Source of the DNA: Thermomonas haemolytica
GTDB lineage: Bacteria; Pseudomonadota; Gammaproteobacteria; Xanthomonadales; Xanthomonadaceae
Assembly: GCF_004346265.1 (NCBI RefSeq)
Contig: NZ_SMAP01000006.1
Location: 62,001 to 126,000, forward strand
Direction: 5' to 3'
Length of the DNA stretch: 64,000 bases
Shown: piece by piece, positions 1-64,000 of the stretch
Numbering within the stretch: the first letter of the stretch is position 1
Layout: the number at the start of each line of letters is the position of its first letter
Made by a program: the position numbers and the translations under genes
Notes under the pieces: model-generated
The model's input: the letters and a program-made list of their open reading frames with translations, nothing else
The model's database searches: none
Told to the model about the DNA's origin: nothing

Positions 1-2436
1 TTCATTCGGCAGGATCAAGGTGCCGGCATGGCGGGCATCCTCCATGCGCAACAGCGCTTCCAGATGCTCCAGGTGGCCGTCGCGGGCGCGATAGATGCCC
101 TGGAAATGCAGGCGCAGGCGGTCATGCTCCAGGGCTTCTGCGATGCGGTCATTCCAGCCCAGATGGATGGTCATGGCACGCGAGGCATCATGATCCGGGC
201 GGTAGAGGCTCCAGCGGTTCTTGCCGGTGTGCTTGGCCTGGTACATCGCCATGTCGGCGTGGGCACCCAGGTCCTGGGCATTGCCGGCGTGGGTGGGGAA
301 GTGGGCGATGCCCAGGCTGCAGGTCAGGCGCAGGGTCTGCCCGTTTATCTCATGCGGGGTCTGGCCGATGCGGCGGACGATACGTTCGGCCAGCTGGCTG
401 GCTTCATGCGGGCTGGCATGCGCCATCAGCACCACGAATTCATCGCCACCCAGTCGGTACAGGGTGTCGTCGCCGCGGATCAGCGTCCGCACCTCCACCG
501 CGATCCGGTTCAGCACGGCGTCGCCGGCGCGGTGGCCGTAGGTATCGTTGACGTATTTGAATTCGTCGAGGTCGAACACCAGCAGCGCCAGCTGGCTGGG
601 CGTGCGCTCGGCAGCATGGAAGAAAGCCTCGAGGTCTTCCTCGAAGCGGCGCCGGTTGCTGAGCCCGGTCAGCGCGTCGTGTTCGGCCAGTTGCACCAGC
701 TGCGCCGCGACCTCGCGCTCGCGGGTGACGTCCTCCTGCACCCAGAGCCGGCCGATGTGGTGGCCTTCGGCATCCTGCAGAGGATAGGCATCGTGCACGA
801 TGATGCGGCCATCCACGAGGGCGATTTCGAAGTGCGCCGGTTGCAGTGGCTGCTCGATCGAGGCGCGCAGGCGCTGCAGCAGTGCGTCGGGGTCACGCAC
901 CAGCGGCAGGATGTCGGCGGTGCCTTCGCGGGTCGAGCGGCCGATGATGCTGGCCTCGCCGGCAAAACCCCACATCTTCAGGAACGCGGCGTTGCAGTAG
1001 ACAACTACCTGTTCGCTGTTGACGAACACGATGCCCTGGCGCATCGCTCCGAGCAGGGTGTGCAGGCGGGTGCGTTCCTCCTGCAGGCGCTGCATGAACT
1101 CATGGCGTTCGTCGATCTCGGTTTGCAGGGCCTGCGCGTGTGCGTGCTGCAGGGCGCGCTGCTGCGCCACTTCCTCCACCATGTCGTCGAACGCCCCGGC
1201 CAGCCGGCCCAGCTCGTCGTTGGCCGGCATGGCGATCGGGTTCGGCTGCTGGCCTTGGCCCAGCTCATCTGCCGCGCGCGCCAGACGCTGTAGCGGCACC
1301 GCGACCAGACGATGGATCCGCCGCCGCAGCAGCCACATGCCCGGCAGCAGGCCCAGCACGCCGATCGCGAACAGGGCGAACAGGCCCCAGGCCAGGAGGC
1401 GATCGATCACCGCCTGCGGCAGCACGTACACCTGGTACCAGCCGGGGCCGTGGATGGTCGCCCAGCCCACCCACAGGCGGCCGTCCGGCGAGCGCCGCGC
1501 GCCCTGCGCAGTGCCGGCCGCGGCGAGGGTGGCGTGCACCTGGACCAGCTGCGGGTCGCCGAGGCTGGCGATGTTCAGTTGACCGTGCGCGGCCGCGATC
1601 CGCTGGCGCAGCTGCGGATGCGCGATCAGTTCGCCGTCGGCGCTCATCACCAGTTCCAGTGCGCCGCCCTGGTCCTGCACGGCGTTGTGGTCCAGCAGAG
1701 TCTGGATGGCGATGTCGTGGCCGACGGTGCCCACCCACTGGCCATCCCAGTCCAGCGGCTGGATCACCGAGACCATCCAGGTATTGGCCTGGCGGTCCAG
1801 GTACACCGGGGTCCAGAACAGCCGGCGCTGCGGGTTGCGCCGCGGCTCCGAGCCCTGCATGGTCGGGTAGCCGGTATTGGTGTAGGCGGCATCCGCCCCG
1901 GCCGCGAGATCGCGCCCGCGCGAGTACACCAGCAGGCCGTCCTCGACGAAATCCATGTACACCGAATAGAACGGCGGCGACAGCGCCGGCCCCTGCTCGC
2001 GCAGCAGGTCAAAGGCCACCACCGCGCGGATGCGCGCCGATTCGCCCAGCCCCTGCGCCGGTTGATGCAGGTACAGGGTGGGCGCGCGCTCGGGGTCCAC
2101 CAGTTCCGGCCGCAGCCGCCACAGGCCGTCCTGGCTGCGTTCGAACAGCACGTGGAAGCGGGCCAACGCGGCCTCGCGATCGGCATGCCGCAGTCGCTCC
2201 AGCAGTTCCCGGTGCAGGCGCGCCACGCTCTGGTCGGCCTGCACGAACAGCCATTCGCTGCTGGCCGCACGCAGCACCGCCGAGCGTTGCGCCACGAGCG
2301 GCACCAGCCGGTCCGCGCCCAGGCGCATCCCCAGGTAGCCCAGCGCCAGCAGCGACAGCAGCAGGGCCAGGAACATGCCCCAGATCGACAGGGACAGCCT
2401 GCGGAGCAGCGAGGCGCGTGGACGGGTGGTCGGCAC
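1..2436 (-). CDS. dCache-HAMP-PAS-GGDEF-EAL membrane c-di-GMP protein (C-terminus cut by window edge)
   Basis: This is a membrane-anchored cyclic-di-GMP turnover protein; about 812 codons are visible and the 3' part runs off the window. A first membrane helix lies near residues 10-32, then a periplasmic region of about 300 residues that looks like a double Cache sensor, a second helix near 345-368, HAMP, a PAS domain around 465-580 and a GGDEF domain. The active-site motif GGDEF is intact at residues 663-667, and an RxxD product-inhibition site (RGDD) stands five residues before it, so cyclase activity is expected. The last ~35 visible residues match the opening of an EAL domain; its catalytic residues are not in view. 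The start is a GTG with AGGGA six bases upstream. The gene follows infA and its terminator, so it is probably transcribed separately. The sensed ligand is unknown. Confidence 0.88.
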   Translation of the reverse strand, partial: MPTTRPRASLLRRLSLSIWGMFLALLLSLLALGYLGMRLGADRLVPLVAQRSAVLRAASSEWLFVQADQSVARLHRELLERLRHADREAALARFHVLFERSQDGLWRLRPELVDPERAPTLYLHQPAQGLGESARIRAVVAFDLLREQGPALSPPFYSVYMDFVEDGLLVYSRGRDLAAGADAAYTNTGYPTMQGSEPRRNPQRRLFWTPVYLDRQANTWMVSVIQPLDWDGQWVGTVGHDIAIQTLLDHNAVQDQGGALELVMSADGELIAHPQLRQRIAAAHGQLNIASLGDPQLVQVHATLAAAGTAQGARRSPDGRLWVGWATIHGPGWYQVYVLPQAVIDRLLAWGLFALFAIGVLGLLPGMWLLRRRIHRLVAVPLQRLARAADELGQGQQPNPIAMPANDELGRLAGAFDDMVEEVAQQRALQHAHAQALQTEIDERHEFMQRLQEERTRLHTLLGAMRQGIVFVNSEQVVVYCNAAFLKMWGFAGEASIIGRSTREGTADILPLVRDPDALLQRLRASIEQPLQPAHFEIALVDGRIIVHDAYPLQDAEGHHIGRLWVQEDVTREREVAAQLVQLAEHDALTGLSNRRRFEEDLEAFFHAAERTPSQLALLVFDLDEFKYVNDTYGHRAGDAVLNRIAVEVRTLIRGDDTLYRLGGDEFVVLMAHASPHEASQLAERIVRRIGQTPHEINGQTLRLTCSLGIAHFPTHAGNAQDLGAHADMAMYQAKHTGKNRWSLYRPDHDASRAMTIHLGWNDRIAEALEHDRLRLHFQGIYRARDGHLEHLEALLRMEDARHAGTLILPNE

Positions 2437-2539
2437 GAAAGGTCCCTGGTGGGGCACCGCCGGCGGCAGGCGCCTCTGCTTTCTTACTTGACGCAGCGGG
2501 GCCGCACAAGCGGCAAACATGTCGCATGTCCACGAAATG

Positions 2540-2563
2540 CAAAACGCCCCTTGCGGGGCGTTT
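2540..2563 (-). terminator. Rho-independent terminator after infA
   Basis: A GC-rich stem (CGCCCC/GGGGCG, loop TTGC) is flanked by an A-run on the plus strand, which reads as GTTTT on the minus strand directly after the stem. It lies about 60 bp past the infA stop codon and before the next minus-strand gene, as expected for an intrinsic terminator of infA. Confidence 0.8.
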
Positions 2564-2598
2564 GCGTGGAGTGCGGCCGGGCGTCGGACGCCAGCGGT

Positions 2599-2630
2599 GG
2601 CCGGCTTCAGCGATGGCCGGCTTCAACGAT
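2599..2630. repeat. 16-bp tandem repeat, two copies
   Basis: The unit GGCCGGCTTCARCGAT occurs twice head to tail with one mismatch. The second copy overlaps the infA stop codon, so the repeat probably arose by local slippage. No function can be assigned. Confidence 0.7.
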
Positions 2631-2841
2631 GGCGATAGGTGATGCGGCCCTTGGTGAGGTCGTAGGGCGTCATCTCCACCTTGACACGGTCGCCGGTGAG
2701 GATGCGGATGTAGTTCTTGCGCATGCGGCCGGAGATATGGGCGATGATCTCGTGGCCGTTCTCCAGCTTCACCCGGAACATGGTGTTCGGGAGGGTTTCG
2801 GAGATCGTGCCTTCGAATTCGATGACGTCGTCTTTCGCCAT
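2623..2841 (-). CDS. infA: Translation initiation factor IF-1
   Basis: This encodes IF-1, the small OB-fold (S1-like) factor that occupies the ribosomal A site during initiation and works with IF-2 and IF-3. The 72-residue product has the family length and opens with the typical MAKDD-IEFEG sequence, followed by the conserved [13 protein letters not shown] and GDRVKVE-PYDL segments. An upstream in-frame ATG would add 24 untypical residues and is rejected. It has its own likely promoter 60-90 bp upstream and its own terminator, so it appears to be a single-gene unit, next to aat as in many proteobacteria. Confidence 0.98.
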
Positions 2842-2903
2842 GTGTCTGCCGGGGCGTGTCCTGCGCTGGGCGAGCCCCCGGAGGCGGGGCTCGAAAGTCG
2901 CGC

Positions 2904-2932
2904 ATTGTGCCACGTCGGGCCGGGTCTTGCAA
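2904..2932 (-). promoter_or_regulatory. Probable sigma-70 promoter of infA
   Basis: On the minus strand TTGCAA is followed after exactly 17 bp by CACAAT, about 60 bp before the infA start. The -35 matches TTGACA at four positions and the -10 matches TATAAT at four. It lies in the short gap between aat and infA, where no coding constraint applies. Confidence 0.5.
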
Positions 2933-2940
2933 AAATCCCG

Positions 2941-3699
2941 TTAATCGCGCAGGCCATCGCGTGCCGCTTCGCCCAGCGCCGCGGCAGGCCAGGTGCCGAA
3001 GCGTTCGCGCCAATCGCCGGGGGGCGACGGCAGGTCGCGTAGCGCCGCCAGCGCGGCGAGGTAGTCGGCGCGAGGCCAGGTCTCCACTCCGAGGCGCCGG
3101 GTATGCGCATTGGGCACCTGGGCATCGATCAGCGGCCAGCCCCAGCCGCGCAGCCGCTGCGCCAGCATCGCCAGTGCGAGGGACGAGGCGCCGGATTCCG
3201 CCGAATACATGCTGTCGCCGCAGAACACCTGCCCGAACGCCAGTCCGAACAGGCCGCCGACCAGGCGTCCGTCGGCATCGAACACCTCGATGCTGTGGGC
3301 ATGCCCGAGCCGGTGCAGCTGCAGGTAAGCGGCGCGCATACCGGCAGTGATCCAGGTGCCGGACTGGCCGTCGCGCGGGGCCGCGCAGCCATCCACCACC
3401 GCCGCGAAAGCGGTATCCGCACGCACTGTCCAGCCGCTGTTGCGCAGGCGCCGGCGCAGGCGGGTGGACAGGTGCACGCCGTCGGTGCGGAACACCGCGC
3501 GCCGCGACGGGCTCCACCACAGGATCGGCTCGTCCTCGGAAAACCACGGGAAGATGCCGCGGCGGTAAGCGTTGAGGAAGCGTGCCGGCGAGAGGTCGCC
3601 GCCGGCCGCGAGCAGGCCGTCCGGCTCGGACAGCGCCTGTTCTGGCGGCGGGAATGGGGCCTCGGAATCAGTCCCCAGCCACGGCACCGGCAGCCTCAT
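2941..3699 (-). CDS. aat: Leucyl/phenylalanyl-tRNA--protein transferase
   Basis: This enzyme transfers Leu or Phe from aminoacyl-tRNA to proteins with N-terminal Arg or Lys, marking them for ClpS/ClpAP degradation in the N-end rule pathway. The 252-residue product shows the family landmarks: GLLAAGGDLSP near residue 30, YRRGIFPWFSEDEPILWWSP, then CGDSMYS and SGASSLAL-LA in the catalytic half. Its start overlaps the stop codon of the upstream GNAT-like gene by four bases (ATGA), so the two are translationally coupled. Only the neighbour infA belongs to the common clpA-clpS-infA-aat group; clpA and clpS are not in this window. Confidence 0.96.
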   Translation of the reverse strand: MRLPVPWLGTDSEAPFPPPEQALSEPDGLLAAGGDLSPARFLNAYRRGIFPWFSEDEPILWWSPSRRAVFRTDGVHLSTRLRRRLRNSGWTVRADTAFAAVVDGCAAPRDGQSGTWITAGMRAAYLQLHRLGHAHSIEVFDADGRLVGGLFGLAFGQVFCGDSMYSAESGASSLALAMLAQRLRGWGWPLIDAQVPNAHTRRLGVETWPRADYLAALAALRDLPSPPGDWRERFGTWPAAALGEAARDGLRD

Positions 3700-4829
3700 G
3701 CGATGTCCTCCGCCCGGAACGGGTTGTGCGCCAGCAGCGCCTGCCGCTGCCGGCGCACGTCGGCGGTCTCCTGCGCGCACCAGTCGCGCAGGGCCACGGC
3801 GAAGCGCGGCTCGGCGATCCAGTGCCGGCTGCGCACCGCCACCGGCAGGAAGCCGCGGGCCAGTTTGTGCCGCCCCTGCGCACCGGGCTCGAAGCGCGCC
3901 AGCCCTTCGCGCAGGCAGTAGGTGATGCCCTGGTAGTAGCAGGTCTCGAAATGCAGTCCTGGATGTTGCTCCGTCGCGCCCCAGTAGCGGCCGTACAGGG
4001 TGTCGCCACCGCGCAGGCACAGCGCACCGGCGATCGTGCGGCCTGCGCGTTCGGCCAGCACTAGCACCAGCTGGCGCGGCATCGTCCGGGCGAGGTGGCG
4101 CAGGAAATCCAGCGTCAGCGCCGGGGCATTGCCGTAGTCGGCGAAGGTCTGCAGATAGAAGCCGTGCATCGCCGCCAGGTCGTCCTCGCTGGCCTGGTCG
4201 CCATGCACGATGCGGAAGCGGATGCCCGCCTCGGCGACCTTGCGGCGCTCCTGGCGGATGTTCTTGCGGTGCTTGTGGTCGAGTGCGGCGAGGAAGTCCT
4301 CGAAGCCGTGCCAGTGGCCGGGATTGCGCCAGTGGAACTGGATGTCCTCGCGCAGCAGCCAGTCCGCGCCGAAGGCGGCCTCGTCGCTTTCTAGATGGAA
4401 ATTGACGTGCGCCGACGACAGCCCGGCGCGTGCCACCCATTCGCGCATCGCCTCCGGCAGCGCCGCCCGCGCCGCGGCATCGCGCCCCAGCAGGCGCGGG
4501 CCAGTGACCGGCGAATACGGCACCGCGCACAGCCATTTCGGGTAGTAGTGCAGTCCGTGGCGGGCATAGGCCTCGGCCCAGGCGTGGTCGAACACGAACT
4601 CGCCGTGGGTGTTGTCTTTCAGATAGCCGGGTGCCGCCGCGACGAGCCGCTCGCCCTCCCACAGCCCGAGGTGGCAGGGCGTCCAGCCCCAGTCGGGGCG
4701 CAGGCAGCCGGTGGCCTCCAGCCCGTGCAGGAAGGCATGCGCGATGAACGGGTTGCGCCCGTCGTGCAGCCCGTCCCAGGCCGCGGCGGGGATTTCCGAC
4801 AGCGCGCGATGGAGGCGGATGTCCGGCAT
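3696..4829 (-). CDS. GNAT-superfamily protein of the COG3146 (peptidoglycan-biosynthesis-like) family
   Basis: The product (377 residues from the chosen ATG) belongs to a widely conserved family annotated as GNAT acyltransferase or 'peptidogalycan biosynthesis' protein, with two GNAT-like halves resembling FemX folds. Visible landmarks are NPFIAHAFLHGLE near the start, then HYYPKWLCAVPYSPVTGPRLL, HVNFHLE, and the C-terminal GATE-HPGLHFETCYYQGI followed by ARFEPGAQG-HK. No biochemical role is firmly established for the family. The start MPDIRLH is preferred over an ATG eight codons upstream because it matches the usual family N-terminus. It overlaps aat by four bases and lies 42 bp after trxB, so the three genes probably share a transcript. 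Confidence 0.88.
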   Translation of the reverse strand: MPDIRLHRALSEIPAAAWDGLHDGRNPFIAHAFLHGLEATGCLRPDWGWTPCHLGLWEGERLVAAAPGYLKDNTHGEFVFDHAWAEAYARHGLHYYPKWLCAVPYSPVTGPRLLGRDAAARAALPEAMREWVARAGLSSAHVNFHLESDEAAFGADWLLREDIQFHWRNPGHWHGFEDFLAALDHKHRKNIRQERRKVAEAGIRFRIVHGDQASEDDLAAMHGFYLQTFADYGNAPALTLDFLRHLARTMPRQLVLVLAERAGRTIAGALCLRGGDTLYGRYWGATEQHPGLHFETCYYQGITYCLREGLARFEPGAQGRHKLARGFLPVAVRSRHWIAEPRFAVALRDWCAQETADVRRQRQALLAHNPFRAEDIA

Positions 4830-4871
4830 GGCGGGCGGGCCGCTGCCGCGCATCGGGCGCGGCCGGGTTCG

Positions 4872-5969
<1,098 letters not shown>

Positions 5970-7040
5970 ATGCGTATCGGTGTACCCAAGGAAACCAAGA
6001 CCCTCGAAGGGCGCGTCGCGCTCGTTCCTGCCGCCGCCGGCGACCTGGTCAAGCGTGGCCACGAGGTCTGGCTGGAGCAGGGCGCGGGCCTGAAGTCCGG
6101 CTTCAGCGACGAGCAGTACACCCGCCTCGGCGTGAAGATCGCCCCGGACGCCGCCGCCCTGTACGAGAAGGGCGAACTGATCGTGAAGGTGAAGGAGCCG
6201 ATCGCCGGCGACCTGCAGCACCTGCGCCGCGACCACCTGCTGTTCTGCTATCTGCACCTGGCCGCCGAGCCGGCGCTGACCCGCAAGCTGCTGGACATCG
6301 GCCTGACCGGCGTGGCATTCGAGACGGTGGAGCTCCCCAACGGCGACCTGCCGCTGCTGGCGCCGATGTCGGTGATCGCCGGCAAGATCGGCGTGCAGGT
6401 GGGCACCCACCTGCTGCACCAGCCGATGGGCGGCAAGGGCAAGCTGCTGGGCGGCCTGCCGTCCACCGAGCGCGGCAAGGTGGTGGTGTTCGGCGCCGGC
6501 AAGGCCGGCGGCGCGTCGGCGGCGCTGGCCGCGGCGGCGGGCGCCAACGTCACCGTGTTCGAGATGCGCCAGGACCGCATGGACGAGATGATGCGCCTGG
6601 GCAACAACGTCACTGCGCTGTACCCCTACCACGATGTGGTGGCGCGCGAGGTGGCCGCGGCCGACCTGGTGATCGGCGCGGTCCTGATCACCGGCGCCAA
6701 GGCCCCGCACGTGCTGACCCGCGACATGCTGCAGGCGATGGAGCCGGGCAGCGTGGTGGTGGACATCGCGATCGACCAGGGCGGCTGCTTCGAGACCTCG
6801 CGCCCGACCACCTGGAAGGAGCCGACCTACGTGGAGGAGGGCGTCACCCACTTCTGCGTCACCAACATGCCGGGCGCGGTGCCGCAGACCAGCTCGCAGG
6901 CGATCTGCGCGGCGATCCTGCCGTGGGTGAACAAGCTCGCTTCCGGCAACGACTGGCGCAATAACCCGGCACTGGTCAAAGGCATCAACGTCGAAGCCGG
7001 GAAGATCGTGCATCCGGCGCTGCGCGATATGAAGGTTTGA
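5970..7040 (+). CDS. ald: Alanine dehydrogenase
   Basis: This enzyme interconverts L-alanine and pyruvate plus ammonia with NAD. The 356-residue product begins MRIGVPKE, the hallmark of the AlaDH/PNT family, and carries the substrate-binding Lys in VKVKEP (K75) and the catalytic His in YLHLAAEP (H96). The NAD-binding loop is [11 protein letters not shown], a variant of GxGxxG. The conserved C-terminal [10 protein letters not shown] is present. It is slightly shorter than the usual ~370 residues. The ATG at 5970 is chosen over a TTG six bases upstream because AGGAG is 10 bases before it rather than 4. ftsK follows after 45 bp. Confidence 0.94.
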
Positions 7041-7085
7041 CGTACTATCAAGGACCTGGGGGAACTTCCTGAGGTCTGATCGCAG

Positions 7086-9458
7086 GTGGCGAACGCTCCG
7101 TCCGAGGCGGGCAAGTCCAGCCGGAAACCGATGCGCGCGGCCAAGTCCGACGCGGGTGCCAGCCCGCGCCGGCACCGGCTGTGGCGCGATTTCGCGCTGA
7201 TCACCATCGCCCCGGCGCTGCTGTACCTGCTGGCCTGCCTGGTCAGCTGGTCGCCGCAGGACCCCGGCTTCGACCGCGACCCCAGCGTGCTGGCGCCGCT
7301 GCACAACTGGGGCGGGCTGGCCGGCGCATGGATCGCCAGCTTCCTGCTGTTCCTGTGCGGCTACGTCGCCTTCCTGCTGCCATTCGTGCTCGGCGCGATC
7401 GCCTGGATCGCGCTGTTCGGGATGGACGAGGATGGCGACGGCCAGGCCGATCTCGGGCCGGCGCTGCGGTTGCTGGGCATCGTCGGCTTCCTGATCGCGG
7501 CCTGCGGCCTGCTCGCGCTGCGCTTCGGCGGCGGCAACGACCTCGCTGCCGGCAGCGGCGGCGTGCTCGGCCGCCTGACCGGCAACTCGCTGCACATGCT
7601 GTTCGGGCCGGTCGGCGCCAACCTGTTCCTGGTCAGCCTGCTGCTGGTGTCAGTGACGCTGGCCACCGGGCTGTCGTGGCTGGCGGTAATGGACCGCATC
7701 GGCGCGTTCGTGCTGGCCCTGCCGGGCCTGCTCGACCGCGGCGCGCGCAAGGGCGTGCAGCAGGCCGCGGAGTGGAGCGAGGCGCGCGCCCTGCGCGAGG
7801 AGCGCGAGGTCGCGCGCAAGGCCGACAGCGAGATCCGCCTGCGCCGCGACAAGGTCAAGATCGAACCGCCGGCGGCACCGACGGTGGAGAAGAGCGAGCG
7901 CGCGCGGCGCGAGCAGCAGATCCCGCTGTTCGCGGCCGGTGATCCCAGCGGCATCCCGCCGCTGGCGCTGCTGGACGACCCCAAGCCGCAGCCGAAGGGT
8001 TATGACGCGCAGACCCTGGAAACGCTGTCGCGCCAGATCGAATTCAAGCTCAAGGACTTCCGCATCGACGCCGAGGTGGTCGGTGCCTATCCGGGCCCGG
8101 TGATCACCCGCTTCGAGGTGCAACCGGCGCCGGGGGTGAAGGTCAGCCAGATTTCCTCGCTGGACAAGGACATCGCGCGCGGCCTGTCGGTGAAGTCGGT
8201 GCGCGTGGTGGACGTGATCCCGGGCAAGTCGGTCATCGGACTGGAGACGCCGAACACCCACCGCGAGATGATCTACCTCAGCGAGCTGCTGCGTTCGAAG
8301 GAATACGACAAGGCCGGCAGCCCGCTGACGCTGGCGCTGGGCAAGGACATCGCCGGAAAACCAGTCGTTGCAGACCTTGCGCGCATGCCGCACCTGCTGG
8401 TGGCCGGCACCACGGGGTCCGGCAAGTCGGTCGCGGTCAACGCGATGGTGTTGTCGCTGCTGTACAAGGCTTCCGCCAAGGACGTGCGGATGCTGATGAT
8501 CGACCCCAAGATGCTGGAGCTGTCGGTCTACCAGGGCATCCCGCACCTGCTGGCGCCGGTGGTCACCGACATGAAGGAGGCCGCCAACGGCCTGCGCTGG
8601 TGCGTGGCCGAGATGGAGCGCCGCTACAAGCTGATGAGCGCGGTGGGCGTGCGCAACCTGGCCGGCTTCAACAAGAAGGTGAAGGACGCGATCGACGCCG
8701 GGCAGCCGATGGTGGACCCGCTGTTCCGGCCGGCGCCGGACACCGCCGAGGCGCCGCCGACGCTGGAGCCGCTGCCGTTCATCGTCGTCTTCATCGACGA
8801 ATTCGCCGACATGATGATGATCGTCGGCAAGAAGGTCGAGGAGCTCATCGCGCGCCTGGCGCAGAAGGCGCGCGCGGCCGGCATCCACCTGATCCTGGCC
8901 ACCCAGCGGCCGTCGGTGGACGTGATCACCGGCCTGATCAAGGCCAACATCCCCACCCGCATCGCGTTCCAGGTCAGCAGCAAGATCGACTCGCGCACCA
9001 TCCTCGACCAGAGCGGTGCGGAGACCCTGCTCGGCCACGGCGACATGCTCTACCTGCCGCCCGGCACCGCGATGCCCGAGCGCGTGCACGGCGCGTTCGT
9101 CTCGGACGAGGAAGTGCACCGGGTGGTGGAGTTCCTCAAGCAGGCCGGCGGCCCCGACTACATCGCCGGCGTGCTGGAGGAAACCCAGACCCTGTACGAC
9201 GGCAGCAGCGTTGGCGCGAATGGCCTGCCGGAGGCCGCGGCCAGCGACGACCCCGAGGCCGACCCGCTGTACGACCAGGCGGTGCAGATCGTCACCGAAA
9301 CCCGCCGCGCCTCGATCTCGGGCGTGCAGCGGCGGCTGAAGATCGGCTACAACCGCGCCGCGCGCCTGATCGAGGCGATGGAAGCCGCCGGCATCGTCAG
9401 CACCCCCGAGCACAACGGCGACCGCACGGTGCTGGCACCGCCGCCGCCGCGGCCCTGA
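7086..9458 (+). CDS. ftsK: DNA translocase FtsK
   Basis: This septal DNA pump moves chromosome termini apart during division and activates XerCD recombination at dif. The 790-residue protein has four N-terminal membrane segments within residues ~35-210, a short linker, and the RecA-like motor with Walker A GTTGSGKS and Walker [15 protein letters not shown]. The C-terminal ~65 residues form the winged-helix gamma domain ([24 protein letters not shown]) that reads KOPS sites. The linker is short compared with E. coli FtsK, as in xanthomonads. The start is GTG. The order ftsK-lolA-rarA is widely conserved. Confidence 0.96.
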
Positions 9459-9557
9459 ACGCCGCCCGGCACCTCGCCCGCACGCGCGCGGCGCGTCCGG
9501 CATCCGCCATTCAGGATGGCGCCGACACACTGCCGGCAACGCCGCAGGAGAGACCGC

Positions 9558-10175
9558 ATGAAACCGATCGCATCCATCCTTGCCACCGGCCTGCTGGCCG
9601 CCGCCAGCCTGGCCCATGCCGGCGCGCGCGACGCGCTGGAGACCTTCACCCGCGGCCTGAAGGGGTTGGACGGGCAGTTCACCCAGCAAGTATTCGACGC
9701 CAAGGGCCGCCAGAAGGAGGCCAACAGCGGGCGGGTGGCGGTGGCGACCCCGGACCGCCTGCGCTGGGAATACACCAGGCCCTACCCGCAGCTGGTGCTG
9801 GCCGACGGCAAGACCGTCTGGGTGTACGAGCCCGACCTCAACCAGGTCAGCAAGCGCGCGCAGGGCGTGGAGGAGGCCAGCAGCCCGCTGGCGCTGCTGC
9901 TCACCCCGGCGCGGCTGGAGCGCGACTTCGTGGTGCGCGAGGCCGGCAACAGCGACGGCGTGGACTGGCTGGAGATCACCCCGCGCCGCGCCGATGCCGC
10001 GTTCAAGGTGGCGCGGCTGGGCTTCGCCCAAGGCCAGCTGGCGCGGCTGGACTACACCGATGCGCTCGACCAGCGCACCGTGATCGCGTTCTCCGGCTGG
10101 ACCCGCAACCCGGCGTTCGCCGCGGATACGTTCAAGTTCGTGCCGCCCAAGGGCGTGGACGTGATCGGCGGCTAG
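9558..10175 (+). CDS. lolA: Outer-membrane lipoprotein carrier protein LolA
   Basis: LolA is the periplasmic chaperone that takes lipoproteins from LolCDE and hands them to LolB. The 205-residue precursor has a signal peptide cleaved near LAHA-GARD (about residue 21), then the family pattern LKGLDGQFTQQVFDAKGR, RLRWEYTRPYPQLVLADGKTVWVYEPDLNQVSKR and a C-terminal region ending in the expected FKFVPPKGVDVIG. A strong ribosome-binding site (AGGAGA) lies just upstream of this ATG. An earlier in-frame start would disrupt the signal peptide. It sits between ftsK and rarA. Confidence 0.96.
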   Translation: MKPIASILATGLLAAASLAHAGARDALETFTRGLKGLDGQFTQQVFDAKGRQKEANSGRVAVATPDRLRWEYTRPYPQLVLADGKTVWVYEPDLNQVSKRAQGVEEASSPLALLLTPARLERDFVVREAGNSDGVDWLEITPRRADAAFKVARLGFAQGQLARLDYTDALDQRTVIAFSGWTRNPAFAADTFKFVPPKGVDVIGG

Positions 10176-10228
10176 GCTTGATGCCCGCAAAGGAGGGAAT
10201 GGGGCGCCGGGCGCTTTAGAATCCGCAC

Positions 10229-11593
10229 ATGCCCGCCGCGCGTCCACCGTCCACCGCACCGGATCTGCTTGGCCACGGCGGCGATGCGTTGCGGCCGCTG
10301 GCCGAGCGCATGCGCCCGCGCACGCTGGACGAAATGGTGGGGCAGCGCCGGCTGCTGGCGGAAGGCTCCGCGCTGCGCCGCGCGCTGGCCGCCGGGCGGG
10401 TGCACTCGATGATCCTGTGGGGGCCGCCCGGCTGCGGCAAGACCACCCTGGCCCTGCTGCTGGCGCGCCATGCGCAGGCGCATTTCGAGGCGATCTCGGC
10501 GGTGCTCGCCGGCCTGCCGCAGGTGCGCGAGGTGCTGGCGCGGGCGCAGGCGCGGTTCGACGCGGGCGAGCGCACCCTGCTGTTCGTGGACGAGGTGCAC
10601 CGCTTCAACAAGGCGCAGCAGGACGCGTTCCTGCCGCACATCGAGCGCGGCACCATCGTGTTCGTCGGCGCCACCACCGAGAACCCGTCGTTCGAGCTGA
10701 ATTCGGCGCTGCTCTCGCGTTGCCGGGTGCACGTGCTGGAGGCGGTCGCCGCGGAGGACATCCGCGCCGCGCTGGAGCGCGCCCTGGCCGATGAGGAGCG
10801 CGGGCTCGGCGGGCTGGATCTGGCGGTGGAGGCGGACGGGCTGGCGCAGATCGCGCTGGCGGCCGATGGCGACGTGCGGCGTGCGCTGACCCTGCTGGAG
10901 ATCGCCGCCGACATCGCCGTGGGCGAGGGCGGCAGGATCGACACCACCACCCTGCAGCAGGTGCTGGCCGACCGCACCCGCCGCTTCGACAAGGGCGGGG
11001 ATGCGTTCTACGACCAGATCTCGGCACTGCACAAATGCGTGCGCAGCTCCAACCCCGACGCCGCGCTGTACTGGCTGGCGCGGATGCTGGACGGCGGCGC
11101 GGACCCGGCCTACCTGGCGCGGCGCCTGACCCGGATGGCGGTGGAGGACATCGGCCTGGCCGATCCGCGCGCGCTGCAGATGGCGATCGACGCCTGGGAC
11201 GCCTACGACCGCCTGGGCGCGCCGGAAGGCGAACTGGCACTGGCGCAGCTCACCCTGTACCTGGCCAGCACCGCCAAGTCGAACGCCGCCTACGTGGCGT
11301 GGAAGTCGGCCCGCGCCGACGTCGAGGCGCACGGCAGCCAGCCGGTGCCGCTGCACATCCGCAACGCCCCGACCGGCCTGATGCAGGCGCTGGGCCACGG
11401 TCGCGGCTACCAGTACGACCACGACGTGGACGGCGGGATCGCGCTGGACCAGACCGGGTTCCCGGACGCGATGGGCGAGCGGGTGTACTACGACCCGGTC
11501 GGCCGCGGCATGGAAGGCAAGCTGAAGGAAAAGCTCGACGCCCTGCGCGCGGCGCGGGCGCAGGCGCGCGCGGAAAGCCCCCGCAAGCCTTGA
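10229..11593 (+). CDS. rarA: Replication-associated recombination protein RarA (MgsA)
   Basis: RarA is an AAA+ ATPase related to clamp-loader subunits and RuvB that acts at stalled replication forks. The 454-residue product opens with the typical PLAERMRPRTLDEMVGQ, has Walker A GPPGCGKT at residues 65-72, Walker B LLFVDEVHRF followed by NKAQQDAFLPHIE, sensor-1 GATTENPSFELN, and the MgsA tetramerisation domain with KCVRSSNPDAALYWLARML and EDIGLADPRAL. The first ATG is only about 10 bp after a TAGAAT hexamer, so the transcript leader may be very short. Confidence 0.96.
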   Translation: MPAARPPSTAPDLLGHGGDALRPLAERMRPRTLDEMVGQRRLLAEGSALRRALAAGRVHSMILWGPPGCGKTTLALLLARHAQAHFEAISAVLAGLPQVREVLARAQARFDAGERTLLFVDEVHRFNKAQQDAFLPHIERGTIVFVGATTENPSFELNSALLSRCRVHVLEAVAAEDIRAALERALADEERGLGGLDLAVEADGLAQIALAADGDVRRALTLLEIAADIAVGEGGRIDTTTLQQVLADRTRRFDKGGDAFYDQISALHKCVRSSNPDAALYWLARMLDGGADPAYLARRLTRMAVEDIGLADPRALQMAIDAWDAYDRLGAPEGELALAQLTLYLASTAKSNAAYVAWKSARADVEAHGSQPVPLHIRNAPTGLMQALGHGRGYQYDHDVDGGIALDQTGFPDAMGERVYYDPVGRGMEGKLKEKLDALRAARAQARAESPRKP

Positions 11594-11654
11594 TCGAAGC
11601 GCGCCCGGCGGCGGCGCGAAGGCCTTGCCGCGGGCGCCGGCGTTGCCGCGGTCG

Positions 11655-11680
11655 AAAAAAATCCCGGCCGAAGCCGGGAT
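11655..11680 (-). terminator. Rho-independent terminator of the chemotaxis operon
   Basis: An eight-base stem (ATCCCGGC/GCCGGGAT, loop CGAA) is followed on the minus strand by a run of seven T. It lies about 40 bp past the stop of the membrane chemoreceptor gene and faces rarA, separating the two convergent units. Confidence 0.88.
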
Positions 11681-11720
11681 CGCGTCGCATCACCCTGGGG
11701 GGAGTGAGAAGAAATCGGGT

Positions 11721-12893
11721 CTAGAACAGCTCCACGCTGCCGGCGTTCATGTTTTCCTGCAGCACCGGCTTGTGCGGGGGGCGTTCCCATTCGCCGCGCA
11801 TCTGGTTGATGCGGTTGCCGATCCGCGCCAGCGCCTTCTGCATTTCCGCGTCCTGGAAGCCGTGGCTGCTTTGCAGCAGGTCGTGCAGGGTGATGGCCTC
11901 ACTGTTGATCTGCGCCAGCCGCTGCAGGTGCAGGTCGGCCGCGCCCAGGGCTTGGGTGGCGATGTCCTCGAACTGCAGCGAGCGCACCGCCTCGGCCACC
12001 GAAGCGTCGATCGCGCGGCCGCAGTCGGCGATGTCGCGGATGCTGTTGCCCAGGCTGCGGTGGATGCCGTCCACCCGTTCCAGCATGGCCGCCGATTCCG
12101 CGCGCGCATTGCGCACCCGGTCGAGGTCGCGCGAGGCGGTCTGCGAGACGGTGTCGCGCACCTTGGCGATCGCATCCTTGGAGCTGTGCGCCAGCTTGCG
12201 GATCTGCTCGTTGAACGCGGTGCTGCGTTCGGACAGGTTGCGCACCTCGTCGGCCACCACCGCGAACCCGCGCCCGGCCTCGCCGGCGCGGGCGGCCTCG
12301 ATGGCCGCGTTCAGCGCCAGCAGGTTGGTCTGGTCGGCGATCGACTTCACGTCCTCGAGCAGCGAGAAGATGCCGTCGAGATGGCCGGCCATGGCGTCGA
12401 TGTGGGACACGGTGACGCCGCTCTGGCCGCTGGCTTCCTCCAGCGCCTGCACCAGCTGCTCCACCTGCTGCGCCGCCTGCTGGGCGAAGCGGGTGATGTC
12501 GATCGAGCCACTGTCGTCGCCGGTGCGCTCCACCAGGCGCGCCACCACGTTGCTCTGCTCGCGCGACTTGCGGTTGACCGCCTCGAAGCTCCCGCCGAGC
12601 TTGGCCACCGAGTCGCGGATCAGGGTGCGGGTGCGGTCGATCTCGGCATGCGAGCCGTTGATCTCGTTGCTGACGAAGCCGCGCAGTTCCTCCAGCAGCC
12701 GGGCATGGTCGCGCAGCATCTGCGCCTCGGCCTTGCTGGGCAGGCTGCGCCAGATCACCACGCCCCAGGCCAGCGCGGAGGTCACCACCAGCGCCATGCG
12801 CAGCGGCAGCGGCCAGGACAGGCCTTCGGCCACCAGCAGCAGCACCATCAGCAGCAGGGGGGCGGCGATCCGGAGCAGGGCACGGGGTTCCAT
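11721..12893 (-). CDS. Short methyl-accepting chemotaxis protein without a periplasmic sensor, GSVELF tail
   Basis: This 390-residue chemoreceptor has two adjacent membrane helices (about residues 6-22 and 29-47) separated by only a few residues, so there is no periplasmic ligand domain. A coiled-coil signalling domain follows, with the canonical hairpin tip [20 protein letters not shown], which contacts CheA and CheW. The C-terminal helix contains [11 protein letters not shown], seen in energy-taxis or intracellular-signal receptors. The protein ends GSVELF, the same six residues that end CheD two genes away. It follows cheB by 82 bp and has its own likely sigma-28 promoter and a strong terminator. 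The signal sensed is unknown. Confidence 0.9.
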
Positions 12894-12921
12894 CGTCGAT
12901 CTCGTCTGGGTCTCGGTAGGG

Positions 12922-12949
12922 ATAACGGCCGCGGCCGGCCGGGTCTTTA
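12922..12949 (-). promoter_or_regulatory. Candidate sigma-28 (FliA) promoter of the short MCP gene
   Basis: On the minus strand TAAAGACC is followed by GCCGTTAT. The spacing TAAA-N16-GCCG is one base longer than at the other FliA sites in this window. It lies about 30 bp before the ATG, in non-coding DNA, which fits a leader of roughly 20 nt. Confidence 0.55.
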
Positions 12950-12975
12950 ATGCAAAGTGCCAGGCAGGCGACGGC

Positions 12976-14040
12976 TCAGCCCGGGCCCTGCGTGGTGCTG
13001 GCCAGCAGCGCGTGGGCGATCTGGTCCAGCGGCAATACCTGCTGCGCGGCGCCCAGGGTGTAGGCGGCGCCGGGCATGCCCCACACCACGCTGCTGGCCT
13101 CGTCCTGCACGATGGTGGCGGCGCCGGCCTTGCGCAGGGCCAGCAGCCCGCGCGCGCCGTCGTCGCCCATCCCGGTGAGCAGGGCCGCGCTGGCGTTGGC
13201 GCCGGCGGCGCTGGCCACCGAGTCGAACAGCGCGTCCACGCTGGGCCGGTGGCGGCGGATGGGCTCGTCCTCGCCCAGCCGGCAGCGCCAGCGCGCGCCA
13301 CTGCGCTGCACCCGCAGGTGCAACCCGCCCGGCGCCACGTAGGCGTGCCCGGCCAGGATCGGCATGTCGTCCTCGGCGTGCAGTACGGTCATCCGGCTGT
13401 GCTTGTTCAGGCGTTCGGCGAAGGGTTTGCTGAACGCAGGCGGGATGTGCTGGGTGATGACGATCGCCGGGGCATCCGCCGGCATCTGTTCGAGGATGGC
13501 GCGGATCGCCTCGGTGCCGCCGGTGGAGGCACCGATCGCGATCAGGCGGTCGGTGGTGCGGTATTGCAGCGTGCCGGCCGCCGCCGGGGCCGTGCTGGGC
13601 TGCAACGGTTTCACCCGCGCCCGCGCCGCCTGCTTGAGTTTCTCGCGCAGATCCGCGGCATACGCGGTCAGGCCGCGCTGGATGTCGAGCTTGGGCTTGG
13701 TGACGAAATCCACCGCGCCCAGGGCCAGCGCGTCCAGGGTCACCTGCGCGCCGGCCTCGGTCAGCGAGGACACCATCACCACCGGCATCGGGCGCAGCCG
13801 CATCAGGTTCTGCAGGAAGGTCAGCCCGTCCATGCGCGGCATCTCGACGTCGAGGGTGAGCACGTCGGGATTGAGCTGCTTGATCTTGTCGCGCGCGATC
13901 AGCGGGTCGGCGGCGGTGCCCACCACCTCGATCATCGGGTCTTCGGACAGGATGTCGGTCAGCACCTGGCGCACCAGCGCCGAGTCGTCGATGATCAGTA
14001 CGCGCACCCGGCCGGGGCGCTGGGGGGACTGGATGGCCAT
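12976..14040 (-). CDS. cheB: Chemotaxis response regulator protein-glutamate methylesterase CheB
   Basis: CheB removes methyl groups from chemoreceptors when phosphorylated by CheA, giving adaptation. The 354-residue protein has an N-terminal receiver with phospho-acceptor D64 ([10 protein letters not shown]) and a C-terminal methylesterase with the triad S172 (GASTGG), H198 (TQHIPP) and D294 (GMGDDGA). Its start codon overlaps the cheD stop by one base (TGATG), so cheR-cheD-cheB are translated together. The linker between the domains is of usual length. Confidence 0.97.
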
Positions 14041-14642
14041 CAGAACAACTCCACGGAGCCGGCCACGGGGGTCTGCGCCAGCCGGCTGCGGTAGTCGCGC
14101 TCGATCCGCGCGATCTCGCCGGCCGCCGGCAGGCGCTTGACCAGCGTACGTCCGGTACGAACGAAAAACACCACCTTGCGCGGCTGCACGCCGCCCAGGT
14201 CCTGGGCCTGGACCGGAATCCTTTCCGCGTTCAGGTATTCCAGGACGAAATTGGCGTTGCGGGTGCCGATCGGGTCGAGGGTCATGCCCGGCAGCACGTT
14301 GCCGCCGCCGAACACCTTGGCCTGCAGGCGCGCGCGCGCGGCGCCCTGCTTGAGCATGCCGTTGATCAGCAGTTCCATCGCGTGCGCGCCGTAGCGGGCG
14401 CTGCCGTCGCCGGGGGCGGCATCCGGCAGCATGAAATGGTTCATCCCGCCGACCTTCGCCAGCGGGTCGTACATGCAGGCGGCCACGCAGGAGCCGAGCA
14501 CGGTGGCCAGTGCCACGTCCTCCGCGGACACCCGCCAGTCGGCCGGCAGCAGCTTGATGACGTCGGTGTCCAGCGCCGGGTCGTAGTAGCTGCCTGCCGG
14601 CATCCGGCGGGTGGCGGCGGCATGCGGCGAGGGGGCGTTCAT
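14040..14642 (-). CDS. cheD: Chemoreceptor glutamine deamidase CheD
   Basis: CheD deamidates specific glutamines in chemoreceptors to create methylation sites. The 200-residue product carries the family catalytic residues as [15 protein letters not shown] (T47, C52) and GGMNHFMLP (H69), then the conserved [19 protein letters not shown] and AKVFGGGNV. The C-terminus is GSVELF, identical to the tail of the short chemoreceptor encoded nearby but built from different codons. It overlaps cheR by four bases upstream and cheB by one base downstream. No CheC partner gene is visible. Confidence 0.96.
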
Positions 14643-15502
14643 CGCGCCTCCCGGGTCGCCCGGTAGATGGTGCGCCCGCACGGCTGCACCAGGTCCAGCG
14701 CGTGCGCGAAGCTCTCCGAATGCCCGGCGTAGAAGCGCCCGCCCGGCGCCAGCAGCGGCACCACCTTGCGCAGCACCTCGTACTGGGTGGGCTTGTCGAA
14801 ATAGATCATCACGTTGCGGCAGAACACCGCGAGGAACTGCTGGTGCAGCCCGTAGTCCGGCGCCAGCAGGTTGAGCTGGCGGAACTCCACCAGCTGGCGC
14901 AGGAACGGCTTGACCCGGGCCAGCCCCTCGTACGGGCCGGTGCCGCGCAGGAAGAAGCGGCGCTTGCGCTCGGCCGAGAGGTCGGTGATGCGCTCGATCC
15001 CGTACTCGCCGCGCGCGGCGGTGGCCAGCGCGTTGGTATCGATGTCGGTGGCCAGGATCCGCACCGGCGGGGTGTCGCTGGCGAAGGCCTCGCAGGCGGT
15101 GATCGCCAGCGACCACGGCTCCTCGCCGGTGGAGGCGGCGCAGCACCAGATGTCCACCACCGCGCCGCGCGGCACCGCGCGCAGCTGGTCGCGCAGGGCG
15201 TCGAAGTGGTGCGCCTCGCGGAAGAACGCGGTGAGGTTGGTGGTGAGCGCGTTGACGAAGGCCTGTTCCTCGCTGGCCGGCTCGGCCTCGACGAAGTCCA
15301 GGTAGTCGCTGAAGCGGGTGAACCCGAGCGCGCGCAGGCGCCGCGACAGCCGGCTGTACACCATGTCGCGCTTGTGCTCGGCCAGGTGGATGCCGGCACG
15401 GGCATAGATCATCTTGCACACCCGGCGGAAATCGCGGTCGTTGAACTCGAACCCGATCGGCTCGCGTTCGCCGCCGGCGCGCTGGCGGCCGCGCTCAAGC
15501 AT
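14639..15502 (-). CDS. cheR: Chemotaxis protein methyltransferase CheR
   Basis: CheR methylates chemoreceptor glutamates with S-adenosylmethionine. The 287-residue protein has the N-terminal helical domain ([34 protein letters not shown]), the family motif [12 protein letters not shown], and the SAM-binding motif [14 protein letters not shown], a variant of GCSTGEEPYS. The upstream chemoreceptor ends HWQEF, a likely docking peptide for the beta-subdomain of this enzyme. It overlaps the preceding GGDEF-EAL gene by eight bases and cheD by four. Confidence 0.97.
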
Positions 15503-17693
15503 GGCCCACCCCCGGCGACTGCGCCTGCAGCCGTTCCCGCAGGGCGTTGGCGGCCAGCGCCTGCGCGTACAGGTAGCCCTGGGCCTCGTCGCAGCCGAGC
15601 TCGCGCAGCGAGTGCGCCTGCTCGGGATGCTCCACGCCTTCGGCCACCACGCGCAGCCCCAGCGCCCGCGCCAGCATCACCGTCCAGCGCACGATCGCGG
15701 CATCTTCGCTGTTCTCCAGCATGCCGCCCACGAAGCTGCGGTCGATCTTGACCCGGTCGATCCTGAAGCGATGCAGCATCGACAGCGACGCATAGCCGGT
15801 GCCGAAATCGTCGAACGCGAGGTTGACCCCGTGCCCGCGCAGGGTGGCCAGGGTCGCCGCGGCCTCGCTGTCGTGGGCGAAGGCGATGGTCTCGGTGATC
15901 TCCAGCTCCAGCCGGTGCGCCGGCAGCCCGGAGTCGGCCAGCGCCTGCAGCACCTGCGGCACCAGCTCCTCGCGCAGCTGGGCCGGGAACAGGTTGATGC
16001 TGACCGACAGCCCGCTGTCGGGCCAGGCCGCCGCCTCCTCGCAGGCGCGGCGCAGCACCCAGGCGCCGACCTCGGCACCCAGCGGGCTGCGCATCAGCAG
16101 GTCGATGAATTCGTAGGCCGGGACCAGCCCGCGCACCGGATGACGCCAGCGCAGCAGCGCCTCCGCGCCGCAGATGCGCCCGCTGGCCAGCTCCACCTGC
16201 GGCTGGTAGTGCAGCTCGAACTCGCCCTGCGCGAAGGCACGGCGCAGGTCGAGGTCGAGGTCGCGCCGCGCCAGTGCGTCGGCGCGCATCGCCGGGCGGT
16301 AGCGGCACAGCTGGCGGCCACCGGCGGCTTTCGCGCGGTACAGCGCGAGGTCGGCGCAGGCCAGCAGGTCGCCGCCGCCGCGTACGTCGGCGCGCAGCGC
16401 CAGGCCGACGCTGGCCTCGACGTGGATCTCGTGGCCGCGCACCCGCATCGGCTGCTGCAGGTAGTGCAGCCAGTCCGCCAGCCGCACGCCGCCCTGATGC
16501 CCGCCGTCGTTGCCCGCCGCATCCGTATCGCTCAGGCGCGCATCCGCGCAGGCGATCGCGAACACGTCGCCCTCCACCCGCGCCAGGCACATCGCGGCAT
16601 CCGCGCGCGACTGCAGGCGGTCCGCGAACGCCTGCAGCACGCGGTCGCCCAGGGCATGGCCGAGGCCGTCGTTGATCCATTTGAAGCGGTCGATCCCGAC
16701 CAGCGCCACGCCCCAGTCCGGATTCGCCTCCAGCGCGGCCAGCAGGGCATTGCGGTTGGGCAGCCCGGTGAGCGGGTCGAAGTGGGCCAGGCGGTCGAGC
16801 TGCGCGCGCTGGTGGGCGGCCTCGGTGATGTCGTGCAGGATCAGGGTGGTGCCGTGCGCGTGCCCGTGCCGCCACGGCGAGCGGGTGGCGTCCAGCAGGC
16901 GCAGGCTGCCATCGGGGGCGACGATGCGCAGCTGCAGGCGGTCGCCGCCGGCGCCGCCCAGCCAGTCGCGCGCCGCGTCCGGGTCGGGTTGCAGGCGCAG
17001 CGGCACCAGCTGGCGCAGTTGCTGGCCGCGCACGGCGTTGCCGAACAGGCGCTCGGCCGCGGGGTTGCACCAGCGGATGCCGCCGTGGCGGTCGGCCACC
17101 ACCACCGCCTCGCGCGCATGCTGGCCGGCCTGGGCGACGATGGTGGAATGGCGGGCCACCGCTTCCTGCTGCAGCAGGCTGGCGGCCAGCCGCCCCAGCT
17201 GCTCGAACGACTGCAATTGCGCATCCGAAGGCCGCGCACGCGGCTGGCGGTCGCACACGGCCAGCAGGCCGATGCGCCGCCCCTGCGCATCCTGCAGGGC
17301 GATGCCGACGTGCGCACGGATGGGGCAGCGCGGGCTGCCCGGCAGTTCCGGCAACACCAGCAGCGGCGCGTGCTGCTCCCAGCAGCGCACGAACAGGTGG
17401 TCGCGCGCCAGCGGCGTGCAGCCGGCCTCCAGCCCCTGCTGGGCGACCACGGCGTGGCGGTCGGCGCTGGCCGCGATCACCGCGGCCATCGGCATGTCGA
17501 GCAGGGTCCGTGCCAGCGCGAGCAGGTCGTCGAGGCGGCCGGCGGGCAGCAGAGGCGGCTCCTGGCGGCTGGCGTCGATCTCGGATGGAGCGGCGATGGC
17601 GGGGGAGGCGAGGGTCATCGGCGCAGCAGCGGCGGCGGGATCAGGCGGCAGGGGTGGCCGCGGCGGCGCAGCGTCGGCACCGCCCGCGGCCAT
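15495..17693 (-). CDS. GAF-PAS-GGDEF(degenerate)-EAL protein, probable c-di-GMP phosphodiesterase
   Basis: This 732-residue cytoplasmic protein has a GAF domain (about 55-180), a PAS domain (190-290), a GGDEF-like domain and an EAL domain. The cyclase motif is degenerate: EGDVF at 374-378 replaces GGDEF and the key Glu is Val, so diguanylate cyclase activity is unlikely. The EAL domain keeps EALLRW (511-516), ITET (599-602), DDFGTGYAS (628-636), KIDRSF (649-654) and AEGVE, so it should hydrolyse c-di-GMP. It sits between a chemoreceptor gene and cheR, with short spacing and overlap, and is therefore part of the chemotaxis transcript. The start is uncertain: an ATG 25 codons later (17618) would remove a Pro/Ala-rich stretch, and neither has a clear ribosome-binding site. 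Confidence 0.9.
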   Translation of the reverse strand: MAAGGADAAPPRPPLPPDPAAAAAPMTLASPAIAAPSEIDASRQEPPLLPAGRLDDLLALARTLLDMPMAAVIAASADRHAVVAQQGLEAGCTPLARDHLFVRCWEQHAPLLVLPELPGSPRCPIRAHVGIALQDAQGRRIGLLAVCDRQPRARPSDAQLQSFEQLGRLAASLLQQEAVARHSTIVAQAGQHAREAVVVADRHGGIRWCNPAAERLFGNAVRGQQLRQLVPLRLQPDPDAARDWLGGAGGDRLQLRIVAPDGSLRLLDATRSPWRHGHAHGTTLILHDITEAAHQRAQLDRLAHFDPLTGLPNRNALLAALEANPDWGVALVGIDRFKWINDGLGHALGDRVLQAFADRLQSRADAAMCLARVEGDVFAIACADARLSDTDAAGNDGGHQGGVRLADWLHYLQQPMRVRGHEIHVEASVGLALRADVRGGGDLLACADLALYRAKAAGGRQLCRYRPAMRADALARRDLDLDLRRAFAQGEFELHYQPQVELASGRICGAEALLRWRHPVRGLVPAYEFIDLLMRSPLGAEVGAWVLRRACEEAAAWPDSGLSVSINLFPAQLREELVPQVLQALADSGLPAHRLELEITETIAFAHDSEAAATLATLRGHGVNLAFDDFGTGYASLSMLHRFRIDRVKIDRSFVGGMLENSEDAAIVRWTVMLARALGLRVVAEGVEHPEQAHSLRELGCDEAQGYLYAQALAANALRERLQAQSPGVGHA

Positions 17694-17699
17694 CGGGAC

Positions 17700-20600
17700 T
17701 CAGAACTCCTGCCAGTGCTGGTCGCCGGCGGTGCTGCTGGCACTGCGCTTGATGGGCGTGGCGGCGGCCGGGGCGGCGGCCGCGCGCCGGGCCGGGGGCG
17801 CGGCCGGACGACGCTTGCCTTCCACCGCATCGCGCAGGGCGCGGATGGCGGCGACGGTGGTCTTGGTCTCTTTGTCGAAATCCCCCTCCAGCAAGGCATT
17901 GGCGCGCAGCGCCTGGCCCTGCTGGTGGGCGCGCACCACCTCGGCGGCGGCGGCATGGAAGCGCTTGTGGTGCTCCAGGAGCTGCTGGAACTCCGGCAGA
18001 TGCTTGACCTGCTGGCCCGGGCCATACAGCCATTCGCCCAGTGTGCAGACATCGTCGCGGCCGACGGTGGCAGGGTCCAGCTGCTCCTCGCTCTTGCCTT
18101 GCAGATAGGTCTTCAGCCGCAGCTTCCACTGCACGTGCCGCTGGATCATGTCCTCGAACGAGGCCACCTTGTCGTCCGCCGCCGCGGCTGGGTGCGCATG
18201 GCTGTGCGTGCTTGCCGCGGGCTTGGCTGCACTCGCCGTACGCGCGGCGGCCTGCTGGCGTGCCAGCTGGAAGGCGGCCACCGCCTGCACCAGGGCCTCG
18301 GCCTGCTGGCGCAGGCTCTCGGCCGAGGCGCTGGCCTGTTCCACCAGCGCGGCGTTCTGCTGGGTGCCTTCGTCCATCTGGGTGATGGCCTGGTTCACCT
18401 GCTCGATCCCGCTGCTCTGCTCCTGCGAGGCGGCGCTGATGTCGGCCATGATGTCGGTGACCCGCTTGACGCTGCCCACGATCTCGCCCATGGTCTTGCC
18501 GGCCTGGTCCACCAGTGCGCTGCCTTCCTCCACCTTCAGCACCGAATCGGTGATCAGCTGCTTGATCTCCTTGGCCGCGCCCGCGCTGCGCTGCGCCAGG
18601 CTGCGCACCTCGGCTGCCACCACCGCGAAGCCGCGGCCCTGCTCGCCGGCGCGCGCCGCTTCCACCGCCGCGTTCAGCGCCAGGATATTGGTCTGGAAGG
18701 CGATGCCGTCGATCACCCCGATGATGTCCGCGATCCGGCGCGAGGCGGTCTGGATGTCGCCCATCGTGCTGACCACCTTCTGCACCACCTCGCCGCCGGA
18801 CTCGGCCACGCCGGCTGCGCCGATCGCCAGCTGGTTGGCCTGGCGCGCGTTGTCGGCGTTCTGCTTGACGGTGGAGGTGAGCTCTTCCATCGACGAGGCG
18901 GTTTCCTCCAGCGAGGCCGCCTGCTGCTCGGTGCGCATCGACAGGTCGGCATTGCCCGCCGCGATCTCGCCGGCGGCGGCGCTGATGCTGTCGGAGGTCT
19001 GGCGGATTTCCTGCACGATCCGCGCCAGCTCTTCCACGGTGCGGTTGGCATCGTTGGCCAGCTGGCCGAACTGGCCGGGCAGTTCGACTTCGATGCGGCG
19101 GGTCAGGTCGCCGGCGGCGACCGCGGACAGCAGGCCGCCCACTTCGCCCAGACCTTCGTCGGCGGTCGTCATCAGGGTATTCAGTTCCTCGATCAGTTCG
19201 CGGTACACGAACTCGAAGCGCCCGGCATCGCCGCGCTTTCTGAAATCGCCGGCCACCGCGGCTTCCACCAGCGATTTGATCTCGGCATTGACCGCCAGCA
19301 TGCCGTTCTTCACCGCGTCCACCGCCTCGGTGACGCGCGCCTTCTGGCCCGGATAGCGGGCAATGTCGCGCGAGAGGTCGCCGCGGGCGTAATCGGCCAC
19401 GATCCCGATCGCGTCCATCTTGGTGGCGACGTGCGATGCCACCAGGGTATTGACCTGGTCGGCCATCACCCCGAACGCGCCCGGGAAGGCCTCGGCGTCC
19501 ATGCACGCGTCGATCTCGCCGGCCTCGTGCTGGTCGAACATGGTCTGCTGCGCCTGCGCGAAGCGGCGCAGGCTGCCGGCCATGCTTTCCAGGCTGCGGC
19601 CGATGTTGTTGAGCTCGTCGTGGGTGTCCACCCGGATCTGGTCGGAGAACTGGCCGGCGGCCATCGCGCGGGCGCCGGCATCGATGCTCTGCAGGGCCTT
19701 GCGGGTGCCGCGGGTGAAGCCGAGGAACAGGTAGGCCGACAGCAGCAGGGCCAGCACCACGCCACCCAGGGTGAGATAGGCCTTGCGCTGCAGGCTGGCG
19801 ATGGCGCGGTCGCCGGCGGTATCGATGGCGGCATAGGCGCCGGCCATGGCGGCATTGAGGGCGTCGCGGGTAGCCTTGTCCTGGCGCGCGAACTGCGCCA
19901 CCGGGTAGTCCGGCGTATCCGCGCCCAGCACCTTGTCCTGGATCAGCTTGTCCTGGGCCTGGATGGCGGCGAGCGCGGCCTGCCAGGGCTTGCCGAACAG
20001 CGCGCTGCCCTCGGGCAGGGCCGCCTCGATGAAGCGGCGGTTCTTCTCCACCTGGCCCTGCAGGTAGTCTTCCATGTTCTTGTTGACCGCCAGCGCGGTG
20101 CGGTCATTGACCCAGATCGCGCCCTCGCCGAGCACGCGCATGCTGGCCACCGCCTGCTTGGCCACGGCCGCGGACAGCGCCGGCAGCTGGGAACCGCCCA
20201 CGGTGCCGGCGCGCAGCACGGCCGGGTCGCGGGCTACGCTGGTGATGCCATCGAAGGCCACGCGGTCGATGGTGTCGCGCAGGGCGGTCAGGGCGGCGGT
20301 ATCCGCCTCGGGCGCAGACTCATCGTCGGTGGCCTTGGCCTTCTTCCAGGCCTCGCGGGTGGTGGCGAGCAGTTTCTTCACGTCCTCGTTGTCCGCCACA
20401 TGGCTGCTGGCCTGCCAGGCCTCGAAGGCGTCCAGCCCCTTGTCGGCGGCGGCGGCGGCCTCGGCCAGCGCTTGCGGGGTGGCGGTGGCGTCCTTGGCCA
20501 GCGCGCGCGCGCGCAGGGCGCGGTGGTCCTGCATCGCGATCTGGGCCTCGTTCAGGGTCTGCAGGCCGGCCGTGGTGGCGCGCGCGGCCTTGGCCTTGGA

Positions 20601-20762
20601 CAGCTCGCCCAGGCTGCTGCTGAGCACCAGCGCGGTCAACACGCCGCAGGTGAGGGTGAAGCTGGCGCCGATCAGCAGGGCTTTCTGGCTGAAGCGCAGG
20701 GACGCCATCAGGCGGACGGCGGGGGCGAGCAGGCGATCGACGGTGGATGAGCTGCGAGGCAT
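17700..20762 (-). CDS. Large methyl-accepting chemotaxis protein with CZB zinc domain and CheR-docking pentapeptide
   Basis: This 1020-residue chemoreceptor has a first membrane helix at 28-50, a helical periplasmic sensor to about 325, a second helix at 328-350, an extended HAMP/linker region and a signalling hairpin with tip [22 protein letters not shown] chemoreceptor zinc-binding (CZB) domain follows, with the spaced ligands H876 (RHVQWK), C906 (CTLGEWLYG), H932 and H936 (EHHKRFH). The last five residues, HWQEF, fit the xWxxF pentapeptide that tethers CheR and CheB to high-abundance receptors. The ATG at 20762 is preferred over 20789 because AGGA stands seven bases upstream. A well-matched sigma-28 promoter lies about 45 bp before it. 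Confidence 0.93.
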
Positions 20763-20806
20763 GGCGGGGTCCTGATGCGGCGGGTTCATGGGCCGTACAA
20801 ACGCCA

Positions 20807-20833
20807 GCATCGGCGCGGACGCGGGAATCTTTA
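20807..20833 (-). promoter_or_regulatory. Sigma-28 (FliA) promoter of the large MCP operon
   Basis: TAAAGATT-N11-GCCGATGC on the minus strand matches the FliA consensus TAAAGTTT-N11-GCCGATAA closely. It lies 45 bp before the ATG in non-coding DNA and should drive the MCP, the EAL gene, cheR, cheD and cheB. Confidence 0.82.
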
Positions 20834-20913
20834 ACCGGCGTTCGGGATTCCCCTTCGGCGCACGCCCGGGGCGTGACCGGGTGCACGAATCCGCGCTTCC
20901 GCGCGTGGCGCGC

Positions 20914-20940
20914 TCAAGTCCCGGCCGGTCGTGCCGATAC
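20914..20940 (+). promoter_or_regulatory. Sigma-28 (FliA) promoter of the TonB-domain gene
   Basis: TCAAGTCC-N11-GCCGATAC on the plus strand has the same form as the sites before cheY, motC and fliD. It faces away from the MCP promoter 80 bp to the left and would give a leader of about 40 nt before the ATG at 20988. Confidence 0.78.
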
Positions 20941-20987
20941 GCGCAGTGAGCACAGTCCCGTGCACGCATCCCCCTCGGAGATCCGTC

Positions 20988-21302
20988 ATGCAACACGCCT
21001 TCCATCGTGCCCTGAACGTAGCGGCGATCGCCGCGGCGATGGCCCTTTCCCAGCCCGTGTTTGCGGGCAACCCCATCAAGCGCGTGGACCCGGTGTACCC
21101 GGCGGAAGCGGCGCGCGCCGGCACTACCGGTTATGTCGAGGTGGAATACAGCGTCGGCCCGGACGGCAAGGTCACCGATGTCTCGGTGGTGGACGCCAAG
21201 CCGGGCCGCGTGTTCGTGGCCGCGGCGGTGAAGGCCGTCAAGCAGTGGGAGTTCGCCCCGGGCGAGAGCCACGGCAAGGTGAAGCTCGAATTCAAGCTCT
21301 GA
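20988..21302 (+). CDS. Small secreted TonB C-terminal-domain protein
   Basis: The 104-residue precursor has a signal peptide (hydrophobic stretch about residues 8-20, likely cleavage after VFA near residue 26) followed directly by a single TonB C-terminal domain. The domain is recognisable from [34 protein letters not shown] and from KQWEFAPG. Unlike true TonB it has no uncleaved N-terminal anchor and no Pro-rich spacer, so it cannot be expected to couple to ExbBD. It is the only plus-strand gene inside the chemotaxis block and has a clear FliA-type promoter and GGAG ribosome-binding site. A role in motility or surface sensing is inferred only from this regulation; the function is unknown. 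Confidence 0.85.
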
Positions 21303-21313
21303 GGCGGTGATCC

Positions 21314-21362
21314 GGCAGGGCCCGCCACGGCGGGCCTTGCCAGGGCCTCTGGCGGAGGCCCT
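21314..21362 (+). terminator. Two consecutive GC hairpins after the TonB-domain gene
   Basis: Two perfect or near-perfect stems follow the stop codon: GGCAGGGCCCGCC pairing with GGCGGGCCTTGCC (21314-21341), then AGGGCCTC with GAGGCCCT (21342-21362). Neither is followed by a T-run. They could stall transcription or protect the 3' end ahead of the true terminator. Confidence 0.45.
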
Positions 21363-21381
21363 CCCGTGCAGATCCGAACAA

Positions 21382-21417
21382 AAACGCGCCGCAACCTGCG
21401 GCGCGTTTCGTTTTTGG
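21382..21417. terminator. Bidirectional Rho-independent terminator
   Basis: The stem AACGCGCCGC/GCGGCGCGTT is followed by TTTCGTTTTT on the plus strand and by a T-run on the minus strand. It lies between the convergent ends of the TonB-domain gene and cheW and can serve both. Confidence 0.85.
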
Positions 21418-21482
21418 GCGCTGGAGCCGTGTTCGCCGCGCCGGCAAGGTCTGCCTGGTCGCTGGCGGGTGTCGCGGTGGGA

Positions 21483-21995
21483 TCAGGCCGCCTGGGCCGC
21501 GGCCTCGTCCGCCACCAGGCCCATCTCGCTGCTGGTCATCAGGCCTTCGATGTCGAGCAGGATCAGCATGCGCTCGTCGAGTGCGCCGATGCCGGTCAGG
21601 TAGCGGCGGTCGATGCCGGTGCCGACGTCGGGCATCGGGCGGATCTGCTCGCCGGAGAGCTGGACCACGTCGGACACGCTGTCCACCACCATCCCGACCA
21701 CGCGGTCGGCCACGTTGAGCACGATCATCACGGTGGTGGCGTCCACCTTCGCATCCAGCCGGAACTTCACCCGCATGTCGATGATCGGCACGATGGTGCC
21801 GCGCAGGTTGATCACGCCCTTGATGTAGTCCGGGGCGTCGGGCAGGCGGGTGACGGCATCGTAGCCGCGGATCTCCTGCACCTTCAGGATGTCCACGCCG
21901 TACTCTTCCTGGCCCAGGGTGAAGGTCAGGAATTCGCCGGCCACCGCGGCATTGGCCGGGAGTCCGTTGTGGGAGGGCTTGGCGGATGTGCTCAT
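21483..21995 (-). CDS. cheW: Chemotaxis coupling protein CheW
   Basis: CheW links chemoreceptors to the CheA kinase. The 170-residue product shows the family core: [25 protein letters not shown], the receptor-contact segment [21 protein letters not shown], and [15 protein letters not shown]. The N-terminal ~20 residues and the Ala-rich tail are variable. It is 70 bp downstream of a CheA gene, and that gap contains a sigma-28-type promoter, so it can be made both with CheA and on its own. It is the only plain CheW in the window and may serve both kinases. Confidence 0.97.
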
Positions 21996-22026
21996 GGGAG
22001 TCCGGATGCAGGCGGGTTCGTCCAGT

Positions 22027-22053
22027 TCATCGGCCGCGCGCGGCGATCCTTGA
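22027..22053 (-). promoter_or_regulatory. Sigma-28 (FliA) promoter of cheW
   Basis: TCAAGGAT-N11-GCCGATGA on the minus strand lies in the cheA-cheW gap, about 30 bp before the cheW ATG. Spacing and both half-sites match the other FliA sites here. Confidence 0.75.
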
Positions 22054-22065
22054 ACCGGGGTCGGG

Positions 22066-24114
22066 TCAGGCCGCCCTCGGCAGGGCGGTGTGGTGGGGCA
22101 GGCTGGCGGCGTCCACGATCAACGCCACCCGGCCGTCGCCGAGGATGGTGGCACCGGCGACGCCGGGGATGCGGCGGTAGTTGCGCTCCAGGTTCTTCAC
22201 CACCACCTGCTGCTGGCCCAGCAGCTCGTCCACTTCCAGCGCCAGCCGCTGGCCCTGGCTTTCCACCACCACCGCGATCGGCTGCGCGTCGGCGCGGGCG
22301 CGCGCCGGGGGCAGGCCGTACTGGGTGGCGAGGTCGAGCAGGGGCACGTAGTGCTCGCGCACGCGCAGGACGCGCGCATCGCCGGCCACGGTCTTGATGT
22401 TCTCCGGGGCGGGCTGCAGCGATTCCACCACCATGTTCAGCGGCAGGATGAACACCTCGCCGCCGACCGAGACGGTCATGCCGTCGAGGATGGCCATGGT
22501 CAGCGGCAGGCGGATGGAGATGGTGGTGCCTTCGTTCTGGCGGCTGCGGATCTCCACCTGCCCGCCGAGCGCCTGGATGTTCTTGCGCACCACGTCCATG
22601 CCGACGCCGCGGCCGGACAGGTCGGTGAGGGTCTCCGCGGTGGAGAAGCCGGGCGCGAACACCAGGTCCCAGACCTGGGCGTCGCTGGGGTTCTCCGGCA
22701 CCGGGATGCCGCGCTCGGCGGCTTTCGCCAGGATCTTCTCGCGGTTCAGGCCGCGGCCGTCGTCGCCCACCTCGATGATGATGTGGCCGCCCTGGTGCGC
22801 CGCGGACAGGGTCACCGTGCCGGCCTCGGGCTTGCCGGCGGCGATGCGCTGCTCGGTGGTCTCCAGCCCATGGTCGATCGCGTTGCGTACCAGGTGCACC
22901 AGCGGATCGACGATCTTCTCGATCACGCCCTTGTCCAGCTCGGTGCCTTCGCCGGAGGTCTTGAGGATGACCTTCTTGCCCAGCCGCGAGGCGATGTCGC
23001 GCACCATGCGCGGGAAGCGGCTGAAGGCGAAGTCCACCGGCAGCATGCGCACCGACATCACCGCTTCCTGCAGGTCGCGGGTGTTGCGGTCGAGCTGCTC
23101 CAGCCCCGCCAGCAGCTGTTCGTGCAGGGCCGGATCGAGATCGGCCGAACGCTGTGCCAGCATCGCCTGGGTGATGACCAGCTCGCCGACCAGGTTGATC
23201 AGCGCGTCCACCTTGTCCACCGAGACCCGGATGGTGGTGTCGGCGGCGTCGTGGCGGGCGCCGGTGGCCGCCGGTTCGGCCGCGGCGGCAGGCTTGCCGG
23301 ACGCAGGGGTGGTGGCGGGCGCGGGCGCCGCTGCTGCAGCGGGCGCTGCGACGGAGGGCGGCGGGACGGGAACCGGCGCAGCCGCGGCCACGGCCTCGGC
23401 CACCGCGGCCGGCAGCGGCGCGATGGTGAGCTTGCACTGGTCCTCGACCCACGCGAACGTGTCCTCGATCGCCGAGCGCTTGACGTCGCCGATCAGCTGC
23501 AGGTCCCAGGCCAGCCAGGCCTCGAACGGGTCCAGCTCGCTGAACGGCGGCAGGGCATCGTCGCGGCAGGTGACCTTGAGCTCGCCCAGCTGGCCGAGCT
23601 CGCGCAGCATCCGCAGCGGGTCGTTGCCGCTGAGGAACAGCGAACGCTCCGGCGCGAATTCGATCTGCCAGCCGATCGACTGCGGCGCCGCCGGCGCGGC
23701 GGTCGCGGCCGGTGCCTCGGCGGGGGCGGCATCGCCGGCCAGCAGCTTTTCCAGCCCGGCGCGCGCCTGCTGCAGCATCGGCTGGTCCACGGCATCGCCG
23801 TGTTCGGCGGCCGCCAGCAGCATGCGCAGGGCGTCCACCGAGGCCAGCAGGGCGCTGATGGCGAGGGCGTCGAGCACGCGCCGGCCGCTGCGCGCCTCTT
23901 CCAGCAGGGTTTCCAGCAGGTGGGTGAAATCGGCGATCGCGGCGAAGCCGAAGGTCGCGCTGCCGCCCTTGATCGAATGCGCGGCGCGGAAGATCACGTG
24001 GATGGTGTCGCCGCTACCGCCGCCGCTTTCCATCGCCAGCAGCCCGGCCTCCATGGCCGCGATGTTCTCGCGGCTTTCCTCGAAGAAGGTGGCGTGGAAG
24101 CGGGAGATGTCCAT
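22066..24114 (-). CDS. cheA: Chemotaxis histidine kinase CheA (first copy)
   Basis: CheA autophosphorylates in response to receptors and phosphorylates CheY and CheB. The 682-residue protein has an N-terminal Hpt domain with the phospho-acceptor H46 ([13 protein letters not shown]), a central P2-like region around 190-260, an Ala/Pro-rich linker, the dimerisation segment ([19 protein letters not shown]), the HATPase domain with [15 protein letters not shown] and GRGVGMDVV, and a C-terminal CheW-like domain. It is preceded by a CheY-like regulator and a STAS gene and followed by cheW. A second, different CheA is encoded 4 kb away in the cheYZ operon, so two kinases are present. Confidence 0.96.
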
Positions 24115-24134
24115 GTCGGGCCCTGGGTGGTGGC

Positions 24135-24500
24135 TCAGCCGAGTACCTTGCGTACGGTGGCCAGCAGCTGGTCGGGGTCGAACGGCTTGACCAGCCAGCC
24201 GGTGGCGCCGGCGGCCTTGCCTTCGCTCTTCTTGTCGGCACCGGATTCGGTGGTGAGCATCAGCAGCGGGGTGAACTTGTAGTTTGGCAGCGCGCGCAGC
24301 TGGCGGATCAGCTCGATGCCATCCATGCGCGGCATGTTGACGTCGGTGATGACCGCGTCGAATTTCTGGGTCTTGGCCGCGTCCAGGGCGGCGATGCCGT
24401 CTTCGGCTTCCACCACGGTGTAGCCGCCGCCGGTCAGCGCGAACGCGACCATCTGGCGCATGGAGGTGGAATCGTCAACGATCAGCAGGTTTGCGCTCAC
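24135..24500 (-). CDS. CheY-like single-domain response regulator
   Basis: This 121-residue receiver has phospho-acceptor D53 (ITDVNMPRMDG), the acidic pair D9-D10, the switch residues in LMLTTE, and Lys in WLVKPFD. It has no output domain. Its position between the STAS gene (four-base overlap) and cheA suggests it is the regulator or phosphate sink paired with that kinase. The second CheY, next to cheZ, is the better candidate for the flagellar motor switch. Confidence 0.93.
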   Translation of the reverse strand: MSANLLIVDDSTSMRQMVAFALTGGGYTVVEAEDGIAALDAAKTQKFDAVITDVNMPRMDGIELIRQLRALPNYKFTPLLMLTTESGADKKSEGKAAGATGWLVKPFDPDQLLATVRKVLG

Positions 24501-24781
24501 GCGGGTTCTCCGGGGTCCTTGTCAACGCCCAAGCTTACCGCCAGCGCAAGCTGGCGTGCCGCCTCCACGAGCGTGGGCGAGGGGAGGGTGATGGTGGTCG
24601 AAAGGCCGCGCGCGGCGCGCTCGCGGATGAAGGCGTGCAGCAGTTGCAGGCCGGCGGTATGCACGCGCCGGACTTCGGCGCCGGACAGTTCCAGCGTCGC
24701 GTCGTCGAGGTGCGATTGCAGGGTGGCTTGCAGGTCGGTCACCTGTTCGATGCCCAGGTCGGCTTGCAGGGACAATGGCAT
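24497..24781 (-). CDS. STAS-domain protein (anti-sigma-factor-antagonist-like)
   Basis: This 94-residue protein is a single STAS domain of the SpoIIAA type, as judged by the pattern LGIEQVTDLQATLQSHLDD, LELSGAEVRRVHTAGLQLLHAFIRERAARG. In the usual phosphosite motif (DSSG) this protein has HTAG, with Thr in place of the Ser, so phospho-regulation is possible but not assured. It opens the STAS-cheY-cheA-cheW unit, overlaps the CheY-like gene by four bases, and has a clear FliA promoter. Small STAS proteins are often found in such chemosensory operons; their role there is not settled. Confidence 0.87.
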   Translation of the reverse strand: MPLSLQADLGIEQVTDLQATLQSHLDDATLELSGAEVRRVHTAGLQLLHAFIRERAARGLSTTITLPSPTLVEAARQLALAVSLGVDKDPGEPA

Positions 24782-24815
24782 GTCGAATCTCGGAAGTGGT
24801 GCTGGCCCAGACCGG

Positions 24816-24842
24816 TTAACGGCGCCGCGGCGGACGACTTGA
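24816..24842 (-). promoter_or_regulatory. Sigma-28 (FliA) promoter of the STAS-cheY-cheA-cheW unit
   Basis: TCAAGTCG-N11-GCCGTTAA on the minus strand lies in the gap between parP and the STAS gene, about 35 bp before the ATG. Confidence 0.78.
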
Positions 24843-24883
24843 GGCGGGCCCGGGAAGCGTGCCGGAGCGCACGGTTCCGGGGC

Positions 24884-25801
24884 TCAATCGAACACCGCGG
24901 TGGCGTCCAGCAGGACCGTGGGCGGCGCGCCGGGGGTGCGCGCGATGCCCATGCTGGTGCGGTCGCGCAGGCTGGCCGCGGGGGGCTCGATCTGGTGGGC
25001 GTCCAGGGTCACCACGTCGGTCACCGCGCTGACCAGCAGGCCGGCCAGTTCGTCGTGGTGCTCCAGCACCACGATCCGGCTGCGCTCGTCGATCTCGGCG
25101 GGCTGCCGGCGCAGCCAGCGGCCGAGGTCGTGCACCGGCACCACCCGGCCGCGCAGGTTCATCACCCCCAGCAGCGAGGGCGGGGCACCGCGCACGGCGA
25201 TGATCGGCGCCAGCCGCACCACTTCCTGCACGCGCAGCAGCTCCACCGCGTAGCGGTCGTCGCCGATCGCCACCCGCAGCCAGCGCTGCCCGATCGGGGG
25301 CGGCGCGGCGCGCACCGACGGTACCGCCAACGGCGGCGAGTAGGGCGCCGGTGCGGCCTGCCCATCGGCGGCAGGCGCTGCGTCCGCCGCGGGTGCAGGC
25401 GGCAGGGCGGATTGCGGCTCCGGCCCGGATGCGGTTCCAGGCGCCGCTCCTGGCGCGGCATCGGCCTCGGCTTCGACGTCTGCTTCGGCCTCGGCCTTGG
25501 TCTCGACTGCGGCAGTGGGGCATGCCGTGGATCCGGTTTCGGGGTCGGCGTCGGCGTCGGATTCTGCCGGGGCTTCCGCGGCGGATATGTCGGCCGATTC
25601 GGACGCTGGCGCAACGGGCGGCTCACCGGCCATTTCCGGTGCTGCCCCGGGTTCGCGGGTGCCGGCGGCCTGCGCGGATTCCACGGTCTCCGCTGCGTGC
25701 GCGGGTTGCGCGGGTGGCAGCCCGAGCAGGGCATCGAGGTAGGCGTCCACCGACGGATCGGCCGGCAGCACGGGGGATTGCGGCAACACGATCTGGCTCA
25801 T
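24884..25801 (-). CDS. parP: ParP-like protein: long acidic/Pro-Ala linker plus CheW-like (AIF) domain
   Basis: The 305-residue product has a short N-terminal conserved segment (DAYLDALLGLPPA), about 120 residues of low-complexity acidic and Pro/Ala-rich linker, and a C-terminal CheW-like domain from about residue 165 (RWLRVAIGDDRYAVELLRVQEVVRL, GVMNLRGRVVPVHDLGRWL). This layout and the position directly after a ParA-type ATPase match ParP, which in Vibrio and Pseudomonas joins chemosensory arrays to ParC at the flagellated pole through its AIF domain. Assignment rests on architecture and gene order. The start overlaps the parC stop by four bases. Confidence 0.82.
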   Translation of the reverse strand: MSQIVLPQSPVLPADPSVDAYLDALLGLPPAQPAHAAETVESAQAAGTREPGAAPEMAGEPPVAPASESADISAAEAPAESDADADPETGSTACPTAAVETKAEAEADVEAEADAAPGAAPGTASGPEPQSALPPAPAADAAPAADGQAAPAPYSPPLAVPSVRAAPPPIGQRWLRVAIGDDRYAVELLRVQEVVRLAPIIAVRGAPPSLLGVMNLRGRVVPVHDLGRWLRRQPAEIDERSRIVVLEHHDELAGLLVSAVTDVVTLDAHQIEPPAASLRDRTSMGIARTPGAPPTVLLDATAVFD

Positions 25802-26571
25802 GCGGCGGCCTCCTGCGGCCTGGCATCCGCGGTTTCCAGCAGCCACTGCAAGGCATCGCGGTAGGCATTGATGCCGCGCCCGGCCAAGTGCCGGGGCTGG
25901 GTGGCGAGGCTGGCGGCGTCGCGCAGGCGGGTGTCCATCGGGATCGGCCACGGGCAGACGGAAACGCCGGGATAGGTGTTCAGCTGCTCCAGCGTTTCAT
26001 GGCTGGTGCGGGTGCGGCGGTCGTACAGGGTCGGCAGGATCTGGCGCACCAGCGCACGCCCGCGCGAGCGTTCCACCATCGCCGCCGTGCGCAGCATGCC
26101 TTCCAGCCCGTGCAGGGCCAGCGGATCGGTCTGGGTGGGCACCACCAGGCGGTCGCAGGCCGCCAGCGCGTTCACCAGCAGCAAACTGAGCGTGGGCGGG
26201 CAGTCCAGCAGGGCGAAATCGTAGTCGGCGTCGGCGTTCACCAGGGCGCGGTGCAGGGCCAGGCCGAGGCCCGGCTGGGTGGCACTGCGGCGCTCCAGGG
26301 TGGCCATCGCGGCCTGCGCGGCCACCAGCTGGATATCGGCCTGGCCGGTGGCGCGGGCCACGCTGGCGATGGATTCGCCGTTGAACAGGTCGAAGGTGCC
26401 CTTCGGCGGCGGTTCCGCGGCGACCCCGAAGGCGCGCGACAGCGAACCGTGCGGGTCCAGGTCCACCAGCAGCACGCGATGGCCGAGATCGGCCAGGCAG
26501 CGCGCCAGGCACAGCGCGCTGGTGGTCTTGCCCACGCCGCCTTTCTGGTTGGCGATCGCCCAGATCCGCAT
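25798..26571 (-). CDS. parC: ParA/MinD-family ATPase ParC, polar positioning of chemotaxis arrays
   Basis: This 257-residue ATPase has the deviant Walker A NQKGGVGKTT (residues 8-17), LLVDLDPHGSLS, and the Walker B-like ALLDCPPTLSLLLVNAL. It is the chemotaxis paralogue of chromosomal ParA: it sits between motD and a ParP-like gene, as in Pseudomonas and Vibrio che operons, and has no ParB gene beside it. It should place chemosensory arrays at the old pole so that each daughter inherits one. It overlaps motD by one base and parP by four. Confidence 0.9.
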   Translation of the reverse strand: MRIWAIANQKGGVGKTTSALCLARCLADLGHRVLLVDLDPHGSLSRAFGVAAEPPPKGTFDLFNGESIASVARATGQADIQLVAAQAAMATLERRSATQPGLGLALHRALVNADADYDFALLDCPPTLSLLLVNALAACDRLVVPTQTDPLALHGLEGMLRTAAMVERSRGRALVRQILPTLYDRRTRTSHETLEQLNTYPGVSVCPWPIPMDTRLRDAASLATQPRHLAGRGINAYRDALQWLLETADARPQEAAA

Positions 26572-27500
26572 CAGGGTGCTCCCTTGGTTGTTGCGCGCGC
26601 AGCTGCGGCCGGTGCACCGGAGGAGCGCGCGTCCAGCCCCGGCATCACGCTGTCCACGTTCTCGGCGGCGGCCAGGATCACCAGCTCCACCCGGCGGTTG
26701 CGGCTGCGGCCCTCGATGGTGGCGTTGTCGGCGATCGGCTGGTATTCGCCATAGCCCATCGCCGCCAGCCGTTCGGGGGCGATGCCGGCGGCGATCAGTT
26801 CGTAGACGACGTTGATGGCGCGCGCGGACGACAGGTCCCAGTTCGAACGGAACTGGGCGGTGCGGATCGGCTGGTCGTCGGTATAGCCCTCGACCCGGAT
26901 GGCGTTGGGAGCCTTGCGCAGCACGGTGCCCAGCTTGCGCACGGTGTCCAGCGCGCTGGCGGTAGGGGTGGCCACGCCGCTGGGGAACAGCAGGTCGCTC
27001 TGGATTTCGACCTCCAGGAAGTTGCGGCCGCGGCGCACGCGCACCAGGCCGCTCTCCACCAGCTCGGACAGCGCCTGTTCGAGCTGATCGCCCAGCGCCT
27101 GCAGCTGCTGCTGCGCGGCCTGCTCTCGGCGTGCATCCGGCGCGGGCGGCGTGCCGGCATCCGCCAGGCGGTCACGCCGGTGCAGCGGCATCGGGACTTC
27201 CACCGGCACCGCGGGCGCGGGGCCGCGGCGGGCGCCGGTGTCGATCACCGAAGGATGGTCGAAGTCGCCGCCGCGCAGCTGCACCTGGCCGACCTGGATC
27301 GGCTTGATCGAGCGCGGCGCGCCGCCGAACGCGGCGGACAGCGAGTCCGCCACCACCCGGTACTTGCCCTCGTTCAGGGAGGAAATCGCATACATCACCA
27401 CGAAGAAAGCCAGCAGCAGGGTCAGCAGGTCGCCGTAGGGGATCGCCCAAGCTTCGTGGTTGAGGTGTTCTTCGTGCTGGTGGAGGCGTTTGCGGGCCAT
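26571..27500 (-). CDS. motD: Flagellar stator protein MotD (MotB-like, OmpA domain)
   Basis: MotD is the peptidoglycan-anchored half of a second stator set. The 309-residue protein has a short basic N-terminus, one membrane helix (YGDLLTLLLAFFVVMYAIS) bearing the proton-conducting Asp in PYGD, a plug/linker segment, and a C-terminal OmpA-like domain (VEGYTDDQPI, NWDLSSARA, ERLAAMGYGEYQP, NRRVEL). It follows motC by 12 bp and overlaps parC by one base. In Pseudomonas the MotCD pair acts with MotAB; no motAB is in this window. Confidence 0.95.
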   Translation of the reverse strand: MARKRLHQHEEHLNHEAWAIPYGDLLTLLLAFFVVMYAISSLNEGKYRVVADSLSAAFGGAPRSIKPIQVGQVQLRGGDFDHPSVIDTGARRGPAPAVPVEVPMPLHRRDRLADAGTPPAPDARREQAAQQQLQALGDQLEQALSELVESGLVRVRRGRNFLEVEIQSDLLFPSGVATPTASALDTVRKLGTVLRKAPNAIRVEGYTDDQPIRTAQFRSNWDLSSARAINVVYELIAAGIAPERLAAMGYGEYQPIADNATIEGRSRNRRVELVILAAAENVDSVMPGLDARSSGAPAAAARATTKGAP

Positions 27501-27512
27501 GCGCGTGGCCCT

Positions 27513-28253
27513 TCAGTGAATGAAGCCGGCGAGGCGGCTTTCGATGTTGCGCGGGTTCTCGCCCTCGGCGATCGCGATCAGGCCCTCGATCAGCATCTCG
27601 CGCTCCACTTCCTGGCGATGCACGATGCCCTTCAGCTTGGACGCCATCGGCAGGAACATCAGGTTGGCCGAGCCGATGCCGTAGATGGTGGCGGTGAAGG
27701 CCGCAGCGATGCCGTGGCCCAGCTTGCTGGGGTCGGCCAGGTTCTTCATCACCGCCATCAGGCCGAGCACCGCGCCGATGATGCCCAGCGTGGGGGCGTA
27801 GATGCCCATGCCCTCGAATACCTTGGCGGCGGCGATGTCGCGCTTGGTATGCGCATGCGATTCGATTTCCAGCATCTGCCGGATGGTGTCGGGTTCCACG
27901 CCGTCCACCACCATCTGCAGGCCCTTGCGCAGGAATGGGTCGGACTGCTGCTCCAGCAGCGGCTCCAACGCCAGCAGGCCCTGCTTGCGGGCGAGGGTGC
28001 TCCATTCGACCATGCGCGCGATCAGGCGGTCGGTCTCCTGCGGCGGCGGCCGGAACACCCAGGCCGAGATCCGCAGCGCGCGCCGGAAGCTGTGCATCGG
28101 CGTCTGCAGCAGGATCGCCGCGATGGTGCCGAGGATGACGATGGTGAACGCGGCCGGCGACCACAGGCCGCTGATGCCGGCGCCCTTCAGTACGCTGCCG
28201 CCGACCAGGGCGACGAGGCCCAGGATCGCACCGATGATGCTGAGGATGTCCAT
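27513..28253 (-). CDS. motC: Flagellar stator protein MotC (MotA-like)
   Basis: MotC is the pentameric stator subunit that interacts with FliG. The 246-residue product has four predicted membrane segments: near residues 2-20 and 30-50, and a C-terminal pair around GIIGAVLGLMAVM and AFTATIYGIGSANLMFLP. The cytoplasmic loop carries the conserved charged stretch and EGM-IYAPTLGIIGA. An upstream ATG 22 codons earlier lies within cheA coding DNA and is rejected. A sigma-28-type site overlaps the end of cheA just upstream. Confidence 0.95.
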   Translation of the reverse strand: MDILSIIGAILGLVALVGGSVLKGAGISGLWSPAAFTIVILGTIAAILLQTPMHSFRRALRISAWVFRPPPQETDRLIARMVEWSTLARKQGLLALEPLLEQQSDPFLRKGLQMVVDGVEPDTIRQMLEIESHAHTKRDIAAAKVFEGMGIYAPTLGIIGAVLGLMAVMKNLADPSKLGHGIAAAFTATIYGIGSANLMFLPMASKLKGIVHRQEVEREMLIEGLIAIAEGENPRNIESRLAGFIH

Positions 28254-28263
28254 ATGCCCATCG

Positions 28264-28290
28264 CTATCGGCCGCGCGATGCTCCGCTTGA
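28264..28290 (-). promoter_or_regulatory. Candidate sigma-28 (FliA) promoter of motC, inside the cheA 3' end
   Basis: TCAAGCGG-N11-GCCGATAG on the minus strand includes the last codons and the TAG stop of cheA. The -10 box ends only 10 bp before the motC ATG, so a transcript from here would be almost leaderless. The sequence match is good; the geometry lowers confidence. Confidence 0.5.
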
Positions 28291-30078
28291 GCCGCGTTGT
28301 GCCGGGCCGAGCAGGGCATCGACGTCGAGGATCATCGCCATCCGCCCGTCGCCGACCAGGCTGGCGCCGGCGTAGCCGGGCAGGCCGCGCAAGCTGCGCG
28401 GGAGCGCCTTGATCACCACTTCCTCGCGGCCGAGCACGCGGTCCACCAGCAGGCAGAAGCGCTGCTCGCCCGATTGCAGCACCACCCCGCGGGTGGCGTC
28501 GTCGCCGCCGCGCGGCAGGCCCAGCCAGTCGCGCAGGGACAGCACCGGCATCGGCCGTTCGCGCAGGTCGAGGATCTTCTGGCCGTCCATCCACAGCAGC
28601 TGCGCCGCGTCGTGGGTGATCACCTCCAGCACCCGCACCAACGGCAGCGCGTACACGTCCTGGTCGAGCTCGACCAGCAGGGTCGGCAGGATGGCCAGGG
28701 TCAGCGGTACGCGGATCACGAAGCGGGTGCCTTCGCCGATTTCGGAGAAGATCTGCACCTGGCCGGAGAGCTCGCGGATCTTGGATTGCACCACGTCCAT
28801 GCCGACCCCGCGCCCGGACAGGTCGGACACCTCGGTGCGGGTGGAGAAGCCGGGCAGGAACAGCAGCGACAGGCATTCCTCCGGCGACAGCCGGCCGGCG
28901 GCCTCGGCGTCGATCACGCCCTTGCGCACCGCGCTGCGGCGGATGTTCTCCGGGTCGATGCCGGCGCCGTCGTCGCTGACCTCGATCGCGACGTGGTCGC
29001 CTTCCTGCTGGGCCGACAGGCGCACCCGCCCGACCTCGGGTTTGCCGGCGGCGCGGCGCGCCTCGGGCATCTCGATGCCGTGGTCGATGGCGTTGCGCAC
29101 CAGGTGCACCAGCGGGTCGGCCAGGGCCTCGACCAGGTTGCGGTCGAGCTCGGTCTCGGCGCCTTCCACCACCAGTTCGACCTGTTTCTTCAGCTGGCGC
29201 GCGACATCGCGGGCCAGCTTGGGGAAGCGGGTGAACACCCGGCTGACCGGCTGCATGCGCGCCGACATCACCGCGCCCTGCAGGCGGGCGGTGACGGTAT
29301 CCAGCGCAGTCACGGCGCGGTCCAGCGCTTCGTCGCGCACGCCGGGGCGCAGGGTTTTCAGGCGGTTGCGGGCCAGCACCAGCTCGCCCACCAGGTTGAC
29401 CAGCGCATCCAGCCGGCGCACGTCCACCCGCACGGTCTGCTCGGCCTCGCCGGCGGGGGCGGCGGCGTGCTTGTCCGCGGCGGCGGGCTTGGCGGGCGAT
29501 GCCGGCTTGCCGGCGTTCGCCGCAGGTGCGGCGGGCTTGGCGGGCTTGGCAGGCGTGGCGGGCGCCGGCGCGGCCGGGGTGGCGCCGGGGATGCCGCCGA
29601 CCCCGTGCAGGCTGTCCAGCAAGGCATCGAAATCGAGGTCGTCGAGGTTCTCGGGGATCTCGAACGCGGGGGCAGGCGCAGCGGCAGGCGACGGCGCCTG
29701 GCTGCCGCGCACCTGCTCGAGCAGGGCCGGATCGACCTCGTCCAGCGCCTCGCCGCGGGCGAGCGCGTCCAGCATCTCCATTAGCAGGTCCACGGCGCGC
29801 TGGGCGCCGTCGAAGGCCGCCGCATCCAGCGCGCGCTCGCCGCTGCGGGCGGCATCGATGCGGTCCTCGAAGGCATGGCACAGCGCCACCATTGGCGGCA
29901 GGTCGAGGAAGCCGGCGCCGCCCTTGATGGTGTGGAAGCCGCGGAACACGGCGTCGAGGGTGGCGCGGTCGTCGGGGTCCTGCTCGAGCGCCACGACCTG
30001 CTCGCCCAGGCGGTCCAGGATCTCGCGCGCCTCGATCAGGAAGTCGGCGCGCGCGTCGTAGCCGCCATCCGAGGCCAT
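28264..30078 (-). CDS. cheA: Chemotaxis histidine kinase CheA (second copy, cheYZ operon)
   Basis: This 604-residue CheA has the Hpt phospho-acceptor H49 (FRGFHTIKGGAGFLDL), a shorter Ala/Lys/Pro linker than the other copy, and no obvious CheY-binding P2 domain of usual size. The dimerisation segment is RLDALVNLVGELVLARNRL; the kinase core has NAIDHGIE, SDDGAGI and GRGVGMDVV; the C-terminal CheW-like domain is complete. It sits between cheZ (2-bp gap) and motC, the arrangement of the polar-flagellum system. In Pseudomonas a cheB follows at this point; here cheB is 14 kb away with cheR and cheD. Confidence 0.96.
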   Translation of the reverse strand: MASDGGYDARADFLIEAREILDRLGEQVVALEQDPDDRATLDAVFRGFHTIKGGAGFLDLPPMVALCHAFEDRIDAARSGERALDAAAFDGAQRAVDLLMEMLDALARGEALDEVDPALLEQVRGSQAPSPAAAPAPAFEIPENLDDLDFDALLDSLHGVGGIPGATPAAPAPATPAKPAKPAAPAANAGKPASPAKPAAADKHAAAPAGEAEQTVRVDVRRLDALVNLVGELVLARNRLKTLRPGVRDEALDRAVTALDTVTARLQGAVMSARMQPVSRVFTRFPKLARDVARQLKKQVELVVEGAETELDRNLVEALADPLVHLVRNAIDHGIEMPEARRAAGKPEVGRVRLSAQQEGDHVAIEVSDDGAGIDPENIRRSAVRKGVIDAEAAGRLSPEECLSLLFLPGFSTRTEVSDLSGRGVGMDVVQSKIRELSGQVQIFSEIGEGTRFVIRVPLTLAILPTLLVELDQDVYALPLVRVLEVITHDAAQLLWMDGQKILDLRERPMPVLSLRDWLGLPRGGDDATRGVVLQSGEQRFCLLVDRVLGREEVVIKALPRSLRGLPGYAGASLVGDGRMAMILDVDALLGPAQRGSSGASRGR

Positions 30079-30080
30079 GG

Positions 30081-30701
30081 TCAGATCCCGAGCGCGGCCA
30101 GCAGGTCGTTGGCCTCGTCCTGGGTCGCCGCCGGGGCGTCCACGCCCGCGACCGCCGGCCCGTGGCCCTGTTCGTCGCTGGTGTGCATGGCCTGGATGTC
30201 GCCCAGGCCGGTCTGCAGCGAGCGGATCAGGTGGATCACGCGCTGGATGATCTGGCCGGTGAGGTCCTGGAAGCTCTGCGCCTCGACCATCGCGGACAGG
30301 CGGGTGCGGATCGCCTCCACCGTGGCGGCGTGCTCGGGGCCGAAGGTGGCGAGCAGGCCACGGCATTCATCCGCGAGGTCCAGCGTGCGCATGCTGGCTT
30401 CCTCGGTCATCTTGACCACGTGCTCCAGCCGGCTGCAGGCATCGGGCAGGCTGCCGGAGGCGTTGGCCTGCGCGGCGGCCGGCATGCGCGCGTCGATGGT
30501 GCGCTCCAGCTCGTCCAGCTCGCGCGCGAGCTTGACCAGGCTCTCCACCACCGGCTGCCGGCGCCATTCCAGCAGGGAGTCGAGATGGTGGCGCCAGGCC
30601 TCGGCGTCGCCTGCTTCCAGCGCGGACATCGCCGCGTGCAGGCGGCCGATCACGTCGGCCTGGTCGGCGGGGATCGCCGGCGGGCGCGCGGGCATGCTCA
30701 T
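30081..30701 (-). CDS. cheZ: Protein phosphatase CheZ
   Basis: CheZ dephosphorylates CheY-P and so shortens the motor signal. The 206-residue protein is almost wholly helical and has the catalytic segment [13 protein letters not shown], containing the Asp and Gln that position water on CheY. The C-terminus [12 protein letters not shown] matches the amphipathic CheY-binding helix (E. coli DQVDDLLDSLGF). It overlaps cheY by four bases and precedes cheA by two. Confidence 0.96.
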
Positions 30702-31090
30702 GCCACTTTCTCCATGCGCTCGAAGATCTTGTTGAGCTTGTCCTCGAGGGTGGCGGCGGTGAACGGCTTGATGATGTAGCCGTTCACGCCGGCCTGCGCG
30801 GCCTCGATGATCTGCTCGCGCTTGGATTCGGCGGTCACCATCAGCACCGGGATCCTGGACAGCGCGGCGTCCGCGCGGATCGCCTTCAGCAGCTCGATGC
30901 CGGGCATGCCGGGCATGTTCCAGTCGGTGATGACCAGGTCGAAATGGCCCTTGTGCAGCTCGATCAGCGCGGTCGAGCCGTCGTCGGCCTCGGCGGTGTT
31001 GGTGAAGCCGAGGTCGTTGAGCAGGTTCTTGACGATGCGGCGCATGGTCGAGAAATCGTCAACGATGAGGATGCGGATGCCCTTGTCCAT
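30698..31090 (-). CDS. cheY: Chemotaxis response regulator CheY (motor-switch signal)
   Basis: This 130-residue receiver has D11-D12, phospho-acceptor D56 ([11 protein letters not shown]), Thr in MVTAES, and Lys in GYIIKPF. The sequence, including [21 protein letters not shown], follows enterobacterial CheY closely. It is translationally coupled to cheZ. Phospho-CheY should bind FliM, whose N-terminal docking peptide is intact in this window. Confidence 0.97.
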
Positions 31091-31117
31091 GTCGAATCCT
31101 GTAGGTGTGCGCAGTGG

Positions 31118-31144
31118 CTATCGGCCGCCGGGCCGAAAACTTGA
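31118..31144 (-). promoter_or_regulatory. Sigma-28 (FliA) promoter of the cheYZA-motCD operon
   Basis: TCAAGTTT-N11-GCCGATAG on the minus strand is the closest match to the FliA consensus in the window. It lies between fliA and cheY, about 30 bp before the cheY ATG, so FliA would drive the operon downstream of its own gene. Confidence 0.85.
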
Positions 31145-31180
31145 TGTGACGGGCTGCCCGGAACGCGAAGCGCGCCCGGG

Positions 31181-31930
31181 TCAATCCTCGTCGTCGTCCA
31201 GTTCCCCGCGCCAGTCGGTCAGGCGCGCGCGCAGGCGCAGCATGGCCTGGCCGTGGATCTGGCACACCCGCGATTCGCTGACGTTGAGCACCGAGCCGAT
31301 CTCGCGCAGGTTCATCTCCTGCTCGTAGTACAGCGAGAGCACCATCTTCTCGCGCTCCGGCAGGTTGTCGATGGCCTCGCCCAGGGCCACCCGGAACGCG
31401 CTCTGCTCGAACCGGCGGGCGGGGGTGGCGTTGTCGTGCTGGCCCAGCCGGGGCTCGCCGTCGTGCTCCTCGACGTATTCGTCCAGGCTCAGCAGCTGGC
31501 CGCGGGCGGCGTCCTGCAGCACCTGGTGGTAGTCGTCCACGCTCATGCCCAGCGCACCGGCGATTTCCTGGGCGGTGGCGGCGCGGCCCTCGCGCTGCTC
31601 GATCGCGCGGGTGGCGGCCACCACGTCGCGGTAGCGGCGGTGGACCGAGCGCGGCACCCAGTCGCCGGCGCGGATCGCGTCGATCATCGCGCCGCGGATG
31701 CGGATCGAGGCGTAGGTCTCGAAGGTTGCGCCCTGGTCGGACTGGAAGTTCCGGGCGGCTTCGATCAGGCCGATCATGCCGGCCTGGATCAGGTCGTCCA
31801 CCTCGACGCTGGACGGCAGCCGTGCGGCGAGGTGGTGGGCGATGCGGCGGACCAGCTCCGAATGCCGTGCCACGATGGCAGCGGCATCGCCGTTCTGCTG
31901 GGCGCGGTACTGGGCGGCCTTGGTGTTCAT
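31181..31930 (-). CDS. fliA: RNA polymerase sigma-28 factor FliA
   Basis: FliA directs transcription of late flagellar and chemotaxis genes. The 249-residue protein has sigma region 2 (LVRRIAHHLAARLPSSVEVDDLIQAGMIGLIEAARNF, then ATFETYASIRIRGAMIDAIR), region 3, and region 4 (LPEREKMVLSLYYEQEMNLREIGSVLNVSESRVCQIHGQAM). Length and motifs are typical. It overlaps fleN by four bases, so it belongs to the flhF-fleN end of the RpoN-driven operon. At least nine candidate FliA sites lie in this window. Its antagonist FlgM is not in view. Confidence 0.97.
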   Translation of the reverse strand: MNTKAAQYRAQQNGDAAAIVARHSELVRRIAHHLAARLPSSVEVDDLIQAGMIGLIEAARNFQSDQGATFETYASIRIRGAMIDAIRAGDWVPRSVHRRYRDVVAATRAIEQREGRAATAQEIAGALGMSVDDYHQVLQDAARGQLLSLDEYVEEHDGEPRLGQHDNATPARRFEQSAFRVALGEAIDNLPEREKMVLSLYYEQEMNLREIGSVLNVSESRVCQIHGQAMLRLRARLTDWRGELDDDED

Positions 31931-32802
31931 GCGCAGGCGCTCCCTTGCGCGGCGATCAGCCGCTCGGTGAAGAACTCGACGTGGCCGCGGGGCCCTTGCG
32001 GGGCCTGCCACTGGCTGATCCTGGCGGCAAGTTCGCGGAATGCCAGCGAGGAAGGCGCGCCGGGGAAGGCATCCACCACCGGCTCCTGGCGCTGCACCGC
32101 CACCCGCAGCCATTCATCGCGCGGGATCGCGCCGAGGTAGGACAGGGTGATGTCGAGGAAGCGCGAGGTGACGCGTTCCAGCTTGTCGAACAGGGCCTTG
32201 CCCTCGGTGGGATTGGCCACCTGGTTGGCCAGCACCTCGATCCGGTTGACCCCGCGGTCGCGGCTGAGCACCTTCGCCAGTGCATAGGCGTCGGTGACCG
32301 AGGCGGGCTCGTCGCAGACCACCAGGATCACGTCCTGCGCGGCCTGGCAGAAGGTCAGCACGCTGTCGGAGATGCCGGCGGCGGTGTCCACGACCATCAC
32401 GTCCAGCGGGAGGTCGAGCTGCGAGAACGCATTCACCAGCCCGGCATGCTGCTGCGGCAGCAGTTCGGTCATGTGGCGCTTGCCCGAAGCGGCCGGCACC
32501 ACCAGCAGCCCGCGCGGGCCTTCGATGATGGTCTCGCGCAGTTCGCAGCGGCCGGCGAATACGTCGGCCAGGGTCAGGCGCGGCGACAGCCCCAGCATCA
32601 CGTCGACGTTGGCCAGGCCAAGGTCGGTATCCAGCAGCAGGGTGCGCTGGCCGGACAGCACCATCGCCATCGCCAGGTTGATGGACACGGTGGTCTTGCC
32701 GACGCCGCCCTTGCCGCCGGTGACGGCGATCACGCGCGGCGCGGTGGGGACGGGGGAGTGCGGGCGAGGGGGCTCAGGCGAATGCATGGTGGCCGTCGTC
32801 AT
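31927..32802 (-). CDS. fleN: MinD-like ATPase FleN/FlhG, flagellar number regulator
   Basis: FleN limits flagellar number by restraining FleQ and acting with FlhF. The ~291-residue protein has the deviant Walker A GGKGGVGKTT (residues 29-38), LLLDTDLGLANVDVMLG, and DVMVVDTAAGISDSVLTF. The reading frame starts inside the 3' end of flhF; two ATGs (32802 and 32787) are possible and neither has a good ribosome-binding site, so coupling to flhF translation is likely. It overlaps fliA by four bases. Confidence 0.94.
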   Translation of the reverse strand: MTTATMHSPEPPRPHSPVPTAPRVIAVTGGKGGVGKTTVSINLAMAMVLSGQRTLLLDTDLGLANVDVMLGLSPRLTLADVFAGRCELRETIIEGPRGLLVVPAASGKRHMTELLPQQHAGLVNAFSQLDLPLDVMVVDTAAGISDSVLTFCQAAQDVILVVCDEPASVTDAYALAKVLSRDRGVNRIEVLANQVANPTEGKALFDKLERVTSRFLDITLSYLGAIPRDEWLRVAVQRQEPVVDAFPGAPSSLAFRELAARISQWQAPQGPRGHVEFFTERLIAAQGSACA

Positions 32803-34324
32803 GGTGTGGGGTGGCCGCCGGCGCGCGGCGCGGGAACTCGAGGGCTTCGGCCAGACCGGTGGCGTCCGCCAGCGCGATGTCGTCCGGCACGCACTGCCCG
32901 GCGGTGGTGTAGGCCAGCGGCAGGCGGTGGTGCGCCAGTACCGACAAGGCTGCACCCGGACGGGTGGTTTCGTCCAGCTTGGTCAGGATGGCGCCCTCCG
33001 GCGCGGCCGGGCGGTAGCGCCGCAGCAGTTCGTCGAGGTCGGCCGGGTGCGCGTTCGCGGGCAGCACCAGCAGGCTGCGCACGTTGCTGGCGGCGCGCAC
33101 CCACAGGATCTGGCGCAGCAGGGCGCGGTCGCGCAGGCCGTGGCCGGCGGTGTCGATCAGCACCAGCGGATAGTCGGCCAGTTGCTCCAGCACCCGCGCC
33201 AGGGCGTCCGGGCCTTCGGCGTCGCAGACGGTGATGCCCAGCCGCCGGCCCAGCACATGCAGCTGCTCGCGGGCGCCGGCGCGGGCGTTGTCGGCGCTGA
33301 TCAGGGCCACGTCGCGGGCGCGGTGGCGGGCGGCATAGCGGGCGGCGAGCTTGGCGATGGTGGTGGTCTTGCCGGCACCGGTCGGGCCGAGCACGGCGAG
33401 GATGCCGCCGGCATCCAGCGCCTCGTCGGGCAGCACCGGCAGGTGCGCGGCGAGGGCCGCGCGCAGCGGCGCGGCGATCGTTTCCGGCGCCAGCGTCGGA
33501 TCGATGGCAGCGGCGACCTGCTGCGCCAGCGTTTCGTCGCAGCCGAACGCGGCCAGTGCGTCCAGTGCCGCCGCCCGCGCCGGCGCGCCGCGCAGGCGCT
33601 CGCCCGCCAGCTGGCCGAGTTCGCGTTCGATGATCTTGCGCATGGCCGCCAGCTCGGCGCGCATCGCGGCCATCGCGGGGTCGGGATCGACGCCACGCAG
33701 GGCTGGGGCGGGGCGCGGGGACTCCGGCGTGGTCGCGGCCGGGGCATCCGCCGGCATGCGCACCGGCATGTCTGCCGGAACGTCGGTCGGGACGGCCGTC
33801 GGCGGATCGACGGTGGCCTGTGCCGGCAGGGTGGCGGGCGCGGAGCGCGGCGCGGCCGTCGGCGTCGGGGCAGCGGCGCGCGGGCCCTTCAGCACCGCCA
33901 TCACCTGCTCCAGGCGGCTGGAGGGGCGCTCATTGCTGGTCGGCGCGGGGCGCGGGGTGCGCGCGGGAACCGGCTCGCCATCCACGTGGAAGACCGCGCG
34001 GCCCTGCGCAGGTTCGGGCAGGCGTGCGCGCAGCACGGCGGCGAAGTCCTCCGGGGCGGGCGACGTGCCGGTCACAGCGGCGGGAGCGGGCGAGGTCGGC
34101 GCGGTGGGGGCCGCAGGGGCGGCCGGGGCGCGCGGCGCCTCGGGCGCGCCGATCGTGCGCAGGGCCTGCTGCACCACGGCTTCGTCGTAATCGGTGGCGG
34201 CCACCACTTCCACCCCGTCGCTGGCCTGCCGGCTGGACAGGATCACCGCATCCGGCCCCTGTTCCTCACGCACCATCCGCAGCGCGGTGCGCATGTCGGG
34301 GGCGTTGAAACGCTTGATTCTCAT
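32774..34324 (-). CDS. flhF: Flagellar SRP-family GTPase FlhF
   Basis: FlhF marks the pole at which the flagellum is built. The 516-residue protein has an N-terminal basic segment (MRIKRFNAPDMRTALRMVREEQGPDAVILSSR in outline), a long Pro/Ala-rich region to about 210, an N domain, and the SRP-type G domain from about 305 with P-loop GPTGAGKT (313-320), DNARAGAREQL and LIDTAGHGLRD. The final G-motif region is LTKLDET. The 5' end is 45 bp after flhA, and the 3' end overlaps fleN. Confidence 0.96.
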   Translation of the reverse strand: MRIKRFNAPDMRTALRMVREEQGPDAVILSSRQASDGVEVVAATDYDEAVVQQALRTIGAPEAPRAPAAPAAPTAPTSPAPAAVTGTSPAPEDFAAVLRARLPEPAQGRAVFHVDGEPVPARTPRPAPTSNERPSSRLEQVMAVLKGPRAAAPTPTAAPRSAPATLPAQATVDPPTAVPTDVPADMPVRMPADAPAATTPESPRPAPALRGVDPDPAMAAMRAELAAMRKIIERELGQLAGERLRGAPARAAALDALAAFGCDETLAQQVAAAIDPTLAPETIAAPLRAALAAHLPVLPDEALDAGGILAVLGPTGAGKTTTIAKLAARYAARHRARDVALISADNARAGAREQLHVLGRRLGITVCDAEGPDALARVLEQLADYPLVLIDTAGHGLRDRALLRQILWVRAASNVRSLLVLPANAHPADLDELLRRYRPAAPEGAILTKLDETTRPGAALSVLAHHRLPLAYTTAGQCVPDDIALADATGLAEALEFPRRAPAATPHHDDGHHAFA

Positions 34325-34369
34325 GTTGCTGCTCCGCTGCGGACTTGCTCATTGGCGGGCACACGCCCG

Positions 34370-36460
34370 TCATCCGATCGCACCCAGCAACCGCAACCGT
34401 TTGTCTTCCGGCACTTCGCCATACGCCAGGACCGACAGCTGCGGAACGCTGTGACGCACCAGCCGCGAGATGGCTGCGCGGATCCCGCCCGGGACCAGCA
34501 GGATCGCGGGTTCGCCGCGTTGCTCCTGACGGGTCACGCACTCGCTGAGGCTCTGGTGCAAACGCTCGGCGAGTCCGGGTTCCAGCGCGGCCCCTTGGCC
34601 GTTGACCGAATCTTGCAAGATGCGTTCCAGCTGCGGGGCCAGGGTGAACACCGGCACCTCCTGCGCCATGCCGACGAGTTCCTGAACAATGAACGGCCCC
34701 AGCGCGACCCGCACGGCGGCGGTCAGGGTGGCCGGGTCCTGGGTGTGGATGCCGTGCTCCAGCAGGGCCTCGACGATCCGCCGGATCTGCCGCAGCGGCA
34801 CCTTCTCGGCCAGCAGCGACTGCAGCACCTTCACCACCACCGACATCGGCAGCAGCTTCGGTGTCAGCTCTTCGACGAGCTTGGGCGACGCCTTGCCGAC
34901 GCTCGCCAGCAGCTGCTGCACTTCATCGTGGCCCAGCAGTTCGGCCGCGCGTTCGCGCACCACGTGCGAGAGGTGGGTGGCGACCACGGTGCCGGCATCG
35001 ACCACCGTATAGCCCAGCGATTCGGCGTGCGCGCGCTCGCCCGGCAAGATCCACACTGCGTCCAGCCCGAACGCCGGGTCCTTGCCCGGGATGCCGTCCA
35101 GGCGCCCGAACACCCGGCCCGGGTCCAGCGCCAGCATGCGGTCGGGGTACAGCTCGCCGCTGGCCACCGGCACCCCGTGCACCAGGATGCGGTACTGGCC
35201 GGCGGCCAGTTCCAGGTTGTCGCGCACGTGCACCGCGGGGATCAGGAAGCCGAGGTCCTGGGTCAGCTTGCGGCGCACGCCCTTGAGACGGGTCAGCAGC
35301 TCGCCGCCCTGGCTTTTGTCCACCAGCGGGATCAGCTTGTAGCCGACTTCCAGCCCCAACGGCTCCACCGGCGCCACTTCGTCCCAGCTCAGCTCCGCCA
35401 GCGCGGTGCCGCCCGGGCTGGCGGCGGTCGCTTCCGCCGCGGGCTGCGGGCTGGCCTCGCCCGGGTCGCGCATGCGCCAGGCCGCGAACCCGAGCGCGCC
35501 GGCCAGCAGCAGGAACGGCAGGTTGGGCATGCCCGGCACCAGCCCGATCAGGCCCAGCAGGGTGGCGGCCACCGTCAGCGCGCGGCGCTGCCCGAACACC
35601 TGGGTGCTCACCGCATCGCCCATTTCCTGCTCGCGGGTGGCGCGGGTCACCAGCATCGCCACCGCGGTGGACACCAGCAGCGCCGGAATCTGCGCCACCA
35701 GGCCGTCGCCGATCGCCAGCAGGGTGTAGGTCTGCATCGCCTCGCCGAAGCCGAGGCCGTGCTGGAGCATGCCGATCAGGACGCCGCCGACCAGGTTGAT
35801 CGCCAGGATCAGCAGGCCGGCGATGGCGTCGCCGCGCACGAACTTGCTGGCGCCGTCCATCGAGCCGTAGAAGTCGGCCTCGTTGCGCACTTCCTCGCGC
35901 CGCAGCTTGGCCTCGTCGCGGGTCAGCAGGCCGGCGTTGAGGTCGGCGTCGATCGCCATCTGCTTGCCGGGCAAGGCGTCGAGGATGAAGCGCGCCGACA
36001 CCTCGGAGATGCGCCCGGAGCCCTTGGTCACCACCACGAAGTTGATGATGGTGAGGATGGCGAACACCACGATGCCGACCGCATAGCTGCCGCCGACCAC
36101 GAAGTTGCCGAACGATTCGATCACGTGCCCGGCCGCCGCGCCGCCCTGGTGGCCGTGCAGCAGCACCACGCGGGTCGAGGCCACGTTCAGCGACAGGCGC
36201 AGCAGGGTGACCATCAGCAGGACGCTGGGGAAGATCGAGAACTCCAGCGGCCGGCGCACGTACACCACCGCCAGCAGCACCATCAGCGACAGGCCGATGT
36301 TGATGGTGAACAGCGCGTCCAGCAGGAACGGCGGCAGCGGCACCACCACCATCGACAGCATCGCCAGCACCACCACCGGGGCGGCGGCGCCGGTGCGCAC
36401 GGCGTGGCTGATCGCGGCCAGTGCGCCGGACTGCGGGCGGTCGTTGGGCAGCGTGCTCAT
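34370..36460 (-). CDS. flhA: Flagellar type III export gate protein FlhA
   Basis: FlhA forms the nonameric export gate and cytoplasmic docking ring. The 696-residue protein has about eight membrane helices in the first ~320 residues, including the FHIPEP-family segment GSGRISEVSARFILDALPGKQMAIDADLNAGLL, and a cytoplasmic domain that binds chaperone-substrate complexes. Length is normal. It overlaps flhB by four bases and stands in the usual flhB-flhA-flhF order. Confidence 0.97.
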   Translation of the reverse strand: MSTLPNDRPQSGALAAISHAVRTGAAAPVVVLAMLSMVVVPLPPFLLDALFTINIGLSLMVLLAVVYVRRPLEFSIFPSVLLMVTLLRLSLNVASTRVVLLHGHQGGAAAGHVIESFGNFVVGGSYAVGIVVFAILTIINFVVVTKGSGRISEVSARFILDALPGKQMAIDADLNAGLLTRDEAKLRREEVRNEADFYGSMDGASKFVRGDAIAGLLILAINLVGGVLIGMLQHGLGFGEAMQTYTLLAIGDGLVAQIPALLVSTAVAMLVTRATREQEMGDAVSTQVFGQRRALTVAATLLGLIGLVPGMPNLPFLLLAGALGFAAWRMRDPGEASPQPAAEATAASPGGTALAELSWDEVAPVEPLGLEVGYKLIPLVDKSQGGELLTRLKGVRRKLTQDLGFLIPAVHVRDNLELAAGQYRILVHGVPVASGELYPDRMLALDPGRVFGRLDGIPGKDPAFGLDAVWILPGERAHAESLGYTVVDAGTVVATHLSHVVRERAAELLGHDEVQQLLASVGKASPKLVEELTPKLLPMSVVVKVLQSLLAEKVPLRQIRRIVEALLEHGIHTQDPATLTAAVRVALGPFIVQELVGMAQEVPVFTLAPQLERILQDSVNGQGAALEPGLAERLHQSLSECVTRQEQRGEPAILLVPGGIRAAISRLVRHSVPQLSVLAYGEVPEDKRLRLLGAIG

Positions 36461-37599
36461 CGCGGCGCCTGCCCGTCATCCAGCGCCGGGTCCAGGGTCA
36501 CCGCGGGCAGGCGCGGCATCGGCCCGTGCTTCGGGTGCCAGCGGCGCAGCTGGAACACGTACGACAGCACCTGCGCCACCGCCGCGTACAGCGCGGCCGG
36601 GATTTCCTGGTCCAGCTTGGCGTGGCGGTACAGCGCGCGCGCTAGCGGCGGCGCCTCGACCTGCGCCACCCGGTGCGCCTGCGCGATCTCGCGGATCTTC
36701 AGCGCGATCTCGTCCACCCCGGTGGCCACCACCTTGGGCGCGCGCATCTTGCCCGGCTCGTACTTCAGCGCCACCGCGTAATGGGTCGGGTTCACCACCA
36801 CCACGTCGGCCTTCGGCACCGCCTCCATCATCCGCTGCTGCGCGATCCGCATGGCCATCTGCCGGATCTTGCTCTTGACCTGCGGGTTGCCCTCGCTTTC
36901 CTTGAACTCGTCGCGGATCTCCTGCTTGGTCATCTTCAGCTTCTCGCGCCACGACCAGCGCTGGTAGGGCACGTCGATCGCCGCCAGCAGGGCCATCGAG
37001 CCGACCATCGCCGCGAGCGCGTGCAGCATGAAGCCCAGTCCGTCGGCCACCGCGTGTTCCACCGATTCCTGCTGCAGCGACGGCATCGCCACCAGCGCGC
37101 GATGCACCACCCAGTAGCCCACCGCGCCGACCAGCAGGATCCGCAGCAGCGAGCGCAGCAGTTCCACCTGGCCTTCGCGGTTGTACATGCGGGCCAGCCC
37201 GGCCATCGGGTTGAGGCGGCCGAAATTCGGCTGCAGCGCCTGCCCGCTGAAGCGCAGGCCGCTCATGATCGCCGGGGAGATGAAGCAGGCGGCCAGTGCC
37301 ACCGCCACCAGCGGGACGGTGGGCAGCACCAGGCCGCCGAGCAGGCTGGCGGCGTGCGCCAGCAGGCGGTCCTGGTGCCCGACCAGCGACGGGTCGAACG
37401 CCAGCGCGTCGTGCATCCAGCCGAGCGAGGCACGCGCGACCCCCGGCCCCATCACCAGCAGCGAGACCACCGAGGCGCCCAGCACCGCCACGTTGGCCAG
37501 CTCGCGCGAGCGCGGCACGTCGCCGCGCTTGCGGGCATCTTCCAGGCGTTTGCTTGTCGGGGCTTCTGTGCGGTCTTCGCGATCGGCGGCTTCGCTCAT
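36457..37599 (-). CDS. flhB: Flagellar type III export switch protein FlhB
   Basis: FlhB switches export from rod/hook to filament substrates. The 380-residue protein starts with the typical SEAADREDRTEAPTSKRLEDARKRG, has four membrane helices (about 35-210), and the self-cleaving NPTH at residues 270-273 within the cytoplasmic domain. It overlaps flhA by four bases and follows fliR by four. Confidence 0.97.
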   Translation of the reverse strand: MSEAADREDRTEAPTSKRLEDARKRGDVPRSRELANVAVLGASVVSLLVMGPGVARASLGWMHDALAFDPSLVGHQDRLLAHAASLLGGLVLPTVPLVAVALAACFISPAIMSGLRFSGQALQPNFGRLNPMAGLARMYNREGQVELLRSLLRILLVGAVGYWVVHRALVAMPSLQQESVEHAVADGLGFMLHALAAMVGSMALLAAIDVPYQRWSWREKLKMTKQEIRDEFKESEGNPQVKSKIRQMAMRIAQQRMMEAVPKADVVVVNPTHYAVALKYEPGKMRAPKVVATGVDEIALKIREIAQAHRVAQVEAPPLARALYRHAKLDQEIPAALYAAVAQVLSYVFQLRRWHPKHGPMPRLPAVTLDPALDDGQAPR

Positions 37600-37603
37600 C
37601 GTC

Positions 37604-38392
37604 TCAATCCGTGACGGCGCGGGCGGCCTCGAATGCCTGCCCGAACAACGCCTGCACTGGATCAAGCAACTCGCGTGCCAGCACCACCAGCAGGGCCAGG
37701 CCCACCAGCAGGGCCACCGGCATGCCGATCTGGATCGGGTTGAACTGCGGGGCCGCGCGCGACAGCACGCCCATGACCGTGTTCACCGCCAGCATCGCCA
37801 CCGTCACCGGCAGCGACATCAGCACCGCCGCGCGCAGCACCGCCGGGAAGAACGCCGGCAGCACCGACAGGAAATGCGACAGGTCCGCCAGCGGCTTGCC
37901 GATCGGCTGCGCGCGGTAGCTGTCGGCCAGCAGCTGGATCAGCGCCACGTGCGCATTCAGGCTGAAGAACACCAGCCCGAAGATCAGGTAGAACCAGGTG
38001 GACAGCACCGGCACCTGGGTCTGGTTGGCAGGGTCGGCCATGGTGGCGAACGACAGCGCCATGCCCTGCGAGGCGAATTGCCCGGCCAGCATCCCGGCCT
38101 CGAACGCCAGCTTGATCAGCAGCCCGATGGACAGGCCGATGGCGAATTCGCGCAGCACGTTGAGGGCGGTGGCGGCATCCACCGCGGCCGGCGGCGGGGC
38201 CGGCAACATCCCCGACAGGGCGGCCGCCAGCACCAGGGTGAACAGCATGCGCGCGCGCCGCGGCACGCCCTTGCCGCCGATCGCCGGCAGCACCTGCATG
38301 GCGGCGCCGATCCGGATGGAGTGCCAAAGGACCGTCGCCAGCATCCCGAACAGGTTCAACCCGTCGGCGGTGGTCAGGGTGACGGTGTCCAC
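37604..38392 (-). CDS. fliR: Flagellar export apparatus protein FliR
   Basis: FliR is a core subunit of the FliPQR export channel. From the GTG at 38392 the product has 262 residues, matching the family, with membrane helices beginning at FGMLATVLWHSIRIGAAMQVLPAIGGKGVPRRAR, later LVFFSLNAHVALIQLLADSYRAQPIG, and the C-terminal PQFNPIQIGMPVALLVGLALL. The upstream reading frame within fliQ is not plausible as FliR. The start lies 8 bp after the fliQ stop. Confidence 0.93.
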   Translation of the reverse strand: MDTVTLTTADGLNLFGMLATVLWHSIRIGAAMQVLPAIGGKGVPRRARMLFTLVLAAALSGMLPAPPPAAVDAATALNVLREFAIGLSIGLLIKLAFEAGMLAGQFASQGMALSFATMADPANQTQVPVLSTWFYLIFGLVFFSLNAHVALIQLLADSYRAQPIGKPLADLSHFLSVLPAFFPAVLRAAVLMSLPVTVAMLAVNTVMGVLSRAAPQFNPIQIGMPVALLVGLALLVVLARELLDPVQALFGQAFEAARAVTD

Positions 38393-38400
38393 GGCCGCGT

Positions 38401-38670
38401 TCAGCCGATCAGGTGCGGGATCTGCTGGAACAGCTCGGTGGTGAACGAGACCAGCCGGCCCAGCAGGAAGTGCCCGGTCAGCGCCAGGGTGGCCACCAGC
38501 GCGCCGACCTTGCACACGAAGGCCACGGTGGGCTCGTTGATCGAGGTGGCGGCCTGCAGGATGCCGACCACCACGCCGGTGCCGAGCACCGCCAGCAGCA
38601 GCGGCGCGCCCAGCAGCAGCGCCAGCTGCAGGCCTTGGGAAATCTGCGAAAGGGCCATTTCGGGGGTCAT
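38401..38670 (-). CDS. fliQ: Flagellar export apparatus protein FliQ
   Basis: FliQ is the two-helix subunit of the FliPQR channel. The 89-residue product begins MTPEMALSQISQGLQLALLLGAP and contains VGILQAATSINEPTVAFVCKVGAL, the conserved loop between the helices. It lies 55 bp after fliP and 8 bp before fliR. Confidence 0.97.
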   Translation of the reverse strand: MTPEMALSQISQGLQLALLLGAPLLLAVLGTGVVVGILQAATSINEPTVAFVCKVGALVATLALTGHFLLGRLVSFTTELFQQIPHLIG

Positions 38671-38725
38671 GCGGGGGCTCCGTGGGGAAGCGGGCGGCGC
38701 CGGGAGGTGGGCGTCGGCGCGGCGG

Positions 38726-39559
38726 TCATATCGGATTGAAGCTGCCTGCGATCGAGCCGACCACCAGCACCCAGCCGTCTACCAGCACGAACAGCAGGAT
38801 CTTGAACGGGGCCGAGATCAGCATGGGCGAGAGCATCATCATGCCCATCGACATCAGCACGCTGGCCACCACCAGGTCGATGATCACGAACGGGATGTAG
38901 ATCAGGAACGCGATCTCGAACGCGGTCTTCAGCTCGCTGGTCAGGAACGAGGCCGCCAGCACGCCGAACGGCACGTCCTGCGGGGTGGCATAGGGGCCGC
39001 TGCCGGACATCCCGGCGAAGGTCATCAGGTCGTTCTCGCGCACCTGCGCCAGCATGAAGGCACGGAACGGCGCCGATGCCGCGGCCCAGGCGCTGCGGAA
39101 ATCCATCTGGTGGTCCAGATAGGGCGCGATGCCCGCGGTCCAGGCCTGGTCCAGCACCGGCTGCATGATCATCGCGGTGAGGAACAGCGCCAGCGCCAGC
39201 AGGATCTGGTTGGACGGTGTCTGCCCGGTGCCCAGCGCCTGCCGCAGCAGGCTGAGCACGATGATGACGCGGGTGAATGCGGTGATCCCCAGCAGCAGCG
39301 CCGGCAGCAGGGTGATGCCGGTCATCAGCAGCAGCACCTGCATCGGCATGCTGACCGGCTCCTTGCCGATCTGCCCCACGGTCACCGCCGGCAGGTCCGG
39401 CAGCGGCGCACCCGCGGCCGGCGCGGTGGCGGCGGCCGGGGCAGATGCCGCCGTTTGCGCCAGCGCGGGCACCGCGCAGGCCAGCAGCACCAGTGCGACC
39501 AGGACCAGCAGGCCGCGCCGCCAGGCGCCGGCCGCAGGGGCGGGGGAGTGCCGGTTCAT
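38726..39559 (-). CDS. fliP: Flagellar export apparatus protein FliP
   Basis: FliP forms the pentameric core of the export channel. The 277-residue precursor has a cleavable signal sequence (RRGLLVLVALVLLACAVPALAQ), an Ala/Pro-rich stretch and four membrane helices. Family landmarks are LLMTGITLLPALLLGITAFTRVIIVLSLLRQALGTGQTPSNQILLALALFLT in outline and PFVIIDLVVASVLMSMGMMMLSP near the end. It overlaps fliO by four bases. Confidence 0.97.
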   Translation of the reverse strand: MNRHSPAPAAGAWRRGLLVLVALVLLACAVPALAQTAASAPAAATAPAAGAPLPDLPAVTVGQIGKEPVSMPMQVLLLMTGITLLPALLLGITAFTRVIIVLSLLRQALGTGQTPSNQILLALALFLTAMIMQPVLDQAWTAGIAPYLDHQMDFRSAWAAASAPFRAFMLAQVRENDLMTFAGMSGSGPYATPQDVPFGVLAASFLTSELKTAFEIAFLIYIPFVIIDLVVASVLMSMGMMMLSPMLISAPFKILLFVLVDGWVLVVGSIAGSFNPI

Positions 39560-40023
39560 GCCTTCTTCCTGAAATGCTGGGCCAGCACCTGCGCGAACGG
39601 CGAGGCCGCCGCGGGGGCCGGCACGGCGTCCGGCAGGGGCTGCTCGAGGGTGTGCAGCAGGCGGGTGCCGGAGGCACCGCTGGACAGCAGCAGCTGGGTG
39701 CTGCCGACTTCCACCACCAGCAGGCGTTCGCGCGCGCCCAGCGCCAGCGAGGTCACCACCCGCAGCCCGCCGTGGCGCGCCAGCGCGAAGCCGGGCATGC
39801 GCCGCGCCAGCCAGGCCAGGCCGAAGATCAGGCCGATCACCAGCGCCAGCGCGAACAGGGTGCCGCCGATGGTGCCGGCGGCGCTGGGTGCAGCCGGGGC
39901 ATGCGCAGGCTGCAGCGCCAGCGCATGGGTCTGCACCGGGCGCGGCGGTGGCACGGCCGGCTGTGTTGCGGCCGGTGCGGCCGGAACGGGCTGCGCGGCG
40001 GAGGCGGGAGTGGCGTCCTGCAT
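39556..40023 (-). CDS. fliO: Flagellar biosynthetic protein FliO
   Basis: FliO assists assembly of the FliP core. The 155-residue product has a Pro/Ala-rich N-terminus of about 50 residues, one membrane helix (GTLFALALVIGLIFGLAWLARRM) and a cytoplasmic domain with LRVVTSLALGARERLLVVEVGSTQLLL, the conserved FliO segment. The N-terminus is poorly conserved and a start further downstream is possible. It sits between fliN (9-bp gap) and fliP (overlap). Confidence 0.9.
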   Translation of the reverse strand: MQDATPASAAQPVPAAPAATQPAVPPPRPVQTHALALQPAHAPAAPSAAGTIGGTLFALALVIGLIFGLAWLARRMPGFALARHGGLRVVTSLALGARERLLVVEVGSTQLLLSSGASGTRLLHTLEQPLPDAVPAPAAASPFAQVLAQHFRKKA

Positions 40024-40032
40024 GGCGGCGGC

Positions 40033-40371
40033 TCAGCGCAGGCGCTTGATGCGTTCGGCCGGGCTGACCACGTCGGTCAGGCGCACGCCGAAGCGGTCGT
40101 TGACCACCACGACCTCGCCCTGCGCGATCAGGGTGCCGTTGACGTACACGTCCAGCGGTTCGCCGGCGCCGCGCTCGAGTTCCACCACCGAGCCCTGGTT
40201 GAGCTGCAGCAGGTTGCGGATCGGGATGCGCGCGCGCCCGACCTCCAGCGACAGCGAGACCGGGACGTCGAGGATGACCTCCAGGTTGAGGTCGCTGCCG
40301 TTGCCGGTGCCGGCCTCGGCGGTCAGCGGCTCGAAGGCGGCGCGGGTCGGGTCGTTTTCGGTCGTGCTCAT
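40033..40371 (-). CDS. fliN: Flagellar motor switch protein FliN
   Basis: FliN forms the lower C-ring and takes part in switching and export. The 112-residue protein is a single SPOA domain: LEVILDVPVSLSLEVGRARIPIRNLLQLNQGSVVELERGAGEPLDVYVNGTLIAQGEVVVVND can be read in outline. It overlaps fliM by four bases. Confidence 0.97.
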   Translation of the reverse strand: MSTTENDPTRAAFEPLTAEAGTGNGSDLNLEVILDVPVSLSLEVGRARIPIRNLLQLNQGSVVELERGAGEPLDVYVNGTLIAQGEVVVVNDRFGVRLTDVVSPAERIKRLR

Positions 40372-41363
40372 GGCTTGGCCTGGGAATCCTGGTTGGAACG
40401 AAGTGTGTGCACCGCGGTGATCTTCACCGCGTTGCGCCCGTTGTGGACGCCGAATTCACCGGAGAACAGCGGCAGGTGCTCGACCTGCAACGGCACCTCC
40501 TGCCGGATGTCCAGCGGGATGACGTCGCCGACCTTGAGCCGGCTCAGTTCGCGCAGGCTGATCTGGCGCTCGGCCAGCACGCTGCTCAGTTCCACCTCGG
40601 CGTCCTGCAGCTGCGCGCGCAGCGCGCGCGTCCAGCTCTCGTCCTTCTCGACCCGGTCGCTCTGCACGCCGGCGTCCAGCTGTTCGCGGATCGGCTCCAG
40701 CATCGCCCACGGCAGGGCCAGGTGCAGTTCGCCGCCGCCGCCTTCCAGGTCCACGTGGAAGCGGCAGACCACGATGTATTCGCGCGGGCTGATGATGTTG
40801 GCGAAGTGCGGGTTGACCTCGGAATTGAGGTATTCGAACTCCACCTGCATCACCGGCGCCCACGCCTCGGTGAAATCGGCGAAGGTCTGCTTCAGCAGCA
40901 GCTGGATCACCCGCATCTCGGTGGGGGTGAACTCGCGGCCCTCGATCCGGGTGTGGTACTTGCCGTTGCCGCCGAAGAAGCTGTCCACCACGGTGAACAC
41001 CAGGCGCGGCTCGAACATCACGATGGCGGTGCCGCGCAGCGGCTTCATCTTCACCAGGTTGAGGTTGGTGGGCACGTGCAGCGAGTGCATGTACTCGCCG
41101 AAGCGCACCATGTCGATGCCGCGCACCGACAGGTCGGCCGAACGCCGCAGCAGGTTGAACAGGCCGATCCGCCAGGTCCGCGCAAAGCGCTCGTTCACCA
41201 TCTCCAGGGTCGGCAGGCGGCCGCGGATGATGCGTTCCTGGGTGGCGAAGTCATAGGCGCGTACCTCGCCTGGGGCGGGCGGTGGTTCGGTATCCACCAC
41301 GCCGCTGTCGACGCCGTGGAGGAGGGCGTCGATCTCGTCCTGGCTGAGCAGGTCGGAGCTCAT
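40368..41363 (-). CDS. fliM: Flagellar motor switch protein FliM
   Basis: FliM receives phospho-CheY and links FliG to FliN. The 331-residue protein has the N-terminal CheY-binding peptide LLSQDEIDALLHG (residues 4-16), the central CheC-like domain with FFGGNGKY, and a C-terminal SPOA domain. Length is normal. It follows fliL by 13 bp and overlaps fliN by four bases. Confidence 0.97.
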   Translation of the reverse strand: MSSDLLSQDEIDALLHGVDSGVVDTEPPPAPGEVRAYDFATQERIIRGRLPTLEMVNERFARTWRIGLFNLLRRSADLSVRGIDMVRFGEYMHSLHVPTNLNLVKMKPLRGTAIVMFEPRLVFTVVDSFFGGNGKYHTRIEGREFTPTEMRVIQLLLKQTFADFTEAWAPVMQVEFEYLNSEVNPHFANIISPREYIVVCRFHVDLEGGGGELHLALPWAMLEPIREQLDAGVQSDRVEKDESWTRALRAQLQDAEVELSSVLAERQISLRELSRLKVGDVIPLDIRQEVPLQVEHLPLFSGEFGVHNGRNAVKITAVHTLRSNQDSQAKP

Positions 41364-41376
41364 CGCGGCGTCCCGG

Positions 41377-41871
41377 TCACTGGATCACGACACTGGTGAA
41401 CAGCAGCGCATCCACCTTGTCGGCGGCGTGCTGCGCCTTGAGCACCGAGCGCACCTCGTTCAGCGCCTGCGCCTGCAGGCGTTCCTTGCCGGCGCGCCCG
41501 ACGAGCTGTTGCGAGGTCTGCTGCCCGAACAGCAGCAGCAGCCGGTTGCGGATCAGCGGCGTGTGCAGCGCGATCGCAGCGGCGGTTTCCGGGTCGCGGG
41601 TCTGCAGCTGCACGTCGGCCTGCAGGTATTTCACGGTATCGGCATCGGCCAGGTTGACCACGAAGGCCGGGTCCATGGCGATGTACTGCGCCGGCGGCAG
41701 CGGCTTGGGCCCGGAGTGCGCCGGCTTCATGAAGAAGAATGCCGCGCCGCCGCCACCGCCGGCCAGCACCACCAGGATCAGGATGATCCACAGCAGCTTT
41801 GCGGATTTCTTCGGCGGCGGATTGGCCGCGGGCGCAGCGGTGGCCGGGGCCGGTTTTGCGGGAGCTGCCAC
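41377..41871 (-). CDS. fliL: Flagellar stator-associated protein FliL
   Basis: FliL is a single-pass inner-membrane protein that surrounds and supports stator units. From the GTG at 41871 the product has 164 residues: a short Ala/Pro-rich cytoplasmic segment, one membrane helix (LLWIILILVVLAGGGGGAAFFF), and a periplasmic domain ending in the typical VDALLFTSVVIQ. This start has AAGGA ten bases upstream. A TTG 14 codons earlier is in frame but lies in the -12 element of a sigma-54 promoter, so it cannot be the start of that transcript. fliL opens the operon running to fliA. Confidence 0.92.
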   Translation of the reverse strand: MAAPAKPAPATAAPAANPPPKKSAKLLWIILILVVLAGGGGGAAFFFMKPAHSGPKPLPPAQYIAMDPAFVVNLADADTVKYLQADVQLQTRDPETAAAIALHTPLIRNRLLLLFGQQTSQQLVGRAGKERLQAQALNEVRSVLKAQHAADKVDALLFTSVVIQ

Positions 41872-41908
41872 GGGTGATTCGTCCTTGGAATGGCGTTGGC
41901 CTGCATCA

Positions 41909-41924
41909 TGCAAACGCCATGCCG
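41909..41924 (-). promoter_or_regulatory. Sigma-54 (RpoN) promoter of the fliL-to-fliA operon
   Basis: The minus strand reads CGGCATGGCGTTTGCA, with GG-N10-GC spacing and a TTGC -12 element. Transcription should begin roughly 12 bp downstream, about 25 nt before the GTG of fliL. Confidence 0.82.
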
Positions 41925-41975
41925 CAGGCGGACCGGCAAGCGCCCGGCGGGGACGCAGGCGCGGCCGACAGCGGC

Positions 41976-41997
41976 CGCCCGTTGCGGCAAACGGGCG
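41976..41997 (-). terminator. Hairpin after fliK
   Basis: An eight-base stem CGCCCGTT/AACGGGCG with a six-base loop lies between the fliK stop and the fliL promoter. It lacks a T-run, so it is only a weak candidate for ending the fliE-to-fliK transcript. Confidence 0.4.
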
Positions 41998-42057
41998 CCA
42001 TCCACCGGACCGCGACGGGCGGGACGCGCCCGGGGCAGCGGGGCCAGAACGCCGGCG

Positions 42058-43701
42058 TCAGGCGTATTCGTCGAGCAGGCCGCGGCCGCGACGGGATTCC
42101 GGCGGCCGCGGCGTGGTCGTCGCCGGTTCCCCCTCCGCCGTACTGCCGGCACCCGTGGCGCCGGCGGCGGAGCCACGCCGCCCCTGCGCCTGCGCCTGGC
42201 CCTGGCCGACGCCGGCATGCGCCAGCTGCAGGCCGTGCTGCCCCAGCAGCTCGCGCAGGCGCGGCAGGCTGGATTCCAGCGCCTGCCGGACCTCGGCATG
42301 CGGGCTGTGGAACTCGGCACGCACGTCGCGGCCGTCCACCTGCACCCGGATGTCGATCGGGCCCAGATGCTCCGGCGCGACCCGGATCTGGGCGTGGCCC
42401 AGCTTCTGCGCCGCCATCCAGGCCAGATGGTCGCCGAGGCTGTCGTCATAGCCGGTGGCGGGGTCGGCAGGCTGTGCCAGCGGCGCGGCCACTGCCGCCG
42501 GCGTGGGCGCGGTGGTGGGCGTGGTGTGCTGCGCAGTGGCGGCCAGCATCGCCGGGAAGTGCAGGGTGCCAAGGCTGGGCACCTCGCCGCTGCCGGCCTC
42601 TGAGGCGGCGGTACGCGGCGCTGCCGGGGCGGTCTCCAGCGCCTGCATCAGCGCGAGCGGATCGGACGCTGCACTGGAGGCCGGCAGCGGGCCGGATGCG
42701 GCCACCGTGGCCGATGCCGGGGCGATGGCCGCCAGCGCCGGGGGCGGGGTCTCCGCTTGGAGGGCGGGCGGGGTCGGCATGGCGGGCCCGTTTGCCGCCG
42801 CGGGCAGCCACGGCATGGGCACGCCCGGCGGCAGCGGCAGGGGGACTGCCGCATCGCTCCCGGGCGCCGGTGCCGGGGCTGCACCGGCAGGGCCGGCTGC
42901 CGTGGGGGCGACAGTGGCCGCCGCCACGAGGATCTCGCCGCCGGTCGCGCCGCGGTTGGAGGACGACGCCCCGCCGCCGCGCAGGAGCTCGAACAGGGCG
43001 CTGGCCGGCAGGCTGCCCGCCGTGGCCGCCGGCAGGCGCGGGGCATCCGTCGGCGCGGGCGGGATGATCCCGGGCGAGGCGGTGCGCAGGATCGGCGGCC
43101 GCCGGCGGGCGGAACCGTCACCGCCGGCGGCCGCATCCCGCAGGGACGCGGGCAGTGCCGGGGTGCTGGCGGACTCCGTGCCATCGGCCACGACCGGCCG
43201 CAGGGCGGCCTCGACCGCATCGGCGACGGCATCCCGGCGCAGCCCGGGCAAGTCGGGCTGCGTGGACGGCACGGGCGGCGCAGATGGGCGGGTGGCAAGC
43301 GCGGTAAGCGCGTCCGGCACGGCCTGCGGGGAGGTGACAGGGCCGGCCGGCAGCGCATCCGGCAAAGGCAGGGAGGGCGTGGCAGCAGCCGGTGCGGCGG
43401 CGGCCGGCAAACCCGGCATCTGCGCCAGCATCGCCATCATCGGCGCCACGTCGTCGGGCGCTGCCTCGGCAGCGGCGGATGCGCCGGGTTTCGCGGGCTG
43501 GTGCTTGCCGGGCGCGGCCAGCGCGGGCGGGTTGGCCGCTGCTGCGTCAGCCTGCGCCGAGGGCTCGGCCTCCAGCAACAGCTGGAACGCACCGGCCACC
43601 GGCGCGTCATCGCCAGCGGCCTCGCCGGCCGGCAGCTTGCCCGCCGCCGCCATCAGCGCCAGCGGCCCGGTGGGAAGCGGCAGGCTGGCGGCTTCGCCCA
43701 T
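42058..43701 (-). CDS. fliK: Flagellar hook-length control protein FliK
   Basis: FliK is a secreted ruler that stops hook growth and triggers the FlhB switch. The 547-residue product is Ala/Pro-rich and weakly conserved over its first ~400 residues, as usual. The C-terminal export-switch domain is clear: LGHAQIRVAPEHLGPIDIRVQVDGRDVRAEFHSPHAEVRQALESSLPRLRELLGQHGLQL in outline. A low-complexity tail ends LLDEYA. Its ATG overlaps the fliJ stop by one base. Confidence 0.92.
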   Translation of the reverse strand: MGEAASLPLPTGPLALMAAAGKLPAGEAAGDDAPVAGAFQLLLEAEPSAQADAAAANPPALAAPGKHQPAKPGASAAAEAAPDDVAPMMAMLAQMPGLPAAAAPAAATPSLPLPDALPAGPVTSPQAVPDALTALATRPSAPPVPSTQPDLPGLRRDAVADAVEAALRPVVADGTESASTPALPASLRDAAAGGDGSARRRPPILRTASPGIIPPAPTDAPRLPAATAGSLPASALFELLRGGGASSSNRGATGGEILVAAATVAPTAAGPAGAAPAPAPGSDAAVPLPLPPGVPMPWLPAAANGPAMPTPPALQAETPPPALAAIAPASATVAASGPLPASSAASDPLALMQALETAPAAPRTAASEAGSGEVPSLGTLHFPAMLAATAQHTTPTTAPTPAAVAAPLAQPADPATGYDDSLGDHLAWMAAQKLGHAQIRVAPEHLGPIDIRVQVDGRDVRAEFHSPHAEVRQALESSLPRLRELLGQHGLQLAHAGVGQGQAQAQGRRGSAAGATGAGSTAEGEPATTTPRPPESRRGRGLLDEYA

Positions 43702-44147
43702 CACGGTTCGCCCGCCTCGCGCGCGGCGCGCACGCGGCGGCCACCGAGGTCATCCAGCTCGCGCTGTTCGCGCTGGCTGGCCACCCGCTGTTCCTCGCTG
43801 CGGTAGCTGGCCGCCAGCTGTTCCAGCACCTTGTTGTCGCGGCTGGCCAGCAGCAGGCGGGCACGCTCGATCTCGCGGTTCTGGCGCGAGACATCCACCG
43901 CCTGCGCCTGCTGCTGCAGGGCGACGTCGAGCTTGGCGCGGAACGCCACGTGGTTGGCCAGCATCGCCGGGGCCAGGGTGCTGCCGGCGGGGGCCGGGGA
44001 ATAGCTGTCGGCATACTGCTTCAGCAGGTCCAGCCGCTGCTGTTGCTCGTTCAGCGCCTTGTCGCGCTCGGCCAGTTGCCTGGCCACCGCGTCCTGGCGT
44101 TGCTGGGTGACGCGCAGCAGGGGGTCGAGGCGTTGCGAGCGGGTCAT
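43701..44147 (-). CDS. fliJ: Flagellar export protein FliJ
   Basis: FliJ is the coiled-coil stalk of the FliHIJ export ATPase. The 148-residue product is helical throughout and begins with the family-like [29 protein letters not shown], followed by long heptad stretches and a basic tail. It overlaps fliI by four bases and fliK by one. Confidence 0.93.
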
Positions 44148-45520
44148 TGTGCGATCTCCGGGGTCCCGTCGAGCAGGCGGGCGAGGGCATTGCGGCTGGC
44201 TTCCACGTCGGCCGATTCGGTGACGTCCTGGGCCAGGAACTGCAGGATCTGCGGCCACAGCGCCAGGGCGTCGTCCACCACCGGGTCGTTGCCGCGCTGG
44301 TAGGCGCCGATGGCGATGAGGTCGCGCTGGGCGTTGTAGGCCGCCATCAGTTGCTTGAGGCGGCGGATGCGGGCGCGCCAGGCCGGGTCGGTGATGTCCT
44401 GCATCACGCGGCTGACCGACACTTCCACGTCGATCGCCGGGTACAGGCCGGCGTCGGCGATCCGGCGGGTGAGCACGATGTGGCCGTCGAGAATGGCGCG
44501 GGCGGCGTCCGCGATGGGTTCCTGCTGGTCGTCGCCTTCGGTCAGCACGGTGTAGAACGCGGTGATCGACCCACGGCCATCGGCCCCGTTGCCGGCGCGC
44601 TCCACCAGCGCCGGCAGGCGCGCGAACACCGACGGCGGGTAGCCGCGGGTGGTAGGCGGCTCGCCGACCGACAAGCCGATCTCGCGCTGGGCGTGGGCGA
44701 AGCGGGTGAGGGAGTCCATGAGCAGCAGCACATGCAAGCCCTGATCCCGGAACCATTCGGCGATGGCGGTGGCGCGCAGGGCGCCGTGCAGGCGCGCCAG
44801 CGGCGGGCGGTCGGCCGGGGCGGCCACCACCACTGCGCGGCGCAATCCTTCCGGGCCCAGCGTGCTTTCCACGAAATCGCGCACTTCGCGGCCGCGTTCG
44901 CCAATCAGCCCGACCACGATGACGTCGGCGGCGGTGTAGCGGGTCATCATGCCCAGCAGCGTCGATTTGCCGACGCCGGAGCCGGCGAACAGGCCGACAC
45001 GCTGGCCGCGGCCGATCGGCAGCAGGGCGTTGATGGCGCGCACGCCGACGTCCAGCGAGCGGGTGATCGGCTCACGCATCAGCGGGTTGATCTGGGTGCC
45101 GGCCAGGCCGACGAAATCCTCGGCACGCAGCGGCGGGCGGCCGTCCAGCGGAACGCCGTCGCTGTCGATCACGCGGCCCAGCAGGCCTTCGCCCACCGCC
45201 ACCTCGCCGCGGCTGGAGCCGGTGATCACGCGCGCATTCGGCAGCAGTCCGGACAGGTCGGAGGTGGGCATCAGGAAGGTGCGGTCGCCGGCGAAGCCGA
45301 CCACCTCGGCATCCACCCAGCGCCCGCCGCTGGTCTCCACGCTGCAGCGTGCGCCCAGCGGGGCACTGCAGCCGGTGGCTTCCAGGGTCAGGCCCACCGC
45401 GCGCCGCAACACGCCTTCGCGGACCATGCCCATCGCTTCCAGGCGCGGGTCGGCCGCGCGCAGGCGCGCAGCCAGGCGCAGGCTGCGGGCTTCATTCCAT
45501 TGCGCGGCGGCGATGCTCAT
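44144..45520 (-). CDS. fliI: Flagellum-specific ATPase FliI
   Basis: FliI is the hexameric ATPase of the flagellar export system. The 458-residue protein has the F1-type fold with Walker A GSGVGKST at residues 180-187, [12 protein letters not shown], the Walker [20 protein letters not shown], and [15 protein letters not shown]. Ribosome-binding site GGAGG is six bases before the ATG. Unusually, fliH does not abut it: a 47-codon reading frame lies between and overlaps fliI by four bases. Confidence 0.97.
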
Positions 45521-45660
45521 CGGTGGCCTCCCGCCCGGAACGCGGAATCGATCACGTCCATGTTGCGCTGCGGATCACGTCCCGGCGTGCATATCCAGCG
45601 CCTTTTCACGCCACTCCGCAAGTGCGCCGTGGATAGGGGCGACGGACGGCGGGCGTTCAT
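45517..45660 (-). CDS. Possible small protein (47 residues) coupled between fliH and fliI
   Basis: A short open frame fills the fliH-fliI gap exactly. Its ATG overlaps the fliH stop as ATGA and its TGA overlaps the fliI ATG as ATGA; GGGGAG lies five bases before its start. The predicted product starts [11 protein letters not shown], is basic, has no membrane helix or signal peptide, and has one Cys. Against it, codon use is atypical for this genome: CTA, ATA, AGG, AAA, AGT and GGA occur, and about 11 of 47 third positions are A or T. It could be a real coupled peptide, a leader that only keeps ribosomes moving to fliI, or chance. I do not recognise a family. Confidence 0.4.
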
Positions 45661-46232
45661 GCGTGCTCCCCGGCCAGGCTCTGCAGCGCGGTATTCAGGC
45701 GCGCGGCCAGGCTACCGTCGATCCGCACGCTGTCGGCGTGCACCCGCAGGTCGCCGCGGGCCAGGGTGAGGTCGGGCACCAGCCGCACGCCGTCCAGCGG
45801 CGGCAGGTGCGGGGTGAGCATGGCGATGTCGTCCGGATGCAGGCGCAGTTCCAGCTGGCGGGTTTCGCTGCCGCTGATCTCCAGCGCCTCGCGCACGAGC
45901 GCGGCCAGCAGCGCCGGATCGGCGGCGTAGCTGCGCCCCAGCAGGGCGCCGGCGATGCGCACGGCCAATGCGCCCAGGGCATCCCCGACTTCCGCGTCCA
46001 GGCGCGCCAGCGGGCGCGTGAACGCGTCCAGGATGCCCTCCATCTGGGCCACGATGCGGCGGATCTCCGCCTGCCCGCTGGCCAGGCCTTCGGCGTGCCC
46101 GCGCGCGTAGCCTTCCGCGCGCGCCGCTTCCTCGATGGCCTGGAGCTCCTCGACGCTGGGCAGGCCGCGCTGCTCCGGCGGCGGGGGCGGCGGCACCAGC
46201 TCGGGAGCCGACCAGCGCACCGCCGCGCTCAT
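45657..46232 (-). CDS. fliH: Flagellar export ATPase regulator FliH
   Basis: FliH binds and restrains FliI and docks it at the C-ring. The 191-residue protein has a Pro-rich N-terminus, a helical segment with spaced small residues (EEAARAEGYARGHAEGLASGQAEI, the GxxxG-like repeat of the family) and a V-ATPase-E-like C-terminal domain (ALLAALVREALEI, LRLHPDDIAMLTPHLP). It overlaps fliG by four bases. Confidence 0.93.
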   Translation of the reverse strand: MSAAVRWSAPELVPPPPPPEQRGLPSVEELQAIEEAARAEGYARGHAEGLASGQAEIRRIVAQMEGILDAFTRPLARLDAEVGDALGALAVRIAGALLGRSYAADPALLAALVREALEISGSETRQLELRLHPDDIAMLTPHLPPLDGVRLVPDLTLARGDLRVHADSVRIDGSLAARLNTALQSLAGEHA

Positions 46233-47227
46233 ACGAAGACCTCGGCCTTGGCCGCCAGCTGGATGGTGCCGTCATCGGCCATCTTGCGCACGATCGCCAG
46301 GATTTCCTTCTGCGCCGCCTCGACCTCGGCCAGCCGCACCGGGCCGCGCGCCTCCATGTCCTCCACCAGCATTTCCGCGGCGCGCTGCGACATGTTGCTG
46401 ATGATCTTGTCCTTCACCTTCGGGTCGGCGCCGCGCAGCGCCAGCGCCAGCTTGTCGGCGGCGACTTCGCGCAGCACGGTCTGGATCGCGCGGTCGTCGA
46501 TGTCGGCGAGGTTGTCGAATACGAACATCAGGTCGCGGATCTTGCCGGTCAGCGGTTCGTCGATCTGGGCGATCGCCTCCAGGATCTTCTCGTCCATGCC
46601 GCCATCCATGAAGTTGAGGATGTTGGCAGCGACCTTGACGCCGCCGATGGTGGACGACTTCAGGTTCTGGTTGCCGGCGAACTGCTTGGCCATCACGTCG
46701 TTCAGCTCGTTGAGCGCGTGCGGCGGGATGCCATCGAGGGTGGCGATCCGCACCAGTACGTCCGAGCGCACGCGCTCGGGCAGGAACTTCAGCGCTTCCG
46801 CGGCCTGGTCGGGATCCAGGTGGGACAGCACGATCGCGATGATCTGCGGGTGCTCGTTGCGCACCAGGTCGGCGATCGCGCGCGGCTCCATCCACTTCAG
46901 GGTGTCCAGGCCGGTGGTGTTGCGGCCCATCAGGATGCGGTCGATCAGGCTGCTGGCGCGGTCCTCGCCCAGTGCCTGCACCAGCACCGCGCGCACGTAT
47001 TCGTCGGCGCCGCTGCCGAGGCTGGGACGCTCGAGGGTGGTGACGAATTCGTCGATCACCTTCTCGACTTCCTCGCGCGAGACGTTGCCGACCGAAGTCA
47101 TGGCCACGCCCAGCTTCTGGACTTCCTTGGCGCCCATGTGCTTGAGCACTTCCGCGGCCTGCTGCTCGCCCAGCGAGAGCAGGACCACGGCCGCGCGCTG
47201 CACGCCGGAGAGAGCGAATTCAGCCAT
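46229..47227 (-). CDS. fliG: Flagellar motor switch protein FliG
   Basis: FliG forms the upper C-ring and contacts the stator. The 332-residue protein has the N-terminal FliF-binding domain (GVQRAAVVLLSLGEQQAAEVLKHM), the EHPQ motif (NEHPQIIAIVLSHLDPDQAAEAL), the GG-hinge region GGVKVAANILNFMDG, and the C-terminal torque helix LALRGADPKVKDKIISNMSQRAAEML. It overlaps fliF by eight bases and fliH by four. Confidence 0.97.
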   Translation of the reverse strand: MAEFALSGVQRAAVVLLSLGEQQAAEVLKHMGAKEVQKLGVAMTSVGNVSREEVEKVIDEFVTTLERPSLGSGADEYVRAVLVQALGEDRASSLIDRILMGRNTTGLDTLKWMEPRAIADLVRNEHPQIIAIVLSHLDPDQAAEALKFLPERVRSDVLVRIATLDGIPPHALNELNDVMAKQFAGNQNLKSSTIGGVKVAANILNFMDGGMDEKILEAIAQIDEPLTGKIRDLMFVFDNLADIDDRAIQTVLREVAADKLALALRGADPKVKDKIISNMSQRAAEMLVEDMEARGPVRLAEVEAAQKEILAIVRKMADDGTIQLAAKAEVFV

Positions 47228-48887
47228 CGGAGTTCACCAGGTCACGCACCACCGCCGCCACCCGCTTGGAGTCGCTGTTCACCGCCGAGCGGGCCGCCTG
47301 AATCTTTTCCTCGAAACTGTTGCGCGCCGCCTGCTGCTCTTGGGTGAGGGCCGGATGCGGCATCTGCCCGCCTTCCTGTTCCACCAGCAGGGCCTCGGGG
47401 ATCGCCTGCGGCAGGGCGACCTTCGGCGTGGTCAGGGCGCGGAACGCCGGCCGCAGCACGAACCAGATCACCAGCATTAGCGCGATCCCACCGAGCAGGG
47501 TGCGCAGCAGGTCGCGGGCGCGCGGGTCCTCCCAGAACGGCGCGGACGGCGCGTTGTCGGCAACGGTGTCGCGCGCGAACGGCGAGTTGACCACGCTGAC
47601 CGCATCGCCGCGCTGGCTGTCGAACCCGATCGCCTGCTGCACCAGGGTCTGGATGCGGCTGATCTCGTTCGCGGTCAGCGCGCGCTCGGTGGGCTTGCCG
47701 TTCTTGCCGGGCGGCCCGGCGATGTTGTCCACCAGCACCGCGGCGGTGATCCGGCGGATCTGCGACGGCGCCTTGCGGGTGTGGGTGAGGGTGCGGTCGA
47801 TCTCGTAGTTGCGGACCGCGCTGCGGCTGTTGCTGCCGCTGTTGGAATTGGTGGCGCTGCTGTTGCCACCGGGGCCGCCGGCCTGCGGCGCCGCACCCGG
47901 GGTGTTGGAGGCGCTGCCGGGCACGCCTTGGGCCGGCCCGCCGCTGCCGCCGGCATCGCTGGTGTTGGTGGTGGCGACCTGGGTGCCGGTTTCGGACACC
48001 TGCTCGCTGCGCACCAGACCGGCCTGCGGGCCGTAGACCTCGCGCGCTTCCTCGGTCTGCGAGAAATCCATGTCCACGCTCACTTGCGCGCGTACCTTGC
48101 CGGGGCCGGTGATCGGCTCCAGCAGGGCCTGGATGCGCTGCGCGAACACGGCCTCCTGGCGGCGCTGCTGTTCGTACTGCTTGGCGGCGATGGCCGCATC
48201 GCTGTCGGGGTCGGGGTTGGAGAGCAGGCGGCCGAACTGGTCCACCACGGTGACGTTGCCCGGCGGGAGTTCCGGGATCGACGAGGCCACCAGGTGCACG
48301 ATCGCGTCCACCTGGCCCGGCTCCAGGCTGGCCCCGCTCTGCAGCTGCAGCACCACCGAGGCGCTGGCCGGCTCGCGCTGGCGGGTGAATGCCGAGGGCT
48401 TGGGCAGCGCCAGGTGCACCCGCGCCTCGCGCACCGGGCGCAGGTTGGTGATGGTGCGCGCCAGCTCGGTTTCCAGCGCGTGCTGGTAGCGCGCGTTCTC
48501 CACGAACTGGCTGGTGCCGAAGCCCTGGTCGCCTTCCATCGCCTCGAAGCCCTTGCCGTCGCCGGTGCCCAGGCCAGCCCCGGCCAAGGCCATGCGCGCC
48601 TCGCCCAGCTTGTCCTCGGGCACCGACAGCAGCCCGGTGGCCGGGTCGATCTTGAACGGCACCTGGGCATTGCGCAGCAGGTCGCGCGCCTCGTTGGCGG
48701 TCTTGGCGTCCAGCCCCGGCAGCGGGGTGTAAGCCGGCTTCTGGGTCCAGAAGAACAGCCACAGGCCCAGCGCGATCGCCGCCGCCACCGTGCCCAGCGT
48801 GAGCAGCTGCCGCACCAGCGGGATGTCCTGCAGGCGGCCCAGCTTCTTCAGGTCGTCGGGGGTCTTGGGGAGGGCGATGGCGCTCAT
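47220..48887 (-). CDS. fliF: Flagellar MS-ring protein FliF
   Basis: FliF builds the MS-ring in the inner membrane. The 555-residue protein has membrane helices near residues 28-50 and 460-480, the ring-building motifs between (VREARVHLALPKPSAFTRQREPASASVVLQL in outline), a Gly/Asn/Ser-rich loop around 320-350 and a C-terminal FliG-binding tail. Length is typical. It follows fliE by 75 bp and overlaps fliG by eight. Confidence 0.97.
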   Translation of the reverse strand: MSAIALPKTPDDLKKLGRLQDIPLVRQLLTLGTVAAAIALGLWLFFWTQKPAYTPLPGLDAKTANEARDLLRNAQVPFKIDPATGLLSVPEDKLGEARMALAGAGLGTGDGKGFEAMEGDQGFGTSQFVENARYQHALETELARTITNLRPVREARVHLALPKPSAFTRQREPASASVVLQLQSGASLEPGQVDAIVHLVASSIPELPPGNVTVVDQFGRLLSNPDPDSDAAIAAKQYEQQRRQEAVFAQRIQALLEPITGPGKVRAQVSVDMDFSQTEEAREVYGPQAGLVRSEQVSETGTQVATTNTSDAGGSGGPAQGVPGSASNTPGAAPQAGGPGGNSSATNSNSGSNSRSAVRNYEIDRTLTHTRKAPSQIRRITAAVLVDNIAGPPGKNGKPTERALTANEISRIQTLVQQAIGFDSQRGDAVSVVNSPFARDTVADNAPSAPFWEDPRARDLLRTLLGGIALMLVIWFVLRPAFRALTTPKVALPQAIPEALLVEQEGGQMPHPALTQEQQAARNSFEEKIQAARSAVNSDSKRVAAVVRDLVNSDG

Positions 48888-48962
48888 GGGGCGGGGGGAA
48901 GCTCGAAGGACGGAATTAAGGTGCGGAAGGAGGGGGCGGCGTCAGGCACGGCCCGCGCCCGG

Positions 48963-49355
48963 CTAGATCGGCATGTTCATCACTTCCTGGTACGCCTGGA
49001 CCAGGCGGTTGCGGACTTCCACGGCGGCCTTGAACGCGACCTGCGACTGCTGCATGGCCACCATCACCCGCGCCAGGTCGGCGCGCGGATCGCCCAGTTC
49101 GAACGCCTGCTGGAGTGCACCGGCGTCGTTCTGCGCCTTGCTCACGCCATCGATGGCGTTGTTGAGGGTTTGCTGGAAGTCCGAGCCGGCCGGCCGCACC
49201 CCGCCGATGGCATTGGAAGGCGCGGCATCCCCCGCCGGCCCGGCGCCGCCCAGTCCGCCCACGCCAGGCATGCCGGCGGCCCCGGCGAGGGCCCCCTGGG
49301 TCCGCAGCTCGTGGGCGCGGATCTGGGAGAGGATCGAGCTGATGGCGTCGGTCAT
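48963..49355 (-). CDS. fliE: Flagellar hook-basal body protein FliE
   Basis: FliE joins the MS-ring to the rod. The 130-residue product has a Gly/Ala/Pro-rich segment and the conserved C-terminal half: SDFQQTLNNAIDGVSKAQNDA, then VMVAMQQSQVAFKAAVEVRNRLVQAYQEVMNMPI in outline. It starts the fliE-to-fliK operon behind a clear sigma-54 promoter. Confidence 0.97.
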   Translation of the reverse strand: MTDAISSILSQIRAHELRTQGALAGAAGMPGVGGLGGAGPAGDAAPSNAIGGVRPAGSDFQQTLNNAIDGVSKAQNDAGALQQAFELGDPRADLARVMVAMQQSQVAFKAAVEVRNRLVQAYQEVMNMPI

Positions 49356-49392
49356 CTCGGCATCGGAAGGAAACGGGTCTGGCCAACCTCAA

Positions 49393-49407
49393 GCAAAACC
49401 CGTGCCG
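49393..49407 (-). promoter_or_regulatory. Sigma-54 (RpoN) promoter of the fliE operon
   Basis: The minus strand reads CGGCACGGGTTTTGC, with the invariant GG and GC separated by ten bases and a -24 box CGGCACG that is one base from consensus. It lies between fleQ and fliE, about 40 bp before the fliE ATG, so FleQ encoded just upstream is the obvious activator. Confidence 0.87.
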
Positions 49408-49415
49408 CGGATGCG

Positions 49416-50936
49416 TCAAGATTCCCGCGCGTCGTCCTCCGGCCCGGCGTCGCCGCTGCGGGCGATGCCGTACTTGCGCAGCTTCTCCAGCAGGGTGGTG
49501 CGGCGCAGGCCCAGCAGCGGGGCGGCATGCGCGACCACCCCGCCGGTCTGCTGCAGGGCCTGCCGGATCAGCTCGTTCTCGATCTCGGCGATGTGCTGGC
49601 GCAGGTCCAGGCCGCCGGCGGGCAGCGACACCAGCGGCGAGAGGGTGGCTGGATCGGGGGATGCGGGGGGTGCCGGCGCGGCGGCACTCGCGGGCGCTGG
49701 CCTGGCGGCAGGCGTCGGGCTGGGCACGACCGCAATGGCAGGGGCTTCGTCCACCGGCGGCGGCAGGCTGAAATCGGCCGGGACCGCCGCGCGGTAGCGC
49801 GCCGGCAGGTCGTCCAGCCCCACCCGGCCATCCGGGTTCAGTACCGCCAGCCGCTCCAGCAGGTTTGCCAGTTCGCGCACGTTGCCCGGCCAGTCGTAGT
49901 GCTGCAGGGCGGCGATCGCCTCGGCGGTCAGGCTGACCCGGCCGCGGCCGGACTCCGCCAGCTGGCGGGTGATCGCGGCCACCAGGTCGGGCAGGTCGTC
50001 GCTGCGCTCGCGCAGGGCGGGCATCTCGATCGGGAACACGTTGAGGCGATAGAACAGGTCTTCGCGGAACTTGCCCTCGGCGATATGCGCTTCCAGGTTG
50101 CGGTGGGTGGCCGCGACCACCCGCACGTCGCACGGGATCGCGGTGCCGCCGCCGACCCGCTCGAACACCCGTTCCTGCAGGGCCCGCAGCAGCTTGACCT
50201 GCATCGCCATCGGCATGTCGCCGATCTCGTCCAGCAGCAGGGTGCCGCCCTCGGCCATCTCGAAGCGGCCCTTGCGCTGGGTCAGGGCGCCGGTGAAGGC
50301 GCCTTTTTCGTGGCCGAACAGCTCGCTTTCCAGCAGGTCCGGCGGGATCGCGCCGCAGTTGATGGCCACGAACGGCTTGTCCCGGCGCGGCGAGCGCGCG
50401 TGGATGGCGCGCGCCGCCACCTCCTTGCCGGTGCCGGATTCGCCCAGGATCAGCACGGTGGTGTCGAACCGGGCCACCTGGTCGATCATCCGGTTCAGCC
50501 GCAGCACGGCGGCGCTGCGGCCGGTGGGCCCCACCTGCGGCAGCTCGCGGCGGGCATCGTCGTCCATGCGCTTGATGCTGGCGCGGCGCAGCACGTCCTG
50601 CAGCTGGTTGCGGCGGATCGGGTAGGCCAGCGGCCACACCATGTCGGGGTGGATGTGCCGGCGCCAGCCCGCGTCGTCGCCGTGGTCGGGCAGGGCGATC
50701 AGCGGCGGATGCAGCGGCTGCCCGGCCAGCCAGTGGACGAAGGCGTCCCAGGCCTCGGGATCGCCCACGTCGCCGGCGATCACCGCCACCCAGTCGCTGG
50801 CGCGGGCCTTGGAAAGGTCGAGGTCGGCCGCGTCCACCACCACGCGCGGGGTGAAATCCATGAAGTCCAGCAGCGTCGCCAGCCGCTCGGTGCGGGCGTC
50901 GTCGGCATCGACCACGAGGATCCGCGATTCGCTCAT
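49416..50936 (-). CDS. fleQ: Sigma-54-dependent flagellar master regulator FleQ
   Basis: FleQ activates RpoN-dependent flagellar promoters and in related bacteria also binds c-di-GMP. The 506-residue protein has an N-terminal receiver-like FleQ domain, a AAA+ domain with Walker A GESGTGKE (165-172), the sigma-54-contact loop GAFTGA (212-217) and Walker B LLLDEIGD (233-240), a Pro/Ala-rich linker near 385-435, and a Fis-type helix-turn-helix ([25 protein letters not shown]). As in other FleQ proteins the receiver lacks a clear phospho-acceptor. It overlaps vemR by four bases. Confidence 0.95.
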
Positions 50937-51331
50937 GCGCGGCCCTCGTCAGCGGCCTGCCCGTCCGCCAGTCGCTCCAGCAGCGGCAGCACTTCCTGCA
51001 TGTAGTTGAGCTTGCTGATGAAGGCATCGCAGCCGGCGCGCTGGGCGTGCTCGCGGTGCTCGTTGTCGTCGAAATGGCTGACGATCGCCACGAACGGCGG
51101 CGCGTCCTGGGCCTTGATCAGGCGCGTGGCCTGCAAGCCGCCCATTTCCGGCATCGCCAGGTCCATCAGCACCACGTCGGGGCGAAGGGCCTCCGAGCGC
51201 GCCACCGCCTCGATCCCGTTGGCCGCGGTGCCCACGATCTCCACCCACGGATGCTTGCGCATGTGGCGCAGCACCGCGTTGATGAAGCCCTCGTGGTCGT
51301 CCACGAGCAGCACCCGGATCGTGTTCGGCAT
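50933..51331 (-). CDS. vemR: Single-domain response regulator VemR
   Basis: VemR of Xanthomonas is a CheY-sized regulator that affects motility, exopolysaccharide and virulence and is encoded between rpoN2 and fleQ. The same order is seen here. The 132-residue receiver has D11-D12, phospho-acceptor D57 ([11 protein letters not shown]), Ser in IVSHFD and Lys in AFISKLNY, where the usual KP is KL. The N-terminus [12 protein letters not shown] resembles NarL-type receivers, but there is no DNA-binding domain. It starts 20 bp after rpoN and overlaps fleQ by four bases. Confidence 0.88.
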
Positions 51332-51350
51332 CGCATCCCCCGTCATCTGG

Positions 51351-52757
51351 TCAACCCGCACGCGCCATCCGCGTCCCGCCGCCGGCAGCGCGCTTGCGCT
51401 CGCGGGCGGGGGCGATGGCCAACTGCTCACGATACTTCGCCACCGTGCGCCGCGCCACGCGGATGCCCTGGCGCGCCAGCAGCGCCGCGATCGCATCGTC
51501 CGCCAGCGGGGCATGCGCGGGCTCGCTCTCGATCAGGCGGCGCACCATCGCCTTGATTGCCGCGCCGGAGACATCGGCACCCTCCAGCCGCACCGCGAAC
51601 AGTTGCTTGAGCTCCAGCGTGCCGCGCGGGGTCTGGATGTACTTGCCGGTGGTGATGCGCGAGACGGTGGACTCGTGCATGCCGATCTCCTCGGCCACGT
51701 CCTTCAGGGTCAGCGGCGCGATGGATTCCTCGCCGTGTTCGAGGAAGGCCTGCTGGCGCGCCACCAGCACGCGCGCGGTCTTGAGCAGGGTTTCGTTGCG
51801 GATGCCCAGGCTGCGCAGCATCCAGCGCGCCTCTTCGAGCAGCCCGCGCATGCCCTCATGCCCGCTGGCGGCCTGCTCGGCGTAGGCGCACAGGCGCAGC
51901 CGCGGCTGGCTGCGGGTATTCAGGCGCACCTGCCAGCCGCCGTTGGCGCGCCAGGCGATCACGTCGGGGACGATATAGGCCGGCTCCGGCTCCGGTGGCT
52001 GCTCCACCGGATGCGGCTGCAGCGAGAGCACCAGCGACACCGCCGCGGCGATTTCCTCCGACGTGGCGCCAAGCGCGGCGGCCAGCCCGGCCTGGTCGTG
52101 GCGGGCCAGCAGGTCCAGGTGCCCGGACACGATCTGCATGGCCAGCGTGCGCGCGGGGCCCGGGGGCAGGGCGCGCAGCTGGGCCAGCAGGCATTCGCGC
52201 GGATCGGCCGCGGCCATGCCCGGCCACTCGCCGTCCAGCAGGCGTTGGCGGGCGGCCAGCAGTTCGTCGGCGCTGACGCCGGCCAGTTCCTCGCGCAATT
52301 GACTGGCGCCCTGCGCGGCCAAGGCGTCCGGTGGGCCTTCCAGATAGCCGCGGTCGTCGCAGCAATCCAGCCAGTAGGCGGCCAGCGCCAGCTCGCGCGG
52401 CGTGCTGCGCAGGGCCATCTGGTCGAGCAGGCGCTGGCGCGGGTCGGAGGACTGCCCGGCGGCGATGCGGGCGGTGGGGTCGTCGTCGGGATCGCCGGCA
52501 TAGCCTCCACCGGACAGGAACATCGGCTCCGGAAGTTCGTCCCAGGCCGCGGCCTCCAGGCCGGCGCGCTCCGCTTCGGCGGAGGCCGGCAGCGGTTCGT
52601 CTTCGGGTTCCTGCTCCAGCAGCGGATTGCGCTCGAGCAACTGCTGCAGTTCCTGCTCCAGTTGCAGCGAAGTCACCTGCAGCAGCCGGATGGACTGCAG
52701 CAGCTGCGGGGTCAGCGCCATCTGCTGCCCCATCTTCGCCTGCAAGCTTGCCTTCAT
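51351..52757 (-). CDS. rpoN: RNA polymerase sigma-54 factor RpoN
   Basis: RpoN directs transcription from -24/-12 promoters with activators such as FleQ. The 468-residue protein begins MKASLQAKMGQQMALTPQLLQSIRLLQ, the activator-contact region I, followed by an acidic region II, the core-binding domain, the helix-turn-helix (LTLKDVAEEIGMHESTVSRITTGKYIQTP) and the RpoN box ARRTVAKYRE at 435-444. It heads a tight rpoN-vemR-fleQ operon. Xanthomonads commonly have two rpoN genes; this would be the flagellar-locus copy. Confidence 0.96.
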   Translation of the reverse strand: MKASLQAKMGQQMALTPQLLQSIRLLQVTSLQLEQELQQLLERNPLLEQEPEDEPLPASAEAERAGLEAAAWDELPEPMFLSGGGYAGDPDDDPTARIAAGQSSDPRQRLLDQMALRSTPRELALAAYWLDCCDDRGYLEGPPDALAAQGASQLREELAGVSADELLAARQRLLDGEWPGMAAADPRECLLAQLRALPPGPARTLAMQIVSGHLDLLARHDQAGLAAALGATSEEIAAAVSLVLSLQPHPVEQPPEPEPAYIVPDVIAWRANGGWQVRLNTRSQPRLRLCAYAEQAASGHEGMRGLLEEARWMLRSLGIRNETLLKTARVLVARQQAFLEHGEESIAPLTLKDVAEEIGMHESTVSRITTGKYIQTPRGTLELKQLFAVRLEGADVSGAAIKAMVRRLIESEPAHAPLADDAIAALLARQGIRVARRTVAKYREQLAIAPARERKRAAGGGTRMARAG

Positions 52758-52813
52758 CCAACGCTCCCGGACGTCACTGCCTGCCGGCTCCAGCGCACGG
52801 GCCCGGCGTGGTC

Positions 52814-52842
52814 ACTATCGGGAAAAAGCGCGGAAATGTCGA
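52814..52842 (-). promoter_or_regulatory. Probable sigma-70 promoter of rpoN-vemR-fleQ
   Basis: On the minus strand TCGACA is followed after exactly 17 bp by GATAGT. It lies in the 133-bp gap between the PilZ-like gene and rpoN and would give a leader of about 50 nt. Confidence 0.5.
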
Positions 52843-52890
52843 GTTTCCGACGCATGGCGGGCGCCTGCTTCCGGAGCCATTCGCGGTGGG

Positions 52891-53454
52891 TCAGGCGCCG
52901 CGCCGGCGCTCGGCCACCGCCTGCCGATGGCGGCGGAACAGGTGCCGCTCCAGCGCGGAGGCGACTCCGGGCGTCAGGGGGTCGAAGCACAGCCACAGCA
53001 GTGGCGCGCCCGGCGCGTCCTGCGCCGGCCCGATCGCGATCACGCGGGCGGGCAGGGCCAGCGACTCCGGCAGCCAGGGCGCGGCCTGGATCCGGAACAG
53101 CCCGGTATCGCCCACGGCGACATCCGGCGTGGCCGGCAGGCGTGCACCCAGCGCGGACCACTGCAGGCTGACCTCGGTGGCCGCCTCGGCCGCGCGTCCG
53201 AGCTGGCCGACCAGTGCCAGCAGTAGATCGAGTTTCGCTTCGATCCGGCGCAGCGCCGCACCCTGGGCGGCGTCCTCTTCCTCGGCGCGGTTGTCCTCGA
53301 TCACCGCGATCGCGCCCAGGCCGCTCTCGGCGCGCAGGCACAGCGCCTCCGCCTGCCGGGTTTCCAGCGGCTGAGGGGCAAACCCGGCGCGCACATGTTC
53401 CCGGCAGGCCAGGGCCTCGCCGAACAGCAGGGCGTCGGCGGACTCCGGGGTCAT
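52891..53454 (-). CDS. Atypical PilZ-like protein with a coiled coil
   Basis: The 187-residue product has a short beta-rich start, a helical heptad stretch (GAALRRIEAKLDLLLALVGQLGRAAEAA) and a beta-rich C-terminal half with VSLQWSALGARL. This resembles the noncanonical Xanthomonas PilZ proteins that tetramerise through long helices. The c-di-GMP-binding RxxxR and D/NxSxxG motifs are absent, so ligand binding is doubtful. It overlaps fliT by four bases, in the fliD-fliS-fliT transcript. The family call rests on architecture and position. Confidence 0.68.
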   Translation of the reverse strand: MTPESADALLFGEALACREHVRAGFAPQPLETRQAEALCLRAESGLGAIAVIEDNRAEEEDAAQGAALRRIEAKLDLLLALVGQLGRAAEAATEVSLQWSALGARLPATPDVAVGDTGLFRIQAAPWLPESLALPARVIAIGPAQDAPGAPLLWLCFDPLTPGVASALERHLFRRHRQAVAERRRGA

Positions 53455-53756
53455 CCGCCGGATCGCAGGTAGGCCAGCGCACCGCGCTGGTGGCGCTGCA
53501 GCTGGCGCAGCTGCTCGCCGGTCTGGTCGCGCAGCCGGGTGAGCTCTTCCAGCAGCGCCTGCTGCTCCTGCTGCAGGTTGGCCCAGCGCTGGGCCTGGCG
53601 TGGATCCAGCAGGACATCGCCGGCCAGCGCCAGGCGCACGGCGCGGTCGTGGGCTTCCAGCAGGGCGGCCGCGGCGTCCAGATCGGCCCGCCCCAGGGCG
53701 TCGCGGATAGCCTCCACGGGCAGGGCGGGGATGTCGTCTGGCGCGTAGCGGGTCAT
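53451..53756 (-). CDS. fliT: FliT-like flagellar export chaperone
   Basis: FliT is the chaperone of the cap protein FliD and a regulator of export. This 101-residue helical protein follows fliS directly and precedes a PilZ-like gene, the normal position of fliT in xanthomonads. Sequence conservation in the family is low, so the name rests mainly on size, helical content and order. It starts one base after the fliS stop. Confidence 0.75.
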   Translation of the reverse strand: MTRYAPDDIPALPVEAIRDALGRADLDAAAALLEAHDRAVRLALAGDVLLDPRQAQRWANLQQEQQALLEELTRLRDQTGEQLRQLQRHQRGALAYLRSGG

Positions 53757-53757
53757 G

Positions 53758-54147
53758 TCACGCGCCGGCGGGCGCGATGGCCTGCCAGGCGCCCTCGATT
53801 TCGGCGATCAGGCCGTCTACTTCCTGGAGGCGGCCGGGATCGTTGTGCAGGTTGGCCTCAACCAGCCGGCGCTGGGCATAGGTGTAGAGGGCGGACAGGC
53901 CCGCGGCGATGTCGCCACCGGCCTTGTGGTCGAGCGAGCCGTCCAGCTCGCCGATGATCATGCTGGCCTCGCTGATGGCCTGGCCCTTGCGCGCGATATC
54001 GCCTTTCTCCATGCAGGCGAGCGCCAGCTGCAGGCGCTCGCGGATGCCGGCCAGCATCAAGGCCACCAGTCGGTGCGGGCTGGCTTCGAGCACCGCGCTC
54101 TGCACGGCGGTCTGGCGGTAATGCTGGGCGGAGGCGCGTGCGTTCAT
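53758..54147 (-). CDS. fliS: Flagellin export chaperone FliS
   Basis: FliS holds flagellin monomers unfolded for export. The ~129-residue protein has the family pattern YRQTAVQSAVLEASPHRLVALMLAGIRERLQLA, then KGQAISEASMIIGELDGSLDHKAGGDIAAGLSALYTYAQRRLVEANLHND in outline. The ATG at 54147 is chosen because AAGAG stands nine bases upstream; an ATG two codons earlier is too close to it. Confidence 0.95.
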   Translation of the reverse strand: MNARASAQHYRQTAVQSAVLEASPHRLVALMLAGIRERLQLALACMEKGDIARKGQAISEASMIIGELDGSLDHKAGGDIAAGLSALYTYAQRRLVEANLHNDPGRLQEVDGLIAEIEGAWQAIAPAGA

Positions 54148-54159
54148 GGGCATTCGCTC

Positions 54160-55506
54160 TTACTTGTTGAGCAGGCTGATCTGCTGGGAAACGAAATTGG
54201 AGGTGCCCTGCAACTGGGCCATCATCGTGTCCAGGGCAGTGAACTGGCGGCGGTAGGAATCTTCCAGCCGGGTCATGCGGTCCTCGAAGTCGGCGCGCTG
54301 CTTGGCTTGCGCCTTGGTGCGGTCGTCCAGGCTCTTCTGCCGGCTGGGCACCAGCCCCTGGTCGCCCAGCAGGTTCTGCAGGTTGTCGCGCAGGCCCTTG
54401 CCGAAGTCGGCGGTCTCACCGAAGACCTTCTTGATCGCGTTGGGGTCGCTGGCGAGGGCGGCGTCGAGCTTGCTGGAATCGAGGGTCAGGGTGCCGTCCA
54501 CCGCGGTCTTCAGGCCGAGGGTGCTCAGGCTCTGGTAGCTGCCGCCGATCGCGTTGCGCAGGGTCTGCTGGATCGAGCGGGTGGTGGCATCACCGCTCAG
54601 CGGACCGGCCGTGGCGCCCTCGCCACCGGCCGCCGACAGGCTGCGGATCTGGGTGAGGGCGGCGTTGTAGGCGCTGACGAACCCATTGAGCGTGGCCTTG
54701 AGCGAACTGGCATCCTCGCTGACGTCCAGCGCGTACGGGTTGCCGGGATCGGCCTTGGTCAGGGTCAGGGTGATGCCGGAAATGGCGTCGCTCAGGGTAT
54801 TGCCCTTGGCGGTGCGGGTGATGCCGTCGATCACCACCTGGGCGTCCTGGGCCGCATCCTTGGTGGTGATGGTGCCGCTGGTGGTGTCCAGCGCGGCCAG
54901 CCCACCGTCCCCGCCGCTGGCGGTGATCGCCACCGCGCCCGCGGTCCCGGTGGTGCGCGAGGCGATGAACAGCACGTCGCCGCTGTCGCCGCTGACCACG
55001 GTGGCGGCGACCTTGTCGCCGGCCTGGGCGTTGATGGCATCGCGGATGGCGTTGAGGCTGCCGCTGCCCGAGGCGATGGAGACATCCACCGCATCGCCGC
55101 CGCCGATGCTGATCGAGAGGGTGCCGTAGCCGAGCTGCGGCTGGCTGCCGTCGGGGTTGCGGGCCACCGCCGCGGACTGCAGGCGGTGCGCCTGCGCCAG
55201 CGATTCCACGCTGATCATGTAGCGGCCCGCTGCCGCGCCGCTGCTGGCGCTGGCCGTGAACCCCGCGCCGCTGGCCGGCGTGGCCTTGCGTCCGGACAGG
55301 CTGCCCTGTCCGTTGAATTTCTGCAGGGCGCTCTGGAGCGAGGACAGCACCGAGCTGAGGGTGCCGAACGCGGAAATCTGCGACTTGGTGTCCTGCTCGG
55401 CCGCGGTCAGGCGCTTGTCGGTGGGCGCGCGCTCGGCCGACATCAGCTGCGAGACGATGCTGTTGACGTCGAGCCCGGATCCGATGCCGGTTGCGGTGAT
55501 GGCCAT
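54160..55506 (-). CDS. fliD: Flagellar filament cap protein FliD (HAP2)
   Basis: FliD caps the filament and folds incoming flagellin. The 448-residue protein has the conserved N-terminal GIGSGLDVNSIVSQLMSAERAP and C-terminal helical region (LDDRTKAQAKQRADFEDRMTRLEDSYRRQFTALDTMMAQLQGTSNFVSQQ in outline), with a Ser/Gly/Ala-rich exposed middle. It starts fliD-fliS-fliT-PilZ. A well-formed sigma-28 promoter lies about 55 bp upstream. Confidence 0.96.
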   Translation of the reverse strand: MAITATGIGSGLDVNSIVSQLMSAERAPTDKRLTAAEQDTKSQISAFGTLSSVLSSLQSALQKFNGQGSLSGRKATPASGAGFTASASSGAAAGRYMISVESLAQAHRLQSAAVARNPDGSQPQLGYGTLSISIGGGDAVDVSIASGSGSLNAIRDAINAQAGDKVAATVVSGDSGDVLFIASRTTGTAGAVAITASGGDGGLAALDTTSGTITTKDAAQDAQVVIDGITRTAKGNTLSDAISGITLTLTKADPGNPYALDVSEDASSLKATLNGFVSAYNAALTQIRSLSAAGGEGATAGPLSGDATTRSIQQTLRNAIGGSYQSLSTLGLKTAVDGTLTLDSSKLDAALASDPNAIKKVFGETADFGKGLRDNLQNLLGDQGLVPSRQKSLDDRTKAQAKQRADFEDRMTRLEDSYRRQFTALDTMMAQLQGTSNFVSQQISLLNK

Positions 55507-55559
55507 CTTGTCTCCTCGCCGGGCGGGCGCTTGTCCCCGGCCCGAGCCTGCCTTCTGGT

Positions 55560-55586
55560 TTAACGGCCCATGCCGGCGCGTCTTGA
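55560..55586 (-). promoter_or_regulatory. Sigma-28 (FliA) promoter of fliD
   Basis: TCAAGACG-N11-GCCGTTAA on the minus strand lies in the flaG-fliD gap, about 55 bp before the fliD ATG. It matches the FliA sites elsewhere in the window. Confidence 0.8.
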
Positions 55587-55613
55587 GGCGGCCGGGGCAT
55601 TCACGCTATCCAT

Positions 55614-55628
55614 GCAAGGACTGCGCCG
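55614..55628 (-). promoter_or_regulatory. Weak sigma-54-like site upstream of fliD
   Basis: The minus strand reads CGGCGCAGTCCTTGC, with GG-N10-GC spacing and a TTGC -12, but the -24 box is off consensus (GGCGC for GGCAC). It stands about 110 bp before fliD and may give early expression ahead of the FliA site. Confidence 0.4.
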
Positions 55629-55638
55629 CCCAAGCCGT

Positions 55639-56055
55639 TCAGGCCTGGCGATCCACCAGCCCGCTTCCGGTCTCGGCCAATCGGCGTGCCAGCGCCAGCG
55701 CAGTGTCGTCCGGGATCTGCATGAGGGTCTTGCCATTCTCATCGACGACCGAGACGACGATCTTGCCGATATCTTCCTCCACCCGGAACCGCAGGGAAGT
55801 ACGCGTGCGTGACTGCGCCATCGCCTGATCGATCTGCTTCTGCAACTCCTCCGCGGCGCGCTGCTTGCGCGCCCGGTCGGCGGCCTGCGCGGACTCGATC
55901 GCGGCGGAAGCGGCGCTTGCCGCGTCCTGTTTGGCGGGCGTTGCGGGAGGGGTCGCCTGGGTGCCGGCATCCGGACGCGCCGAAACCCCGGCGGCGGGCG
56001 TCGGGGTGGCGGGGGCTCCCGCGAGGGAGGCGTTGACGGACGCGATGCTGGACAT
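55639..56055 (-). CDS. flaG: FlaG-family flagellar protein
   Basis: FlaG proteins affect filament length and are encoded between flagellin and fliD in polar flagellates. The 138-residue product has an Ala/Pro/Thr-rich N-terminal half, a helical segment (AEELQKQIDQAMAQSRTRTSLRF) and the conserved FlaG domain RVEEDIGKIVVSVVDENGKTLMQIPDDTALALARRL in outline. It lies 70 bp after fliC, behind a hairpin, and so may be transcribed by read-through from the flagellin promoter. Confidence 0.92.
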   Translation of the reverse strand: MSSIASVNASLAGAPATPTPAAGVSARPDAGTQATPPATPAKQDAASAASAAIESAQAADRARKQRAAEELQKQIDQAMAQSRTRTSLRFRVEEDIGKIVVSVVDENGKTLMQIPDDTALALARRLAETGSGLVDRQA

Positions 56056-56081
56056 GGCGACTCATCGTTGGAACGCCGTGC

Positions 56082-56103
56082 GGGGAGCCCTTGCGGGCTC
56101 CCC
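56082..56103 (-). terminator. Hairpin between fliC and flaG
   Basis: A perfect nine-base stem GGGGAGCCC/GGGCTCCCC with a TTGC loop lies 22 bp after the fliC stop. There is no T-run on the minus strand. It is a likely attenuator or 3'-end stabiliser that lowers flaG relative to flagellin. Confidence 0.55.
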
Positions 56104-56125
56104 GACGGGTGGAGCGGCTGCGGGA

Positions 56126-57007
56126 TCAGCGCAGCAGACTGAGCACGCTCTGCGGAGCCTGGTTGGCCTGGGCCAGCATGGCGGTACCGGCCTGGGTCAG
56201 GATCTGCGTGCGGGTCAGGGCGGCGGTTTCCGCGGCGAAGTCGGTATCCATGATCCGGCTGCGGGCGGCGGAGGTGTTCTCCACCGTGATCTGCAGATTG
56301 CCGATCACCGAGTCGAAGCGGTTCTGGGCCGCACCATAGGTGGCGCGTTCGGCGTTGATCTTGTCCAGCGCCACGTCGATGTCCTTGATCGCGTTGGTCG
56401 AATTGGTGGCGTCGGTGCCCGAGATCGCGGAAGCAGTGGTGATGGTCTTGATCACGTCGTTGGCCGCGCTGCTGCTGGTCAGGGCGCCACTGGCGGCGGC
56501 GGTGCCGCCCGACAGCTGGTTACGCGCCACCGAGACCACGTCGTTGGCGGTGGTGCCGGCGCCGACCTGGAAGCTGAACGAGCTGGAGCCGGTGAACAGC
56601 GAGGTGCCGTTGAAGGTGGTGCCGCCGACCACGCGGGCGATTTCGTCCTGCAGCTGCTTGAACTCGGCATTCAGGTTGTCGCGGTCGCTGGAGCTGTTGG
56701 TGGCGTTTGCCGACTGCACCGCCAGCTCGCGCATGCGCTGCAGGGAGTCGCCGATCTTGCCCAGCGCGCCTTCCGCGGTCTGCGCCAGCGAAATGCCGTC
56801 GTTGGCGTTGCGGATGGCGACATTGTTGCCGCGGATCTGGGCGTTCATGCGCTCGGCGATCGCCAGGCCGGCGGCGTCGTCCTTGGCGCTGTTCACGCGC
56901 AGGCCCGACGACAGGCGCTGGATCGTGGTGGCCTGGGCCATGCTGCTGGTGTAGAGGTTGCGCTGAGCATTCAGCGACATGATGTTGGTGTTGACGCTAT
57001 TAGCCAT
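56126..57007 (-). CDS. fliC: Flagellin FliC
   Basis: This is the only flagellin gene in view. The 293-residue protein has the conserved N-terminal D0/D1 domain, a short middle domain (about residues 170-215, Thr/Ser/Ala-rich) and a C-terminal helix ending LAQANQAPQSVLSLLR. The region matching the plant-immune epitope flg22 spans residues 30-51 and keeps the Asp at position 43. The middle is short, which leaves few exposed residues for modification. A FliA promoter lies about 100 bp upstream. Confidence 0.97.
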   Translation of the reverse strand: MANSVNTNIMSLNAQRNLYTSSMAQATTIQRLSSGLRVNSAKDDAAGLAIAERMNAQIRGNNVAIRNANDGISLAQTAEGALGKIGDSLQRMRELAVQSANATNSSSDRDNLNAEFKQLQDEIARVVGGTTFNGTSLFTGSSSFSFQVGAGTTANDVVSVARNQLSGGTAAASGALTSSSAANDVIKTITTASAISGTDATNSTNAIKDIDVALDKINAERATYGAAQNRFDSVIGNLQITVENTSAARSRIMDTDFAAETAALTRTQILTQAGTAMLAQANQAPQSVLSLLR

Positions 57008-57104
57008 GATGCTGTCTCCTGGACTGGTGGCCGGCGGGCGGAGCCACGGCCGGTGGGGCCGCAGAAGGTTGCCGTCAATGTGGCCTCGTCCTCTGCTGGG
57101 CTAG

Positions 57105-57131
57105 GTAACGGCCCTTCCCACAAGGCCTTGA
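57105..57131 (-). promoter_or_regulatory. Sigma-28 (FliA) promoter of fliC
   Basis: TCAAGGCC-N11-GCCGTTAC on the minus strand gives a leader of about 90 nt before the fliC ATG. AT-rich DNA upstream (57160-57180) could act as an UP element. Confidence 0.75.
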
Positions 57132-57140
57132 GGAGAATTT

Positions 57141-57210
57141 CCGGAAGTGCGAATTACGGCGCAGAAATAAAAAATTTTCTGTGTAGCCCCTAAAGAAACA
57201 GCACTTCCGG
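57141..57210. repeat. Inverted repeat upstream of the fliC promoter
   Basis: CCGGAAGTGC (57141-57150) and GCACTTCCGG (57201-57210) are perfect inverted copies 50 bp apart. The AT-rich centre holds a nested imperfect repeat, CAGAAA...TTTCTG (about 57162-57181). It begins 9 bp upstream of the FliA -35 box and could be an operator or a cruciform. No known binding site was recognised. Confidence 0.6.
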
Positions 57211-57266
57211 CAGACAGGGCTTGGCAGCCGATGGCCACAGCGCCGAATAGCGGTTGAAAAGCAGTG

Positions 57267-58250
57267 CTAGGTGCCCTGTCTGCCTAGCGCCAGCCAGGCC
57301 GCATGCTCCTCCAGCATTCCGAGCGGGTCGTAGCCGAGATCCAGCATCGTGTCCATGATGCCCGGGATGCCTAGGATGTTCTTTGCCTGCTGTCGATCGA
57401 TCAAGTGGCCCCAGCGTTCGATGGGCTGCGATCGCGGCGCTTCGCTCGCACCGAAGAAGGAGAGTTTCTCCATCGAAACCGGGCGTTCGTGGTCAGGGAC
57501 CACACGCAGATGGCCCTGCTTGTCGAACTCTTCACGGATAGCGTAAGCGCTGGGGTTCCCGCCAATGCAGTGCAGCGGCTTTGGTTCGAAGATGTTGTGC
57601 GGACGATCCGAGACGAACCATGCGGCGCGGGACAGCCATTTGTCCATGTTGGACACGAAATCCTCGTGCCGGATGAGCAGACTGGGTGGGGCGAGCACGG
57701 ATACCGTCCTCAGTGCGTGTCGGTAGATATTCCGCCAGCCTTCCGCCGACTGATAGATGTTGGTGTTTCCGGCGCGGAATTGACTGGCGGCGAAGGCCCA
57801 GACCGAGCGCGTCACCACGATCACGCGGGTGGGCAGCACGTCGAGCAGGCCGCGAGCGTTCAGGTACCAGAGCCAATCGACATTCTTCGAGCCGTCCACG
57901 ACGAACGGCTCGTTGAAGCGCGACAGGACTTCCAGGTAGGCATCGATCGTGACCGACTCCGGATCCCCGAGCGGCTGCGGATCCAGCGGATAGATCGGGC
58001 AATCATACGGGTCATGCGTGATGCAGATCGCGCAGCGCGAGCGGTAGTGATTGCTCTCGCGATGAAGGGGAAAGGCGAAGCGGTGCATGTTGTCGATCTC
58101 GCCCGCGTACGCGATTCCCTGGATATCGTTCAAGCTTTGCCCAAGCAGGGAAGAACCCGAGAATGGGCTCCCCAGCAGCAGCGTGACCGATTTCAGGGAA
58201 GTGGACGGCAGGCCCGCACTTGCCTGCCCGGCTGGATTTTCGTTGGACAC
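57267..58250 (-). CDS. Sulfotransferase-family protein in the flagellin-modification position
   Basis: This 327-residue protein has the two PAPS-binding motifs of sulfotransferases: a 5'-phosphosulfate loop GSPFSGSSLL at residues 27-36, and a 3'-phosphate motif with R148 and S156 (VTRSVWAFAAS). Between them is a Cys cluster, C73, C76 and C84, with nearby His (H68, H79), which could bind zinc. No signal peptide or membrane helix is seen, so it should act in the cytoplasm. It follows the HAD-domain gene by 12 bp and lies just before fliC. This is where xanthomonads carry flagellin-glycosylation genes. Its GC content is visibly lower than its neighbours. The acceptor is unknown; a flagellin glycan is an inference from position. 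Confidence 0.82.
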   Translation of the reverse strand: MSNENPAGQASAGLPSTSLKSVTLLLGSPFSGSSLLGQSLNDIQGIAYAGEIDNMHRFAFPLHRESNHYRSRCAICITHDPYDCPIYPLDPQPLGDPESVTIDAYLEVLSRFNEPFVVDGSKNVDWLWYLNARGLLDVLPTRVIVVTRSVWAFAASQFRAGNTNIYQSAEGWRNIYRHALRTVSVLAPPSLLIRHEDFVSNMDKWLSRAAWFVSDRPHNIFEPKPLHCIGGNPSAYAIREEFDKQGHLRVVPDHERPVSMEKLSFFGASEAPRSQPIERWGHLIDRQQAKNILGIPGIMDTMLDLGYDPLGMLEEHAAWLALGRQGT

Positions 58251-58262
58251 GTTGAAAGTTCC

Positions 58263-60728
58263 TCAGGCGTTTTCCGGATGCGACGCGTGGAGCTGGGACT
58301 CGCCGTGACTCAATGGGCGCAGGACCAGGTCCAGCACCATTTTGTCGTCACCGCTGACAAGCCCCGCTGGAAGCATCATCAGGGACGTGGGGGAGGCGCA
58401 CTGAAGGAGTCCGTCGCCATGGTCCGTGATGCCATCCAGAAGCAGGTAGGGGCGCACGTCGATGCTTGCATCGTATTCGGCCTGCAGGTGGAGTTCCCCA
58501 GCACGCAGGACACGGGCCTCGAGCAACTGCAGCCAGCGGAAGCGTTCGCCCAGCAACAAGCCCACGTCCGCATCGCCCTCGCCGATCGGGACATGCAGGC
58601 GATAGCAGCCGTCATACGTGGCGTATGCCGCCAGGCTCAGGCGGCCGACCTCGTTCCCCCTCAGGAGCAGAACCGATACCGGCTCCTCCCGGAACGACCA
58701 GTCCCGCGCGCTGAAGGCCAAGCCGAAGCGATAGGTGGACATCATCGCCAGGGTCAGCTCGATCCCGGCATGCCGCAATTCATGCGGGGTGTTGATGCGA
58801 GATCCTTCGCCCTGGCGGGAGGAGTAGAAAATCCCATGGCGGCGAAGCTCCTGCAGGCTGCGCTCGGTGTCGTGCAGGCGGATGACCCGGTCGGTCCCGA
58901 GGTTGAGTTCCAGGGCGAACTGGTCGTAATGGGCCAGTTCCTGCCTGTCCGGGAAAAACACCATGCGTGAGAATTCGGCCAGCGCGGCGTCGCGAAGGGA
59001 ATCGACCGCAGGGCGAGCCCCGCCCGCCTCGTAGTGGGCTTCTGCCTGGCGGATGAAGTCCAACGCATGCTCCTGGATCCGCCGGACGCGCTCGGTCTGG
59101 CGCTTAGTGGTCGCTCCCTGGGACAGGATGGGCGCGCCCTGTTCGGTGTAATCGATCACCGACCCGGTGCTGGTCGTGCACAGGTTTTCCAGCAGGGAGA
59201 CGAACGGGAGCAGAGTGTCGATGGTGCGGGCATCGAATTTCGATGCGTCGATCATGCCGCAGCGTCCGCCGTTGGCGTCGCCCGCCTGGGGCGTGCACAT
59301 GAAATACCAGCCAAGGAGTTCGACACCCCATTCCTCATGCATGACCGGTGCAAGTACCCGCTGCGCCGTACCAACGTAGCCCAGGTCCACGAATGCGAGG
59401 GTATCGCCCCGTTCCAGTCCCCCCAATTCGCGATCCAGGTATTTGCGCAACCTCGCGCGATAGCACGCGGAGCGCTCGGTGATCTTCGCCACCATGCGTG
59501 GATGCAGCACGCGCCTGTTGAATTCCGTCTGCGGCGACGGATGCCCCTGCAGGGCCTCGAGAATGCGATCGCCTTCCTCGCCTTGTAGGCCAAGCTGCTT
59601 CAGCATTGCCGCATACTCGCCGGAAGTGGCGAACAGGGCGAGGTAACGCTCGATGTCGCCTGCGTCGCGGAACGAAGCGGCAAACGCAGCGAAGCGGGAG
59701 ATGTAGACAGGGCGGCCATCCGTCTGTCCGGAAAGCGCTTCGTAGGCGGCATGCGGCAGGTAGCCGTCGCGCAGCAGGAACGCCAGCTTGACGCGCTTTC
59801 CAAGCGATTGCTGCGCCTCCCGATGCGCCAGAAGCCAGCTTGCGAAGGCGTGCATCAATGGACCGAGGGTGGCGATGCCGATGCTGCGGTCCGCGTCATC
59901 CCCGTCCAGGGCAAGGCCTGCGATCACCGGATGGTAGCCAGCGGGGGCACCCCGCTCGGAGCGAATGCTCGGTTCGAGCAGACGAAGCGCAGTCGCGGCG
60001 AACTGCCTGCGAGACTCGAGCATTTCCGGTAGGTGCTGTAGATGGAGGCAAGCAATCCCGGCGGCCCGCGCCGGGAACACATCCGCAAGCGGGTTGTCGC
60101 CAACGTGGAGCATGCGCGCCACGGGCAAGTTCAGGCGACTTGCTAGCAGCGGGAAAAGGCCGTCTGCCTTCGATTTCCCGTATTCGCATGAAACGCAGAC
60201 CCGATGGATCGCGGCATAGGCATCCGCGGGCAGGCAGGCAGCGAGGAGCCTACGCAGCAAAGGTTCGGGCAGATAGGTGTCGGACACGACCATGACCTGC
60301 ACGCCGCGCGCCGCTGCCGCGCGCAACAGCGCAACGGCCTGGGGCATGGCATGGCACGCCTGCTCCTCTGCCTGCAGTTCGACTTCCTGGAGCGATTTCA
60401 TCATCTCGGGCGCCAGGTCATCGCAGGCGGCCCGGTAGATGTCCTCGAGCGTGACTTCGTGGCTGCCCCGTCGCAACTGGGCCAGGCTGCGTGCCTGCAT
60501 CTCCGCCCGAATCCGGAGCCTGGCATCCAGGCCGACGGCTTTCCATGCCGGTTGCTGCTGCATGTCGTAGAACACGTCTGCCGGATGTGCGGTCTTCCGC
60601 CACAAGATGGTGTCGAAGCAATCCAGGGACAGGAGTTTCACGCGCGGGAAGCGATCCAGTGCGGAGCCGAGATCACTGACGCGGAGGGTGTCCTCGGGAG
60701 CAAGGCCTGCGGGTGCTGTCATCGTCAT
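58263..60728 (-). CDS. Large HAD-superfamily protein (COG5610-like) of a surface-glycan or flagellin-modification locus
   Basis: The ~821-residue product has an N-terminal HAD hydrolase domain (about 30-230) with complete motifs: nucleophile region LDCFDT (D36), VVSDTY (S149), K185 in YGKSK, and VGDNPLADV (D211, D216). A second conserved region follows, with LAFLLRDGYLPHAAYEAL, YISRFAAFAASF and FVDLGYVGTAQRVLAPVM, as in HAD proteins found in capsule and glycan clusters. The last ~200 residues look like a beta-rich domain with no assigned family. No glycosyltransferase motif was recognised. It lies between flgL and the sulfotransferase gene, with a sigma-54-type promoter just upstream. The start could also be the ATG at 60722. 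The function is unknown. Confidence 0.8.
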   Translation of the reverse strand: MTMTAPAGLAPEDTLRVSDLGSALDRFPRVKLLSLDCFDTILWRKTAHPADVFYDMQQQPAWKAVGLDARLRIRAEMQARSLAQLRRGSHEVTLEDIYRAACDDLAPEMMKSLQEVELQAEEQACHAMPQAVALLRAAAARGVQVMVVSDTYLPEPLLRRLLAACLPADAYAAIHRVCVSCEYGKSKADGLFPLLASRLNLPVARMLHVGDNPLADVFPARAAGIACLHLQHLPEMLESRRQFAATALRLLEPSIRSERGAPAGYHPVIAGLALDGDDADRSIGIATLGPLMHAFASWLLAHREAQQSLGKRVKLAFLLRDGYLPHAAYEALSGQTDGRPVYISRFAAFAASFRDAGDIERYLALFATSGEYAAMLKQLGLQGEEGDRILEALQGHPSPQTEFNRRVLHPRMVAKITERSACYRARLRKYLDRELGGLERGDTLAFVDLGYVGTAQRVLAPVMHEEWGVELLGWYFMCTPQAGDANGGRCGMIDASKFDARTIDTLLPFVSLLENLCTTSTGSVIDYTEQGAPILSQGATTKRQTERVRRIQEHALDFIRQAEAHYEAGGARPAVDSLRDAALAEFSRMVFFPDRQELAHYDQFALELNLGTDRVIRLHDTERSLQELRRHGIFYSSRQGEGSRINTPHELRHAGIELTLAMMSTYRFGLAFSARDWSFREEPVSVLLLRGNEVGRLSLAAYATYDGCYRLHVPIGEGDADVGLLLGERFRWLQLLEARVLRAGELHLQAEYDASIDVRPYLLLDGITDHGDGLLQCASPTSLMMLPAGLVSGDDKMVLDLVLRPLSHGESQLHASHPENA

Positions 60729-60760
60729 ATCGGCTCGCTGGAAAGACGTGATCGTCCTTC

Positions 60761-60777
60761 TGCAAACCATATGCCAA
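60761..60777 (-). promoter_or_regulatory. Sigma-54 (RpoN) promoter of the HAD-sulfotransferase operon
   Basis: The minus strand reads TTGGCATATGGTTTGCA: GG and GC are ten bases apart, -24 is TGGCAT and -12 is TTTGC. It lies in the gap after flgL, about 35 bp before the ATG, with room for a ~20-nt leader. The match is as good as at fliL. Confidence 0.75.
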
Positions 60778-60817
60778 TGTCGCGCCTGCCGGCGGGCGGC
60801 ATGCGCCGTCGAGCGCC

Positions 60818-62026
60818 TCAGAGCTTGTCGAACAGCGAGCTGCTCTGCAGGCGGGCCATCATCCGCTGGGCGGCGTCGAGGGCGGTCATGTTGTACTGCA
60901 GCTTGCTGATGGCGTCGGCCAGGTCGGTGTCGCGCAGGCCGGAGAGCATCTCGGTCATGGCCACGTTGCTGGCGCTGCGCATGGCGTCGGCGCTGTCGAG
61001 GTTGCTCATGCGGATGCCGGTCTCGGCGCGGATGTCCAGCAGGTGCTGCTGCGCCCCGGCGAGGTCTTCCTGCCCGGCGCGCAGTGCGTTGGCGCGCCGC
61101 GCGACATCGGCGGCGCTGTTGCCGGGCTGGTCGAGTGCGTCGGCCAGGTTCTTCAGGGTGGCGAAGATGTCCTGGCTGGGCGAGCGTTCCACGGTGAAGC
61201 TGTCGCCCGCGGCCGGGGTGCCGCTGACCACGAACTGCACGCCCTGCGCGCTGATCGGCTGGCCGGGGGTGAAGCTGCCCGCGACCGGCGGTGACAGCGG
61301 GTTGCCACTGCCGTCCACCACTTCGTAATTGCCGGCGCTGGGGAAGCGCAGCTGCAGGGTGGAGCCATTCCAGGTGGTGCTGCTGGTGATCTGGGCGGAT
61401 TCCAGCACGCCGCTGCCGGTATTGCCGGCGGCGGCGCGGGCGCGGCTGATGCCGTCGCCGGTGGGGATGTTCATGAACACCCGGCTGCCGGCATCGGTAT
61501 CGGCCAGTGCGGTATCGGGCGCCACGTCCACCAGGTTCTGGCCGTCGTTGCCGAGGTAGCTGACGTTGCCGGCACCGCTGGTGAACGGCTTGACCCCGTC
61601 CTGGGTGCCCGCGAACAGCTGGCGGCCGCGGCCATCGTCGCGATTGGCGATCTGCAGCATGCTCTCGCGCAGGCCGCGCAGCTCGACCACGATGGCGTGG
61701 CGGTCGCTGTCGCTGAGTGCGCCGTTGCCGGCCTGCACCGCCAGCTCGCGGGCGCGCTGCAGCAGGTCGCCGGCATCGGCCAGCGCGCCTTCCTGCTGGC
61801 GCAGGCGGTCGCCCAGCAGGGTGCTGTTGCGGTCGAACTGGCCGAGCGACGCCAGCGCGTGGTCGAGGTGCTGGACGTCGGCGATCCCGGTGGGGTCGTC
61901 GGCGCCGCGGGTGAGCTTCACCCCGGAGGCGATCTGCTGCTGGTACTTGCTGATCTCGCCCTGGCGCATGCGCATCATCGAGAGCGCGTCGTACTGCATC
62001 TGGGCGGTGGAAAGGCGCATCGTCAT
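60818..62026 (-). CDS. flgL: Flagellar hook-filament junction protein FlgL (HAP3)
   Basis: FlgL is the second junction protein between hook and filament. The 402-residue protein has flagellin-like ends: MRLSTAQMQYDALSMMRMRQGEISKYQQQIASGVKLTRGADDPTGIADVQHLDHAL in outline at the start and LQYNMTALDAAQRMMARLQSSSLFDKL at the end. The middle includes a beta-rich insert with VVSGTPAAGDSFTV, a motif also present in FlgK. GAGGA lies seven bases before the chosen ATG. It follows flgK by 13 bp. Confidence 0.96.
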   Translation of the reverse strand: MTMRLSTAQMQYDALSMMRMRQGEISKYQQQIASGVKLTRGADDPTGIADVQHLDHALASLGQFDRNSTLLGDRLRQQEGALADAGDLLQRARELAVQAGNGALSDSDRHAIVVELRGLRESMLQIANRDDGRGRQLFAGTQDGVKPFTSGAGNVSYLGNDGQNLVDVAPDTALADTDAGSRVFMNIPTGDGISRARAAAGNTGSGVLESAQITSSTTWNGSTLQLRFPSAGNYEVVDGSGNPLSPPVAGSFTPGQPISAQGVQFVVSGTPAAGDSFTVERSPSQDIFATLKNLADALDQPGNSAADVARRANALRAGQEDLAGAQQHLLDIRAETGIRMSNLDSADAMRSASNVAMTEMLSGLRDTDLADAISKLQYNMTALDAAQRMMARLQSSSLFDKL

Positions 62027-62039
62027 CGCGGTGTCCTCG

Positions 62040-63920
62040 TCAGCGGCGCACGACCGAGAGCAGGGTCTGGAACAGGGTGTCGGCGGTGGCGATCACCTGC
62101 GCGGCGGCCTGGTAGGCCTGCTGGTAGCGCAGCATGTCGGCCGCTTCCTCGTCCAGGTTCACGCCGCTGAGCGACTCGCGCTCGGCGTTCACCTGGTCGT
62201 CGATCGCCTGCTGCGCCTGCAGCGACAGCTGGGCGTGGCTGGCCTCGCCGCCGGCGCGGCTGGCCAGGCGGGTGACGCCGGTGGTCAGGGCGGTGGTGCC
62301 GCCGTCCAGCACGCCGCGGGTGTCCAGCGCGGCCAGCTGGCGGGCGTTGGCGTTGTCGGACGAGCGCGGGCCGGTGCGGCCGAGGGTGAAGGAATCGCCG
62401 GCCGCCGGCGTGCCCGAGAGGGTCAGGCTCCAGCCATTGCCGGCGATCGCGCTGCCCGGCACGTAGGTGTAGGGGCCGTTGCCGTCGATCGTGTAGTGGG
62501 TGGCATCGATGAAATCGAGGGTGGCGCCGGTGAAGCCGGCGAACTGCGCGGCGTCGGTGATCGCGGAGGACGCGACCTTGGCATCGCCCAGGTTGGCGGG
62601 GTCGGCGCTGCTGGTCAGTGGCGCGGCGGTGGCGATCCCGGCCGGGTCCCTGATCGCCACCTGCAGGCTGCCGGCGGCGCCGTCGGTGGGGCTCACCAGG
62701 AAGCGGTCGCCGGCGGCGGCGCCAGGGCTGGCGACGATCGCCATGCCGCCGACCTTGAACGGATCGGCCGCAGTGCCGGTGCCGGTCATCGCCACCGCCT
62801 CGCCGGTGTCGGCGCGCTGCGCGCTCCAGTTGCTGCCATCGAAGCGCAGGATGAGGTTCTGCCCGGTCAGCGCGCCGACGTCGTCGATGCTCGCGGACAG
62901 CCCGCCGCTGCCGGTATTGCCGGCGTTGGCGGCCACCTGCGGCGGGGCCAGGGTGAACAGGTTGGCGCCCGGATTGCCGTTGTAGTCGATGCCGGCGTTC
63001 TGGATCGCATTGGCGCTCTGCGCGAAGGCGGCGGCCATGCGCCCCAGCTCGGCCCGCATCGGGTCGAGGATCCGGCTGCGGAACTCCAGCAGGCCGCCCA
63101 GCTCACCGCTGACCGTGCCTTCCGGCAGGCGCATCGCGCCGGTGGGGGTTTGCAGCGCCAGTTGCAGGCGATCCGGGCGATAGGGGTCCTGGGTGGTGGC
63201 CAGGCTGCTGGCGCGCACGCCCAGCACCAGCGGCTGGCCGCCGGTGGTGAACACGTTCATCGCGCCGTCGTCCTGGATCACGGTCTGCGCGCCGACCAGC
63301 TTGGACAGGTCGCGCACGCGCTGGTCGCGCGCATCCAGCAGGTCGGAGGAGACGTTGCCGCCGGCGGAGATGATGTTGCGGTTGAGGTCGGCGATCTCGC
63401 TGGCCAGCCGGTTGGCATCGGCGATCTTGCTGGTCATGCTGCGATCGACGTCGTCGTCCATCTTCGCCAACTGGCCGTCCACGCTGCGGAAGCGGGTGGC
63501 CAGCTGGTCGGCCGAGGCCAGCAGCTGGCTGCGCGCCGGGTTCGAGGTGGGGTCGGCCACCACGCCCTTGGCGGCGTTGAAGAAGCTGGACCACGGATCG
63601 ACCAGCGAAGTGGCCGAATCCGACATCAGCCCGTCCACCCGCGAGGCCAGCTGCGAGAGCTGGTCCAGCCGGCCGAGCTCGCCGGCGCTGTCGTTCTGGC
63701 GGGCGAACACCAGGCCGTCGGCCAGGCGGGTCAACTGCTTCACGTCCACGCCCTGGCCGATGCTGAGCATCGCGCTGGCGCCCGGGCGCGCCTGCAGTTC
63801 CACCCGCTGGCGGGTGTAGCCGGGGGTGGCGGCATTGGCGACGTTGTGGCTGACCGTGGACAGCGCGCGCTGGTAGGCGAGCAGGGCCGAGGTGCCGGTG
63901 CCGAGGATGCCGGATGTCAT
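62040..63920 (-). CDS. flgK: Flagellar hook-associated protein FlgK (HAP1)
   Basis: FlgK is the first junction protein on the hook. The 626-residue protein has the typical N-terminus (SALLAYQRALSTVSHNVANAATPGYTRQRVEL) and C-terminus (VNLDEEAADMLRYQQAYQAAAQVIATADTLFQTLLSVVRR in outline). Its variable middle has a repeated beta element, with LTLSGTPAAGDSFTLG shared with FlgL. GGAGGG stands seven bases before the ATG, overlapping the end of flgJ. Confidence 0.97.
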   Translation of the reverse strand: MTSGILGTGTSALLAYQRALSTVSHNVANAATPGYTRQRVELQARPGASAMLSIGQGVDVKQLTRLADGLVFARQNDSAGELGRLDQLSQLASRVDGLMSDSATSLVDPWSSFFNAAKGVVADPTSNPARSQLLASADQLATRFRSVDGQLAKMDDDVDRSMTSKIADANRLASEIADLNRNIISAGGNVSSDLLDARDQRVRDLSKLVGAQTVIQDDGAMNVFTTGGQPLVLGVRASSLATTQDPYRPDRLQLALQTPTGAMRLPEGTVSGELGGLLEFRSRILDPMRAELGRMAAAFAQSANAIQNAGIDYNGNPGANLFTLAPPQVAANAGNTGSGGLSASIDDVGALTGQNLILRFDGSNWSAQRADTGEAVAMTGTGTAADPFKVGGMAIVASPGAAAGDRFLVSPTDGAAGSLQVAIRDPAGIATAAPLTSSADPANLGDAKVASSAITDAAQFAGFTGATLDFIDATHYTIDGNGPYTYVPGSAIAGNGWSLTLSGTPAAGDSFTLGRTGPRSSDNANARQLAALDTRGVLDGGTTALTTGVTRLASRAGGEASHAQLSLQAQQAIDDQVNAERESLSGVNLDEEAADMLRYQQAYQAAAQVIATADTLFQTLLSVVRR

Positions 63921-63923
63921 GGG

Positions 63924-64000
63924 TTATCCCTCCAGCCCGTCGAGGGCACGGCGCATGGTGGCACCATCGGCGATGGCCGCGATCTTGGCCGCATAGGCCG
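63924..64000 (-). CDS. flgJ: C-terminal end of FlgJ (peptidoglycan hydrolase), partial
   Basis: Only the last ~24 codons are in view (AYAAKIAAIADGATMRRALDGLEG, then TAA, three bases before flgK). The sequence fits the end of the muramidase domain of FlgJ, which always precedes flgK in this gene order. The body of the gene lies outside the window. Confidence 0.72.
   Translation of the reverse strand, partial: AYAAKIAAIADGATMRRALDGLEG

Follow-up and report, generated by a model that had tools for sequence, protein, structure and literature searches.

Among the closest described systems is the CrpP-CriT module of Bcs3, the capsule polymerase of Haemophilus influenzae type b (8A0C, 8A0M), in which a HAD phosphatase is fused to a PRTase-like ribofuranosyltransferase. 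According to PMC10299916, motif I of the CrpP phosphatase has kept just its first Asp. The polysaccharide ribofuranosyltransferase of Thermobacillus composti (7SHG) and the O-antigen PRP-gPRTs are likewise two-domain enzymes, and the characterised PRP-gPRT enzymes covered in PMC11127046 and PMC10299916 ribosylate polysaccharides. KrkA of the E. coli K13 capsule combines a Kdo transferase with a ribosyltransferase and, as described in PMC12887879, is annotated as a HAD phosphatase. The locus analysed here lies in a 64,000-nt stretch of Thermomonas haemolytica DNA (the window) and carries a putative relative of these enzymes in a flagellar setting. Flagellin glycosylation islands are known in Gram-negative bacteria, and searches for flagellin glycosylation usually rely on nucleotide-sugar genes. 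Some archaeal filament glycans are sulfated.

A HAD-domain gene and its partner between flgL and fliC

Two minus-strand ORFs, separated by 12 bp (58251-58262), lie between flgL (60818..62026, minus strand), the upstream neighbour, and the flagellin gene fliC (56126..57007, minus strand), the downstream neighbour and presumed target; both neighbours were assigned from the ORF list and locus comparison. The coordinates confirm the arrangement reported in the initial annotation, namely a HAD-domain gene followed by a second gene at this spot. The sigma-54 gene rpoN (51351..52757, minus strand; PF04552, PF04963, PF00309) is part of the same flagellar block. The large ORF is listed as 58263-60770 (minus strand); its true start is almost certainly ATG 60728, giving 821 aa, because ATG 60770 sits within a -24/-12 element and the relatives in genomes G008 and G018 have the start that corresponds to 60728. 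The second ORF (57267..58250, minus strand) begins with GTG and encodes a 327-aa protein with a predicted sulfotransferase fold (ORF list, alignment and structure prediction). The pair occupies the position of flagellin glycosylation islands, as exemplified by G015 of the same genus; unlike them, it contains no nucleotide-sugar genes, and its donors would be PRPP and PAPS.

Profile, alignment and fold comparison indicate that the larger gene (58263..60728, minus strand) encodes a fused phosphoribose phosphatase and PRPP-dependent glycan phosphoribosyltransferase (PRP-gPRT) of the CrpP-CriT type, with an extra C-terminal domain. In the HAD phosphatase (PRP/CrpP-like) domain (approximately residues 28-245; 59994..60647, minus strand; profile and alignment), the nucleophile D36, S149-D150, K187, G210-D211-N212 and D216 are invariant in 13/13 rows, and motif I, here D36-C-F-D39, keeps only its first Asp, the nucleophile. 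Joined to it is the PRTase-like gPRT/CriT-like domain (approximately residues 279-607; 58908..59894, minus strand; alignment), where F317, R320, S344-R345, D448, G453, Q456 and E514 are invariant in 13/13 rows. The C-terminal domain (approximately residues 612-821; 58266..58895, minus strand; delimited by HMM) had no match in a Pfam search. An HMM built from four rows of this domain recognises 13 of the 15 flagellin-type rows, its own four among them, and at E<=10 it hits no row outside that type (12 rows); by this comparison, the domain marks most of the flagellin-type ribosyltransferase group.

Since the match of Bcs3/7SHG type continues across the second domain, we discarded the idea of a plain HAD phosphatase. 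Under a stricter profile, the Bcs3 match is limited to the HAD part, and the Foldseek TM-scores are low (0.30-0.46). The position of Bcs3 R708 is kept as R345, that of R712 is occupied by F349 (7SHG carries Y there in the same alignment), and the T825 equivalent is shifted by one according to a hand count. The PRPP loop reads VDLGYVGTAQ here versus VDVGWKGTIQ in 7SHG. By profile and predicted fold, the protein is a putative bipartite phosphatase/PRPP-dependent ribofuranosyltransferase. Both of its domains align with the Bcs3 module in the same order; however, the CroT (TagF-like) domain of Bcs3 is absent here, whereas the C-terminal domain of about 210 aa is additional. Bcs3 belongs to a capsule locus, while this gene is found at a flagellin locus with an RpoN-type promoter and a sulfotransferase-fold partner; the 7SHG enzyme and the O-antigen PRP-gPRTs also differ from the cassette in locus, C-terminal domain and partner gene. 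KrkA resembles the present case in that a ribosyltransferase is hidden under a HAD phosphatase label, but, as PMC12887879 presents it, KrkA is a single fused capsule protein, whereas the window has a sulfotransferase instead.

The sulfotransferase assignment proposed for the second protein finds its support in the predicted structure. No Pfam, NCBIfam or PDB sequence matched the 327-aa protein at E<=1; it is therefore filed under no named sulfotransferase family, and structure prediction was needed. The model, built on seven rows with pLDDT 73, has the fold expected of PAPS-dependent sulfotransferases, with Foldseek TM-scores, normalised by the model, of 0.36-0.51 in the 15 best rows. Residues G27, F30, G32-S33, R148, F153-A154 and S156 are invariant in 7/7 rows; G27/F30/G32-S33 and R148...S156 may correspond to the 5'-phosphosulfate loop and the 3'-phosphate R...S motif of PAPS-dependent sulfotransferases. 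Equally invariant (7/7 rows) is C73-x2-C76...C84, and we know of no conserved C-x2-C...C in the tyrosylprotein or polyketide-synthase sulfotransferase families, which the protein otherwise resembles in predicted fold (5WRJ, 4GOX). Identity in these fold alignments is 13-17%, and the protein stands apart in having no Pfam match. Tyrosylprotein sulfotransferases are among its best fold matches, as would be expected if the enzyme sulfated tyrosines of flagellin itself, independently of ribose, an explanation that we consider improbable.

Promoter, base composition and exchange of the cassette

A candidate -24/-12 (RpoN-type) promoter, TGGCATATGGTTTGCA (60761..60776, minus strand), precedes the pair; it combines exact GG-N10-GC spacing with the flanking consensus and a conserved position. 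The site had been placed 35 bp before the first start codon, but it ends 32 nt before ATG 60728. The pattern TGGCAY-N5-TTGCW has five exact matches in the 2.59-Mb genome (none for the reversed-pattern control), four of them on contig 6, the flagellar contig that holds the window. Two of the other sites precede flhB and flgJ, and the remaining two stand upstream of no nameable gene. With one mismatch permitted, the window contains six sites against 2.3 expected, a number reached in 3/100 shuffles. A high-scoring site is found upstream in 7/7 orthologues tested, and at -32 in five of the seven (as the second-best site in G434). The motif and the flagellar-locus position support the claimed flagellar link and an RpoN-type promoter.

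The deviating base composition claimed for the pair is real, although it had been illustrated with weak evidence. The G+C counts quoted for three 60-nt lines (36, 38 and 47) are exact, but counts of 38 or lower occur in 162 of the window's 1066 lines, which makes single lines weak evidence. The whole pair has 63.7% G+C versus 71.0% elsewhere, and 26 of 1211 equal-length windows are as low, the lowest beginning at 56951; acquisition from outside was rejected as a conclusion from G+C alone, being too weakly supported. Four-fold-site agreement with the near relative G008 is 92% for flgL and fliC, 85% for fliD and 75% for the HAD gene; with the more distant G018, it is 73% for flgL and 85% for the HAD gene. 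This contrast is a stronger sign of exchange than G+C, with the reservation that the G008 figures could be depressed by assembly errors in that genome. Comparison with G018 also places a recombination breakpoint at 58342..58442, close to the 3' end of the gene for the PRP-gPRT: the two genomes are 84-99% identical upstream of it within the gene and unrelated downstream. By these alignments, the gene downstream of the ribosyltransferase is swapped between genomes. Of the proposed acquired system, a horizontally exchanged cassette is upheld from sequence; however, GC3 reaches 0.92 in the G434 and G492 orthologues, so that the data do not demonstrate a source beyond the family.

The lower G+C of the pair and the frame breaks in its G008 copies could also point to a decaying or silent insertion. 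We consider this very improbable: both ORFs are uninterrupted in the T. haemolytica genome, the active-site residues are invariant and the promoter is conserved, while the G008 frame breaks are probably long-read errors, since that assembly bears a canu contig name and its completeness is 89%.

Distribution of the ribosyltransferase group

The same-genus survey covered 25 genomes, nine of them with flgL. The ribosyltransferase cassette is present at the flgL-fliC spot in three of the nine (T. haemolytica, G008 and G018), and G015 has a 12-kb sugar island there. The gap between the genes is 342 bp in G007, 653 bp in G002 and about 1.6 kb in G023 and G024; in G013, fliC was not found within the stretch taken around flgL. 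The view that glycosylation genes are the normal content of this position in xanthomonads is thus only partly right. The sulfotransferase gene is rare (2/60 relatives and 2/369 class genomes, the T. haemolytica genome counted in both).

The wider family search comprised 22 genomes, with surroundings inspected for 15 of them, and L075, L078 and L079 were used of the 11 loci from the viral_contigs scan. Association with flagellin genes is a recurrent feature of the ribosyltransferase group across several bacterial families: 13 of the 17 group loci adjoin flagellin genes, in six families and in both orientations to fliC, and such adjacency was not shown for G1090, G628, G780 and L075 (contig edge). 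Other-type PRP-gPRT members fall across a supported branch and have no match to the C-terminal domain HMM. These observations, together with a promoter motif shared with flhB and flgJ, argue against a cassette that is sited in the flagellar region but modifies LPS or some other polysaccharide of the cell surface. Such an activity, which seems unlikely to us, would suit the polysaccharide substrates of the PRP-gPRT members characterised in PMC10299916 and PMC11127046, as well as the recurrence of the sulfotransferase partner in acetic acid bacteria loci with no flagellar genes in view. Indeed, outside the genus, no flagellar gene was found near the pair in A. ascendens, A. tropicalis and Acidocella, on contigs of sufficient length. 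Nevertheless, homologous pairs are not confined to capsule loci lacking a flagellar link: inside Thermomonas, two genomes have the pair at the flagellin locus, and where the ribosyltransferase occurs without its sulfotransferase partner, the setting is mostly flagellar.

Downstream of the flagellin-locus relative, both G018 and G492 encode a Capsule_synth-type protein and a cytidylyltransferase/RraA-like protein, neighbours that by analogy may imply a ribose-plus-ulosonate logic like that of KrkA. The relative in G995 is part of an island next to two flagellins, which also carries genes resembling those of aminotransferases, cytidylyltransferases and dehydratases (assigned mostly by eye).

Proposed modification of the flagellar filament

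We think it rather probable that the two-gene cassette adds ribose and sulfate to the flagellar filament and draws on central metabolites only. Sigma-54, as part of the flagellar programme, would transcribe both genes from the -24/-12 promoter. The gPRT domain would move 5-phospho-ribofuranose from PRPP onto flagellin or a flagellin-borne sugar, and the fused HAD phosphatase would strip the 5-phosphate to leave beta-ribofuranose. The sulfotransferase-fold protein would then transfer sulfate from PAPS, with a hydroxyl of this ribose as the simplest acceptor; an APS kinase gene is present in the genome. We infer the enzyme activities, the flagellin target, the order of steps and ribose as the sulfate acceptor. 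The sulfated group (+80 Da) predicted earlier is compatible with the sulfotransferase fold, but a PRPP-dependent ribofuranosyltransferase leads us to expect a mark of +132 Da for ribose, rising to +212 Da together with a sulfate attached to the ribose or close by, instead of sulfate alone.

The pair could also extend a larger flagellin glycan that genes elsewhere in the genome begin, ribose and sulfate being late caps; we lean against this form of the filament-decoration reading, which is not fully exclusive of it. Known gPRTs use sugar acceptors, and the G995 island has sugar genes beside its flagellins; in T. haemolytica, however, no sugar gene beyond the pair lies between flgL and fliC, and PF01973 has no match in the genome, a weak test because the model matched only four of 14 control genomes, all archaea.

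Literature searches, judged by titles, found no work on ribofuranose modification of flagellin and none joining flagellin with pentofuranose; only PMC11127046 joined at least two of ribofuranosyltransferase, phosphoribose phosphatase and flagella. Flagellin glycosylation combined with sulfotransferase matched work on giant viruses only, and combined with haloacid dehalogenase, work on Campylobacter capsules only. The PRP-gPRTs characterised in PMC10299916 and PMC11127046 act on polysaccharides, so that using a protein or a flagellin glycan as acceptor would be a novelty for these enzymes. Tentatively, and with slightly less confidence than doubt, we suggest that a flagella-dedicated group of PRPP-dependent ribofuranosyltransferases attaches ribose straight to side chains of flagellin, and that interchangeable downstream genes cap it with sulfate (Thermomonas), an ulosonic-type sugar, methyl groups or ribitol phosphate. 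If so, flagellin decoration would be modular, with a base that needs no nucleotide-sugar pathway. Such a PRPP/PAPS route would be overlooked because its key gene resembles a HAD hydrolase; if the proposal is true, it would constitute a new protein (or flagellin-glycan) modification and would account for unassigned HAD genes beside flagellin.

The flagellar cassette and its relatives

The two genes of the cassette lie between flgL and fliC on the minus strand and are separated by 12 bp: the HAD gene (58263–60728, 821 aa), predicted to encode a fused phosphoribose phosphatase and PRPP-dependent ribosyltransferase with an extra C-terminal domain, and a 327-aa putative sulfotransferase gene (57267–58250). 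An alternative longer HAD ORF from position 60770 would begin within the promoter. The rpoN gene (51351–52757) belongs to the same block; the genome size is 2.59 Mb. Three cysteines of the sulfotransferase (C73-x2-C76...C84, gene at 57267–58250), kept in 7/7 rows, are perhaps a metal site.

In the family search, the HAD gene was present in 22 of 395 genomes, and the neighbourhoods of 15 of these 22 were viewed. The gene is located between flgL and fliC in five of the 15 (its own genome, G008, G018, G434, and G492) and adjoins type III secretion translocon genes in two (G628 and G780); no flgL or fliC match was found within about 9 kb on each side in eight (loci L060–L067, the L067 stretch being shorter). 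The class search revealed the gene in 4 of 369 genomes, its own counted. It is again flanked by flgL and fliC in G400, as well as in G783 from the same family, where two of four genomes carry it. In the other two genomes, the HMM of the C-terminal domain had no match: G204, whose contig is only 3 kb, and G408, where no flagellar match was found near the HAD gene. The phylum search yielded 8 of 398 genomes, again with its own counted; a flagellin gene is 0.9–3.2 kb away in six of the seven other loci (G894, G858, G986, G995, G925, and G1096), unlike G1090. In total, this group comprises 17 loci, a contig edge from viral_contigs (L075) being counted among the 17, and 13 of them are flagellin loci from six families (f1, f144, f223, f193, f118, and f226); flagellin-locus genes made up 4/6 rows of the searching profile, and location was not a search criterion.

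Several neighbourhoods have features of their own. The group member of L058 (G628) adjoins type III secretion genes with SseC and IpaC/SipC Pfam matches, and the fragmented copy of L059 (G780) adjoins a tip-complex gene; an OmpA-like protein is also adjacent in both, and the target modified there may be other than flagellin. An Acetobacter ascendens plasmid typed as conjugative (L031, 8470–22151) carries a ribosyltransferase–sulfotransferase pair, its genes facing each other, with two glycosyltransferases, surrounded by toxin–antitoxin and contact-inhibition immunity genes. In G002, of the same genus, flgL is followed by four consecutive flagellin genes (L026, 8315–13057).

RpoN-type promoter

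The TGGCAY-N5-TTGCW motif has five exact matches genome-wide, including the cassette site; four of them are on contig 6, among them those directly before flhB (37665–37680) and, just beyond the window, directly before flgJ (contig positions 126937–126952). With the analyst's own weighted consensus (maximum score 20.3), 5 of 127,970 window positions score at least 18.3, and each of these lies on the flagellar strand; between one and four sites of that level are present in each of six further loci, 8.9–19.5 kb in length. Such a site is present within 300 bp upstream in all seven orthologues tested: at −32 in G000 (the own genome), G008, G018, G434, and G492, at −178 in G400, and at −185 in G783. 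In G434, an alternative site at −205 scores slightly higher than that at −32, the start codon being the analyst's choice.

Phylogeny and exchange of the downstream partner

In the 27-row tree, from which the broken G008 and G780 copies were excluded, a branch with 97/96 support separates off 15 rows, of which 12 are flagellin-locus genes. Three label changes were observed against a shuffled mean of 9.1, a value equally low in 0 of 500 shuffles; several long branches were flagged. The HMM of the C-terminal domain (about residues 612–821), built from four of the flagellin-side rows, matches 13 of these 15, the exceptions being G925 and G1096, and none of the 12 remaining rows.

When comparing G000 with G018, the HAD gene is 84–99% identical up to about position 58440 and unrelated beyond, whereas similarity with G008 continues into the sulfotransferase gene. 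The downstream genes shared by G018 and G492 encode a Capsule_synth-type protein together with one that is cytidylyltransferase/RraA-like. In G434, two downstream proteins lack a Pfam match, one of them methyltransferase-like by eye; methyltransferase-domain proteins occur at the loci of G400, G783, G894, and G858. One ribosyltransferase is thus retained while the partner gene varies; this pattern suggests ribose as the base, with the partner product capping it.

In flagellin islands L021 (4756–7382) and L057 (5286–7906), a Capsule_synth-type protein is accompanied by a cytidylyltransferase to which an RraA-like domain is fused; we know of no precedent for this fusion. Another fusion, of an IspD-like cytidylyltransferase and a short-chain reductase, is found in flagellin-side islands of G995 (L108, 7088–14442), directly adjoining the ribosyltransferase and two flagellins, and of G015 (L023, 1538–4512), adjoining a protein whose LicD match falls slightly below the cut-off. 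It is perhaps a CDP-ribitol synthase like Bcs1, and the two islands suggest ribitol phosphate on flagellin.

Possible flagellin modification

Enzymes of this type have already been described in connection with capsule and O-antigen. The strings "flagell" and "sulf" are both absent from the main text of PMC11127046. No report of ribosylated bacterial flagellin was found in the literature searched, which covered only a minority of subscription papers and therefore does not prove absence. The simplest reading is that ribose would be placed on flagellin or its glycan, dephosphorylated once attached, and then sulfated; target, acceptor, and order of steps are all inferred. Such a cassette would require only PRPP and PAPS as donors, and thus two genes can suffice. 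If this is true, mass shifts of +132.04 and +212.00 Da would be expected.
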